Assembly: GCA_902782305.1 (NCBI GenBank)
Contig: CACZMV010000021.1
Coordinates: 1-46,213, forward strand
DNA length: 46,213 bases
Source of the DNA: an uncultured Prevotellaceae bacterium
Lineage (GTDB): Bacteria > Bacteroidota > Bacteroidia > Bacteroidales > Bacteroidaceae
Reading direction: 5' to 3'
Numbering within the stretch: position 1 is the first letter of the stretch; every line of letters begins with the position of its first letter. The translations under genes and the position numbers were made by a program. Below the pieces are notes generated by a model. It saw nothing but the letters and a program-made list of their open reading frames with translations, was not told the DNA's origin and made no database searches. Shown here piece after piece: positions 1 through 46,213 of the stretch.

Positions 1-118
1 ATTGTTAAAATTATATAATTATATAACGCGTTTATTTTCAGAGATTTACAAACATTTGAATTAGATGGAAATCGATAGGATTTAACGCTTTGTTGTCCGG
101 GTACCCCAACAAGAAAAA

Positions 119-154
119 CGCTCAATTGTTGATTTCAACAACTGAGCGCTTTTT
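119..154. terminator. Intrinsic terminator, probably bidirectional
   Basis: A 13-bp stem (119-131 with 136-148, one mismatch) closes a 4-nt ATTT loop and is followed by CTTTTT on the plus strand. A run of A just before the stem gives a U-tract on the minus strand as well. No intact gene lies immediately on either side. It may have served a gene left of the window or the decayed material at 173-598. Positions 1-118 are AT-rich and hold no gene I can support. Confidence 0.75.
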
Positions 155-289
155 CGTTTATTAGGATATTGGTTAAAAATATTCTCTCACCGCAAAGTCA
201 AACTGGTCGATGAATATCTGTTTGAAGGCATACAGATTGTTCTGCTCGTAGAAGAATCGGCTCATTTTGAGCCCAAAAATATCATTTAA

Positions 290-598
290 GGAATCACCTC
301 TGACCACTACACCATCCATTGCACTGCCCGCAAAGACAGCGGTCCGGAGGGTTTCATTATCGTGTTCAACTATGTGGATACCCAGCACTATTGCCAGCTC
401 AACTTCGGCACCAACGGCAACACACAGCATGCCATTGAACAAATCAGCGGCGACAGCAGGACACAGACGACAGTGCGCACCGGCAGCGTAGAGACAGGAA
501 AATGGTATGACGTGAAACTTACCGTAGCCGGCGACAACGTTAAAGCGTGGCTCGATAATGAAATAGTGTTTGACATAATACTCAAAAAAACGCCCTAA
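290..598 (+). pseudogene. C-terminal LamG-like fragment of an arabinofuranosidase-type glycosidase
   Basis: The frame runs open from 290 to the TAA at 596-598 and is closed upstream by a TAA at 287-289. It has no convincing start or ribosome site. The peptide contains SGPEGFIIVFNYVD, then NTQHAIEQ, then ETGKWYDVKL and WLDNEIV. These resemble the concanavalin-A-like domain at the end of Bacteroidetes GH51-type alpha-L-arabinofuranosidases. Only about 100 of several hundred expected residues remain, so I read it as the tail of a deleted gene. The family assignment is from memory of the motif pattern. The stretch 173-290 encodes nothing I recognise, although its minus strand is open to a TAA at 173. 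Confidence 0.6.
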
Positions 599-673
599 AA
601 TTTGATTATTCCCAACTGTGCCATAAAACGATATTTTTTAGGGATTTTTATCTTTTATTTAAAATTATATTTG

Positions 674-681
674 TATCTTTG
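674..681 (+). promoter_or_regulatory. Bacteroidetes -7 box upstream of the first lipoprotein
   Basis: TATCTTTG matches the TAnnTTTG -7 element and lies 39 bp before the ATG at 721. No clean TTTG stands 19-21 bp upstream, only T-rich sequence, so the -33 element is weak or divergent. Confidence 0.5.
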
Positions 682-720
682 CGGAGAATTTCTATGGTAA
701 AAGTTATAATGTAAGAAGAT

Positions 721-2739
721 ATGAAAATAATGAATACAAGACCGCTTTCTGCGATTCCTTCCAAAATGGTGTATATCCTGCTGATGCTGACAGCAATGCT
801 GACAGCCTGTGTGGCTAACGACGACAACGCCGCAGCGGATGAAGATGCTGGCGTGATATACGTGCAGCCGGAGGCCGAGCCCACCACCGATGCCATGAGC
901 GTGACGGTGGACGGACTGACCTATGTCTTCGACGGCGGCTATCAGGGCGACGGCAAGGCACTGGTGGCCCGCGTGGGCAACCGTGCTGCGAGTCTGGTCT
1001 TAGAATCGGACAAGCCCAACGAGGAGGTGGAGAACATCATCCTGCACAACGGCAACATCGGCAAACTGACGGATGCGGAATGTGCCGCCCTGATAGTGGT
1101 GCTGGCCAAGGGCGGCTCGATAGCCATCGCCGAACCCACCATCGACCAGCTGCAGGTGCTGGTGAACCGGCTGCGGAGCGTGATCAATGGATTTGTGGAG
1201 GGCGAAAACACCGTCTTGGCCCAACACATTGTGCAGATGCTGAACACGGAGACGCTTAACCGCATCGTGATGTGGACGGCGGAGGACTTCGACTTCTCCG
1301 TCTATCTGGACGAGAATGGCAGGGGCGACTATCTGTCGCTGGCCATCTTCCGAGGGAATGATACCTATCTGGCCTATCGAGCATCGGAAGAGCTGACCGA
1401 CTACCAGTATGGACAGAAAGCCGACAGGGCAGCCGAGTGGTTGAACACCAAGGAGGACGAGGCCAGCCAGCAGGCCGCCCGTTGGGAGGTCGCCCGCATG
1501 ATGGCTCATCGCGCCGGAGGAACTGCAGAGCAGTATGTGGACAAGATTTCCGACGCGCAAGAAACCGGTTTCGAGGGGAGCATGAAGTTAGACGGTCCGC
1601 AGGGCTACTCGCGAAACCATCGCTATGAAGTGACAGACAAGATATGGACGGCCTATTCGAAGGAGAAGAAGTGTGACGTCTACTGCGTGACGTCGTCGTT
1701 GACAGTCTACAACCAGGACCTGAACTGCGGTCCCAGTGGCGAACGAGAATGGTATGATGGCAGGGGCTGGCAGCCCTGGGAGAATCTTAATGCGACATTG
1801 AAGAAACGCGGTGTGTACGGCCCCTATATGAGGCAGATATACACGCGGTGCGAACTGGAGGATGCTGGCAATAGGGTGAAGATAGAGAACTATGCCCCGA
1901 TGAACAGCACCAGCGGCGGTCAGAACGTCACCACTGGCTTTACCTTCCAGTTGGGGCCCAACGCCTCGGTGAGTGCCAGTGGACCGATGGCGGGCGCGTC
2001 GGCCGGCATGTCGTGGAGCCGTACCGTCAGCAAGTTTGATGCCGACTTGGCGATGACGGCCTCACCCTCGCCCGACGGAGTGGCGGAGTGGAGGTACACT
2101 GGCCCCAGCGCGCAATCGTACTGGGCCTTGTTTAGGAATGAGGCACACGATATAGCCCGGCACATACAGACGAACCCTTGCACCGTGGAGCAGGCATGGG
2201 TGTGGACGGTGCCCAACAGCAGCTCGAAGACGGTGGCCTTTTTTCACGTATTCCATTTAACAGACGAGTGGATGACCTATGACCTTAGCAAGATTTTTGC
2301 GACCACTCCGCATCACATCCAACCTGCCATTAAGCTTACAAGCAGGTCTACACTCAACTGCCCGCCCCGCTTCATTCAGACGTGGAGCATGAGCGTGAGC
2401 GTGCCAGAGGACGAGAAGGGTGCCGACGTGACGAAGATTAAGAATTACTTGACCGACCAGCTGAAGCAGTACTTCCTGGCATCGTGCGTGTTCTATACCA
2501 GGCGTCCCGACCACAAGAAAGCCTACAACGAGGGCAAGAGCGTCGCCCAGTACGACGAGATAGGCCAGTTTGTGGTGACGGCCAAGAATGCCTTTACCCA
2601 CAACGACAACGTGAAGGAAATCCTGCGCGAAGCTGCACAGGTGGGCGGTATGCCCAAGACGGGCAGCTACACCATTGTATGGCGACAGACCGATGCAGGA
2701 ATCAACAGCGACAAGGAAGAGTTTGTGGTTAACTATTAA
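721..2739 (+). CDS. Large lipoprotein, possible leukocidin-like fold
   Basis: A 672-residue protein with a lipoprotein signal: hydrophobic segment at about residues 16-28, lipobox LTAC with Cys30, then VANDDN. Acidic residues soon after the cysteine suit export to the cell surface in Bacteroidetes. The middle has a Gly/Ser/Ala-rich stretch (about 405-440, with TGFTFQLGPN and GAS-rich segments) framed by Trp/Tyr-rich strands. This arrangement is reminiscent of the stem region of leukocidin/hemolysin-type beta-barrel pore formers, but no enzyme motif is visible and the resemblance is tentative. It is a divergent paralogue of the lipoprotein at 41347-43545: both share a GGxIAxxxP motif near residue 140, the Gly-rich central block, a TWxMxV segment and a similar C-terminal end. 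The following GH43 gene starts 37 bp downstream. Confidence 0.8.
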   Translation: MKIMNTRPLSAIPSKMVYILLMLTAMLTACVANDDNAAADEDAGVIYVQPEAEPTTDAMSVTVDGLTYVFDGGYQGDGKALVARVGNRAASLVLESDKPNEEVENIILHNGNIGKLTDAECAALIVVLAKGGSIAIAEPTIDQLQVLVNRLRSVINGFVEGENTVLAQHIVQMLNTETLNRIVMWTAEDFDFSVYLDENGRGDYLSLAIFRGNDTYLAYRASEELTDYQYGQKADRAAEWLNTKEDEASQQAARWEVARMMAHRAGGTAEQYVDKISDAQETGFEGSMKLDGPQGYSRNHRYEVTDKIWTAYSKEKKCDVYCVTSSLTVYNQDLNCGPSGEREWYDGRGWQPWENLNATLKKRGVYGPYMRQIYTRCELEDAGNRVKIENYAPMNSTSGGQNVTTGFTFQLGPNASVSASGPMAGASAGMSWSRTVSKFDADLAMTASPSPDGVAEWRYTGPSAQSYWALFRNEAHDIARHIQTNPCTVEQAWVWTVPNSSSKTVAFFHVFHLTDEWMTYDLSKIFATTPHHIQPAIKLTSRSTLNCPPRFIQTWSMSVSVPEDEKGADVTKIKNYLTDQLKQYFLASCVFYTRRPDHKKAYNEGKSVAQYDEIGQFVVTAKNAFTHNDNVKEILREAAQVGGMPKTGSYTIVWRQTDAGINSDKEEFVVNY

Positions 2740-2776
2740 GGCAGAGGAAGTGGTAAATCAGGAGAACCGTCTAGAA

Positions 2777-4327
2777 ATGATAAAAAGAGAAATGAAACGA
2801 TTCGTGGCCTGTATCGGTGTTTTGCTGGCAGTGATGCTGTCGGCAGAGGCACAAACGTATGTCAATCCGATACTGGGTGGCGACTATCCCGATCCCACCA
2901 TCATGCGTGAGGGCAAAGACTACTACATGACGCACTCGGCTTTCGACTATCAGCCGGGACTTACGGTGTGGCATAGTCGTGATCTGGTGAACTGGGAACC
3001 GATTAGTTATGCGCTGAAGACGTATCTGGGCAGTGTGTGGGCTCCTGACATCTGCAAACATAAAGACAGGTATTACATTTATTTCACGGTGGCTTCCAGA
3101 CCGCGTTCCAACTATGTGGTGTGGGCCAAGAGTCCGTATGGACCGTGGAGCGACCCCATCAACCTGCAGGTGCAGAACATAGACCCCTGCCATGTGGTGG
3201 GAGAAGACGGTAGCCGATGGTTGTTTATGAGCGGCGGTAAGCGCGTGAAGCTGCGTGACGACGGGCTGTCGATAGTGCCCGGAACGGAGGAAGTGGTGTA
3301 TAAAGGGTGGCCGATACCCGAAGACTGGATAACGGAGGGTATGGCACTGGAAGGTCCGAAGTTGCGCAAGATAGGTAAATACTATTATTATATGAATGCC
3401 GAGGGCGGTACGGCAGGACCTCCAACAAGTCATATGGTGGTGCAGGCCCGTTCAGAGAGCATCAACGGTCCGTGGGTGAATGCCCCCAACAATCCGCTCA
3501 TCCATACGTGGAGCAATGACGAACGCTGGTGGAGCAAGGGGCATGGCTCTATTATCGATACGCCCGACGGACAATGGGTTATCGTATATCACAGTTATGA
3601 GAACGGATTTACCAATCTGGGACGTCAGACGCTGATGGAACCGATATACTTAGGTAAAGACGGATGGTTCCACCGTTATGACACTATCGATGTGGCCAAG
3701 CCCATTCGTGCTCAATGGTTAACGGTTAATGATTCACGGTTAACGGTTAACGGTCCGCTCGACCAAAGGTCGCTTGCAAGGCAAGAACGTTCAAAACGTC
3801 TTTCGGAGTTCCGTCTTGGACTTGAATGGAAGTTCTATAAGGCTTTTAATCCGGAACGGGTAAAGGTGGCGGATGGTGTATTGACGCTCCAGGCTCAAGG
3901 CACCGACCCTGGCACCTCTGCTCCGCTGATGTTCGTGACGGGTGCTCACCGCTATCAGATAGAGGCTGAGATAGAACTGCAGGGCGACGTGACGGCAGGT
4001 CTTGTGCTGTACTACAATAGTCAGTTCTATCAAGGTACAGGGTTCGACCACGAGAAGCGCTACCGCTATCGCAAGGGTGGGGCAACACGCTCGGGAGTGC
4101 ACGCCCAGAAGACTACCCGCTTGTGGCTTCGCCTGCAGAACTACGACAGCATTGTGACGGGATGGTGGAGCGTGGATGGAAAGAACTGGAAGCGCGAAAC
4201 GTGGGGCATGGACTGCTCGGGCTATAACCATAACACCCTTTACGAATTCCAAAGTGTGCTGCCCGGCGTCTTTGCCGCAGGCAACGGACAAGCCGTGTTC
4301 CGAAACTTTAAATATATAAGTGAATAG
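2777..4327 (+). CDS. GH43 family glycoside hydrolase (beta-xylosidase/arabinofuranosidase type), secreted
   Basis: Predicted hydrolase of xylan or arabinan side chains, 516 residues. The ATG at 2777 is chosen because AGGAGA lies 12 bp upstream and it gives a normal signal peptide ending near SAEAQ. The ATG at 2792 is an alternative. Family hallmarks are visible: catalytic base Asp39 in DYPDPT, the pKa-modulating Asp136 in NIDPCH and general acid Glu192 in LEGPK. A C-terminal concanavalin-A-like domain (about 350-516) follows, as in many beta-xylosidases. The linker between the domains (about residues 314-347) is encoded by 7-bp repeats and small palindromes, and looks like an in-frame insertion. 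The phosphatase gene starts 2 bp after the stop, so the two are probably co-translated. The exact substrate cannot be read from sequence. Confidence 0.9.
   Translation: MIKREMKRFVACIGVLLAVMLSAEAQTYVNPILGGDYPDPTIMREGKDYYMTHSAFDYQPGLTVWHSRDLVNWEPISYALKTYLGSVWAPDICKHKDRYYIYFTVASRPRSNYVVWAKSPYGPWSDPINLQVQNIDPCHVVGEDGSRWLFMSGGKRVKLRDDGLSIVPGTEEVVYKGWPIPEDWITEGMALEGPKLRKIGKYYYYMNAEGGTAGPPTSHMVVQARSESINGPWVNAPNNPLIHTWSNDERWWSKGHGSIIDTPDGQWVIVYHSYENGFTNLGRQTLMEPIYLGKDGWFHRYDTIDVAKPIRAQWLTVNDSRLTVNGPLDQRSLARQERSKRLSEFRLGLEWKFYKAFNPERVKVADGVLTLQAQGTDPGTSAPLMFVTGAHRYQIEAEIELQGDVTAGLVLYYNSQFYQGTGFDHEKRYRYRKGGATRSGVHAQKTTRLWLRLQNYDSIVTGWWSVDGKNWKRETWGMDCSGYNHNTLYEFQSVLPGVFAAGNGQAVFRNFKYISE
3717..3816 (+). 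repeat. In-frame composite of phased heptamers and mini-palindromes
   Basis: Positions 3717-3758 are six exactly phased 7-mers: GGTTAAC, GGTTAAT, GATTCAC, GGTTAAC, GGTTAAC, GGTCCGC. They are followed by small inverted repeats: CGACC-AAA-GGTCG (3760-3772), CTTGC-AAG-GCAAG (3773-3785), ACGTT-CAA-AACGT just after, and CGGA-GT-TCCG. The whole stays open in the GH43 frame and encodes the linker between the catalytic and C-terminal domains. Confidence 0.8.
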
Positions 4328-4329
4328 AA

Positions 4330-6063
4330 ATGAGGGAATTCATCAAGTCACATACCAGTCTGACGGTGATCATCATTGCGGCTTTGCTGATAGAGTTGAC
4401 AACGGGATTTATCTATTATAATAGTCAGGATATCATCAAGCGCACGACCGTACGAGTGATGGAGCGCGAGAATATCGCTCTCTACCTGTGTATCCGCAAC
4501 AAATTGACAGAGGTGGAAGTGGTGCTTGATAATATGTCGTGGATAGTTACGGACGACTTGATACAACCGGACTCCCTGACGAGGGAGACCTACCAGATAG
4601 TGGAGAACAATCCGATGATTCTCGGTAGCAGTATTGCTTGTATACCGAACTTGTTCCCACAGCGTGGGCGCTTGTTCGAACCTTATTCTATCCGCAGATC
4701 GGACGGCACGATAGAAACGATGCAGTTGGGAGGACTTGACCATGACTATACCAAGTCTGAGTTCTTCACTGTGCCATTGGCTACGGGGAAAAGCCACTGG
4801 ACAGAGCCCTACCATGATCATGAAGGTGCCAAGGCACGTATTACGACTTATAGTGCTCCGGTTCGTAACAGTAAAGGTGAGATTGTGGCTGTTGTAGAAG
4901 CCGACCTCTCGCTCGAGTGGCTGGAGGATGTGGTTAATGAGAAGAAAATGTACAAATCGAATCAGCGTTTCCTTGTAACAGGTAAATACAACTTGCTTGC
5001 AGGCGAGGATAATGAGCTGTTGAAGATGTCGCTCGAATATCTGAAAAAAGATGAAGACCAGAGTGGCTACGTGACTATGAAGGACGAACACGGCCATGAG
5101 AAGTTGCTGTTCTATAACCCTGTTGGTGGTAAGACAGACTGGATAGTGCTCAACGTCTTGGACGAAAACGAAATATTTGAGGAGTTGAGTCGGGTACGAA
5201 CGAAGCTTTTGCTGATGGTCATAGCGGGCTTGTTGCTGATAGGTTTTATCGTATGGCGTTCGAAGCGAAATTTGGAGCGTCTGCGTCAGGTCAATGAAGA
5301 GAAGGAGCGCATCAGTTCGGAATTGCGTGTGGCTAGTCAGATACAGCAGAGCATGCTGCCCAAAAACTATCTGAAACAGGACAATCTGGAAATCATCGGG
5401 TCGCTGGTGCCTGCTCGCGAGGTGGGAGGTGACTTGTTCGACTATTTCATCCGCGACGAGAAATTGTTCTTCTGTATTGGCGATGTCAGCGGCAAGGGAA
5501 CTCCAGCAGCCATGCTGATGGCAGGAATCCATTCACTTTTCCGTGCTTTCTCTGCACACGAGAACAATCCTGCCCATATCATGCATCTTATCAATGAGTC
5601 GGCTTGCCAAGGTAATGAAACCAATATGTTTGTTACGCTGTTCATTGGCGTGTTAGACCTGCCTTCTGGAAATCTGCTCTATTGTGATGCTGGTCATGAT
5701 AAACCGATTCATTTACAATTTGACAATTTACAATTTACGGTTTCTCCGCTCAACTGTAATCCGCACCTGCCCGTCGGTCTGTTTGATGATGTAAAATATA
5801 ATGCACAGGAAACCACGCTGCCTGCTGGTAGCACGCTGTTCCTTTATACTGACGGATTGACAGAAGCCATGAACGCTGAGCGAAAGCTGTTTAGATTGGA
5901 GCGCGTAAATGACGTACTGAAGCATTGCATCGAGACACGACAGAGTCCTAAGGACATCCTTGATACGATGACCAATGAAGTTCACCGCTTTGTAAAGGAT
6001 GCCCCACAGAGTGACGACCTGACAATGCTGATTATCCGTTATGACGCCTATCTAGGGCGTTGA
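4330..6063 (+). CDS. Membrane-anchored SpoIIE/RsbU-type PP2C phosphatase with extracytoplasmic sensor
   Basis: A 577-residue inner-membrane protein. A transmembrane helix at about 9-31 precedes a periplasmic region of about 260 residues resembling a Cache sensor (it contains RITTYSAPVRNSKGEIVAVV). A second helix at about 293-313 and a short coiled coil lead into the phosphatase domain. PP2C metal ligands are visible: Asp368 in GGDLFD, Asp385 in GDVSGKG and Asp562/563 in SDDLT. Such enzymes dephosphorylate anti-anti-sigma (STAS) proteins in partner-switching pathways, but no STAS or anti-sigma gene is in the window. The start lies 2 bp after the GH43 stop. Residues about 461-470 are encoded by ATTTACA-type repeats in a loop after the DAGH motif. 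The 3' end overlaps the convergent gene by 16 bp. Confidence 0.9.
   Translation: MREFIKSHTSLTVIIIAALLIELTTGFIYYNSQDIIKRTTVRVMERENIALYLCIRNKLTEVEVVLDNMSWIVTDDLIQPDSLTRETYQIVENNPMILGSSIACIPNLFPQRGRLFEPYSIRRSDGTIETMQLGGLDHDYTKSEFFTVPLATGKSHWTEPYHDHEGAKARITTYSAPVRNSKGEIVAVVEADLSLEWLEDVVNEKKMYKSNQRFLVTGKYNLLAGEDNELLKMSLEYLKKDEDQSGYVTMKDEHGHEKLLFYNPVGGKTDWIVLNVLDENEIFEELSRVRTKLLLMVIAGLLLIGFIVWRSKRNLERLRQVNEEKERISSELRVASQIQQSMLPKNYLKQDNLEIIGSLVPAREVGGDLFDYFIRDEKLFFCIGDVSGKGTPAAMLMAGIHSLFRAFSAHENNPAHIMHLINESACQGNETNMFVTLFIGVLDLPSGNLLYCDAGHDKPIHLQFDNLQFTVSPLNCNPHLPVGLFDDVKYNAQETTLPAGSTLFLYTDGLTEAMNAERKLFRLERVNDVLKHCIETRQSPKDILDTMTNEVHRFVKDAPQSDDLTMLIIRYDAYLGR
5711..5739 (+). repeat. Phased ATTTACA repeats inside the phosphatase gene
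   Basis: The units are ATTTACA, ATTTGACA, ATTTACA and ATTTACG. They remain in frame and encode part of a PP2C surface loop. The same A/T-rich repeat type occurs inside the GH31 gene and between tolC and hlyD. Confidence 0.7.
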
Positions 6064-6866
6064 ACAGGACGGGGCATGTTGCCTGGCTGGGGAGCCTGAG
6101 GACGAGAATTGTTGAAATGAAGGGGATTGTCGCGGTCACCCCAGACGAATGCTTTCAGGAGGCTGCCTACAGGAAGTTCAAGCTTAGAATTGCCTATCTT
6201 GATATAGGGATTGACAATGGGCTCGGTGGTCCATTGGCCTGTCATGGGGTTCTGGAAGCGCTGGACGCCAAGCTTGGTGCCAAAGACGCTGCTGAAACGG
6301 ATGTCAGCATAACCTCCATAGTTGGTGGTGCTGACATAAGGATAGTAAGCAGGACCAAGGATGGGGTTGGTGGCATAGTATTGTCCGAAGGCATGGAGGG
6401 AGACAGCATTGCTGAGCTGATAGGCTACAGCACCTCCCACACCGTATTGCGTGGTAAGGTCGTGTTGCCAGGGCATCCAGTATTTATTGGCCATCACGGA
6501 AGCAGAGAACTGAAAACGTCCCATCTGCTGGCGAAGGGCTATCTGGCCTGACGCGATGTCCATCAGTCCGGTATAGTGTTGGGTGGTACCTATAAAAGAT
6601 AAAGGACCGAGAAGAACGCCTCCTGCCACGGAGGGCATAGAGATGTCCAGGGGCTTGCTGTAATCGACCACTGGGGTGGTGAGCGAAGGACCCATGGCGG
6701 GAAGATGGAAGGTGGAAGGATTGGCTTGCAGCGTCTTGTCAAGCAAGGTGGGGTCGGCATATCTTGTATTGTCTGATATGCCAGGTTCTGTCTCCGTCTG
6801 AGCAATGAGCGACAGGGGCAGTAGGGCGAGGAATAGTCCTGTCAGTCTGAGGAGTCTCATATACAA
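6048..6866 (-). CDS. Predicted outer-membrane or periplasmic beta-rich protein of unknown function
   Basis: A 272-residue protein with an N-terminal signal peptide (cleavage near LIAQ-TETE). Alternating hydrophobic/polar strands with many aromatic and glycine residues suggest a small beta-barrel; examples are FQFSASVMANKYW and GGYADIRFSSVFGTKLG. The C-terminus is Pro/Arg/Gln-rich, which is unusual for a barrel that normally ends in an aromatic residue. I do not recognise the family. The start is 1 bp from the stop of the polysaccharide deacetylase gene, so the two are likely co-translated. The last 16 bp overlap the convergent phosphatase gene, and no terminator is visible between them. Confidence 0.75.
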   Translation of the reverse strand: MYMRLLRLTGLFLALLPLSLIAQTETEPGISDNTRYADPTLLDKTLQANPSTFHLPAMGPSLTTPVVDYSKPLDISMPSVAGGVLLGPLSFIGTTQHYTGLMDIASGQIALRQQMGRFQFSASVMANKYWMPWQHDLTTQYGVGGAVAYQLSNAVSLHAFGQYYATNPILGPAYYPYVSTTNYGGYADIRFSSVFGTKLGVQRFQNPMTGQWTTEPIVNPYIKIGNSKLELPVGSLLKAFVWGDRDNPLHFNNSRPQAPQPGNMPRPVQRPR

Positions 6867-6867
6867 A

Positions 6868-7479
6868 CTATTCGAAAATCTTGAATTGGTAGCCTTGCTG
6901 CTGAAGCCATTCGATGGCCTGAGGTAGCGCTGTCTTTAGCTTGTCAATGCTTTTCAGTGAATCGTGGAAAGTAATGATGGAGCCATTGCGCGTGTAGTGT
7001 TTTACATTGTAGAGCACATTGGCTGCTGACATCCATTTGGAATAGTCGCGGGTGACCACGTCCCACATAACTATTTTAAACTTCCTCGAGAGCCACGCAT
7101 ATTGGCTGAGGCGCATCCAGCCGTGGGGTGGACGTACCAGATTGGTATGGAGATAGGCATTGGCCTTCTCTACATTATAGCTGTAGTCGCGGATGGAGTA
7201 ACGGATGCCACTGATGTGGTTGTGGGTGTGGTTGCCAATGCGATGGCCCTCGCTGACCACTCGCTCGTAGAGCTCAGGGTATTTGCGCACATTGTCGCCC
7301 ACCATGAAGAAGGTGGCCTTGATATGGTATTTGGCCAGTATGTCAAGCACATAGGGTGTGGCCTCGGGTATGGGACCGTCGTCGAAGGTCAGATAGACGG
7401 CCTTCTCGTGACGGTCCATGCGCCAAAGTGCCTTAGGATATAACCAGCGCAGCCAGATAGAGGGTTGCTCGATGATCAT
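6868..7479 (-). CDS. Polysaccharide deacetylase (NodB homology, CE4) family protein
   Basis: A 203-residue protein built almost entirely of a NodB domain, which removes N- or O-acetyl groups from polysaccharides or peptidoglycan. Motif 1 is TFDDGP (Asp33 and Asp34) and motif 2 is NHTHNH with metal-ligand His84 and His88. RPPHG serves as motif 3, and IITFHD near the C-terminus as the late His motif. No signal peptide is evident, so it may be cytoplasmic or use an uncleaved N-terminus. It lies 29 bp after the DUF2723 glycosyltransferase and 1 bp before the outer-membrane-type protein, which suggests a shared envelope-glycan role. The substrate is unknown. Confidence 0.9.
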   Translation of the reverse strand: MIIEQPSIWLRWLYPKALWRMDRHEKAVYLTFDDGPIPEATPYVLDILAKYHIKATFFMVGDNVRKYPELYERVVSEGHRIGNHTHNHISGIRYSIRDYSYNVEKANAYLHTNLVRPPHGWMRLSQYAWLSRKFKIVMWDVVTRDYSKWMSAANVLYNVKHYTRNGSIITFHDSLKSIDKLKTALPQAIEWLQQQGYQFKIFE

Positions 7480-7508
7480 GGTGCTTGACTTCTTCTTACT
7501 GGTTGTTG

Positions 7509-10500
7509 TTATTCGTATAGCTGTCCACCCAGCTCCTGATAGATGGACCCCAGGATGCTCAGTTCCTTGAACTGCTTATCAGCCAGCTTCTCATCGATGG
7601 TCTGCGTCAGAGCATTGCACTGTTGCAGGATGTAGAAGTGCAGCAGGCAGTCTTGTTTGGCAGAATCGAAGCGGAAACCTGAGAGTGAGCAGTACCACTT
7701 CATGTACTGAACGGAGTTCTTCCAGAGGTCGTTAACAATGTTGAGGGCCTGCTTCTTCTGGCCCAGCATAGCCCATGCACGTGCCATGTCGAGTGAGCCA
7801 GAGCTGTAGTTGTGGGCTACATTATAGGTAGGAATCATCTTGGCCGTATAGGTCAGTACCTCCTGAGCCTTCTTGTCCTTGCCCTCGGTAATCAGTTCCA
7901 AAGCCAGACGAGCCATGGTGCGACGGTGGGTATAACACATACGCATAACGGTCTCGTCGAGATAGAGGCCTGGCTTTTCGAGTCCACCGAACTTGAAGCG
8001 GTGCATCACATTATCATAGGTGCGCTCTGTATCAAAGTTCTTGACACCAGGAACAGGCTTACCATCCCTGCTGGTGGTGAACGGAGTGATACGATAAGCG
8101 AGACCTTCGGTAATGGTGTTGTCGCCCAGATTGATGTAGTTGTCCTCACCAACGGAGATGGCTACATAGATAGGACGTGTCCAGTTGCACTCTGCCAACA
8201 TCTCCAGAATCATGAGGTCGCCCTTGTAGAGTGCACCCTTGCCTTTCAGCGAGATAACCATGCGATCAGGAATAGAGTCGCTGGCCATCATCATGCCACT
8301 CTTGCGAACAGCCTCCTTATCGATGGTCATATAGAGCGTGTCGGTAGGAATCATGTGCAGGTCGCTGTTCTTAGAGCGAACCCAGTATTTCAGCACGTTC
8401 TTCAGTTCGAAGGGATCGTCGCCAAACTGCTCACGAGCCTGCTCGGGATTCTGCTTGTAGAGTTCCTCGACAGCAGCTTTCATCTCAGGCTCGATACGAA
8501 CATACTCATTGGTGCCTGCACAATACTCAATACGTTCCCAAGAGATGGGCACGGAAGGAGAATCATAAGCAGGACGGCGCATCTGGTCGATATACCAATC
8601 GGTCTGCAGATAAGAGAGGTTGCAGACGCGTGCATCGGTGCGTACACCCTCTACGTCCTGGTTGTACCAGAGTGGGAAGGTGTCGTTGTCGCCATTGGTA
8701 TAGATGATGGGGTTGCCCTCCTGTTGCAGGGTCATCAGATAGTTCTGTCCGAAGTCACGACACGTGTAACGACCGCTGCGATCGTGGTCGTCCCAAGTCT
8801 GAGAAGCCATCTGGATAGGAACTGCTAGTGATACTAGAGATACTAGAGATGCTAGAACAATAGGATTGACTTTTTTCAGGCGCTCACTCAGCATGCTGAT
8901 GATGGCGGCTACACCAATGCCACACCAGATGGCATAAGCATAGAAAGAGCCCGCATAGGCGTAGTCTCGTTCACGAGGTTGCATCGGGGTCTGGTTCAGG
9001 TAGATGACAATGGCAAGACCCGTCATGAAGAACAGGAAGAAGACTACCCAGAACTGACGGATACCCGTCTGGTCCTTAGGATTGCCGTGATGCTTGGCCA
9101 ATGACTGCCAGAAAAGTCCGATGAGTCCGAGAATCAAGGGCAGCATATAGAATACGTTATGACCCTTGTTGTTCTTCAGCTCGTCGGGCAAATGGTCTTG
9201 GTCGCCCAAACGCCAATTGTCCAGCCAATCCCAGCCGCTGAGCCAGTTGCCATGCTCCAGTTCACCATTGCCCTGCAGGTCGTTCTGACGTCCGGCAAAG
9301 TTCCACATGAAGTAGCGCCAGTACATGAAGTTGCACTGATAGCTGATGAAGAAGCGCAAGTTCTCCAGCTGAGAAGGAACCTTCACGGTAACCATCTCGC
9401 CACAGCGGTCGAAGGTTTCCTCGTGTCCGCTGATATCGCCCATCCAACTCTCATAAGCACTTTTGTGACTAGAGCTGTACATACGAGGGAAGAGCATGTT
9501 CTGGGCGTATTTATATTCGTCCTTGGTGCGTACGATGAAGTATTCGTCCTTTTCATCGGGAGAAGCCTTCTCCTTGCGCTGCCAAACGGGATCACCCTTC
9601 GTCATAACGGGGTGGCAATACTCACCATCCTTCTCCAGTGCTACTTGAGAGGTGTAGGCTGGTCCATAGAGCAATGGGCGCTGGCCATACTGCTCACGAC
9701 CCAGGTATTCACCCAAGGTAAAGATGTCCTCTGGTGAGTTCTGGTCCATAGGCGGATTGGCTGCAGAGCGGATGACGATGAGTGCATAAGAAGAATAACC
9801 AATCATCAGCATCAGCATGCAAAGCAGCGAGGTGTTCTTGATACGTGCAGAAACCAAGGGTTGCCCCTTCTTCTTATATTGCAGTACGAGCCACATGAGA
9901 ATCAATACGATGATACCAATGAGGGCTGCGCTCCAGCCATGACCATAGAAGGGAATACCCAGCATGGCGACAGCCAAGAGGAATGCTGTGTTCTGACGTT
10001 TCTCATTCAGGTTGTTGTAGGTCTCATAGATGGCCCAGATGATGATGCCGATGAGCAGGAAGATATAGACAATCTCGCCCGTATTGAACGGCATGCCCAG
10101 GATGTTGACGAACAACAATTCGAACCAACCGCCCACCTGTACGATACCTGGAACGACGCCATAAAGAACGGCAGCCAGGATGACTATAGACAGGAACAAG
10201 GCAAAGAGCGAACCTTTCAAATCGCGCTTGGGGTCGTCGGTGGGGAACTTGCGATAGTAGTAAACCAGTACGATGGCTGGCAGACAGAGCAGGTTCAGCA
10301 GGTGGACACCAATGGAGAGGCCCGTCATATACATAATTAATACCAGCCAACGGTCAGCATGGGGCTGATCAGCCTGGTCTTCCCATTTGAGGATAAGCCA
10401 GAAAACAACAGCGGTAAAGGCAGATGAGTAGGCATAAACCTCACCCTCGACAGCAGAGAACCAGAAGGTATCGCTGAAGGTATAGATGAGGGCACCCACC

Positions 10501-10874
10501 ATGGCTGATGCCTCAATGGCTATCATCTTGGCAGTGGTTAGCTCGCTCCAATTCTTGATGAGCAGGCGCCTGACAAGGTGGGAGATGGTCCAGAACAGGA
10601 AGAGGATGGTAGCTGCAGAAAGCAGGGCACTCATCATGTTGACCATCAAAGCCACTTGACTGGGGTCAGAGGCGAACTGTGAAAAAAGATTGGCGGTAAG
10701 CATGAAGAAAGGAGCACCGGGTGGGTGACCGATTTCTAGCTTATAGCCTGTAGAGATAAATTCGGGACAGTCCCAGAAGGAGGCTGTCGGTTCAATGGTG
10801 GAACAATACACAAAGGCGGCAATGGCAAAGGTCAGCCAGCCCAGGATGTTGTCCACAAGTCTGAATTTTTTCAT
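7509..10874 (-). CDS. DUF2723 membrane protein, GT-C type glycosyltransferase (GT117-like)
   Basis: An 1121-residue polytopic membrane protein. The N-terminal DUF2723 part carries the first-loop motif FWDCPEF followed by HPPGAPFF, typical of Bacteroidetes DUF2723 proteins. These are classed as GT-C fold glycosyltransferases related to protein O-mannosyltransferases. About a dozen hydrophobic segments fill residues 10-690. The last 400 residues are soluble, rich in helices, and may be periplasmic. A transmembrane stretch at about residues 672-684 is encoded by a CTAG-containing 9-bp repeat. A promoter-like box lies 35 bp upstream of the start, and the gene leads the deacetylase and outer-membrane-type genes. 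The acceptor (protein or glycan) cannot be inferred here. Confidence 0.85.
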   Translation of the reverse strand: MKKFRLVDNILGWLTFAIAAFVYCSTIEPTASFWDCPEFISTGYKLEIGHPPGAPFFMLTANLFSQFASDPSQVALMVNMMSALLSAATILFLFWTISHLVRRLLIKNWSELTTAKMIAIEASAMVGALIYTFSDTFWFSAVEGEVYAYSSAFTAVVFWLILKWEDQADQPHADRWLVLIMYMTGLSIGVHLLNLLCLPAIVLVYYYRKFPTDDPKRDLKGSLFALFLSIVILAAVLYGVVPGIVQVGGWFELLFVNILGMPFNTGEIVYIFLLIGIIIWAIYETYNNLNEKRQNTAFLLAVAMLGIPFYGHGWSAALIGIIVLILMWLVLQYKKKGQPLVSARIKNTSLLCMLMLMIGYSSYALIVIRSAANPPMDQNSPEDIFTLGEYLGREQYGQRPLLYGPAYTSQVALEKDGEYCHPVMTKGDPVWQRKEKASPDEKDEYFIVRTKDEYKYAQNMLFPRMYSSSHKSAYESWMGDISGHEETFDRCGEMVTVKVPSQLENLRFFISYQCNFMYWRYFMWNFAGRQNDLQGNGELEHGNWLSGWDWLDNWRLGDQDHLPDELKNNKGHNVFYMLPLILGLIGLFWQSLAKHHGNPKDQTGIRQFWVVFFLFFMTGLAIVIYLNQTPMQPRERDYAYAGSFYAYAIWCGIGVAAIISMLSERLKKVNPIVLASLVSLVSLAVPIQMASQTWDDHDRSGRYTCRDFGQNYLMTLQQEGNPIIYTNGDNDTFPLWYNQDVEGVRTDARVCNLSYLQTDWYIDQMRRPAYDSPSVPISWERIEYCAGTNEYVRIEPEMKAAVEELYKQNPEQAREQFGDDPFELKNVLKYWVRSKNSDLHMIPTDTLYMTIDKEAVRKSGMMMASDSIPDRMVISLKGKGALYKGDLMILEMLAECNWTRPIYVAISVGEDNYINLGDNTITEGLAYRITPFTTSRDGKPVPGVKNFDTERTYDNVMHRFKFGGLEKPGLYLDETVMRMCYTHRRTMARLALELITEGKDKKAQEVLTYTAKMIPTYNVAHNYSSGSLDMARAWAMLGQKKQALNIVNDLWKNSVQYMKWYCSLSGFRFDSAKQDCLLHFYILQQCNALTQTIDEKLADKQFKELSILGSIYQELGGQLYE
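8824..8859. repeat. 9-bp CTAG repeats inside the DUF2723 gene
   Basis: Four exactly phased units on the plus strand: GCTAGTGAT, ACTAGAGAT, ACTAGAGAT, GCTAGAACA. On the coding strand they encode a Leu/Val/Ser-rich membrane segment. The unit matches, in the opposite orientation relative to the gene, the array in the RNA methyltransferase gene at 17137-17235. Confidence 0.75.
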
Positions 10875-10908
10875 TCCTATTTTGGTGATTTAAATATTTT
10901 CCAATCTG

Positions 10909-10916
10909 CAAAGGTA
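10909..10916 (-). promoter_or_regulatory. -7 box for the DUF2723 operon
   Basis: CAAAGGTA on the plus strand reads TACCTTTG on the minus strand, a match to TAnnTTTG, 35 bp upstream of the start codon. A TTTG -33 element is not seen at the expected distance, where a heptamer repeat array sits instead. Confidence 0.5.
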
Positions 10917-10928
10917 AGCCATTTGCTT

Positions 10929-10956
10929 TGAGCTTTGAGCTTTAAGCTTTGAGCTT
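10929..10956. repeat. Four phased TGAGCTT heptamers
   Basis: The units are TGAGCTT, TGAGCTT, TAAGCTT, TGAGCTT, exactly 7 bp apart. They lie in the 97-bp gap between the YqaA/DedA-type and DUF2723 genes. On the coding strand they read AAGCTCA, which differs from the AAAGTTC arrays next to purD and cydB by one base. Confidence 0.8.
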
Positions 10957-10971
10957 TATATTTTTTTAACG

Positions 10972-11424
10972 CTATAAGAGAAGGTTGACACCATAGATGA
11001 GGATTACGTAGCGTAGAAACTTGCCAATGGTTATGCTCGTGATAGAGATGGGGATATTGGCACGCATGAGTCCAAGGACGATGGTAATGGCACTGCCCAG
11101 AATAGGGACGAAGGCGAAGAAGCCCATCCAGGCACCTCGCCCCGCCATGAAGCGGGTGGCACGATCCATGTCCTTTTGCTTGACATGCAAGTATTTCTCA
11201 ATCCATTCAATCTTTCCCATGCGCCCCACAAAATAATTGAACATACCACCAGCTACGTTTCCTATGGTACCATAAATAATCAAGCCCCAGGGGTCCAGAC
11301 CAGCGGCCAGGAGTCCTGTCATGACGGCTTCGCTACTGAAAGGGAAGAACGAACCGGCAATGAAGGCTACGATGAGCATGCCCCAATAGCCATAGCTGAT
11401 TAAAAGCTCAATGATATAGTCCAT
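10972..11424 (-). CDS. YqaA/DedA-type (VTT domain) membrane protein
   Basis: A 150-residue integral membrane protein with the VTT-domain signature: SSEAVMTGLLAAG, then GNVAGGMFNYFVGR, then FFAFVPILGSAI. Proteins of this group are linked to membrane lipid homeostasis, and some DedA relatives act as lipid scramblases or transporters. The start at 11424 gives the usual family N-terminus. A longer reading would prepend about 60 His/Ser-rich residues with no family resemblance. The start overlaps the stop of the upstream gene by 25 bp, indicating translational coupling. Confidence 0.85.
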   Translation of the reverse strand: MDYIIELLISYGYWGMLIVAFIAGSFFPFSSEAVMTGLLAAGLDPWGLIIYGTIGNVAGGMFNYFVGRMGKIEWIEKYLHVKQKDMDRATRFMAGRGAWMGFFAFVPILGSAITIVLGLMRANIPISITSITIGKFLRYVILIYGVNLLL

Positions 11425-12338
11425 AGATGGTAGATTGTGAGCGTGACGATGGTGATGACAATGATGTGAAACACTACGTTGGTAATCTTGGTAGAGGTCA
11501 GCGCAAGGAAGTGTGCAACAAGTGGAGAGGTATTGATAATCATCAAACGTATCAGCAGGTCGTAGTGCTGTGGCTGAAGAGCCAGAAAGACTGCCGTAAT
11601 CAGGTCTGTCCAAATGAAAATGGAATAGAGCAGGCGGACGCGAATGCTGTCCAAATAGCTCTTGTGGAGGAAATGGACGGCACCCATGATGCCCAGTGTG
11701 ATTAACAGCAGATAGAAGAAAATCTGACCTGCGGAGAGGATGGTATAGTCGGCTATCGGAGCAAACTCTGCCAATGGCTGAAAATGATTATAGAGGACCC
11801 AGGGGCCTTCACGATAGATATACCAGCATTCTGCAAACCAATAGGGTAGTAGCAATCCCAAAACGGAGGCCAGCCACGTGCGCCAGCTAAACGCCAAGAG
11901 ATTGTACTTCATGAACAGCCAGAACAGGGGAACGTAATAGAGTAGATGAACATTGCTCAGACTGGCTATTCCGTAGGCTGCAAAGGCATATAGGATGATG
12001 CCCGTTTTGGCTTTATCCTGATAGCTGTTAAACAGAATAAAATAGGTGAGGACAAAGAACAGACTACTGATGGCCTCGGGGATGGAGGCGAACAGTTGGC
12101 AGTTGCAACAACTCAGAGCCAGGAAAAAGACGCTGATGAAACGGGAATAGACGCGAATGAGCGAATACTCGTTGTTAAGGAGCATCATCAGATAAGCAGT
12201 GATGGAAAAGCAACCCAGTTGCATCCACCACTGTTCTTGAATGACACCAGCCATCAACCAAACCACCAAGGTATAGATGGTGGTGATAGGCAGTGTCAGC
12301 CGACTTCCTGATATTCTATTCTGTAGGTATTTATGCAT
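11400..12338 (-). CDS. Polytopic membrane protein of unknown function
   Basis: A 312-residue protein with roughly eight to nine hydrophobic segments, rich in Leu, Phe, Trp and Tyr. It resembles Bacteroidetes-specific membrane proteins of the DUF6427 kind in layout, but I cannot confirm the family. No catalytic motif stands out. Its ATG follows the purD stop codon with no spacer, and its 3' end overlaps the YqaA/DedA-type gene by 25 bp. It therefore belongs to a tight purD-membrane protein-YqaA unit. Confidence 0.75.
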   Translation of the reverse strand: MHKYLQNRISGSRLTLPITTIYTLVVWLMAGVIQEQWWMQLGCFSITAYLMMLLNNEYSLIRVYSRFISVFFLALSCCNCQLFASIPEAISSLFFVLTYFILFNSYQDKAKTGIILYAFAAYGIASLSNVHLLYYVPLFWLFMKYNLLAFSWRTWLASVLGLLLPYWFAECWYIYREGPWVLYNHFQPLAEFAPIADYTILSAGQIFFYLLLITLGIMGAVHFLHKSYLDSIRVRLLYSIFIWTDLITAVFLALQPQHYDLLIRLMIINTSPLVAHFLALTSTKITNVVFHIIVITIVTLTIYHLWTISLSF

Positions 12339-13625
12339 TTACAGGTCAGCACCGATGTCACGACGGAAATACTTATCAGTAAACTGTATCTTCTGGGCTT
12401 CCTCAAAGGATTTCTGAAGGGCTTCTGCCTTGTCCTTTCCATAAGAGGACACAGCAATGACGCGACCTCCGGCAGTGACTACCTGACCGTCTTTCAGGGC
12501 TGTGCCGCTATGGAAGACGATGCTTCCCTCTACCTGATCGATACCTGTGATAGGGTAACCCTTCTTGTATTCCTGCGGATAACCACCAGAAACCAACATG
12601 ACACATACTGCTGCACGCTCGTCAAACTCAATGGTGCGCTGGTCGAGATTGCCCTCTGCAACACCTTCGAAGAGATCGACGATGTCTGACTTCAGGCGGA
12701 GCATGACACTCTCCGTCTCTGGGTCGCCCATACGACAGTTGTATTCGATAACGTAAGGCTCAGGCTCACCAGAAGGCGTGTTAGTACGGTTGATGAGTCC
12801 GAAGAAGATGAAGCCCTTGTAGTCGATGCCCTCTGCAGCCAGACCTTCCACTGTGGGTCGGATAATGCGGTCCTCCACTTTCTGCATCCATTCCTTGGTG
12901 GCAAAGGGAACCGGGGTAACAGAACCCATGCCGCCCGTGTTCAGACCCGTGTCGTGTTCGCCAATGCGCTTGTAATCTTTCGCCTCAGGCAGAATCTTAT
13001 AGTGCTGTCCATCGGTAAGCACAAAGACGCTACACTCGATGCCGCTCATGAACTCTTCGATGACCACGCGACTGGAAGCATTGCCAAACATGCCGCTAAG
13101 CATCTCTTTGAGCTCCTTCTTGGCTTCCTCGAGGGTGGGGAGGATGAGTACGCCCTTGCCAGCACAGAGACCGTCAGCTTTGAGGACATAGGGTGCCTCA
13201 AGCGTTTCCAGGAAAGCTAAACCTTCCTGCACATGTTCGCCGTCGAAGGTCTGATAGCGTGCGGTGGGGATGTTGTGGCGCTGCATGAATGCCTTGGCAA
13301 AGTCCTTGGAACCTTCCAGGACAGCTCCTGCCTTTGAGGGACCGATCACGGGCACGTTCTTGGTGCGCTCATCAGCTTTCAAGTTGTCGTAGATACCCTT
13401 TACCAGTGGGTCTTCAGGACCTACGACCACCATGTCGATTTCCTCTGCTACTACGAATTGTTTGATAACCTCGAAATCATCAGCCTTCATGGGTATGTTG
13501 ATACCACAATTGCTGGTGCCTGCATTGCCTGGGGCAATATACAGTTTCTCACATTTGTCACTTTGGGCAATCTTCCAGGCTAAGGCGTGTTCACGTCCGC
13601 CACTACCTAATAATAGTATTTTCAT
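12339..13625 (-). CDS. purD: Phosphoribosylamine--glycine ligase (GAR synthetase)
   Basis: Catalyses ATP-dependent joining of 5-phosphoribosylamine and glycine, the second step of de novo purine synthesis, in the cytoplasm. The 428-residue length is normal for bacterial PurD. The N-terminal motif [24 protein letters not shown], the ATP-grasp segment [13 protein letters not shown] and the metal-binding GDPETE region are all present. The gene is separated from serB by 40 bp holding four phased heptamers that end 2 nt before the ATG, and it abuts the following membrane-protein gene. No purine riboswitch is visible. Confidence 0.97.
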
Positions 13626-13627
13626 TT

Positions 13628-13655
13628 CTTTGAACTTTAATCTTTGAACTTTATG
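13628..13655. repeat. Phased heptamer array in the serB-purD gap
   Basis: The plus-strand units are CTTTGAA, CTTTAAT, CTTTGAA, CTTTATG. In the coding orientation they read as A-rich TTCAAAG/ATTAAAG units that fill most of the gap and end 2 nt before the purD ATG. A shorter relative (TTGAACTTTATG) lies in the 19-bp gap between the S9 peptidase gene and serB near 14900-14911. Confidence 0.8.
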
Positions 13656-13665
13656 ATTTCCTCAA

Positions 13666-14895
13666 TCAGAGTTTTCCTTGTTCTCCTAAATACGAATCCT
13701 TAAATCCCAGGAAGTAGAGTACACCGTCCAGTCCGATGGTGTTGATGCTCTGTTTGGCATTAGCCACCACACGGGGTTTTGCATGGAAAGCAATGCCAAG
13801 ACCGGCCTCTGAGATCATGGGGAGATCGTTGGCACCATCACCAACGGCAATGGTCTGGGCCAGGTTCACCTTCTCTACTTGCGCAATGAGCTTGAGCAAC
13901 TCTGCTTTACGATGACCATCGACGATTTCTCCGACATAACGTCCTGTCAGTTTTCCATTGTCATCGATTTCCAGCTCGTTGGCATATACATAGTCAATGC
14001 CATAGCGACGCTGGAGATATTCTCCGAAATAGGTGAATCCACCACTCAGAATGGCAATCTTATAACCGCAGGTCTTTAGGACACTCATCAGGCGATCGAC
14101 TCCTTCAGTGATGGGCAGATGCTCAGCAATGTCCTGCATAACACTCACATCCAGTCCTTTTAGCAGGGCTACACGACGGGTAAAACTCTCTTTGAAGTCT
14201 ATCTCGCCACGCATGGCACTCTCTGTAATAGCACGAACCTCAGCTCCTACGCCGTTGCGCTCAGCCAATTCGTCGATACATTCTGTCTGAATAAGGGTGG
14301 AATCCATATCAAAGCAGATGAGTCGGCGCATACGACGGAACATGTCGTCGCGCTGGAAAGAGAAATCGATTTCCATTTCCTGTGACAATTTCATCAGCTT
14401 TGACTGCATCTCCTGACGATTAACGGGTTCGCCACGCAGGGAGAACATGATGCAGGCTCGTGTGTGGGTACTGTACTGCTTGATGCTCTTACGACCGGTC
14501 AGACGGACAATGGAGTCAATATTCAAACCCTGGTCAGCCAGGATACGAGTGGCTGCCTCTATCTGGCGTGCCTCTAACTGACGACCTAATACCATCAGAA
14601 TATAGCGGTTCTTGCCTTGATGGCCTACCCAGTCTTCATATTCTTCGTCACTGATGGGTGAGAATCCGATGTTTACACCCAGTTCGGTGGCCTTAAACAA
14701 CAGCTCTTTCATGGCTAGTCCAGACTTCATCTCGTCCATACGGATGAGAATACCCAGGGAAAGGGTTGAATGAATGTCTGCCTGTCCGATGTCCAGAATC
14801 TGTGCATCGTATTTAGACAGAATACCCATGACAGATGCTGTCAGTCCTGGACGGTCTTGTCCTGTGATACGGACGAGTATTTGTTCCTCTTTCAT
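13666..14895 (-). CDS. serB: Phosphoserine phosphatase with N-terminal ACT domains
   Basis: Hydrolyses L-phosphoserine to serine, the last step of serine synthesis. The protein has 409 residues. Two ACT-type regulatory regions occupy about residues 1-180 (the first begins with RITGQDRPGLTASV). The HAD phosphatase domain follows, with nucleophile Asp196 and Asp198 in CFDMDSTL, the ILSGGF motif II and the VGDGANDLPM metal-binding motif. Fused ACT-ACT-SerB proteins are normal in Bacteroidetes. It lies 19 bp after the S9 peptidase stop and upstream of purD in the same run. Confidence 0.96.
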   Translation of the reverse strand: MKEEQILVRITGQDRPGLTASVMGILSKYDAQILDIGQADIHSTLSLGILIRMDEMKSGLAMKELLFKATELGVNIGFSPISDEEYEDWVGHQGKNRYILMVLGRQLEARQIEAATRILADQGLNIDSIVRLTGRKSIKQYSTHTRACIMFSLRGEPVNRQEMQSKLMKLSQEMEIDFSFQRDDMFRRMRRLICFDMDSTLIQTECIDELAERNGVGAEVRAITESAMRGEIDFKESFTRRVALLKGLDVSVMQDIAEHLPITEGVDRLMSVLKTCGYKIAILSGGFTYFGEYLQRRYGIDYVYANELEIDDNGKLTGRYVGEIVDGHRKAELLKLIAQVEKVNLAQTIAVGDGANDLPMISEAGLGIAFHAKPRVVANAKQSINTIGLDGVLYFLGFKDSYLGEQGKL

Positions 14896-14914
14896 ATATT
14901 GAACTTTATGATTA

Positions 14915-17092
14915 CTATTTTAAGTAGTCTTCAAAATACTGTGTAATACGCTCATGCAGATGAACACTGGCATGTCCTCTCATGTTGTGTTCCTCACCAG
15001 GATAGGCAAAGAAGTCTGGTTGCGTGCCAGCCTTGATGCAAGCATCGAGGAAGGAGAGGCAATGCTGCGGTACAACAGTGTTGTCGTTATAGCCTGTGAT
15101 GATCTGAAGTTTTCCCTTCAAGTTCTTTGCCTTTGAAAGGAGAGAACTCTTGGCATATCCTTCAGGATTCGTTTGTGGGGTATCCATGTAACGCTCGCCA
15201 TACATGACTTCATACCATTTCCAGTCGATGACAGGACCACCGGCAACACCCACCTTAAACACCTCAGGATGGTTCAACATGAGCGTGAGGGTCATAAAAC
15301 CACCAAATGACCATCCGTGAACACCCATTCTGTTGCTGTCAACATACGGAAGAGCTTTCAGATAGTCTACTCCCTTCATCTGGTCTTGCATCTCAATTTG
15401 TCCTAACTGACGGAAGGTGGCTTGTTCAAAGTCACGTCCACGATTCTCAGAACCACGGTTGTCAAGAATGAAAAGAATATATCCTTTCTGAGCCATATAA
15501 GTTTCCCAGGAACGACTGTGCCAATGCCAAGAGGCCTCTACGTTGTGAGCATGAGGTCCACCATAGACATAGATGACGGTAGGATATTTCTTGGTAGGGT
15601 CGAAATCGTAAGGCTTGACCATGCGATAGTAGAGATCTGTCACACCATCGGCAGCCTTGATGATGCCATTCTCATAGATGGGCTGGGTATAGCCTTTCCA
15701 GGGGTCTTCTGCAGTCAGCAGGCGCAGAGCCTTTCCTGTCTTGACGTTGGTAACATCAATATTACGGGGCACATCAGGCTCTGTAAATCTATCATAGAAC
15801 CATTGGCCACTTTCAGAAAGGGCTGGATGGTGCGAGCCACGTCCGTTGTCTAAGAGTGTGCGCTTCCCGGTCTTGACATCTATGGCATAGGTGTTATGCT
15901 GAATAGGATTCGCTTCGTTTGTAGTAACGATAATGCTCTTCTGCTTCTTATTGAACCCCAAGACTTCCTGAATGACAAAAGAACCACGAGTCAGTTGCTT
16001 AATCAGTTTTCCCTCCTTATTATATATATATAGGTGGTTATAACCGTCACGCTGACTTTGCATGAGGAACTGGTTGCCGTTCCATGGCAGGAACTGGATG
16101 GGGTGGAGTGGTTCTACGTATTTATTACTGGTTTCCCGATAGAGCTCAGCTATTTTCTGGCCAGTAGAAGCATCGTAGCTGATCAGGCGACAATCGTTCT
16201 GATCGCGATTCAACTCAAACATATAGAGGGTTTTCCCATCGGGAGCCCATGCAATATTGGTGAAATAGATGGGGGTAGAGGTGTCGACACTATCGCCACA
16301 TACGGAACCCTTAGGTGTCTTCAGATAGACGGTCTTGTTAGTGTTAATGTCGTAAACGCCAACAGTCACGATGTGAGCATTCATACCTGCCATCGGATAT
16401 TTGTCAGGCTCATAAGTGGCACTACGAGGGAAGATATCCACCTGAGGATAGTCTGTCACCATAGACTGGTCCATGCGATAGAAGGCCAGACGCTGACCAT
16501 CCGGGCTCCAGAAAGTTCCTTTGTGAATGCCAAACTCATTGCGGTGAACACTTTGACCATAGACAATCTCGCGACTTCCGTCAGTAGTCAATTGGTGCTC
16601 CTTGCCTTGGGCATCGGCCACAAACAACTGATGATCCTTGATATAGGCAGTAGCCCGTGAGGTCTTGTTCCAATCGTTGGCTGTCTGACCAGAGATACTG
16701 TCTTGCCAGACAGTCTCATGGGTCTTGAAATCGACCAGGATAAATGCTTTTCTGTTGCCTAAAGCCACGATAGGCTTGTCAGCATAGGGGAACGTCGCGT
16801 TCATCAGGTGACGGACAAACTTGACATCATCGGCTCCTATCCATTGGTTTATTTCCTCCAAGGTGAAGAGACGTGTCTTCTTACCTGTCTTCTTGTCAAT
16901 CAGAGAACACTCCTCCACATCGGTTTGTATCAACTCATCGCCCCACCATGTCAACCACATATTCTGAGGTTGCAGGTTGTGGTAGTTGGTTCCACCAAAG
17001 TTAAGATCCTCTAGGGTGAAGAGTTTTTGCGCACTCATGGGAAGTGAAAGCATCAATAGGGTCAGGAAAAACAAGAATTTAGTCTTCATCAT
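14915..17092 (-). CDS. S9 family prolyl peptidase (DPP IV-like), exported
   Basis: A 725-residue serine exopeptidase or oligopeptidase. The start at 17092 (MMKTKFLFF) gives a typical signal peptide ending near PMSAQ. It overlaps the stop of the methyltransferase gene by 14 bp. A beta-propeller-like region spans about residues 50-480. The alpha/beta-hydrolase domain follows, with Ser595 in GWSFGG, Asp670 in GYNDNT and His702 in EEHNMRG. The double-Glu motif that anchors the substrate N-terminus in classical DPP IV reads RNEFG here, so only one Glu is kept. Specificity may differ from true DPP IV. Family S9B is confident, the precise name is not. Confidence 0.9.
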   Translation of the reverse strand: MMKTKFLFFLTLLMLSLPMSAQKLFTLEDLNFGGTNYHNLQPQNMWLTWWGDELIQTDVEECSLIDKKTGKKTRLFTLEEINQWIGADDVKFVRHLMNATFPYADKPIVALGNRKAFILVDFKTHETVWQDSISGQTANDWNKTSRATAYIKDHQLFVADAQGKEHQLTTDGSREIVYGQSVHRNEFGIHKGTFWSPDGQRLAFYRMDQSMVTDYPQVDIFPRSATYEPDKYPMAGMNAHIVTVGVYDINTNKTVYLKTPKGSVCGDSVDTSTPIYFTNIAWAPDGKTLYMFELNRDQNDCRLISYDASTGQKIAELYRETSNKYVEPLHPIQFLPWNGNQFLMQSQRDGYNHLYIYNKEGKLIKQLTRGSFVIQEVLGFNKKQKSIIVTTNEANPIQHNTYAIDVKTGKRTLLDNGRGSHHPALSESGQWFYDRFTEPDVPRNIDVTNVKTGKALRLLTAEDPWKGYTQPIYENGIIKAADGVTDLYYRMVKPYDFDPTKKYPTVIYVYGGPHAHNVEASWHWHSRSWETYMAQKGYILFILDNRGSENRGRDFEQATFRQLGQIEMQDQMKGVDYLKALPYVDSNRMGVHGWSFGGFMTLTLMLNHPEVFKVGVAGGPVIDWKWYEVMYGERYMDTPQTNPEGYAKSSLLSKAKNLKGKLQIITGYNDNTVVPQHCLSFLDACIKAGTQPDFFAYPGEEHNMRGHASVHLHERITQYFEDYLK

Positions 17093-18542
17093 CGTTAAAT
17101 CGCCTGTTGTTCTTTTTCTTAAAAGGTTTCTTGAAGTCTCTAGGTCCCCTAGAATCTCTAGAATGTCTAGACTCTCTGGAAAATCTAGTATCTCTAGATT
17201 CTCTGTTGTCTCTAGGCTCTCTGGCTTTCTTGGGCTCTTTCTTCTCCAAAGAACGGAACTTGAAAGAACGGATGTCGGCCTCGGCATTCTCTTCTTGCTC
17301 GTCTAAACGCTTCTTGAATTCACGATTCTGTTTGAAACGACGCTTTTCAGCCATCTGACGTTTCTCTTCTTCTGTTTTAACAACGCCACCTTCCTCACGG
17401 AATTCGCGCATCCTTCCGTCAAACATCTGGTATTTGCGGAACTCGCATTCGAGAGAACCGTTGAACAGAGGAATCTTGATGCTAGGCTTCAGACCAATTT
17501 GAGCAAAGCATTCCTCACGATAGGAGAGAATCCAAGCCTCGTTGCCTGTAAATTGGTGTTTCAGTCGCTCGCCTATCATCTTATAGGTGCCAAGCAGGTC
17601 GGGGGTGGAGATACGCTCGCCATAGGGAGGGTTGGATACCATAATACTCTTCTCCTTGGGTTGGGTGAAGTCCTTGAAGTCACGCTCCTCAATGGTGATA
17701 TCGCTGGTCAGACCAGCAGCTTTTACATTCAGACGGGCTGTGTTGACTGCCTTGATGTCGACATCATATCCGTAAATATGATGATGGAACTCTCGCTCGT
17801 GTGAGTCATCATTATATATCTTGTCAAACAAGTCTGCATCGAAATCTGCCCACTTCTCAAAGGCAAATTCCTTGCGGAAGATACCTGGAGCCATGTTGTG
17901 GGCAATCAGTGCTGCTTCAATCAAGAGGGTTCCGCTTCCACACATAGGGTCAATAAAGTCAGTCTCGCCCTGCCATCCAGTCATCAGAATCATGCCGGCT
18001 GCCAAAACCTCGTTCAGAGGGGCTTCTACGGATTCCTGTCGATAACCACGACGATGCAAACTCTCGCCACTGGAATCAAGAGACAAGGTACATTTATCCT
18101 CTGCGATATGAATATTCAGACGGATGTCAGGATTGGCAACACTGATGTTAGGTCTTTGGCCTGTCTTTTCCCTGAATTGGTCAACAATGGCGTCCTTTAC
18201 CTTGTAAGCCACGAATTTGGAGTGGCGGAACTCTTCAGAGAAGACGACGGCGTCAACGGCAAATGTCTTGTCCAGTCCGATATATTCTGTCCAGTCGATG
18301 TCTTTCACACCTTCATAGACATCATCGGCCGACAATGCCTTAAAATGTTTGATGGGTTTCAGTATGCGGATGGCAGTGTGCAGTTGGAAATTAGCACGAT
18401 ACAATAACTCCTTATCGCCTTTAAACGATACCATGCGACGGCCAATCTGCACGTCGTCTGCGCCCAACTGCGTCAGTTCTTTCGCCAAGACAGGCTCAAG
18501 GCCCATAAAGGTCTTAGCGATGATTTCAAATTGCTGTGTCAT
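17079..18542 (-). CDS. THUMP-domain class I SAM-dependent RNA methyltransferase (RlmL-like)
   Basis: Predicted guanine-N2 methyltransferase of rRNA (487 residues), comparable to the RlmL half of E. coli RlmKL, which modifies 23S rRNA. The start at 18542 gives the family N-terminus FEIIAKTFMGLEPVLAKEL. THUMP lies at about residues 45-155, the SAM motif DPMCGSGTLLIEAA near 195 and the catalytic SNPPYGERI near 310. A basic, Arg/Ser/Asp-rich tail beyond about residue 385 extends past the catalytic core. Part of it (about 436-469) is encoded by a 9-bp CTAG array. It heads the peptidase-serB-purD run and has a well-matched promoter. The stop overlaps the peptidase start by 14 bp. Confidence 0.9.
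   Translation of the reverse strand: MTQQFEIIAKTFMGLEPVLAKELTQLGADDVQIGRRMVSFKGDKELLYRANFQLHTAIRILKPIKHFKALSADDVYEGVKDIDWTEYIGLDKTFAVDAVVFSEEFRHSKFVAYKVKDAIVDQFREKTGQRPNISVANPDIRLNIHIAEDKCTLSLDSSGESLHRRGYRQESVEAPLNEVLAAGMILMTGWQGETDFIDPMCGSGTLLIEAALIAHNMAPGIFRKEFAFEKWADFDADLFDKIYNDDSHEREFHHHIYGYDVDIKAVNTARLNVKAAGLTSDITIEERDFKDFTQPKEKSIMVSNPPYGERISTPDLLGTYKMIGERLKHQFTGNEAWILSYREECFAQIGLKPSIKIPLFNGSLECEFRKYQMFDGRMREFREEGGVVKTEEEKRQMAEKRRFKQNREFKKRLDEQEENAEADIRSFKFRSLEKKEPKKAREPRDNRESRDTRFSRESRHSRDSRGPRDFKKPFKKKNNRRFNDDED
17137..17235. repeat. Eleven degenerate 9-bp repeats (TCTCTAGAN) in the methyltransferase tail
   Basis: Plus-strand units include TCTCTAGGT, CCCCTAGAA, TCTCTAGAA, TGTCTAGAC, TCTCTGGAA, AATCTAGTA and TCTCTAGAT, all in strict 9-bp phase. 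On the coding strand they encode RES/RDS-type tripeptide repeats in the basic C-terminal tail. Confidence 0.8.
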
Positions 18543-18566
18543 TATGTAAGTATATAAAATATGGTG

Positions 18567-18597
18567 CAAAGTTAATGCAAACACATCAAAATACAAA
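18567..18597 (-). promoter_or_regulatory. Promoter of the methyltransferase-peptidase-serB-purD run
   Basis: On the minus strand TTTG (18594-18597) is followed after 19 bp by TAACTTTG (18567-18574), a full match to the Bacteroidetes consensus. The start codon lies 24 bp downstream of the -7 box. Confidence 0.8.
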
Positions 18598-18614
18598 ATA
18601 AATCTGGATTTATT

Positions 18615-18645
18615 TTTGTTAATCCAAATCTTTTGCGTAACTTTG
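18615..18645 (+). promoter_or_regulatory. Promoter of the histidine kinase gene
   Basis: TTTG (18615-18618), a 19-bp spacer, then TAACTTTG (18638-18645). The predicted transcript start near 18652 rules out upstream in-frame TTG starts and favours the ATG at 18672. It is divergent from the methyltransferase promoter 17 bp away, and both carry the same -7 sequence. Confidence 0.8.
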
Positions 18646-18671
18646 CCCGGACTCAAGTAATTCTTAACCCG

Positions 18672-19931
18672 ATGGTTATTATAAGTGAATTGTTCCTTTT
18701 GGATTTGGGTACCTTCATGCGACTGGATATCATGGCATGGGTACTGGGTGTTCCTGTTGTAATTGTTGCCGTTGTTTTGTTGGTTGTCCAACAGCGTCAG
18801 AGTCGCAGATTACAGGAAGACTTAAAACAGTTGTCTAAAATCAAGCGCCATACTATTGAATACGAATTGGTGCTGAAAACCATGAAGCTGTGTGTTTGGC
18901 GTATAGATGTACCTTCTAAGACCGTTACCTTCGAGAGTGATTATCGTGACTCTTTTGATACGGTGGTCATCCCTCCGGAGACGGGTCTTGATGTCCTGAG
19001 TGAGACGATAGCTCCTGCTTATGTTGATAATATCAATAAGAACATGAAGGACCTGTTGGAGGGAAAAATAGAACAATACCACGTGCAATATGAGGTAAAG
19101 ATTCCACATAGCGACCGAACTTATTGGGAAGAATCTTACGCTACAATAGATAAGCGTGATTTGGAAGGTAATCCTTTAACCATTGTGGGAACTTCCCAAC
19201 GAATCGATAAGCGGAAAGAAATAGAACGCGACTTGATAGATGCTCGTAATCATGCAGAAGAGAGTGATCGCCTGAAGTCAGCATTCCTAGCAAATATCAG
19301 TCATGAGATTCGTACTCCGTTGAATGCCATCGTAGGGTTTAGTGAGGTGTTGTCTATGACACAGACAGACGAGGAGCGGGAACAATTAATTGGTTTGATA
19401 CGAGAAAACAATGCCCAACTGCTACGATTGTTTGACGACATGGTGCATATGTCTAAATTGGAAGCTGGTGGAGAGACTATCCGTAAAAATAGATTTGAGC
19501 TAAGACCGTTATTGGAAGAACTCATACAGCGCTATTCTGAAAAAGTTGATGATCGTCGTGTGAAACTCCAGTTGATGCAATCGGAAGACAATCCCAAACC
19601 ATTTACGGATAGGGATCGCTTGTCTGAGATTATCAATCAATATGTAAACAATGCAGTTAAGTTTACGTCTGATGGAAGCATCACGTTAGGATACGAACAA
19701 AAAGACAATATGTTACGTATATGGGTAAATGATACAGGAAAGGGTATTCCTGAGGATCGTTGTGATGATAGGCTCTTTGAGCGTTTTGTGAAGATTGATG
19801 AGTTTGTTCCAGGTACAGGTTTGGGACTGAGCATCTGTCGAAGCATGGCTTTAAGTTTGGGAGGAAAGGTTGGCGTACAATCATCATTAGGAGTAGGATC
19901 TAAGTTCTGGGTAGACATTCCCATGGAGTGA
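18672..19931 (+). CDS. Membrane sensor histidine kinase
   Basis: A 419-residue kinase. One transmembrane helix (about residues 20-40) is followed by a PAS-like sensor (about 65-180, containing CVWRIDVPSKTVTFESD). The HisKA domain has phosphoacceptor His211 in NISHEIRTPLNAI, and a complete HATPase domain follows (N-box NQYVNNAVKF, G1 NDTGKGIP, G2 GTGLGLSI). ATG 18672 is chosen downstream of the promoter; ATG 18717 is an alternative. There is no receiver domain. A LuxR-type regulator sits two genes downstream and may be its partner. The DUF2807 gene begins 72 bp after the stop. Confidence 0.9.
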   Translation: MVIISELFLLDLGTFMRLDIMAWVLGVPVVIVAVVLLVVQQRQSRRLQEDLKQLSKIKRHTIEYELVLKTMKLCVWRIDVPSKTVTFESDYRDSFDTVVIPPETGLDVLSETIAPAYVDNINKNMKDLLEGKIEQYHVQYEVKIPHSDRTYWEESYATIDKRDLEGNPLTIVGTSQRIDKRKEIERDLIDARNHAEESDRLKSAFLANISHEIRTPLNAIVGFSEVLSMTQTDEEREQLIGLIRENNAQLLRLFDDMVHMSKLEAGGETIRKNRFELRPLLEELIQRYSEKVDDRRVKLQLMQSEDNPKPFTDRDRLSEIINQYVNNAVKFTSDGSITLGYEQKDNMLRIWVNDTGKGIPEDRCDDRLFERFVKIDEFVPGTGLGLSICRSMALSLGGKVGVQSSLGVGSKFWVDIPME

Positions 19932-20003
19932 TATGCAAGTTTTATTCTTTTCTATGCAACTTTTTCCGCTTGGCATTCGTCTAACGGATAAAAACATTAA
20001 AAG

Positions 20004-20756
20004 ATGAAACGTATGAAAAAGTATTTTTTTGCATTGGTTATCGTGATGGTTCTTACCAGCTTACAGGTGTTGGCAGGAAACAAAGAGAAAGTGACGGAGC
20101 AGCGTAAGGTATCTGACTTCGAGCAGATTGTTTTGAAAGGCTCGCCCACGATAAAATATACTCAGGGTGATAAGTTCAATGTGAAGGTGAAGGCTCCGAA
20201 GAATATCATCAAGGATGTGCGTACCAATAAGGAGGGCAAACGATTGATTGTCAGCATTAAAAGCCCTAAATGGTTGTTTGGATTTGGAAACAAAGATGAC
20301 GAAGTGACAGTTTATGTTACCTCACCAGATTTAATAGGTGTAGAGTTACTTGGCAGTGGAGACTTTGAATGTAGGAGTCATTTGGATACAGACAATCTGG
20401 ATGTGATGCTTAAGGGCTCAGGAGATATTGTATTCTCAGATATTATTTGCGACAGAATAAAGACATCGGTAATTGGCAGTGGCGATCTGACGATTGAAAA
20501 GGTTATAGCACAGACTGCTGATGTTGAGTTGATTGGTTCTGGCGACGTAAAAATCAAACAGCAAAAAGTTAAACAGACTAAAGTGGAATTGAAAGGCTCT
20601 GGTGATATTAAGATGGCTTTGGCAAATTGCGGAACTATTGACTGCCGTTTGTTGGGCTCTGGCGACATTACTCTGCAAGGTGATGTGATGAAGCTCAACA
20701 GCTACACACGTGGCTCTGGCGACATCGACACCCAAGGGCTGAAAATAAGAAAGTAG
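20004..20756 (+). CDS. DUF2807 (GIN domain) exported beta-helix-like protein with GSGD repeats
   Basis: A 250-residue protein with a signal peptide (cleavage near VLAG, residue 24-25). It contains seven GSGD motifs at residues 117, 138, 158, 178, 198, 218 and 237, spaced about 20 residues apart. This is as expected for one turn of a beta-helix in the DUF2807/putative auto-transporter adhesin head family. No anchor is visible, so it may be periplasmic or surface-associated. It lies 6 bp before the LuxR-type regulator and just downstream of the kinase, suggesting it is part of, or controlled by, this signalling locus. Function is unknown. Confidence 0.88.
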   Translation: MKRMKKYFFALVIVMVLTSLQVLAGNKEKVTEQRKVSDFEQIVLKGSPTIKYTQGDKFNVKVKAPKNIIKDVRTNKEGKRLIVSIKSPKWLFGFGNKDDEVTVYVTSPDLIGVELLGSGDFECRSHLDTDNLDVMLKGSGDIVFSDIICDRIKTSVIGSGDLTIEKVIAQTADVELIGSGDVKIKQQKVKQTKVELKGSGDIKMALANCGTIDCRLLGSGDITLQGDVMKLNSYTRGSGDIDTQGLKIRK

Positions 20757-20762
20757 TAAAAG

Positions 20763-21404
20763 ATGTATATTATTTTAGCAGACAAACAAGACATAACGAG
20801 AGCGGGTATGATGTATTTTTCCAAAACCTTGGAGAATACAGAATGCCATCAGGCGGATGACAAGACTGAGCTGATAGAACAATTGAAACAGCATGGCGAT
20901 GCAGTCATTGTATTGGATTATACCCTTTTTGATATTAATGATGTGGATGAACTGGAGATTCTATACCAGCGTTTTCCTTTGGCTCAGTGGGTGCTGTTCA
21001 GTGTTGATTTGTCTGTTGATTTTATTCGTCGGGTAGTTGCTATCAGTCCGCGTTTCAGTATCTTGATGAAGGAGTCGCCTACTCAGGAAATTCTTGAATG
21101 TCTGCAATATGCAGGAAGACACCAACGCTATATCTGTCAGCGAATGGCTGAACTTCTGCTGGCTCCAGTACAGAGTAGAATGGAGGAAGAAGTGAAGTTG
21201 ACACCTACGGAGATGGAAATCTTGAAGGATATTGCTTTGGGACTGACTACGAAAGAGATTGCAGAGAAACGATTCTCCAGTTTCCATACCGTAAACACGC
21301 ATCGAAAGAATATCTTCCGTAAGTTAGGCGTTAATACGGTGCACGAAGCAACAAAGTATGCATTACGTGCAGGATTGGTTGATTCAGCAGAATATTACAT
21401 CTGA
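20763..21404 (+). CDS. LuxR/NarL-type response regulator
   Basis: A 213-residue regulator. The receiver domain has phosphoacceptor Asp52 in VLDYTLF, a Ser at position 80 and the conserved Lys103 in LMKES. The N-terminal acidic pair is incomplete: ILADKQ has Lys where the second acidic residue normally stands, so metal binding or phosphorylation may be altered. The C-terminal LuxR helix-turn-helix (about 145-205) reads LTPTEMEILKDIALGLTTKE and then HTVNTHRKNI. It follows the DUF2807 gene by 6 bp and ends before a strong terminator. Confidence 0.9.
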   Translation: MYIILADKQDITRAGMMYFSKTLENTECHQADDKTELIEQLKQHGDAVIVLDYTLFDINDVDELEILYQRFPLAQWVLFSVDLSVDFIRRVVAISPRFSILMKESPTQEILECLQYAGRHQRYICQRMAELLLAPVQSRMEEEVKLTPTEMEILKDIALGLTTKEIAEKRFSSFHTVNTHRKNIFRKLGVNTVHEATKYALRAGLVDSAEYYI

Positions 21405-21439
21405 ATTATCAATAGGTATTATTTCTGAATCATAAACAT

Positions 21440-21524
21440 AAAAAAACTAAGAATGTCTCACGACATTCTTAGCCCTTGTTTTCTAACTAACTTATTATCA
21501 ACTATTCATTACTCATTCTGAATT
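21440..21524 (-). ncRNA. Candidate small RNA of about 85 nt between the regulator and lacI-type genes
   Basis: A minus-strand -7 box TATCTTTG (21531-21538) points left. The terminator stem with a U6 tract ends near 21440, and no gene lies between. A TTTG -33 element occurs at 21562-21565 but with a 23-bp spacer, longer than the usual 19-21. The transcript would be AT-rich with degenerate ATGAGTA/ATGAATA heptamers. Prediction only. Confidence 0.3.
21447..21478. terminator. Intrinsic terminator after the regulator gene, also terminator-like on the minus strand
   Basis: A perfect 11-bp stem (21447-21457 with 21462-21472) with a TCAC loop. On the plus strand it is followed by a weak T-rich tract. 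On the minus strand it is followed by six T, which is the stronger signal. Confidence 0.8.
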
Positions 21525-21582
21525 CTGGTGCAAAGATAAGCACTTTTATAATAGGTTCGTACAAAAAAATATAAAAAACTCA

Positions 21583-21621
21583 CGTAAACGTTTGCGGATT
21601 TGCAGTTTTTTATTATCTTTG
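21583..21621 (+). promoter_or_regulatory. Promoter with overlapping LacI-type operator
   Basis: TTTG (21591-21594), a 19-bp spacer and TATCTTTG (21614-21621) form a full promoter. The near-palindrome CGTAAACGTTTGCG (21583-21596, core AAACGTTT) has the central CG and A/T arms typical of LacI/GalR operators. It covers the -33 box, which suggests self-repression by the gene starting at 21644. Confidence 0.7.
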
Positions 21622-21643
21622 CTCCCACAAAAAAACATGAGGT

Positions 21644-22675
21644 ATGAATATCAAAAAACAACATCGTATATCGTTAAAGGATATAGCAGTAGAACTGGGT
21701 GTCAGTATTGCTACGGTTAGTCGTGCTTTGCGAGATTCTCCCGAGATAGGAAAAGAGATGCAGATAAAGGTCAAGGAATTGGCGAGGAAACTTAATTATC
21801 GCCCCAATCCCTTTGCTCAGAGTTTGCGTAAAGAAGCCCCGAAGATTATTGGTGTAGTTGTCCCCAACTTGGTGACACATTACTATGCAGCAGTCCTTGA
21901 TGGTATTGAGGATGAGGCCCGTCGTGCTGGCTACAGTGTTCTGAGTGCTAATAGTCATGAGAATTTCGAAGATGAGCGACAGGCTATAGATACTTTTATG
22001 AGAATGCACGTTGAAGGCATCATAGCCTGTCTGGCTCAGACAACAACAGACTATAGTCATTTTCAGGAAATCTCTGACATAGGTGTTCCTTTGGTGTTCT
22101 TCGGACGTACTTGTCTTACGGACCGTTTCTCCAGTGTGACAGCTAATGGTGATGAGGCAGCCCAAATGGCTACTCAGCATCTGATAGATACAGGTAGTCG
22201 GAGGATTGCTTTTATCGGAGGTCCTAATCATCTGGATATGGTACGTCGTCGTAAGCATGGTTATTTGGAAGCCTTGCGTGAGAATCGGCTGGATATTGAT
22301 CGCGATTTGGTTGTTTGTGACAAGATTGACTATGAGGTAGCTCTCCATGCTGTTGAGAAGTTACTTGATAGAGATAACCGACCCGATGCAATTCTTGCTT
22401 TTAATGATATCATTACGTTTGCAGCATTTACGGCAATTAAGAATAAAGGTCTGCGCATACCAGAGGATGTGGCTTTGATTGGCTTTACAGACGATGTGCA
22501 TGCAGCTTACGTTACACCCCAAATGTCTGCTATCGAGGACCAGTCGCATGAGATGGGAGTTACAGCCTGCCAGCTATTGCTGAAGAGTATCAATGGTGAT
22601 ACAAAGGTTTATAAGGAAATAGTTCCCCAGCAATTGGTTATTCGTGAAACATCTGCAAAAAATAAAGCAAAATAG
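21644..22675 (+). CDS. LacI family transcriptional regulator
   Basis: A 343-residue DNA-binding repressor or activator. The N-terminal LacI helix-turn-helix (about residues 9-33) reads ISLKDIAVELGVSIATVSRAL, with the hinge helix near NPFAQSLR. The periplasmic-binding-like sensor domain (about 68-335) contains IGVVVPNL, GGPNHLDM and DVALIGFTDD. A canonical operator overlaps its own promoter. It is the first gene of a run with the sensor (10 bp gap) and alpha-xylosidase (13 bp gap), so its effector is probably a sugar released from xyloglucan-like material. That link is inferred from position only. Confidence 0.93.
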   Translation: MNIKKQHRISLKDIAVELGVSIATVSRALRDSPEIGKEMQIKVKELARKLNYRPNPFAQSLRKEAPKIIGVVVPNLVTHYYAAVLDGIEDEARRAGYSVLSANSHENFEDERQAIDTFMRMHVEGIIACLAQTTTDYSHFQEISDIGVPLVFFGRTCLTDRFSSVTANGDEAAQMATQHLIDTGSRRIAFIGGPNHLDMVRRRKHGYLEALRENRLDIDRDLVVCDKIDYEVALHAVEKLLDRDNRPDAILAFNDIITFAAFTAIKNKGLRIPEDVALIGFTDDVHAAYVTPQMSAIEDQSHEMGVTACQLLLKSINGDTKVYKEIVPQQLVIRETSAKNKAK

Positions 22676-22685
22676 TGGTATCATT

Positions 22686-25600
22686 ATGAGAAAGACACGC
22701 TATATAATCTTGTTGGCCTTGTTATGGTCGTTGGCCTTACATGCAGGAATCCCTGAAATGAAGTTCCGTAGACTGGATACACGTAACGGACTGTCTAACT
22801 CGCAGGTGAACTGTGTGTATCGTGACTCGCGAGGTTTTGTATGGATAGGTACAGCCTATGGCTTGAATCGCTACGATGGTTATCGTGTGAAGACATTCTA
22901 TGCCAATATGCGTGATACTACAACCATGCGCGACAACTATACCAGCGAGATTATGGAAGCCTGGGATGGAAAGCTATGGGTTAGACAGGGCATGAACTAT
23001 TGCATCTACGACCCCGTGACAGAGAAGTTCGAGCGAAACATCTCACAAGAGCTGGAAAAATACTTTGGTTTCAACCAAGGTGTAGAGCGTGTCTATATAG
23101 ATGCCAGGAAGAACTTTTGGGTAAAGTTCTATGAACTGGGTTTGTATTACTATAATCCGCACACGAAAAAGATAACCCATTTCAAACCAGGCTATACCGC
23201 CAACGAATTGAACCCTACATACGCCATTTCGAACTTCGCTGATGATGGTGAAGAACTGCTGATCGTAACAACTAATGGTGTGTTAATTAGACTGCATGGT
23301 GAGCAGGAAATGAAGTTAGGCGAAGACAAGTGGATGCCAGAGAATGGTAGCCCAGAGAACAGGGATTATAGAATCTGTGTAGATCCTAAGCATAATATAT
23401 GGGTGGCTACGGAACTGGGCTCCTATGTGAAGTTAAATCGCGACAGACACTGGCGAAAGGGACTGAGTGCTCTGATGGAGGAATACCAGATAGACAGAAC
23501 GCTGGCTAACATCCAAATATGGGATATTAAGATAGATCGTAAGGGACGCGTGTGGTGCGCCACAGACCATGATGGTCTGGTAATCTTTGATTTGGAGAAT
23601 CATCAAGTAAGACAGTTCCTGAATAATAAACTGGACGAATCGAGTATCAGTGATAATACGTTGCGAAATATCTATTTCGACGATAAAGGACTGGTATGGT
23701 TGGGCAGCTATAAGAATGGCGTCAACATGTATAAGGGAGGTTCTGCTGCCATGAGAAATGTGGATTTGGGCGATATAAACACCATCAGTGAGGATCGCTA
23801 TGGAAATTACTGGTTGGGAACCAACGACAAAGGAATCTTAGTATATAATCCTAAAACAGGTGAGGTAATGGCTCACTATACTAAAGAGAATAGTCCGATG
23901 GTTGGCAATATCATGGTGGGTTCCTGTCGTGCCAGCGATGGCAGCATCTGGTTCGGAGGTTATAACAGTGGACTGACGCATTGCATTGTCAAAGGTTCCA
24001 ATGGAGAGGCTACCATCGTTAACTATCATTTTACTGGCACTCCTGATGGATTGGCTACTGACAACGTATGGAGTATCACGGAAGATAAGTGGCATCGTAT
24101 CTGGATTTCTACATTGGGAGCCGGTTTCCAGATGTTAGACTTGAAGACAGGTAAGTTCCGTACTTGGAATACCAAGAATACCAATCTGCCTAGTGATTAT
24201 ATGTCATCCATTTCGTGGATTAAGAAAGGATGGCTGATAATAGGTACCTCTTGGTACTATTGTTTTGTGAATCCTGTCACTGGGAAGGTGGCTAACAGAA
24301 TCATTCCTGAAGATCCAAGTGTTCCAGTGCAGACAGGATCTACCAATTGTGTCATGGAAGACTCAAGAGGCATCATCTGGCAAGGTTCCAGTTCTGGTGT
24401 CATTGCTTATGACCAAAAGCGCAAGAGTGTCAAGTTGCTGGATATGCAGGCAGGACTCTTTGGCTCTAGCGTCACCTCTATCGTTGAGGACAAGGCACAT
24501 GCCATGTGGGTGGCAACAGACCATGGACTCTCGAAAATTGTCCCCCAGCTAGATGAAAATGGCACCTGGCGTTTTGCCGTGCGCAGCTATAACAATCGTG
24601 ATGGCTTACAGATGGAATCGTACAACCAGCGCTCTGCCATATTGACTCATGATGGATTACTACTGATTGGAGGACAGGGCGGTATGGATATTATCAACCC
24701 CAAGGCACTGTCGGATGCATCTAGCAAGGAACGCCCCATATTCAGTGGATTACAATTGTTTGATGTTGATGTACCCGTGGGACGTGAAATCGATGGACGT
24801 ATGATTCTTGATGAGGCTTTGGACGAGTGTCGTGAACTCACGTTGAATTATAATGACCAGTTTACCATCCAGATGGGTAGTGATGCTGGCACCATCAACA
24901 ATGGTAAACGTTTTGTCTATAAGTTGGAAGGCTTTAACGAGAATTGGGTAAGAACCTCAGAACTTAATCCCAATATTATCTATAACTCCTTGCACGCTGG
25001 TTCTTATACACTCTGTGTTCGTATGCTGAACGATGATGGAACGATGGGTGAGGTGGAGAGCCGATTGGACATTACCATCAAACCAGCCCTTTGGCGCACC
25101 CGTTGGGCCATGTTGCTCTATATCCTCTTTATCGCACTGGTTGCGCTGGTATGGCGTCGTAGGTATATGAAACGTCAGACACAACGTATGAACATTGAGA
25201 ATCTGCGACGTGAAACAGAGAAGGAACAATGGATGGGAGAAATGCGCATGAAGATGGCTGCAGAACAGCAGACTGCTTCTGTTCAGGAGGAAAAACCTCA
25301 AGAAGAAATGAAATTGGTTCGCCAAACCACGAATGTGGTGACTATGCTTCGTCATATCTGTGAGGATTATCAGCACATGATTGGTAGCAAAGCCAAGGTT
25401 ACTTTCCTCTCTGCTGCCAAGCAGTTAGATGTGGATATCGCGAAAAATGAGTTTAATCAGGCGATGCATATCCTTCTTGACAATTCTGTAAAGTTTGCAC
25501 CAGGAGAATGTAGAATCAGTGTTGGTGTGGCCAGGACTGCTGATGGAAAGGCGCAGATACAGGTTGCTGATAATGGAATCGGTATTCGCGACGAATATAA

Positions 25601-25781
25601 GGTACATGCTTTCGACCATCTGCCTGGTGTTGATAATGTAGGACTGCCCGTCGTCAAGGATATTGTGGTGGCTCATGATGGAGATATCCGTATGGAGGAT
25701 AATCCTGGAGGAGGAACCATCTTCTTTATTACACTGCCTTTGGCAGATGAGATAGAGGAAGCAATTGTTATGGAAGATTAA
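22686..25781 (+). CDS. HTCS-like propeller sensor lacking the phosphoacceptor, receiver and AraC domains
   Basis: A 1031-residue protein. The signal peptide is at residues 1-19 (ATG 22686 chosen for this reason). Two-component regulator propeller repeats fill about 25-735, with many WIGT/WLGS/WFGG strands. A Y_Y_Y domain spans about 740-800, then a transmembrane helix about 806-825 and a HATPase-like domain about 915-1020. Canonical hybrid two-component systems have a HisKA helix pair with an H-E-x-R-T box after the membrane, then a receiver and AraC helix-turn-helix. None of these is present; a Gln/Glu-rich linker stands instead. N-box (LLDNSVKF) and G1 (DNGIGI) remain, while G2 reads GLP rather than GLG. 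It may be a pseudokinase co-sensor for the LacI protein or a decaying HTCS. Confidence 0.85.
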   Translation: MRKTRYIILLALLWSLALHAGIPEMKFRRLDTRNGLSNSQVNCVYRDSRGFVWIGTAYGLNRYDGYRVKTFYANMRDTTTMRDNYTSEIMEAWDGKLWVRQGMNYCIYDPVTEKFERNISQELEKYFGFNQGVERVYIDARKNFWVKFYELGLYYYNPHTKKITHFKPGYTANELNPTYAISNFADDGEELLIVTTNGVLIRLHGEQEMKLGEDKWMPENGSPENRDYRICVDPKHNIWVATELGSYVKLNRDRHWRKGLSALMEEYQIDRTLANIQIWDIKIDRKGRVWCATDHDGLVIFDLENHQVRQFLNNKLDESSISDNTLRNIYFDDKGLVWLGSYKNGVNMYKGGSAAMRNVDLGDINTISEDRYGNYWLGTNDKGILVYNPKTGEVMAHYTKENSPMVGNIMVGSCRASDGSIWFGGYNSGLTHCIVKGSNGEATIVNYHFTGTPDGLATDNVWSITEDKWHRIWISTLGAGFQMLDLKTGKFRTWNTKNTNLPSDYMSSISWIKKGWLIIGTSWYYCFVNPVTGKVANRIIPEDPSVPVQTGSTNCVMEDSRGIIWQGSSSGVIAYDQKRKSVKLLDMQAGLFGSSVTSIVEDKAHAMWVATDHGLSKIVPQLDENGTWRFAVRSYNNRDGLQMESYNQRSAILTHDGLLLIGGQGGMDIINPKALSDASSKERPIFSGLQLFDVDVPVGREIDGRMILDEALDECRELTLNYNDQFTIQMGSDAGTINNGKRFVYKLEGFNENWVRTSELNPNIIYNSLHAGSYTLCVRMLNDDGTMGEVESRLDITIKPALWRTRWAMLLYILFIALVALVWRRRYMKRQTQRMNIENLRRETEKEQWMGEMRMKMAAEQQTASVQEEKPQEEMKLVRQTTNVVTMLRHICEDYQHMIGSKAKVTFLSAAKQLDVDIAKNEFNQAMHILLDNSVKFAPGECRISVGVARTADGKAQIQVADNGIGIRDEYKVHAFDHLPGVDNVGLPVVKDIVVAHDGDIRMEDNPGGGTIFFITLPLADEIEEAIVMED

Positions 25782-25794
25782 ATAAAATAAAGAA

Positions 25795-28767
25795 ATGGAA
25801 ATGTTAAGAACATGGGTGTTGGGACTATTGTCGCTGGTGGTTACAAGCATAATGGGTGCTGATTATACCATTGATGGACAATATGTGACTATTCCTGTAA
25901 AACAGGTGAAGGCAGAAGGTGCCAAGGTGGTACGTCTGCAAGTAGTTAACGACCATATTATCAGGGTGCAGGCAACTTCAGAGAATCAGTTGCCTGAGAA
26001 GCAGAGCCTGATTATTGTGCCCCAGACATCAAAGCCCAAATTTACGGTTACTGATGGTGATGTCATCTCTGTAAAGGCCGCCAATGTGGAAGCGCGCGTC
26101 AATAAGGAAACGGGTGCTGTTATGTTCTTTGATGCCAATGGTAAATTGTTGCTCAAGGAGGCCAAGCGCGGAAAGACATTCAAACCTTTCCGTGTTCCTG
26201 ATCGGGAAATTGGCACCGATGTGGCAAAGGTTCCTGAGGAACAGCGCAATGGACTTACCTGGCGCATGCTGTTTGAAAGTCCAAGAGATGAGGCTTTCTA
26301 TGGACTGGGACAACATCAGTCTGAAGAGCTGAACATGAAGGGGCTGAACGAAGACTTGTTCCAATATAACACTAAGGTTAGTGTTCCCTTTATCCTTTCT
26401 AATAAGAACTATGGCTTGCTCTGGGATAGTTACAGCTATTGTCGATGGGGCAATCCTGATGACTATCTGCAGTTAGGACGTGCCTTTAAACTCTATGACA
26501 AACAGGGTAGGGAAGGGCACTTGACGGGAATCTATACCGATAAGAATGGTCAGCGTCTGGTTCGCGATGAAGACTCTATCTATTACGAGTTCGACACCCC
26601 TGTGGCCTCAGAAATTGCTAATCGTACAGAGCCTGGTGGCATTAAGAATTTACCCAAAGGTTTTCAGTTGAATGGTTCAAAGGTTGTTTACGAGGGCTTT
26701 ATCGAGGCTCCCAAGGATGCTCAATACCACTTTATCCTCTATTATGCAGGATATATTAAGGTATATATAGGTGGCAAGGAAGTTGTTCCTGAGCGTTGGC
26801 GTACAGCATGGAATCCTAATACCTATAAGTTCCGCAAGCGATTGCCAAAGGGTAAGCGCCAGCAACTGCGTATTGAGTGGCAACCCGATGGTGATGTCAG
26901 CTATTGTGGACTTCGCGTGGCCAAGCTCAACAAAGACCAGCGCAGACTCTCTATTTGGAGTGAGATGGCCAAGGATATGGACTATTATTTCATTGCAGGT
27001 GAGAATGCCGACGAGGTTATCAGTGGCTATCGTACCCTTACGGGCAAGGCTCCCGTCTATCCCAAGTGGGCATTAGGTTTCTGGCAGAGTCGTGAGCGCT
27101 ATAAGACTTCCGACGAAATCGTTGGCACCTTGTCCGAGTTCCGCAAGCGACAGATTCCCTGCGATAACATTGTGCAAGACTGGAACTATTGGAAGGAGGA
27201 TCAGTGGGGCTCTCATCAGTTTGAGGCTTCGCGCTTCCCCAATCCGCAGGCTATGCTCGACAGTGTTCATCAGATGGGTGGCCGTTTCATGATTAGTGTA
27301 TGGCCTAAGTTCTATTGCAACACCGATAACTATAAGGAACTCGATAAGAACGGCTGGATGTATCATCAAGCAGTTGTTGATGATATACACGACTGGGTAG
27401 GCCCTGGCTATGTAGGCTCGTTCTATGATGCTTATTCAGAGGGCGCCCGTAAAATGTTCTGGCGACAAATGGACGAGAACCTCTACACAGGTCTTTCTGG
27501 TAAATTGTCAAATGGTAAATCGTCAAATAGTAAATATATTGATGCTTGGTGGATGGACGCCTCCGAACCCAATGTCCGCGATTGCACGCCTATGTGGTAT
27601 CGCAAGGCCTTGAGTGGACCTACTGCTTTGGGTACGACAACTGAGTATTTCAATGCCTATTCTATTGTTAATGCCGATGCTATCTACAATGGACAGCGCT
27701 CTGTGAATCCTAACCAGCGCGTGTTCTTGCTTACCCGCAGTGGCTTTGCTGGCGAACAGCGCTATTCCACAGCCACATGGAGTGGCGATATCGGAACCCG
27801 TTGGGAGGATATGCGCGCACAGATGACTGCTGGTTTGAATTATTCGATGTCTGGACTTCCTTTTTGGGGTATGGACCAGGGTGGTTTCTGCGTGGAGAAT
27901 CGTTATATGCAGGCCCAGGGCTTTTATAACCAGACAGGGGTGGAAAATGAGGACATGAAAGAGTGGCGCGAGTTGCAAGCCCGTTGGAGCCAGTTTGGCA
28001 CCTTTATCCCTTTGTTCCGCGTACATGGCCAGTGGCCAACGCGTGAAATCTGGAACCTTGCCCCCGAGAATCATCCCTGCTATCAGTCGTTTGTCTATTA
28101 CGATAAACTGCGTTATCGCCTCATGCCTTATCTTTATTCAATGGCTGGCTGGGTTCATCTGAAAGATTATACCATGATGCGTGGTCTTGTGATGGATTTC
28201 AATGGCGACCGTGAAGTCTTGAATATCAAGGACCAGTGGATGTTTGGTCCTGCCTTGATGGCTTGTCCTGTAGGTTATTATAAGGCTCGCACCCGCAGTG
28301 TCTATTTCCCCAAGCAGACGGGTTGGTACGATCTCTATACAGGAGATTTCATTCAGGGTGGTCAGCGCCTGATAGTGGATGCACCTTACGAGCGCATTCC
28401 CGTCTTTATCCGTGAGGGCAGCATCATCCCCTTCGGTCCTGAAATCCAGTATTGCGATGAAAAGCCTGCTGAGCTTATTAATCTCTATGTCTATGCAGGC
28501 AAGGATGGTCAGTTCCAACTCTATGAAGATGAGGGCGTGAACTATAACTACGAGAAAGGTAAGTATGCCACCATAGACATTACGTATGATGATGCCTCCA
28601 AGACCCTAACCTTTGGCAAGCGCAAAGGTCAGTTCGATGGGATGCTGAAGCAGCGTCGTTTCAATGTTGTGCTAATTTCTAAGGATGCCCCCAAGGCTCT
28701 TAATCTGGAAAATCCTGAGGGTGTGCTGGTTAACTATAATGGTAAGCAGATAAGTGTTAAGCTCTAG
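25795..28767 (+). CDS. GH31 alpha-xylosidase with inserted PA14 domain, exported
   Basis: A 990-residue retaining glycosidase predicted to remove alpha-1,6-xylose from xyloglucan oligosaccharides. A signal peptide occupies about residues 1-21. A PA14 domain (about 275-375) is inserted in the N-terminal beta-sandwich, as in the well-studied Cellvibrio xyloglucan alpha-xylosidase. The catalytic barrel carries nucleophile Asp588 in WWMDASEPN and acid/base Asp665 in SGDIGTRWEDM. Residues about 569-582, just before the nucleophile strand, are encoded by a phased repeat and look like an in-frame insertion. It follows the sensor gene by 13 bp. Alpha-glucosidase activity is possible but the PA14 layout favours xylosidase. 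Confidence 0.92.
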   Translation: MEMLRTWVLGLLSLVVTSIMGADYTIDGQYVTIPVKQVKAEGAKVVRLQVVNDHIIRVQATSENQLPEKQSLIIVPQTSKPKFTVTDGDVISVKAANVEARVNKETGAVMFFDANGKLLLKEAKRGKTFKPFRVPDREIGTDVAKVPEEQRNGLTWRMLFESPRDEAFYGLGQHQSEELNMKGLNEDLFQYNTKVSVPFILSNKNYGLLWDSYSYCRWGNPDDYLQLGRAFKLYDKQGREGHLTGIYTDKNGQRLVRDEDSIYYEFDTPVASEIANRTEPGGIKNLPKGFQLNGSKVVYEGFIEAPKDAQYHFILYYAGYIKVYIGGKEVVPERWRTAWNPNTYKFRKRLPKGKRQQLRIEWQPDGDVSYCGLRVAKLNKDQRRLSIWSEMAKDMDYYFIAGENADEVISGYRTLTGKAPVYPKWALGFWQSRERYKTSDEIVGTLSEFRKRQIPCDNIVQDWNYWKEDQWGSHQFEASRFPNPQAMLDSVHQMGGRFMISVWPKFYCNTDNYKELDKNGWMYHQAVVDDIHDWVGPGYVGSFYDAYSEGARKMFWRQMDENLYTGLSGKLSNGKSSNSKYIDAWWMDASEPNVRDCTPMWYRKALSGPTALGTTTEYFNAYSIVNADAIYNGQRSVNPNQRVFLLTRSGFAGEQRYSTATWSGDIGTRWEDMRAQMTAGLNYSMSGLPFWGMDQGGFCVENRYMQAQGFYNQTGVENEDMKEWRELQARWSQFGTFIPLFRVHGQWPTREIWNLAPENHPCYQSFVYYDKLRYRLMPYLYSMAGWVHLKDYTMMRGLVMDFNGDREVLNIKDQWMFGPALMACPVGYYKARTRSVYFPKQTGWYDLYTGDFIQGGQRLIVDAPYERIPVFIREGSIIPFGPEIQYCDEKPAELINLYVYAGKDGQFQLYEDEGVNYNYEKGKYATIDITYDDASKTLTFGKRKGQFDGMLKQRRFNVVLISKDAPKALNLENPEGVLVNYNGKQISVKL
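27499..27537 (+). repeat. In-frame phased repeat in the GH31 gene
   Basis: The units are GGTAAAT, TGTCAAAT, GGTAAAT, CGTCAAAT, AGTAAAT. The last 21 bp (27517-27537) are identical to 35980-36000 in the tolC-hlyD gap. The stretch encodes GKLSNGKSSNSKY in the GH31 protein. Confidence 0.8.
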
Positions 28768-28788
28768 GCTTATCACTTATCTGTTTTT
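28747..28788. terminator. Terminator embedding both convergent stop codons
   Basis: The stem CAGATAAGTG (28747-28756) pairs with CACTTATCTG (28774-28783), extended after a T-T mismatch by TAAGC with GCTTA around a TCTAG loop. TTTTT follows on the plus strand. The GH31 TAG lies in the loop and the topB TGA overlaps the right arm. The minus direction has no U-tract. Confidence 0.85.
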
Positions 28789-30647
28789 CCCTTCTTTGTT
28801 TTCTTGGCCTCTTCTGGCGTGATGGTAATGCGACGATTCGTCGAGTCTGACATTACATCACGGACAATGTCTGTGACCTGTTGCTTCAGTTCGTTGATAA
28901 ACTGCTGGGCATCATATTTTTGATGCTCAATGTCGCGCAACTTCTTCTCCCAGATACCCGTCAACTCACAGCTCTTCAGCAATTCCTCGCGAATCAAGTC
29001 TATGAGTTCAATTCCTGTAGGTGTTGCCACCAAGCGTTTACGCTCTCGTTTGATGTAGCGACGCTTGAACAATGTCTCAATGATGCTGGCACGACTTGAA
29101 GGACGTCCGATACCGTTTTCCTTCATGGCTGCACGCAGTGTCTCGTCCTCCACAAATTTTCCTGCTGTCTCCATGGCGCGCAACAGCGAAGCCTCATTAT
29201 AATAAGGTGGAGGTGTTGTCCACTTCTCTGTCAAGGTTGGCTTGTGCTCACCGCTCTCCCCTTTGACAAAGGTGGGCAGAGTACGCTCCTCGTCCTCGTC
29301 TTTCTTCTCGTCATCACCCTCTTCCTTCTTACTTTTGGCATCTTCCCTCACCACTCTCCATCCTGGGTCCAGAATCTCCTTACCCGTCACCTTGAATTCC
29401 ACCTCGTCAACCTTTCCAAGTACGGTGGTGGTTGAGAATTTACAATCAGGCAGGAACACTCCGATGAATCGACGGGCTATGAGGTCGAACACCTTCTGTT
29501 CTGCATCGCTCAGGTTCTGTGGAATCACACCTGTAGGAATAATGGCATGGTGGTCAGTCACCTTCGACGAATCAAACACGCGCTTGGTTTTCTTCAGCGG
29601 TTTGCCACCAATGGGTTTGATATATTCTGCATAGACGGGCACTCCACCAAACTTGGTCTGATAAAGTCCGTTCAGCGTCTGTGGACATTTGGGATAGATG
29701 TCGTCAGAAAGATATTGTGTATCCACACGCGGATAGGTGGTGAATTTCCGTTCGTAGAGTGCCTGGATAAGGTTCAGCGTCATCTCTGCGGAATAGCCGA
29801 ACTTACGATTGCAATCCACCTGCAGCGAAGTAAGGTCGTAGAGCTGAGGAGGTTGCTCCTTACCCTCTTTCTTCTCGACTTTTGTCACCTTGAAAGGCTT
29901 TCCCTCGATGGTGGCAAAGGCCTCCTCGCCTTCCTCCTTCGAAGTGAATTTCCCCTTTGTTGCTGTGAAGGTCGTATCACGATAGACCGTAGCCAACACC
30001 CAGTAAGGCTCTGGCTTGAAGTTGTCTATCTCTTTCTGACGATTGACTATAAGGGCTAGGGTAGGGGTCTGTACACGACCTATCGAGAGCACCTGACGGT
30101 TCTGTCCGTATTTCAAGGTGTATAGACGAGTGGCGTTCATACCCAGCAGCCAGTCGCCAATGGCTCTGGAGAGTCCAGCCAGATAGAGAGGCTGGTAGTC
30201 TTGCTGGTCTTTCAGGTTCTGGAAACCCTCACGAATGGCTTCGTCCGTCATGGACGATATCCACAAGCGACTCACTGGGCACTTGGCACCAGCCTTCTGC
30301 ATCACCCATCGCTGAATGAGTTCACCCTCTTGTCCGGCGTCACCGCAGTTCACAATGCGCTCGGCTTTCTGCATCAGTCCTTCGATAATCGAAAACTGCT
30401 TCTTGATACCTTGGTCGTCTATGAGTTTGATTCCAAAGCGGTCAGGAATCATGGGTAGCGCAGACAAACTCCACGACTTCCACATCGGCGTGTAGTCGTG
30501 GGGCTCTTTCAGTGTACACAGATGACCGAATGTCCAGGTCACCTGAAAGCCATTTCCTTCCATATAACCATCGTGCGAGCTGGTAGCACCGATAATACGT
30601 GCTATATCCCTTGCCACACTAGGTTTCTCAGCGATACATACAATCAT
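28773..30647 (-). CDS. topB: DNA topoisomerase III (type IA)
   Basis: A 624-residue type IA topoisomerase that decatenates and relaxes DNA and often acts with RecQ. The Toprim domain begins CIAEKPSVARDIA with Glu7, and GDAGQEGELI supplies Asp103 and Glu107. RVQTPTL precedes the active-site Tyr305 in TTYPRVDTQY. A Lys/Glu-rich insertion (about residues 445-470) precedes the conserved GIGRPSSRASIIETL. No C-terminal zinc fingers are present. The gene starts 28 bp after the LUD stop, with its own -7 box overlapping the gap, and ends convergent to GH31 in a shared hairpin. Confidence 0.95.
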   Translation of the reverse strand: MIVCIAEKPSVARDIARIIGATSSHDGYMEGNGFQVTWTFGHLCTLKEPHDYTPMWKSWSLSALPMIPDRFGIKLIDDQGIKKQFSIIEGLMQKAERIVNCGDAGQEGELIQRWVMQKAGAKCPVSRLWISSMTDEAIREGFQNLKDQQDYQPLYLAGLSRAIGDWLLGMNATRLYTLKYGQNRQVLSIGRVQTPTLALIVNRQKEIDNFKPEPYWVLATVYRDTTFTATKGKFTSKEEGEEAFATIEGKPFKVTKVEKKEGKEQPPQLYDLTSLQVDCNRKFGYSAEMTLNLIQALYERKFTTYPRVDTQYLSDDIYPKCPQTLNGLYQTKFGGVPVYAEYIKPIGGKPLKKTKRVFDSSKVTDHHAIIPTGVIPQNLSDAEQKVFDLIARRFIGVFLPDCKFSTTTVLGKVDEVEFKVTGKEILDPGWRVVREDAKSKKEEGDDEKKDEDEERTLPTFVKGESGEHKPTLTEKWTTPPPYYNEASLLRAMETAGKFVEDETLRAAMKENGIGRPSSRASIIETLFKRRYIKRERKRLVATPTGIELIDLIREELLKSCELTGIWEKKLRDIEHQKYDAQQFINELKQQVTDIVRDVMSDSTNRRITITPEEAKKTKKGKTDK

Positions 30648-30655
30648 AATGGCTG

Positions 30656-30663
30656 CAAAGGTA
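30656..30663 (-). promoter_or_regulatory. -7 box upstream of topB
   Basis: On the minus strand TACCTTTG lies 8 bp upstream of the topB ATG, which would give a nearly leaderless transcript. No clear -33 element is seen, so this is weak. Confidence 0.3.
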
Positions 30664-30675
30664 CGAATAATTAGG

Positions 30676-31314
30676 CTAATATCCTAAATTTTCGCCCACC
30701 AAAATGACGATAATGCGTCCTGGTTTGCTGGAATTGCGCAGGAAATGGATGTAATTACAGATGCTCTGGGGCGAATTGCAGTTGTGGCATTGCCCATCCA
30801 GTTGACAAGGTGTCTGGATGTCAAAACGGGCAGCATTGATGGGTGCAGCCGTGCTGCGCGCCCTTTTCAGTGCAGCCTCTGGGTCTTGTGCCACCTTGTT
30901 CATGCCCACTACGAAGATGACGTGCTGGGGCCCCCATGTGATAGCCGCCACGCGGTTGCCATTGCCGTCAATGTTTACGATAACACCATCTTCTGTAATG
31001 GCATTGGCTGACGACAGATAATAGTCTGCCTGGAAGGCACGCAGATACATCTCCTGTTTCTCCTCAGGCGTTTCTACCAAGTCGCGGTCCCATACCTTCA
31101 GCGTGCCACGCTCCTGCAGCATCTTGGGAATGTCCATATCGCGAACCGTCATCGTACCACCCCAGGTTACACTGGCTCCGTCGGGAATCAGTTCATTCAC
31201 TTTCGCCTTTGCCTCACTGGCTGTGGCACAATAGTAGGCGTCAAAATGGCGACGCTGCATGGCTTTCACCATCTTGGCGCCTAATCGTTCATTACGTTGT
31301 TCATTGGGTGTCAT
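30676..31314 (-). CDS. LUD domain (lactate utilisation-type, LutC-like) protein
   Basis: A 212-residue LUD-domain protein, the family of LutC/YkgG-type subunits tied to L-lactate oxidation. Recognisable parts are GASVTWGGTMTVRDM, YYLSSANAITEDG and a WGPQHVIFVVGMNKV strand-turn. A cysteine cluster near the C-terminus (Cys170, 176, 179, 186, pattern C-x5-C-x2-C-x6-C) could bind iron-sulfur or zinc. No LutA or LutB gene is adjacent. It starts 3 bp after cydB, so it is likely in the cytochrome bd operon, which points to a redox role, but the reaction is not known. Confidence 0.85.
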   Translation of the reverse strand: MTPNEQRNERLGAKMVKAMQRRHFDAYYCATASEAKAKVNELIPDGASVTWGGTMTVRDMDIPKMLQERGTLKVWDRDLVETPEEKQEMYLRAFQADYYLSSANAITEDGVIVNIDGNGNRVAAITWGPQHVIFVVGMNKVAQDPEAALKRARSTAAPINAARFDIQTPCQLDGQCHNCNSPQSICNYIHFLRNSSKPGRIIVILVGENLGY

Positions 31315-31317
31315 AGT

Positions 31318-32463
31318 TTAATATGCGTGATCATCAATGATTTCTTGCTTGTCCAACTTCTTCTTGTCAATGGCTCTCCATGCATAGACAATGTATGCCA
31401 ATACGAAGGGCACGAGCAGTGATACGTAGAACATGGTGCGCAGGGTAAACTCGCTCGAACATGAGTTCGCCATGGTCAACGACGACTGCAGGTCGGCAGT
31501 AGAAGGATAGTAAGCGGTATGGTTCCATGCTGACATAAGTAGCAAGGGCAGCACAACGAGCACCACGCCGATGCCGGCAGGCCAAATGCCCTTGGTGTAC
31601 GTCTTTTGGATTCCCGACTTGACCGTACCGTAGAGCACTAGCACTACGCCGATGAGCAAGATAATGGTGAGTGGCCACATGTCCAAGAAGTTGTGCAGAT
31701 ACTTGTAAGGCTCTATGAAGATGACGCCCTCGTCGTTGTAGGCAAATCCGTCCTTCAACAGCAGGTGTACCAGATAGGCCACAAAGAGAATCAGGAAGCA
31801 GACAAACTGTCCGAACAAGCGGCTGTGTGCATTCTCTCGTATTTCTTTGTCGTCTACATTATTAATAATATAGAGGATACCCAATATGCGAGCCAGGAAC
31901 ATGACGGCCAGTCCGAAGATCAGTACCCACTGATTCAGTAGGGCGTCGAGCCCGTGAGAGGCATTGGCCCAGCGCGAGATGATGGGGGTAAACGACCCTG
32001 CATCAATCAGGTTCTCTTTGGTAACGATGAAGTTGCTACCCTCGAAGAAGGTCGCTACGGCACCGCCTAAGAGCAGCGGACCTAATAGTCCGTTGATGAC
32101 GAGGAACCAATGGAACGTGTTAGCACCGAGGAAGTTGCCGAGCTTGTTCTGGAACTCATAACTCACAGCCTGCAACACGAAGGTAAACAGGATAATCATC
32201 CACAGCCAGTAAGCTCCACCGAACGAGGTCGAGTAGAACAGCGGATAGGAAGCGAAGAAGGCTCCTCCGAAGGTAACCAGTGTGGTGAAGGTGAACTCCC
32301 ACTTGCGTCCTGTGGAATTGATGACGAGGCGTTTCCCCTCGTCGGTCTGACCTATGGAGCGCACCATCGAGTTGGCACCTTGTACGAATAGCAAGAATAC
32401 TAGTAATGCGCCTAACAAGGCAACGACGAAGCACCAGTAGTGCTGTAAGAATTCGTATGTCAT
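31318..32463 (-). CDS. cydB: Cytochrome bd ubiquinol/menaquinol oxidase subunit II
   Basis: Second membrane subunit of the bd-type terminal oxidase, which reduces oxygen at low concentrations using quinol. At 381 residues with eight to nine hydrophobic helices it fits the family. The N-terminal FLQHYWCFVVALLGALLVFL and the FEGSNFIV segment are typical of CydB. It is 75 bp downstream of cydA, the gap being filled by heptamers and palindromes, and 3 bp upstream of the LUD gene. Confidence 0.95.
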   Translation of the reverse strand: MTYEFLQHYWCFVVALLGALLVFLLFVQGANSMVRSIGQTDEGKRLVINSTGRKWEFTFTTLVTFGGAFFASYPLFYSTSFGGAYWLWMIILFTFVLQAVSYEFQNKLGNFLGANTFHWFLVINGLLGPLLLGGAVATFFEGSNFIVTKENLIDAGSFTPIISRWANASHGLDALLNQWVLIFGLAVMFLARILGILYIINNVDDKEIRENAHSRLFGQFVCFLILFVAYLVHLLLKDGFAYNDEGVIFIEPYKYLHNFLDMWPLTIILLIGVVLVLYGTVKSGIQKTYTKGIWPAGIGVVLVVLPLLLMSAWNHTAYYPSTADLQSSLTMANSCSSEFTLRTMFYVSLLVPFVLAYIVYAWRAIDKKKLDKQEIIDDHAY

Positions 32464-32466
32464 AGT

Positions 32467-32537
32467 CTTTGAACTTTAAACTTTATAATCGACCTTGGTC
32501 GCTTTGACCTTTAGGTCTAAGAACTTTGAACTTTGTG
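32467..32537. repeat. Heptamer array with two palindromes filling the cydA-cydB gap
   Basis: Plus strand: CTTTGAA, CTTTAAA, CTTTATA (32467-32487), palindrome CGACC-TT-GGTCG (32490-32501), CTTT, palindrome GACCT-TT-AGGTC (32506-32517), then CTTTGAA and CTTTGTG (32524-32537). It fills the space from the cydA stop to 3 nt before the cydB ATG. Confidence 0.85.
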
Positions 32538-32538
32538 A

Positions 32539-34122
32539 TTACTTCGTAGTCGGACCTTTTTTGATCTGCTTCAACATAATGTTAATTTCCACCGCCAGCA
32601 TCAGCGTGAATAGGAAGAGGAAGAGGAAGAAGGTCAGGGCAACGCTGCATCCGTTAATGTCGCTCACGGCTACCCATGTGGGCAACATGTCCTGAATAGT
32701 CCAGGGCTGACGTCCGAACTCAGCCACCAGCCAACCACTCTCCGAGGCGATGTAAGCCAGGGGTACCAGGATGATGGCCACCCAATAGTGCCATGCGGGC
32801 AGACATGTAATCTCCTGCTCGTCGGCTGCTGTCTCAGGCAGAATGCCGAAAGTGGCCAGCAGTCTGCGCGTGGTAATGGTGATGAATGGAATCTTGAATG
32901 AAATCAGTGCCATTATCAGGAAGTAAAGGATGAACACACAACCCAGTCCCACCATGATGCGGAATGCCCAGAAGTTGACGGCAATAGGTGGAACCACGTC
33001 TTTCTTGTCCTTCACATATCCATAACCAAAATATTTCATGTTCTGCTTGATGGTCTTCAGATAAGGTGCCAGTGTCGCTTCGTCGGCCCCTGCCTTCTTG
33101 GCCTTTCTGTATTCAGCCAGTGCCGTAATGGCCTGCTTACCCATCTCTATCTTCTCCTCCACGCTGGGCTCCTTCTTGCCATCAGGCGTGGTGTAACCAT
33201 TCAGCAGGTCGTTGATGCCGGGAACATAGCCGTTGAAGTCGTTGGTAGCCATAAACGACAGAGCGTTAGGCACTTCTATCTTTGGCACCAGTGTCAGTCC
33301 TACGCCCTCGCCACCATCATACAGCGCCTCCATGGCAGCCAGCTTCATAGGCTGCACCTCGGCCACGCTTTGTGCCGACTTATGTCCTGTTGCTGCAGCA
33401 CCTAGTGAGGCTATCAGTCCCACAATCACGGCAATCTTGATGCTCTCCTTCGCCAGCTTGAGCTCGCGGTTCTTCATCAGATACCAGCAGGAAACGGCTA
33501 CCACGAAGACGGCACCTATAATCCACGCTGAGATAACGGTATGGCAGAACTTGTCGATGGCAAAGGGCGACAAGGCCACGTCCATGAACGATACCATCTC
33601 GTTGCGCATGGTGTCGGGGTTGAACTCGCACCCCACCGGATACTGCATCCACGCATTAGCCACCAGAATCCACCATGCTGATATGGTGGCGCCCAGTCCT
33701 GTCAGCCATGTGGAAGCCAGATGGAATCCAGGCGATACTTTCTTCCAACCGAAGAACATCACTGCCACGAAGGTCGATTCCATAAAGAAGGCCACAATGC
33801 CCTCTACGGCCAGTGGTGCTCCGAAGATGTCGCCTACAAACCAGGAATAGTTCGACCAGTTGGTGCCAAACTCAAACTCCAGGATGATACCTGTGGCCAC
33901 ACCCATGGCGAAGTTGATGCCAAACAGCTTTTGCCAGAATTGTGCTACGTCGCGCCAGAAAGTGTCGCGCGTGCGATACCAACAAGTCTCGGCAATGCCC
34001 ATAATCACCGCTAATCCCAAGGTTAGGGGTACAAACAGCCAATGATAGATGGCTGTCAGTGCGAATTGCGCTCTGGCCCAGTCAATGGAGCCTGCGTCAA
34101 TGTTTAGAAATAGATTCGTCAT
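32539..34122 (-). CDS. cydA: Cytochrome bd quinol oxidase subunit I
   Basis: Heme-bearing catalytic subunit, 527 residues. His27 in AIYHWLFVPLTLG is a heme axial ligand of the family. GRQPW in the C-terminal quarter is the conserved quinol-oxidase motif. The region between helices 6 and 7 (about residues 280-375, including GYVPGINDLLNGYTTPDGKK) is the Q-loop. It sits 5 bp after the DUF4492 gene, so DUF4492-cydA-cydB form one operon for microaerobic respiration. Confidence 0.97.
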   Translation of the reverse strand: MTNLFLNIDAGSIDWARAQFALTAIYHWLFVPLTLGLAVIMGIAETCWYRTRDTFWRDVAQFWQKLFGINFAMGVATGIILEFEFGTNWSNYSWFVGDIFGAPLAVEGIVAFFMESTFVAVMFFGWKKVSPGFHLASTWLTGLGATISAWWILVANAWMQYPVGCEFNPDTMRNEMVSFMDVALSPFAIDKFCHTVISAWIIGAVFVVAVSCWYLMKNRELKLAKESIKIAVIVGLIASLGAAATGHKSAQSVAEVQPMKLAAMEALYDGGEGVGLTLVPKIEVPNALSFMATNDFNGYVPGINDLLNGYTTPDGKKEPSVEEKIEMGKQAITALAEYRKAKKAGADEATLAPYLKTIKQNMKYFGYGYVKDKKDVVPPIAVNFWAFRIMVGLGCVFILYFLIMALISFKIPFITITTRRLLATFGILPETAADEQEITCLPAWHYWVAIILVPLAYIASESGWLVAEFGRQPWTIQDMLPTWVAVSDINGCSVALTFFLFLFLFTLMLAVEINIMLKQIKKGPTTK

Positions 34123-34127
34123 AGCAT

Positions 34128-34343
34128 TTATCTTTTAAGGATTTCACTTGCAACAAATTCCGATTCCTCCCCCTTCTCCGCATGCTGCTTGATGAAGTTA
34201 GGGAAGAAGAACAGCTTCAGAATCACGAAGATGACCACCAGCTTAATCAGGATAATAGCCCATAGCGTGCGCCCCAGTTTCATGTTGCGGAACCCATCGT
34301 AATATAGGTCAAAAACCCTGTAGAAAAAGCCTTGTTTGCTCAT
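34128..34343 (-). CDS. DUF4492 small membrane protein of the cytochrome bd operon
   Basis: A 71-residue protein with one hydrophobic helix (about 27-50). The motif FDLYYDGFRNMKLGRTLW followed by IILIKL is characteristic of DUF4492, a small family found next to cydA in Bacteroidetes and Campylobacterota. It may act as a small accessory subunit, as CydX does in Proteobacteria, but this is inference from position and size. It is the first gene of the operon. Confidence 0.85.
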   Translation of the reverse strand: MSKQGFFYRVFDLYYDGFRNMKLGRTLWAIILIKLVVIFVILKLFFFPNFIKQHAEKGEESEFVASEILKR

Positions 34344-34373
34344 CGTTATTTCTGTTAGCAGTCAATATTGTTG

Positions 34374-34381
34374 CAAATATA
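34374..34381 (-). promoter_or_regulatory. -7 box of the cytochrome bd operon
   Basis: The minus strand reads TATATTTG, 30 bp upstream of the DUF4492 start. No exact TTTG occurs at the -33 distance, so the promoter may need an activator. Confidence 0.5.
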
Positions 34382-34409
34382 ATAAAAATTTATAAACTAG
34401 CATCATTTT

Positions 34410-34441
34410 TTTGCCAGTTTCATAGAAAAATTTTATCTTTG
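34410..34441 (+). promoter_or_regulatory. Promoter of the TolC-HlyD-ABC operon
   Basis: TTTG (34410-34413), a 20-bp spacer, then TATCTTTG (34434-34441). The ATG at 34485 lies about 43 bp beyond the -7 box. Confidence 0.75.
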
Positions 34442-34484
34442 CACCGTTTTGAAGATAAATTTATCACGTTTTTAAGTAATAATA

Positions 34485-35942
34485 ATGAGAAGACTCTTAG
34501 GTTTTATCCTCTTGGCAGGCATGGCTCAGACGGTGGGTGCTCAGCGGTTGCTGAACCTCGACAGTTGCCGGGCTATGGCGCTTCGCAACAACAAGCAGAT
34601 GAGCATCTCGCGTGTCAAGCAGGAAATAGCAGCCAATGTGCGCAAGTCGGCTCGTACCAAGTACCTGCCCCATATCAGCGCGCTGGGTGGCTATGAGTAC
34701 ACCAGCAAGGAGGTTTCCATCCTGAACGACGATCAGAAAGAAGCCCTGAATTCCTTGGGCTCCAATCTGAAGAATGGTATTTTGAGCAGTGTGGGCCCCT
34801 ATGCCCAGATATTGCCCGCAGCCTTGCAGCAACGGTTAGGTACCGACTTGACCAATTTGGCATCATTCCTGGATTTGAGTGGCCAGAACATTATGAATGC
34901 CTTCCGCACCGACACCCGCAATCTGTGGGCTGGTGCCATTCTGCTCACGCAGCCCGTCTTCATGGGTGGTGCTATTGTGGCCATGAACAAGTTGGCTGAT
35001 GCTGGCGAGGAGTTAGCAGCCAATTCCGCTGAGGCAAAGCGCCAGGCCACCCTTTATCATATCGACCAAGCCTATTGGCAAGTGGTTTCCTTGCGCCATA
35101 AGCAGAAGTTGGCACAGGGCTATCTCGACTTGGTGAAGAAGTTGGATGGCGATGTCCAGAAGATGATCAAGGAAGGCGTAGCCACCCGTTCTGACGGTCT
35201 GAGTGTCAGCGTGAAGGTGAACGAGGCCGAGATGGCCATGCTCAAGGTGAGCGACGGACTGACCCTTTCGAAGATGCTGCTCTGTCAGCTCTGCGGCATT
35301 CCTGTCGACGAGCAGATTGTGCTGGCCGAGGAAGAAACCGACAACCTCGAAACGGTAGAGGTCACCCCTCAGGCTGATTTCCAGCAAGCTGTGGAGAACC
35401 GCCCCGAGCTGAAGATGCTCCAGAATATGGTCGATATGGGTAAGCAGACCACCAACATCCTCAAGGCAGGCAATCTTCCTCAGGTGCTGTTGACCGGAGG
35501 CTATATGGTTAGCAATCCCAATGTCTTCAATGGCTTCGAGAAGAAGTTTGCTGGCGTCTGGAATGTCGGCGTACTGGTTCGCGTACCCATCTGGAACTGG
35601 GGCGATGTAGCCTATAAGGTACGTGCTGCCAAGGGTGCCACCACCATTGCTACCCTGCAGAAGGAGGAAGCTCGCGAGAAGATAGAGTTGCAAGTCAACC
35701 AGAGTGCCTTCCAGGTGAGCGAAGCCAACAAGAAACTGGAGATGGCCAAGGCCAGCATTGAGCGTGCCAACGAGAACCTGCGCACCGCCAATCTGGGATT
35801 CAGCGAGGGCGTCATCTCTTCCACTACCGTCATGGAGGCGCAGACCGCTTGGCTCCAGGCTCAGTCGCAGAAGATTGATGCCGAGATTGATGTCAAACTC
35901 AGCCAGGTGAACCTGCAGAAGGCGCTGGGTACGCTTCGCTAG
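34485..35942 (+). CDS. TolC family outer-membrane efflux protein
   Basis: A 485-residue outer-membrane channel subunit with a signal peptide cleaved near VGAQ. Two repeats of the outer-membrane efflux domain lie at about 25-245 and 285-480. Long Ala/Glu/Lys-rich helices such as NKKLEMAKASIERANENL form the periplasmic tunnel. It is followed by an HlyD-type adaptor and two ABC-2 permeases, so the four encode an envelope-spanning exporter. The substrate is unknown. The stop codon overlaps the first unit of a heptamer array. Confidence 0.93.
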   Translation: MRRLLGFILLAGMAQTVGAQRLLNLDSCRAMALRNNKQMSISRVKQEIAANVRKSARTKYLPHISALGGYEYTSKEVSILNDDQKEALNSLGSNLKNGILSSVGPYAQILPAALQQRLGTDLTNLASFLDLSGQNIMNAFRTDTRNLWAGAILLTQPVFMGGAIVAMNKLADAGEELAANSAEAKRQATLYHIDQAYWQVVSLRHKQKLAQGYLDLVKKLDGDVQKMIKEGVATRSDGLSVSVKVNEAEMAMLKVSDGLTLSKMLLCQLCGIPVDEQIVLAEEETDNLETVEVTPQADFQQAVENRPELKMLQNMVDMGKQTTNILKAGNLPQVLLTGGYMVSNPNVFNGFEKKFAGVWNVGVLVRVPIWNWGDVAYKVRAAKGATTIATLQKEEAREKIELQVNQSAFQVSEANKKLEMAKASIERANENLRTANLGFSEGVISSTTVMEAQTAWLQAQSQKIDAEIDVKLSQVNLQKALGTLR

Positions 35943-36000
35943 TGAATAGTGAATAGTGAAAAGTGAACAGTGAAAAGTAAAATCGTCAAATAGTAAATAT
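35941..36000 (+). repeat. Heptamer array between tolC- and hlyD-type genes
   Basis: Strictly phased AGTGAAT, AGTGAAT, AGTGAAA, AGTGAAC, AGTGAAA, AGTAAAA (35941-35982) are followed by a CGTCAAAT/AGTAAAT unit pair. The last 21 bp are identical to an in-frame stretch of the GH31 gene. The array fills the whole gap and ends 4 nt before the hlyD-type ATG at 36005. Confidence 0.88.
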
Positions 36001-36004
36001 CAAG

Positions 36005-36988
36005 ATGAGTGCAAAAACACAGCATAACAATATTCTGTTAGCTATTATCGGATTTTCCGCAGTGGTGGCCGTTGTGGCCCTGATCGGATTCTTTGCCATA
36101 GGCCGCGACCCTGAGCTGATTCAAGGTCAGGTAGAGGTGAGTGAATATCGTGTATCCAGCAAGGTACCCGGACGTATCTTGGAGATTAGAGTGAAGGAGG
36201 GCGACTATGTGAAGGTTGGCGATACGCTGGCCATTCTCGATGCCCCTGAGGTTCGTGCCAAGATGGAGCAGGCCCGCAGTGCCGAGAATGCCGCTGCTGC
36301 TCAGGAGGAGATGGCTCGCAATGGTGCCCGTCAGGAGCAGATTCAGGGTGCTTTCCAGCTCATGCAGCAGGCCAAGGCAGGCTTGGAGATTGCCGAGAAG
36401 TCATACCAGCGCATCCAGCGTCTCTTCGACGAGGGCGTGATGAGTGCCCAGAAGCGCGACGAGGTGTATGCCAACTACAAGGCCATGGAAGCCCAGTACA
36501 AGGCTGCCGAGAGCCAGTATGAGATGGCCAAGAACGGTGCCCGCTACGAGGACAAGAAGGCCGCTGCCGCTTTGGTGGGCCGTGCCAAGGGTGCTGTCAA
36601 TGAGGTCAACTCCTACATCCACGAAACCGTACAGATTGCCCAGATGGAGGGCGAGGTTACCGACATCTATCCCAAGGTGGGCGAATTGGTAGGTACCGGT
36701 TCTCCCATCATGACCATTGCCGTCATGAGCGACCTCTGGGGCACCTTCAATGTTCGTGAAGACCAGCTGAACGGTCTGGAGATTGGTAAGACATTCACCG
36801 CTTTCGTACCCGCTTTCAACAAGAATGTGGAGATGAAGGTTTACTATATGAAAGACCAGGGCTCCTTTGCCGTATGGAAAGCCACCAAGGCTAACGGCCA
36901 GTACGACCTGAAGACCTTCGAGGTAAAGGCCCGTCCCACAGAGAAGTTTGACGGACTTCGTCCAGGCATGTCGCTCATTGTTAAATGA
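36005..36988 (+). CDS. HlyD family membrane-fusion (adaptor) protein
   Basis: A 327-residue periplasmic adaptor linking inner-membrane permeases to TolC. One N-terminal transmembrane helix (about 9-31) is followed by a biotinyl/lipoyl-like half-motif VPGRILEIRVKEGDYVKVGD. A helical hairpin rich in Ala, Gln and Glu (about 75-200) comes next. The second lipoyl half (EGEVTDIYPKVGELV) and a beta-barrel domain complete it. It is separated from the first permease by a heptamer array that starts at its own stop codon. Confidence 0.93.
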   Translation: MSAKTQHNNILLAIIGFSAVVAVVALIGFFAIGRDPELIQGQVEVSEYRVSSKVPGRILEIRVKEGDYVKVGDTLAILDAPEVRAKMEQARSAENAAAAQEEMARNGARQEQIQGAFQLMQQAKAGLEIAEKSYQRIQRLFDEGVMSAQKRDEVYANYKAMEAQYKAAESQYEMAKNGARYEDKKAAAALVGRAKGAVNEVNSYIHETVQIAQMEGEVTDIYPKVGELVGTGSPIMTIAVMSDLWGTFNVREDQLNGLEIGKTFTAFVPAFNKNVEMKVYYMKDQGSFAVWKATKANGQYDLKTFEVKARPTEKFDGLRPGMSLIVK

Positions 36989-37012
36989 GAAATGAGTAAT
37001 GAGAAATGAGGA
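36985..37012 (+). repeat. ATGAGAA heptamers joining hlyD stop to permease start
   Basis: The units are ATGAGAA, ATGAGTA, ATGAGAA, ATGAGGA, and the permease start codon at 37013 (ATGAAAG) is the next phased unit. The hlyD TGA lies in the first unit. ATG therefore occurs five times at 7-nt intervals. Confidence 0.88.
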
Positions 37013-38182
37013 ATGAAAGTTCTCGGGCAGATATATGAAGTCATGATGCGTGAGTTGCAGATTCTGCGTCAGAATCACATCTACCGCTTCTGCATGGTGC
37101 TGTTTCCCATTTTGGTGATTATCTTCTTCACCACGTTGCTGGACGACGGCCTGCCTACCTCTATGCCCGTGGGCATTGTCGATTTAGACAATACCTCCAC
37201 CACGCGCGCCTTGGAGCGCAAGCTTGATGGATTCCAGATGTCGAAGGTCGTGGCCCACTATCCCAGTGTGGCCGAGGCGCGTCAGGCCATCCAGCGCAAC
37301 GAGATTTACGGTTTCCTGTATATTCCCAAGGGAACCACCTCTAAGTTGCTGGCTTCCCGACAGCCCAAGATATCCTATTATTACACCTACACCACCATGG
37401 TTGCAGGTTCCATGATTATGAAGGATATGAAGACCATCTCCAGTCTTGGTTCTGCAGCGTTAGGACAAGCCACCATGCGCGCTAAGGGACTCACCGACAA
37501 GCAGATACAAACCCTCTTGCAACCCATCACCATCGACCTGCATCAGATTGCCAATCCCTGGAGCAGCTATAATGTCTACCTCACCACGGTCATGGTTCCG
37601 GGCATTCTGATGATTTTCATCTTCCTCATCTCCGCCTATTCGTTAGGTACCGAGTTGAAGTTTGCCTCCTCTAAGAATTGGCTGGCCATGGCCGATAATA
37701 ACGTCACCATCGCGCTGGTGGGCAAGTTCCTGCCCCAGACCTTGATTTGGCTCGCCATCGTCTTTGGCTATCAGCTCTATGTGTTCTTCCATCTGGGCTT
37801 TCCCCATCAGGGCAGTCCCTGGATGTTGGTGCTCTTAGGCCTCATGCACGTTATGGCAGCCCAAGGCTTCGGCATCTTTGCCTTCGGACTCATGCCCTCG
37901 CTCCGTATGTCTATGAGTGTCTGTTCACTGTGGGCTGTGCTCAGCATCTCGATGGCCGGTTCCGCCTTCCCCGCTATGGGCATGGACGCTGCCTTGCAGT
38001 CGCTCGCGTGGCTGTTCCCCCTGCGCCATTATTTCATGCTTTACCAAGCCTGCATCTTCAATGGCTTCCCCCTTGTCGAGGTATGGTTCCACTTTGCTGC
38101 CCTGTTAGGCTTCATCCTGTTGCCTTGGATAGTGGCCAGTAAGATTAAAAACGCAATGCTCACCTATGTCTATATTCCATAG
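37013..38182 (+). CDS. ABC-2 type transporter permease (first copy)
   Basis: A 389-residue membrane protein of the ABC-2 family (YhhJ/YbhR-like). It has one N-terminal helix (about 24-43), a periplasmic domain of about 130 residues containing VGIVDLDNTSTTRAL, then five to six helices from about 175 on. It pairs with the next gene, overlapping by 17 bp, presumably as a heterodimer. No ATP-binding subunit is encoded in the operon, so an ATPase must be supplied from elsewhere or the pair works differently. Confidence 0.9.
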   Translation: MKVLGQIYEVMMRELQILRQNHIYRFCMVLFPILVIIFFTTLLDDGLPTSMPVGIVDLDNTSTTRALERKLDGFQMSKVVAHYPSVAEARQAIQRNEIYGFLYIPKGTTSKLLASRQPKISYYYTYTTMVAGSMIMKDMKTISSLGSAALGQATMRAKGLTDKQIQTLLQPITIDLHQIANPWSSYNVYLTTVMVPGILMIFIFLISAYSLGTELKFASSKNWLAMADNNVTIALVGKFLPQTLIWLAIVFGYQLYVFFHLGFPHQGSPWMLVLLGLMHVMAAQGFGIFAFGLMPSLRMSMSVCSLWAVLSISMAGSAFPAMGMDAALQSLAWLFPLRHYFMLYQACIFNGFPLVEVWFHFAALLGFILLPWIVASKIKNAMLTYVYIP

Positions 38183-39419
38183 TATATATCAAGGTATAGA
38201 GGATGTCTGCTACATCTGGCGTCAGGAGGTGAAGCGCATCATCAAGGATGAAGGAGTACTTATCTTCTTCTTCTTGGTGCCTTTGGCCTATCCGTTGCTC
38301 TATTCGTGGATTTACAACAACGAGGCTGTCCACGAAGTGCCCGTCTGTGTGGTCGACCAGTCCCACTCCTTCCTCTCGCGCCAGTTCCTGCGTCAGTGCG
38401 ACGCTTCCCCCGATGTGCGCATTGCCTATTACGCTCAGGATATGGATGAGGCCAAGTCTTTGGTCAGCCGACAATTGGTCAAGGGCGTCTACCTCATTCC
38501 CAGCGACTTTGCCGAGAAAGTCAACCGCATGGAACAAGGCGTCATCAGCGTCTATTGCGACATGAGCCTGATGCTCACCTATAAAGCCATTTTCCAGACC
38601 GCCCAGACCGTCACCATGGAGATGGGCAATGATATCAAGAAGAAGCTTAGAGGCGCCTATACAGCCCGCGAAGAAGCCATTTCCACCCGTCCTCTTGACT
38701 ACGACGATGTGGCCATCTTCAATCCCCAGGGCGGCTATGGCTCGTCTGTGCTTCCTGCCGTGCTGATGCTCATTCTTCAGCAGACCCTCGTGCTCGGCAT
38801 CGGACTCTCTGCCGGTACTGCCCGCGACGAGAATCCCTATCGCAACCTCATTCCCATTGGCGATGTCCGTTACGACAATACCTTTGTCATTGTCTTGGGC
38901 AAGTCCCTGTGCTATTTCATGGTCTATTGCATCATGGGCACGTGGTTGTCCATTGTGGTTCCGCGCTTGTTCAATTTCCCCCATCTCGCCACTTGGCAAA
39001 CCCTTTTCCACCTCATGCTGCCCTACACCCTGGCGTGCATCTTCTTCGGCATCGTGGTGTCCTGTCTCGTCAAGTATCGCGAGAATGTCATGCTGCTCAT
39101 GGTCTTCATCAGTGTGCCCCTGCTGTTCATGACCGGTGTCTCTTGGCCCCAGTCCAATATCCCCGGCTATTGGCAGGGCGTTTCGTGGCTCTTCCCCAGC
39201 ACCTTCGGTTGCCGAGCCTATGTGCGTGTCAACACCATGGGCGCCACCCTCTACGATGTCGCCACTGAATATCGCATCCTGTGGATTCAGGTAGCCGCCT
39301 ATTTCACGCTGGCCTGCGTGGTCTATCGTTTCCAGATTTACCGTTCCCACAAATACGCTTTGGAGCGCTTGGAGTTCCTTCGTCACAAACGTCAGGAGAA
39401 AGAGTCGAATGCCCAGTAA
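38166..39419 (+). CDS. ABC-2 type transporter permease (second copy)
   Basis: A 417-residue partner of the preceding permease with the same layout: N-terminal helix (about 31-50), a periplasmic domain starting VPVCVVDQSHSFLSRQ, and a C-terminal membrane block. It overlaps the first permease by 17 bp and gtrA by 11 bp, indicating tight coupling. A long open frame on the opposite strand across the gene is a by-product of codon usage. Confidence 0.9.
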   Translation: MSIFHSIYQGIEDVCYIWRQEVKRIIKDEGVLIFFFLVPLAYPLLYSWIYNNEAVHEVPVCVVDQSHSFLSRQFLRQCDASPDVRIAYYAQDMDEAKSLVSRQLVKGVYLIPSDFAEKVNRMEQGVISVYCDMSLMLTYKAIFQTAQTVTMEMGNDIKKKLRGAYTAREEAISTRPLDYDDVAIFNPQGGYGSSVLPAVLMLILQQTLVLGIGLSAGTARDENPYRNLIPIGDVRYDNTFVIVLGKSLCYFMVYCIMGTWLSIVVPRLFNFPHLATWQTLFHLMLPYTLACIFFGIVVSCLVKYRENVMLLMVFISVPLLFMTGVSWPQSNIPGYWQGVSWLFPSTFGCRAYVRVNTMGATLYDVATEYRILWIQVAAYFTLACVVYRFQIYRSHKYALERLEFLRHKRQEKESNAQ

Positions 39420-39810
39420 GAAGTTGTTTGGAGTCCCCCTCGATCGTCAGTCCCTAGGCGAGATGATTCGTTTCTCCATAGTGGGTGTGCTGGTCACCGC
39501 CATCCATTATGCCGTCTACTGGCTGCTCCAGCTGGTCATTGATGTCAATATCTCTTGGACGGCAGGCTATATCGCCGGCTTTGTGTTCAACTATTACATG
39601 AGTGCCTACTTCATCTTTCGTTCTAAGGCCAACGTCAAGAATGGCGCAGGCTTCGGTGTGGCCCACATTGTCAACTACCTGCTGCAGATGGTTCTCCTCA
39701 ATGTCTTCCTGAAGATGGGTCTAAGCACCACCATGGCTCCCGTGGGTGTCTATGCCGTCTCGATACCCGTCAACTACATCCTTGTCCGCTTCGTCTTCAA
39801 GCATTCGTGA
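39409..39810 (+). CDS. GtrA-like four-helix membrane protein
   Basis: A 133-residue protein with four transmembrane helices and the GtrA motifs RFSIVGVLVTAIHYAVYW, AGYIAGFVFNYYMSAYFIF and IPVNYILVRFVF. GtrA-type proteins help move undecaprenyl-linked sugars in surface-polysaccharide decoration. It overlaps the permease by 11 bp. Its last 27 bp, from a GTCCGC start to the TGA, plus one base, form the left copy of a 28-bp direct repeat. The second copy is 1.4 kb downstream. Confidence 0.9.
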   Translation: MPSKKLFGVPLDRQSLGEMIRFSIVGVLVTAIHYAVYWLLQLVIDVNISWTAGYIAGFVFNYYMSAYFIFRSKANVKNGAGFGVAHIVNYLLQMVLLNVFLKMGLSTTMAPVGVYAVSIPVNYILVRFVFKHS

Positions 39811-39811
39811 C
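39784..39811 (+). repeat. Left copy of a 28-bp direct repeat (gtrA 3' end)
   Basis: Begins GTCCGCTTCG and ends CATTCGTGAC. Identical over all 28 bp to 41223-41250. It includes the gtrA stop codon. Confidence 0.95.
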
Positions 39812-39845
39812 TAGCACGTAACAATTTCCTGCCTTCTCGACGTGT

Positions 39846-39866
39846 GTCAGGTACTTGGTACATGAC
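39846..39866. repeat. Inverted repeat upstream of the ATPase gene
   Basis: GTCAGGTAC, TTG, GTACATGAC: 9-bp arms with one mismatch around 3 nt. It lies 14 bp before the phased direct repeats and could be an operator half or a recombination signal. Confidence 0.5.
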
Positions 39867-39879
39867 ATGTGTTGACCAA

Positions 39880-39936
39880 TTTGAGAATTTTGTGATAAAC
39901 TTTTGAGAATTCTGTTTGGTAGATTTGAGAATTTTG
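39880..39936 (+). repeat. Three 13-bp direct repeats at 22-bp intervals
   Basis: TTTGAGAATTTTG at 39880-39892 and 39924-39936, and TTTGAGAATTCTG at 39902-39914. Starts are exactly 22 bp apart, close to two helical turns. The third copy lies between the -33 and -7 boxes, which suits cooperative binding of a repressor. Confidence 0.9.
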
Positions 39937-39946
39937 CGTATCTTTG
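39915..39946 (+). promoter_or_regulatory. Promoter of the AAA/DUF4143 gene
   Basis: TTTG (39915-39918), a 20-bp spacer and TATCTTTG (39939-39946), 20 bp before the ATG at 39967. The third 22-bp-phased repeat occupies most of the spacer. Confidence 0.8.
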
Positions 39947-39966
39947 CAGCAGAAAATCAATGAGTT

Positions 39967-41160
39967 ATGTTCAAAAGAGCGCAATTTAAAGAATTAGAAG
40001 CAAGACTATTGGAACCTAGGAACAAGATTCAAGTTGTCTCTGGTCCTCGTCAGGTTGGTAAATCTACAATGGTCAAGCAGGTCCTTCAGGCTATCACCAT
40101 TCCTTATATGTTTGTCAGTGCCGACAATATCGACCACGCTCATACTGCTTGGATTGGTGAGACATGGGCTACAGCCAGGGCTCGTATGAAAGTGGCTCAA
40201 GCAGAAGAATATCTGCTCGTTATCGATGAGGTTCACAAAATCGACAATTGGAGCGAGGCTGTCAAGAAAGAATGGGACGAAGACAGTTTCAATGACCTCA
40301 ACATGAAGGTGGTCATTCTTGGTTCTTCCAGACTGCTGCTAAAAGACGGTCTGACGGAATCGTTGGCTGGAAGGTACGAACTGATTAGAATGCCGCATTG
40401 GAGTTTCGCAGAAATGCATGAGGCATTCAATCTTGATGTTGACCAGTATATTTATTTTGGTGGCTATCCAGGAGGTGCTATGTATATTAAGGACGAGCGT
40501 AGATGGCGGAAATATATCAAGGACAGCATTGTCGCTCCAGCGATAGAAAAAGATGTGCTACGGACAAAGGTCATCTATAAACCAGCCTTGATGAAACAAC
40601 TATTTGAACTGGGATGTGCCTACTCGAGCGAAGAACTCTCACTGAACAAGATGTTAGGGCAGCTACAGGATGCGGGTAACGTTACGACATTAGCGAGTTA
40701 TCTGACAACGCTTGATGAATCGAGACTATTGTGTGGGTTAAACAAATATGCTTCTGACAATGCTCGTAAGTATAACTCTGTCCCCAAACTGATGGTTTAC
40801 AACGCGGCACTGTTCTCCGTGCAGAGCGGTATGACCTTTAACAAAGCATATACTACACCTAAACTCTGGGGACGTTGGGTAGAGAGTTCAGTTGGTGCCT
40901 ATCTCCTAAACCAGGCCGATGAATACGACTACAAGCTCTATTATTGGCGTGAAAGGGAAGATGAAGTGGACTTCATCATCGAGTACGACAAACGTTGCAT
41001 TGCCATAGAAGTTAAGAGTGGAAGACGAACCAGTAATGAGGGATTGTCCGTTTTTCGTGATAAGTTTCACCCTGTCCAGTCTTTTATTGTAGGTTCTGGT
41101 GGCATACCTATAGATGAGTTCCTTTCATGGGACATCGGCAGATTGCCACTATTTGAATAG
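39967..41160 (+). CDS. AAA_14/DUF4143 ATP-binding protein with nuclease-like C-terminal domain
   Basis: A 397-residue protein. Walker A is GPRQVGKST (Lys32) and Walker B is LLVIDEVHK (Asp86, Glu87). The sensor-like VVILGSSR follows. The C-terminal DUF4143 region contains a PD-(D/E)xK-like pattern, DEVDFIIEYD then IAIEVKSG (about residues 337-358). This family is abundant and of unsettled function in Bacteroidetes and archaea. Codon use and base composition differ from the upstream permease and gtrA genes, with more A/T at third positions. The gene is flanked by 28-bp direct repeats and preceded by phased repeats over its promoter, both suggesting recent acquisition and self-control. Confidence 0.92.
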   Translation: MFKRAQFKELEARLLEPRNKIQVVSGPRQVGKSTMVKQVLQAITIPYMFVSADNIDHAHTAWIGETWATARARMKVAQAEEYLLVIDEVHKIDNWSEAVKKEWDEDSFNDLNMKVVILGSSRLLLKDGLTESLAGRYELIRMPHWSFAEMHEAFNLDVDQYIYFGGYPGGAMYIKDERRWRKYIKDSIVAPAIEKDVLRTKVIYKPALMKQLFELGCAYSSEELSLNKMLGQLQDAGNVTTLASYLTTLDESRLLCGLNKYASDNARKYNSVPKLMVYNAALFSVQSGMTFNKAYTTPKLWGRWVESSVGAYLLNQADEYDYKLYYWREREDEVDFIIEYDKRCIAIEVKSGRRTSNEGLSVFRDKFHPVQSFIVGSGGIPIDEFLSWDIGRLPLFE

Positions 41161-41181
41161 AGAATCAAGGGCCTGGAAAAC

Positions 41182-41212
41182 TGCCACGGGGACTGGTGCC
41201 ACGGGAGACTGG
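41182..41212 (+). repeat. Tandem 15/16-bp repeat near the cassette's right end
   Basis: TGCCACGGGGACTGG (41182-41196) is followed directly by TGCCACGGGAGACTGG (41197-41212), the second with one extra A. It lies between the ATPase stop and the right 28-bp repeat. Confidence 0.8.
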
Positions 41213-41222
41213 AACTTGTTTC

Positions 41223-41250
41223 GTCCGCTTCGTCTTCAAGCATTCGTGAC
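41223..41250 (+). repeat. Right copy of the 28-bp direct repeat
   Basis: Perfect match to 39784-39811, so this is a duplicated gtrA 3' end. It has no coding role here. Confidence 0.95.
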
Positions 41251-41280
41251 GTACAGTTTACAAGAGCCATCTAAACAATA

Positions 41281-41315
41281 GAGGAACTGGCGACTGATGC
41301 CAGTTCCTCTTTGTT
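41281..41315. terminator. Intrinsic terminator, probably that of the gtrA operon
   Basis: A perfect 11-bp stem (41281-41291 with 41299-41309) with a 7-nt loop, followed by TTTGTTT. It lies 31 bp beyond the right 28-bp repeat, where the gtrA operon would end without the cassette. It also faces the 3' end of the minus-strand lipoprotein gene at 41347. Confidence 0.8.
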
Positions 41316-41346
41316 TGGTCGTTATAGATTTTTCGATGCAGACTTT

Positions 41347-43545
41347 TTACTTGGCTTGCACAGTCATCGTGTAGGGCTCTGCGTGATTGCCATCGGTGCA
41401 GTACCACTTGATGGTGAACTGCGATACGCCTCTGTCCAAGGCATAGCCCTTCAGTGTCTGCAGGGCGTTGGGGTCGCTGAGCATTTTCTTCGACGTGTCC
41501 ACCAGGCGCTGGATGGTGTTCTCGCTCTCAGGCGTCTGGTCGGCAAGCACGATGGTGGGCTGATAGATGTCAGGGAACTGCGTCTTCAGGGCGTCGGTCA
41601 GTTCGTCTTTCACGCCTTTGTAGCCATCCTGTCCCAACTCCGGGAAGTCCACATCCATGTACCATGTCTGCTTTGAGCGGTTTGGCACCAAGAGCTCGTA
41701 GGAAACGGTATTGTTGTTGGCATCCGTAGAAGAGGTGGAACATAATTTAAAGCCATTTTTAAAAAAAATCGGTTCAGAAAGATCGTCATGAGAATCTGTA
41801 CAGGTTGCAACAAATGAACACATCGTTGGCATATGGTATGTTTCTAAGGTGTAAGCACCTTCTGGATTAGCAACAGACCAGCATGCTTGGTTGTCTATAT
41901 TGACATCTGTGGTAAGAGCATCTGGTGCAATGGCATGTGTGTATTCACTCCCAATATCTCCCATATCAGTCTTGCCACATTCGTAGGTCCAGCTTACCTT
42001 GTTGCCCTCTGTATTCTTCACACATTTCAACTCCTTTGCATTTTCCGTAGTTGTCATGGTGTATGTTGTGCCTGTTGTCCAACCATGAGAGAAATTGAGT
42101 CCGAGTGAACCACTTGGATTACTTCCTACAAAACCGAGGCCAAAGGAGCCACCAATGGTATTGGTTGATGATTGTGTTGTACCAACGGCAACAGAACGGC
42201 TGATGTTGTTGTTGTCAGTATCAGGGATAGCATCTTCGAGTTGTATGCTGCCATTTCCTGTAAGGTTAAGCGAGAAATCACCCTTGTTAAACCAAGCACC
42301 ATATACGACACAGCCCATATAACCAAAACTGTAGCCATCATCGGGAAATTCGAAGTCTAATACTTTGTCTGGGTCGCTATATCTGTCTTTTTCCGCGCCT
42401 ATCCACTTGTTGCTTTCATACGGACCTCTATAGAGTGTCTTTGAGGCATCCCAGAGGTCATCGCCTTCACGCTTGCCGCCAACTGAGGCTACAACCTTCT
42501 GCTCTGTGTAATAATAGTCTTTGTTGGTCTCCATGTTATGAACACCCCATACGCGGATGATTTCCTGATAGGCATTGTCCTTCTTGAGAGGATTGTTCAC
42601 CTCAAGGATTTTATTACCATCCTTGTCTTTGTTAACCAAAACAGCAGCGAGCGCATTCTGATAGGTGTGCTCCTCGCTGGCGCTCATCAGGCTGTTGATG
42701 GCATCGTTGCCGTCAGCTCGGTTGCTCGCCCTGCGCACCTGCTGTGCTGCGTCGCGATTGTTCAGCCACTGCGCTGCACCATCGGCAAGGTAGCCACTGC
42801 TGCATTGGTCATATTCCTGCGTGATGGTTTTTGTCTTGGTGCTGTTCGAACCATCTGTATTTGTTACAGTATAAGTAATAGTCCTGGTGCCATAAGGTGC
42901 ACACTGATAATAGCCCATACGGGAGAAGATGACCATCTCGGCAACCGGTGCTGCATCGCCTACCCCACTGCGGGTGGATGCCAGAGCATTGATGTTGGCA
43001 ATGCGCGCCTTGAAGCGCTCTGCCTCGGCATTGACAGCATTGGCAGACTGACTGTTGGACGGGTTATAGTTAATGATAATACCGCTACCGTCGTCCTCGG
43101 TCAGAATGGCGTGAGTAGCTTGCGCAAACTTTGCTGACAGCTGCTCCATCACGTTCACCAGGTGCGCATTGTGGGGTTTCTCCACGGCTATATATCCGCC
43201 GCGCAGGTATATCTTTGCCATCTCAAACCACTCAGTCATTGGTCTGCTCAAGATGTCCTCACCCTTAATCAGAACCATCTTCGTGTCAGCATCAAGGCTG
43301 CTCGTAGTCTTGGGCAGACGGCGCACCAACGCACCGCCCATAGACTTCGCGTCAAAGGAACTCAGCACTGCCGTGGGCACATCGGCTGTCACCTTTACTT
43401 GCAGCTGGTCTGTCTTCTCCCAATCAGTCGAAGGGTCTGTGGTAGGAAAACTTGTGTTATCCTCTTTTACACATGCTGTAAACAGGCTCAAAGCGCCACC
43501 AAGAAGGGTGGCTGCGAGCATCATTTGGATTCTAAGTTTTTTCAT
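41347..43545 (-). CDS. Large lipoprotein, divergent paralogue of the 721-2739 protein
   Basis: A 732-residue lipoprotein. The start at 43545 gives MKKLRIQMM, a hydrophobic core, lipobox LFTAC with Cys25 and then VKEDN, a good surface-export signal. The layout matches the first large lipoprotein: GGYIAVEKP early on, and a central Gly/Ser-rich block (NTIGGSFGLGFVGSNPSG, then SLGLNFSHGWTTG). A TWYMDVDFPELG segment follows, and the C-terminal FTIKWYCTDG resembles YTIVWRQTDAG of the paralogue. The Gly-rich block flanked by aromatic strands suggests a leukocidin-like pore fold, but this is unproven. It has a full-consensus promoter. Confidence 0.8.
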   Translation of the reverse strand: MKKLRIQMMLAATLLGGALSLFTACVKEDNTSFPTTDPSTDWEKTDQLQVKVTADVPTAVLSSFDAKSMGGALVRRLPKTTSSLDADTKMVLIKGEDILSRPMTEWFEMAKIYLRGGYIAVEKPHNAHLVNVMEQLSAKFAQATHAILTEDDGSGIIINYNPSNSQSANAVNAEAERFKARIANINALASTRSGVGDAAPVAEMVIFSRMGYYQCAPYGTRTITYTVTNTDGSNSTKTKTITQEYDQCSSGYLADGAAQWLNNRDAAQQVRRASNRADGNDAINSLMSASEEHTYQNALAAVLVNKDKDGNKILEVNNPLKKDNAYQEIIRVWGVHNMETNKDYYYTEQKVVASVGGKREGDDLWDASKTLYRGPYESNKWIGAEKDRYSDPDKVLDFEFPDDGYSFGYMGCVVYGAWFNKGDFSLNLTGNGSIQLEDAIPDTDNNNISRSVAVGTTQSSTNTIGGSFGLGFVGSNPSGSLGLNFSHGWTTGTTYTMTTTENAKELKCVKNTEGNKVSWTYECGKTDMGDIGSEYTHAIAPDALTTDVNIDNQACWSVANPEGAYTLETYHMPTMCSFVATCTDSHDDLSEPIFFKNGFKLCSTSSTDANNNTVSYELLVPNRSKQTWYMDVDFPELGQDGYKGVKDELTDALKTQFPDIYQPTIVLADQTPESENTIQRLVDTSKKMLSDPNALQTLKGYALDRGVSQFTIKWYCTDGNHAEPYTMTVQAK

Positions 43546-43586
43546 ATTTTTCTTGTTTTGGCTTTTTATTGTTAGCAATATGGGGA

Positions 43587-43617
43587 CAAATATAGTGAAT
43601 AAAATTGAAAGTTCAAA
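43587..43617 (-). promoter_or_regulatory. Promoter of the second large lipoprotein
   Basis: On the minus strand TTTG (43614-43617), a 19-bp spacer, then TATATTTG (43587-43594), 41 bp upstream of the ATG at 43545. Confidence 0.8.
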
Positions 43618-43669
43618 GTCTTTTCACAAAAAGTTGGTGTTACGCTCTCTTCTTTGTATTTGTTTTCCG

Positions 43670-43699
43670 GGAACATTGGGGATCGGAACATTGGGGATC
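43670..43699 (+). repeat. Two tandem 15-bp repeats
   Basis: GGAACATTGGGGATC occurs twice with no spacer (43670-43684, 43685-43699). No gene lies here; the stretch is upstream of the minus-strand promoter. Confidence 0.85.
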
Positions 43700-43733
43700 G
43701 GTATGTCAGGCACCGTGTTACATAAATAGAGTG

Positions 43734-43762
43734 GGGGACCGACAGATTTTCTGTCAGTCCCC
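43734..43762. repeat. Hairpin-forming inverted repeat
   Basis: A 13-bp stem (43734-43746 with 43750-43762, one mismatch) with a TTT loop. Neither side has a U-tract, so it is not a clear terminator. On the minus strand it follows the smalltalk-like remnant. Confidence 0.6.
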
Positions 43763-43765
43763 ATT

Positions 43766-43793
43766 CTTACATCTTACCTCTTCCCTCTTACAT
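43766..43793. repeat. Phased CTTACAT heptamers
   Basis: The units are CTTACAT, CTTACCT, CTTCCCT, CTTACAT in exact 7-bp phase. They overlap the very end of the smalltalk-like remnant on the minus strand. Confidence 0.75.
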
Positions 43794-43896
43794 CGGAATC
43801 GGTCCATGCCCCATACATCGCAACGCCACACTCTGTACCTTTAGGTCAGAGAGCTATCACCTTCACCGCTACCTCAACAATACGATTCGTCTTCAT
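43788..43896 (-). pseudogene. Broken smalltalk-like small protein gene
   Basis: The minus strand begins ATG at 43894-43896 and reads MKTNRIVEVAVKVIAL before a TGA. Shifting the frame recovers a tail ending CMGHGPIPM and a TAA at 43788-43790. This matches the ending CMGHGPF of the copy beside the HU-like gene. Smalltalk proteins are tiny Bacteroidetes proteins encoded next to HU-like DNA-binding genes. The first 38 bp after the start are identical to 45488-45525. The break coincides with a small palindrome (ACCTTTAGGT core, 43836-43850). No HU gene is adjacent here. Confidence 0.55.
43854..43891. repeat. 38-bp direct repeat, copy in the smalltalk-like remnant
   Basis: Identical over 38 bp to 45488-45525. 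It begins CTATCACCTT and ends CGATTCGTC. Confidence 0.9.
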
Positions 43897-43900
43897 AACG

Positions 43901-43935
43901 TTCACTGTTCACTGTTCACTATTCACTGTTCAGTT
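43901..43935. repeat. TTCACTG heptamers upstream of the smalltalk-like remnant
   Basis: The units are TTCACTG, TTCACTG, TTCACTA, TTCACTG, TTCAGTT. In the minus orientation they read CAGTGAA/TAGTGAA, the same family as the tolC-hlyD array, and end 4 nt before the remnant's ATG. The 180 bp from 43936 to 44116 are AT-rich. A 61-codon minus-strand frame there has no recognisable features, and I see no gene. Confidence 0.85.
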
Positions 43936-44116
43936 CTGCCCCAAGTTGAGTAGATCAGGGGACTTGTCTCATTATTAGTGTGTTTTTGTGTGCGAAATCT
44001 GCAAGACATTTTTTCAAAAACAGCAATGTGACTTTCAATATCTGCAAAATCAGTTTCAAAATTAGCAAAAAAATAAATTTTTGATAATTTTGTGGTTGTT
44101 TCTTTCATATTTTATT

Positions 44117-44124
44117 TATCTTTG
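44117..44124 (+). promoter_or_regulatory. -7 box of the third lipoprotein gene
   Basis: TATCTTTG lies 33 bp before the ATG at 44158. The nearest TTTG upstream (44089-44092) is 24 bp away, so the -33 element is imperfect. Confidence 0.55.
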
Positions 44125-44157
44125 TGCATTATTAATTATAACATAAAAAGTTAAACA

Positions 44158-45213
44158 ATGAATAAGTTGATGCAATGGGTGATTGCCGCCACCCTTGTTT
44201 GCGGTACGAGTTTATTCACAGCGTGTACATCGAATAACGACAATGCTGTAACTCCTGCCCCACAGGATATGGAGGAGAGTCTTGTCGGTCTGTGGTGGGA
44301 TGAGTTTGAATATGCCGACGTGACGGAGGATAATGTTCCCTTTAGTCGCGTGCTGCTGGCCGTACAGGTCAATGCTGATCACACCGGATGCATATATCTG
44401 GGTGTTTTCAACGATACAGACAGCAATCCAGTGGCAGTCTATGGTGGTCCTAAGGATGCTGGATTCACATGGCAAATGCTTGCTGACGGTACCGTGACGC
44501 TGAGCGATAGCGCCACTGATGTGATAGTGGCACTGAAGCGTGGTGCTGGCGACAGCTATGGTGGCAACATGACCAACGTAGGAAACACCAACATGACGCT
44601 GACCAACGGCATTGTGAACGTGACTAATGGCAGCTATTCCGGTATGCTCCGCAAGGCCAATGGCAATCTGGTGGACGAAGTCGTGAAGAAGCTGGCAACT
44701 GGCAACGCACTTTATACATCCGCGCCGGGCATGTTAGTGGGCTCCGACGGAAAGGCCTATGCCGCCAGCGATAAGGACAACCTGCCCCAGGGCGTTACTG
44801 CAGCCGGTATGGTAGCCTACAAGAATGGTTTCAACGGTATTGTCATCGCCCTTGCCAATGAACCCCAAAAAATGGACTGGTACACAGCCAACGGTCCCGA
44901 CGGAGCAGCAAAACACACGCCAGCTGTCACGGGATATACATGGAGGGTACCCGCTCAGTCTGAGTTTAAGCAGATATTCAAAGCCACCAGCGGCTCAGAA
45001 GAAAATTATAAGAACATAAACGACATGTTGGCCGTGTTTGGCGACAGCTGTAAATTGCCATGGGAAGATGAAGTAGGGACTTCAACTCCTACGACCTATC
45101 TGGGTATGGATGAATACTGGTTTGTAGATTTATACCATAACGTTGCCGACTACGCATTGTTCCATGCTACCAAATCCCACGCTTGCATTATCCGTGCCTG
45201 CTTTGCTTTCTGA
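44158..45213 (+). CDS. Lipoprotein with C-terminal DUF1566/FISUMP-like domain
   Basis: A 351-residue lipoprotein: signal, lipobox LFTAC with Cys23, then TSNNDN. Residues about 40-165 resemble a beta-sandwich lipocalin-like domain (LVGLWWDEFEYADV, then VNADHTGCIYLGVF). The C-terminal part (about 215-351) has KNGFNGIVIALANEP, YTWRVPAQSEFKQIF and an ending HACIIRACFAF. These fit DUF1566/FISUMP-type domains of Bacteroidetes surface proteins. Function is unknown. It is a single gene with its own -7 box and a terminator 68 bp after the stop. Confidence 0.8.
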   Translation: MNKLMQWVIAATLVCGTSLFTACTSNNDNAVTPAPQDMEESLVGLWWDEFEYADVTEDNVPFSRVLLAVQVNADHTGCIYLGVFNDTDSNPVAVYGGPKDAGFTWQMLADGTVTLSDSATDVIVALKRGAGDSYGGNMTNVGNTNMTLTNGIVNVTNGSYSGMLRKANGNLVDEVVKKLATGNALYTSAPGMLVGSDGKAYAASDKDNLPQGVTAAGMVAYKNGFNGIVIALANEPQKMDWYTANGPDGAAKHTPAVTGYTWRVPAQSEFKQIFKATSGSEENYKNINDMLAVFGDSCKLPWEDEVGTSTPTTYLGMDEYWFVDLYHNVADYALFHATKSHACIIRACFAF

Positions 45214-45280
45214 TAATCACCATGAACCGACCCCTTGATCCTTCCTTTGGAATAATCATTGGGTCCCCCGTAACAACAAT

Positions 45281-45317
45281 AAAGGGAGCGCACCATCTTG
45301 ATGGATGCGCCCCCTTT
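45281..45317. terminator. Terminator-like hairpin after the third lipoprotein gene
   Basis: The left arm AAAGGGAGCGCACCATC pairs with the arm ending in GCGCCCCCTTT with one bulge and one mismatch, around a TT loop. CTTACACTTTTTA follows. Confidence 0.65.
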
Positions 45318-45333
45318 CTTACACTTTTTACTG

Positions 45334-45407
45334 TTCACTCTTCACTAGCGAAGCGTTTCACTCTTCACTCTTCACTCTTCACTCTTCACTAGCGAAGCGT
45401 TTCACTA
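45334..45407. repeat. Higher-order repeat of TTCACTC heptamers and GCGAAGCG boxes
   Basis: TTCACTC and TTCACTA heptamers are interrupted twice by GCGAAGCGT. The 16-mer TTCACTAGCGAAGCGT occurs at 45341-45356 and 45385-45400, a 44-bp period. A further GGGC-GAA-GCCC palindrome follows at about 45408-45418. In the minus orientation the heptamers match the tolC-hlyD array family. Confidence 0.85.
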
Positions 45408-45419
45408 GGGCGAAGCCCG

Positions 45420-45524
45420 CTAGAACGGTCCGTGACCCATACACGAGGTCGTTGTGATGGCCGTCAGGAAGGCTGTGAGAGCGGCTACTATCACCTTCAC
45501 CGCTACCTCAACAATACGATTCGT
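45420..45524 (-). pseudogene. Smalltalk-like small protein frame overlapping the HU-like gene, start codon lost or non-canonical
   Basis: The minus-strand frame reads TNRIVEVAVKVIVAALTAF, then LTAITTTSC, and ends MGHGPF with a TAG. A short amphipathic/hydrophobic helix followed by TSCM is typical of smalltalk proteins beside HU-like genes. Unlike the copy at 43896, no ATG precedes: the expected ATG AAG is replaced by GCC TGG, inside the HU-like coding sequence in another frame. It may be a fusion by deletion, or may start at a downstream GTG. The frame is otherwise intact. Confidence 0.45.
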
Positions 45525-45525
45525 C
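45488..45525. repeat. 38-bp direct repeat, copy at the HU/smalltalk junction
   Basis: Identical to 43854-43891. It covers the start of the smalltalk-like frame and the last codons of the HU-like gene. Confidence 0.9.
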
Positions 45526-46213
45526 CAGGCCGCCGCTGGACTTGGTGAACACCTTGCTCACAACCTCACTCGACTGTCCGTCCTTGATGGCGATAGCCTT
45601 CACGGTGGTCGTAGCGCTTAGGGAGAATGCCTCACTGTACACTGCGCTTTCAGCCGTAGGCACACTGCCGTCGGTGGTGTAGTGAATCTCAGCACCGTCA
45701 GGACCACTCATGCTCACCTGAGTAGAGTCGGTGAACTGCGTGTTACCGCTAATGGTGGGCGAAGTCAGCGAAGGAGTCAGCGAGCCGCTACCGCCCTGGT
45801 TTTGGTTTCCATTGTTGTCCCCGTTGTCGACGTTGTCGTTATTAGAACTACCGCCGTTCTCGTTGTCCTCAATCTCGCCGCTGTCGCCAGAGGTGACACG
45901 CTTCAGAACGTTGCCGTCCTCGTCCAGACAGGTAATCTGGATAGCGGTGTTCTTCAGCTCGTCCTTCACGTCCGTGTTGGGAGTGAAAATGATGCGACGG
46001 GTAGTAATCAGGTTGGCCTTCACGTCCTCCAGCTCAGCCACCGCCTTCGAGCGGACACTGAAACGCATCGTTCCCAGACCGGGCAGGGGTACCGAGTGAC
46101 CCTCAGTGGCCCATGTGCGGATTACTTCACCTGCGGCATCCCAAGCCGCCTTGATCACACCTGCAGAGATACCGCTGTGGGTCGAGGCCTCTGCGAACAC
46201 CTTCTTCTCCTGG
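45508..46213 (-). CDS. HU-like DNA-binding protein with chitobiase/beta-hexosaminidase C-terminal-type domain (5' end outside window)
   Basis: A partial protein of about 230 visible residues; the frame stays open to the right edge, so the N-terminus is missing. The first visible part (FAEASTHSGISAGVIKAAWDAAGEVIRTWATEG and onward) and LPGLGTMRFSVRSKAV fit the HU/IHF-like fold of Bacteroidetes nucleoid proteins. An Asn/Gly/Asp-rich linker (about 110-140) follows. A CHB_HEX_C_1-type beta-sandwich has IHYTTDGSVPT and ATTTVKAIAIKDGQSS. The last residues (GLDESYC) come from sequence that in another frame encodes a smalltalk-like protein, so the C-terminus may be altered. Confidence 0.8.
   Translation of the reverse strand, partial: QEKKVFAEASTHSGISAGVIKAAWDAAGEVIRTWATEGHSVPLPGLGTMRFSVRSKAVAELEDVKANLITTRRIIFTPNTDVKDELKNTAIQITCLDEDGNVLKRVTSGDSGEIEDNENGGSSNNDNVDNGDNNGNQNQGGSGSLTPSLTSPTISGNTQFTDSTQVSMSGPDGAEIHYTTDGSVPTAESAVYSEAFSLSATTTVKAIAIKDGQSSEVVSKVFTKSSGGLDESYC

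Follow-up and report, generated by a model that had tools for sequence, protein, structure and literature searches.

The segment between positions 39812 and 41222 of a 46,213-nucleotide contig from an uncultured Prevotellaceae bacterium (the whole stretch of DNA analyzed, hereafter the window) is a single-gene insertion into the 3′ end of a gtrA gene, and its flanking 28-bp direct repeat is real, beyond chance, and one case of a general pattern around AAA+/PD-(D/E)XK ATPase-nuclease genes (Table 1). The finding is testable and holds generally in the Prevotella-like group; the evidence for insertion with target duplication is good, and the ATPase-nuclease itself is a candidate for the enzyme. 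The two copies agree at 28 of 28 bases, are the only ones in the window when up to three mismatches are allowed, and had no counterpart in 100 shuffles. The left copy is composed of the last 27 bases of gtrA, stop codon included, plus one base, and the right copy lies outside both gtrA and the ATPase gene. Their starts are 1439 bp apart, and the 1411-bp insert between them holds one gene. A first-pass annotation of the sequence had described a duplicated gtrA end, a lone AAA/DUF4143 gene at this spacing, and a terminator beyond the right copy, and had proposed a one-gene cassette without a transposase; the description was confirmed, and related genes with the same scar, together with existing empty sites, bear out the cassette.

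Table 1. Features of the insertion locus behind gtrA in the window
Feature	Position	Strand	Evidence
gtrA, upstream gene, 3′ end duplicated	39409..39810	+	Pfam PF04138 GtrA_DPMS_TM, E 2.4e-16
Left copy of 28-bp target duplication (gtrA 3′ end with stop codon)	39784..39811	+	identical to 41223-41250
Left filler, inside insert, absent even from 91% identical L246	39812..39871	+	L246 homology from 39872
Three TTTGAGAATTTTG-type repeats, 22-bp period, iteron-like, left edge of conserved unit	39879..39937	+	relatives
TATCTTTG, probable -7 promoter element	39939..39946	+	sequence
AAA_14/DUF4143 ATPase-nuclease gene, 397 aa, PADLOC PDC-S01	39967..41160	+	Pfam, PADLOC
Walker A (VSGPRQVGKS)	40036..40065	+	G26, R28, G31, K32 invariant in 29 sequences
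PD-(D/E)XK-type motif D335...E348-x-K350 (DFIIEYDKRCIAIEVK)	40969..41016	+	conservation
Right filler, stop codon to right copy	41161..41222	+	L246 homology ends 41146
Right copy of 28-bp target duplication, non-coding	41223..41250	+	identical to 39784-39811
Bidirectional terminator-like hairpin, downstream of insert	41280..41310	.	sequence

The inserted gene encodes an AAA_14 domain followed by a DUF4143 domain (Pfam E 2.1e-25 and 2.3e-23), and its product matches the PADLOC model PDLC04791 (PDC-S01) with an E of 3.6e-179. The AlphaFold2 model of the protein has a mean pLDDT of 91.3, and fold matches, obtained with the whole protein as query, lie mainly over residues 1-322. D335 is invariant in 29 sequences, E348 and K350 occur in at least 90% of them, and the D, E, and K of the motif are all invariant in 17 closer sequences; as judged from its sequence, the protein has the D...(D/E)XK catalytic-residue pattern of PD-(D/E)XK nucleases and is a putative member of that group. 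DUF4143 matches (E 1e-8) were present in 169 of 200 genomes of the genus, with between one and at least 17 per genome. According to the available portion of one source, S01 is an ATPase with a fused PD-(D/E)XK superfamily member (PMC12988326), and in the portions available of this and a second source PDC-S01 is treated as a phage-defence candidate, validation pending for most PDCs, and is placed fourth in frequency among the predicted defence systems of prokaryotes (PMC12988326, PMC13356809); in a survey of the bovine rumen, no other individual locus was as frequent (PMC13356809). Those portions of the two papers mention no insertion scar, one-gene unit, or upstream repeats, and a literature search returned no paper on this insertion scar among the matches listed.

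Flanking repeats were scored across the family as any direct repeat common to the left and right 500-bp flanks of a gene (blastn E 1e-5). Such a repeat was detected at 41 of 213 AAA+/PD-(D/E)XK ATPase genes, mostly AAA_14-DUF4143, a rate that is no random-sample estimate since the loci are partly best-scoring matches and partly 60 hand-chosen ones. The 213 genes pool two overlapping sets: 24 of 129 family genes were positive in the first, against 8 of 409 other ORFs of at least 250 aa (Fisher p 4e-10), and 32 of 158 in the second, against 13 of 730 other ORFs of at least 200 aa (Fisher p 6e-16). Exact repeats of at least 28 bp between the 500-bp flanks were found at 15 of the 158 AAA/DUF4143-type genes versus 4 of the 730 others. 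The check proposed in the annotation, a search of other AAA/DUF4143 genes for flanking repeats, thus came out positive. When each left flank was paired with the right flank of another locus, five runs gave 0, 0, 0, 1, and 0 positives among 210-213, which rules out promoters or repeat arrays common to the loci as the source of the repeats of the family. AraC-type regulators gave 0 of 9 testable loci (27 loci in all), and the 730 other ORFs therefore served as the main control. The iterative profile for the family also took in ATPase_2 (PF01637) genes; by Walker motif, repeats occur at 35 of 190 AAA_14/DUF4143-type genes, 3 of 6 ATPase_2-type genes, and 3 of 17 unassigned genes; of these three unassigned positives, Pfam places L104 and L113 in AAA_14/DUF4143. 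A detectable repeat is absent at 172 of the 213 loci, which we count against our best explanation; we assume that repeats there were lost through decay.

Among 40 non-redundant cases, the repeats are 22-234 bp long with 80-100% identity and the inserts 1254-1876 bp long, the uncertain members being L055, L313, L137, and L139_1919, which hold promoter- or array-like sequence, and L096, L098, and L102, which hold common dispersed sequence. The right copy starts no more than 15 nt from the stop codon in 17 of the 40 and, in 3 of these 17, at the stop codon itself. The duplicated block is often a gene end or a terminator. Duplicated 3′ ends include those of mlaF-like (L266), birA-like (L262), and HAD-like (L040) genes, and gene 5′ ends, such as those of wecB-like (L132), glf-like (L314), and NUDIX-like (L276) genes, are used as well, as are terminator-like hairpins (gene names were read from translations). 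Eight relatives whose proteins are 74-95% identical to that of the window have flanking repeats, none of which matches the gtrA block, and among their repeats only those of L255/L257 and L261/L262 match each other. L040, in the one-contig genome G024, has a 76-bp repeat that lies partly beyond the 500-bp test and was left out of the 40. There the native stop is located past the right copy, whereas a new ending has arisen at the left copy: the left copy ends in YGVIS and a stop, and the right copy keeps GVI and a stop. Among 18 listed relatives of the L040 target gene, 11 stop right after the equivalent residue pair and 7 differ or run 1-6 residues on. Taken together, the variable length of the repeat, the unlike repeats of close relatives, and the L040 stop indicate that the repeat is a target duplication, and we regard insertion with a long, variable target duplication as highly probable. 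A dispersed sequence, TTTAATGTCCGTTTTCAAAACTGATACTGCCCCCATGAGATAGGGG, lies beside the ATPase-nuclease genes of L096, L098, and L102 (genomes G045 and G042) and serves there as the duplicated block.

Sites with and without an insert were found in a pair of genomes. G045 has a 1642-bp insert with an ATPase_2-type gene between 56-bp copies that differ by one mismatch, and at this site G042 has one copy and no insert within flanks that are 97-98% identical, an empty site that belongs to the sister AAA+ family ATPase_2 and not to DUF4143. G042 in turn has a 1453-bp DUF4143-type insert between 84-bp copies (72 of 84 positions identical) that correspond to the 3′ end of a resident DUF4143-type gene, and in G045 the resident gene is present with a single copy and nothing inserted, in flanks 72-81% identical to those of G042. 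At a third place, the two genomes carry two DUF4143 genes of 26% identity beside the same right flank (97.6% identical). The gtrA site has also received different cargo. A contig of genome G173 begins inside a gtrA gene that is 97.9% identical to that of the window over 187 bases, and right after gtrA it has a Fic gene, matching the SoFic and PDC-S04 models of PADLOC, flanked on both sides by exact copies of a 98-bp segment, which starts 4 bp into the repeat of the window and extends past the end of gtrA into promoter-like sequence. With DUF4143 in the window and Fic in G173, two cassettes landed at almost the same spot, with duplications of 28 and 98 bp, respectively. The annotation had looked to empty sites with a single copy as a check on mobility; these were found for the family, in G042 and G045, and none was found for gtrA in the species of the window. 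Among gtrA genes of the genus, 1 of 29 has a flanking repeat (E 1e-3, 700 bp). Searches of G042 and G045 with the flanks of L097 and L098 found no intact empty site, and relatives of the L040 target gene, present in 28 of 80 genomes (E 1e-70), are at best 66% identical apart from L040 itself, too distant for an empty site at base level. In the G173 locus (L036, contig 98, copies at 164-261 and 1428-1525), the Fic gene was inserted directly behind promoter-like sequence, and the 98-bp duplication leaves one promoter-like sequence ahead of Fic and one ahead of the next gene.

The mobile unit has three parts, an array of repeats with a 22-bp period, a promoter, and a single gene for an AAA+/PD-(D/E)XK ATPase-nuclease, and includes no transposase. 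Homology between the window and its 91% identical relative L246 is confined to positions 39872-41146, so that filler of 60 bp on the left and 62-76 bp on the right lies between the unit and the 28-bp copies; no source of this filler was found in the fetched comparison loci. The TTTGAGAATTTTG motif starts 86, 64, and 42 nt ahead of the start codon, a spacing kept in most close relatives, in which the TTTGAGAATTTTG-type array with its 22-bp period forms the left edge and ends at the promoter. The TATCTTTG octamer of the window is probably a -7 element of the Bacteroidota type. Other subfamilies have different upstream repeats, often with periods of 22-23 or 32-34 bp. At least two repeats of a 13-mer were present upstream of 126 of 158 family genes versus 84 of 703 other genes, and downstream of 27 of 158 versus 125 of 703. 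The upstream repeats are probably bound by the encoded protein, for autoregulation or for marking the unit. What the loci display is insertion of one gene with target duplication, at variable targets and with variable lengths, without a transposase and with conserved ATPase and nuclease residues. At L062 and L077, the promoter seems by eye to span the junction, with its -33 part in the duplicated target and its -7 part in the insert. A REP-like sequence, GGGGACTGG, at the right end of the window insert was considered as an element end and dropped, as it occurs 9 times in the window against a shuffle mean of 9.3 (one mismatch). A 15-bp tandem repeat at window positions 43670-43699, GGAACATTGGGGATC, resembles this GGGGACTGG-type sequence.

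The cargo of such scars is wider than DUF4143 and includes Fic, SLFN_AlbA_2, ATPase_2, PDDEXK_2, and AAA-PDDEXK_9 genes. Thirty Fic and 30 AlbA loci were taken, with the mid-locus ORF as the gene; flanking repeats were found at 5 of 28 testable Fic genes (p 0.0003 against 13/730), a rate equal to that of the ATPase-nuclease family, and at 2 of 27 testable SLFN_AlbA_2 genes (p 0.10 against 13/730, not significant). One Fic case (L177) is in G088, a genome without a DUF4143 match at E 1e-8, and in another (L176) the left repeat, 69 bp long, has its start within a tRNA-Lys gene, 23 nt short of the tRNA 3′ end. An aldo/keto reductase gene also has flanking repeats. When an 800-kb stretch of G045 was compared with itself, 42 pairs of repeats spaced 600-3200 bp apart emerged. 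In 18 pairs the repeat occurs more than twice in the stretch, and among the remaining 24 many fall within two adjacent ORFs, as in tandem paralogues. Five pairs of our choice were examined closely, and three enclose PDDEXK genes: a PDDEXK_2 gene between 82-bp copies; an AAA-ATPase_like/PDDEXK_9 gene between 31-bp copies made of the last codons, stop, and hairpin of the upstream gene; and an Abi_2 piece, a PDDEXK_2 gene, and a related piece between 177-bp copies. The remaining two enclose a NOV_C gene with a small ORF and a CoA-disulfide-reductase-like gene. The PDDEXK_2 genes found here are presumably Rpn-like. A search for a vehicle at E 1e-20 matched 1 of 50,697 phage records and 4 of 72,556 plasmid records and identified no carrier; one locus on a viral contig came from a pattern-limited scan.

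Our best explanation, which we consider probable as a whole, combines single-gene insertion and target duplication with nuclease-primed copying. On landing, the unit duplicates 22 to about 234 bp of the target, in the window 28 bp from the end of gtrA, so that the gene that is hit stays whole. The ATPase-nuclease would make breaks whose 3′ ends prime DNA synthesis, and copying would switch to the incoming cassette and then back to a point upstream of the break, the switch back giving rise to the duplication and, at times, to filler DNA. The scar requires either that the target be opened at ends separated by tens to hundreds of base pairs or that copying resume upstream of the point at which it broke off. 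The nuclease-primed, RecA-independent template switching itself, as proposed for E. coli Rpn, is a tentative step whose chances we put slightly on the low side of even. The explanation is supported by the excess of flanking repeats, the empty sites, the sites with varying cargo, the unit borders, and the conserved nuclease residues, as well as by the copy ends of L040, the PDDEXK scars of the 800-kb scan, and the experimental Rpn analogue. Scars on Fic, SLFN_AlbA_2, aldo/keto reductase, and CoA-disulfide-reductase-like genes, which have no known nuclease domain, speak against it, as do the equal rate of the Fic genes, the Fic scar in G088 with no DUF4143 match at E 1e-8, and the filler DNA and ragged ends, which are unlike a transposase reaction.

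In the available portion of the Rpn study, these nucleases raise RecA-independent recombination, their products can prime polymerase, they are proposed to serve gene acquisition through RecA-independent recombination with primer-template switching, and two separate introductions of rpnC at one site are inferred (PMC5350276). As described there, the Rpn/YhgA-like genes (PF04754, E. coli RpnA-E) resemble those studied here in being single genes, horizontally spread, and endowed with nuclease activity (PMC5350276). The likeness is one of action only: unlike Rpn, the window protein has an AAA+ domain, and PF04754 was not among its Pfam matches at E 0.001. The term "direct repeat" has no occurrence in the main text of PMC5350276, and the flanks of E. 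coli K-12 rpnC share a match of 14 bp at most, which again counts against the explanation. The simplest reading would be that the ATPase-nucleases act in the manner of Rpn and have, in addition, an AAA+ motor and binding repeats of their own.

The strongest competitor, which we think unlikely yet ahead of all other rivals, holds that small fragments are captured at random by host repair, in the form of template switching or of break repair when DNA is taken up or conjugated, and that selection keeps accessory single genes such as ATPase-nucleases, Fic, and Schlafen-type genes, the encoded nuclease playing no part. It would account for the similar scars on Fic (5/28) and AlbA (2/27) genes, for the aldo/keto reductase and CoA-disulfide-reductase-like cargo, and for ragged ends with filler; at L098 the right copy is found 284 nt downstream of the stop codon, within a neighboring 315-aa ORF, so that the scar there is not a simple duplication. 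Against it stand a family rate (32/158) far above that of other genes (13/730) and the PDDEXK genes in three of the five closely examined pairs of the 800-kb scan, and Ku was found in none of 200 genomes of the genus, many of them incomplete, which makes classical or simple end joining unlikely. The equality of the Fic and family rates, with the Schlafen-type and metabolic cargo, would fit a general host process or an action in trans.

The latter, a recombinase or transposase supplied in trans that reads short target features and moves many one-gene cassettes, is improbable. The gtrA site occupied by DUF4143 in the window and by Fic in G173, and the pair of dissimilar DUF4143 genes that adjoin the same right flank in G042 and G045, would suit it, but no common terminal sequence was seen by eye in 28 junction pairs. 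Known transposases, moreover, make a fixed stagger, unlike duplications of 22-234 bp, and a transposon with a fixed-stagger transposase of its own was rejected because the 40 non-redundant cases lack a duplication of fixed length. Site-specific integration into the 3′ ends of genes, of the kind that tyrosine integrases carry out at tRNA genes and with the attachment block on the cassette, is very improbable: many copies do lie at gene 3′ ends, and the L176 repeat starts inside its tRNA gene, but none of the eight close relatives has a repeat matching the gtrA block, gene 5′ ends and terminator-like hairpins are used too, and the unit has no integrase. A fixed attachment site was accordingly discarded for want of a conserved block, and the annotation's comparison with integration that regenerates a gene 3′ end, as at tRNA genes, fails on the same differing repeats, their range of lengths, and the L040 stop. 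Chance local duplication unrelated to the gene, the annotation's own fallback, is hardly credible even though 13 of 730 other genes also have flanking repeats, being opposed by the sequence shuffles, refuted for the family by shuffled flank pairing (41/213 against 0-1 of about 211), and contradicted by the empty sites.

A scar around a gene for an ATPase with a predicted DNA-cutting domain suggests a minimal jumping gene rather than, or besides, a phage-defence gene. Taken further, to a reading we consider doubtful, the AAA+/PD-(D/E)XK genes (DUF4143, ATPase_2, and kin) would be the smallest autonomous mobile elements of a new class, whose protein would bind its own upstream repeats, cut the target at two widely spaced points, and copy itself in by template switching, leaving the 22-234 bp duplications; PDC-S01 would then be largely a selfish nuclease gene, placed among defence genes because of its mobility. 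If PDC-S01 is a mobile nuclease gene, counts of it as defence need rethinking. The scar also leaves a mark by which the acquisition of single genes without a transposase can be read from genome sequences and measured across many genomes. Target-primed retrotransposons likewise make long target duplications of variable length, but the units described here carry their own promoter and no reverse transcriptase. The same process in E. coli Rpn nucleases has, in the available portion of that study, been approached through genetic assays (PMC5350276). The H47 genomic island of E. coli, in the portion of its description available, is similarly mobile with short direct repeats and without its own recombinase, and its excision is RecA-independent; excision was studied there, and insertion with variable target duplication is seen here (PMC5426353).

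Two loci carry more than one scar. The polysaccharide-like cluster of L132 contains a pair of differing DUF4143-type genes, and each has duplicated another gene 5′ end, one wecB-like (70 bp) and the other ugd-like (40 bp), both named from translations. In L111, cassettes are stacked at repeated gene ends: a DUF4143 gene and an SLFN_AlbA_2 gene are each bordered by copies of a block of 234-245 bp, which corresponds to the 3′ end of a 530-535 aa ORF (AAA-ATPase-like by eye).
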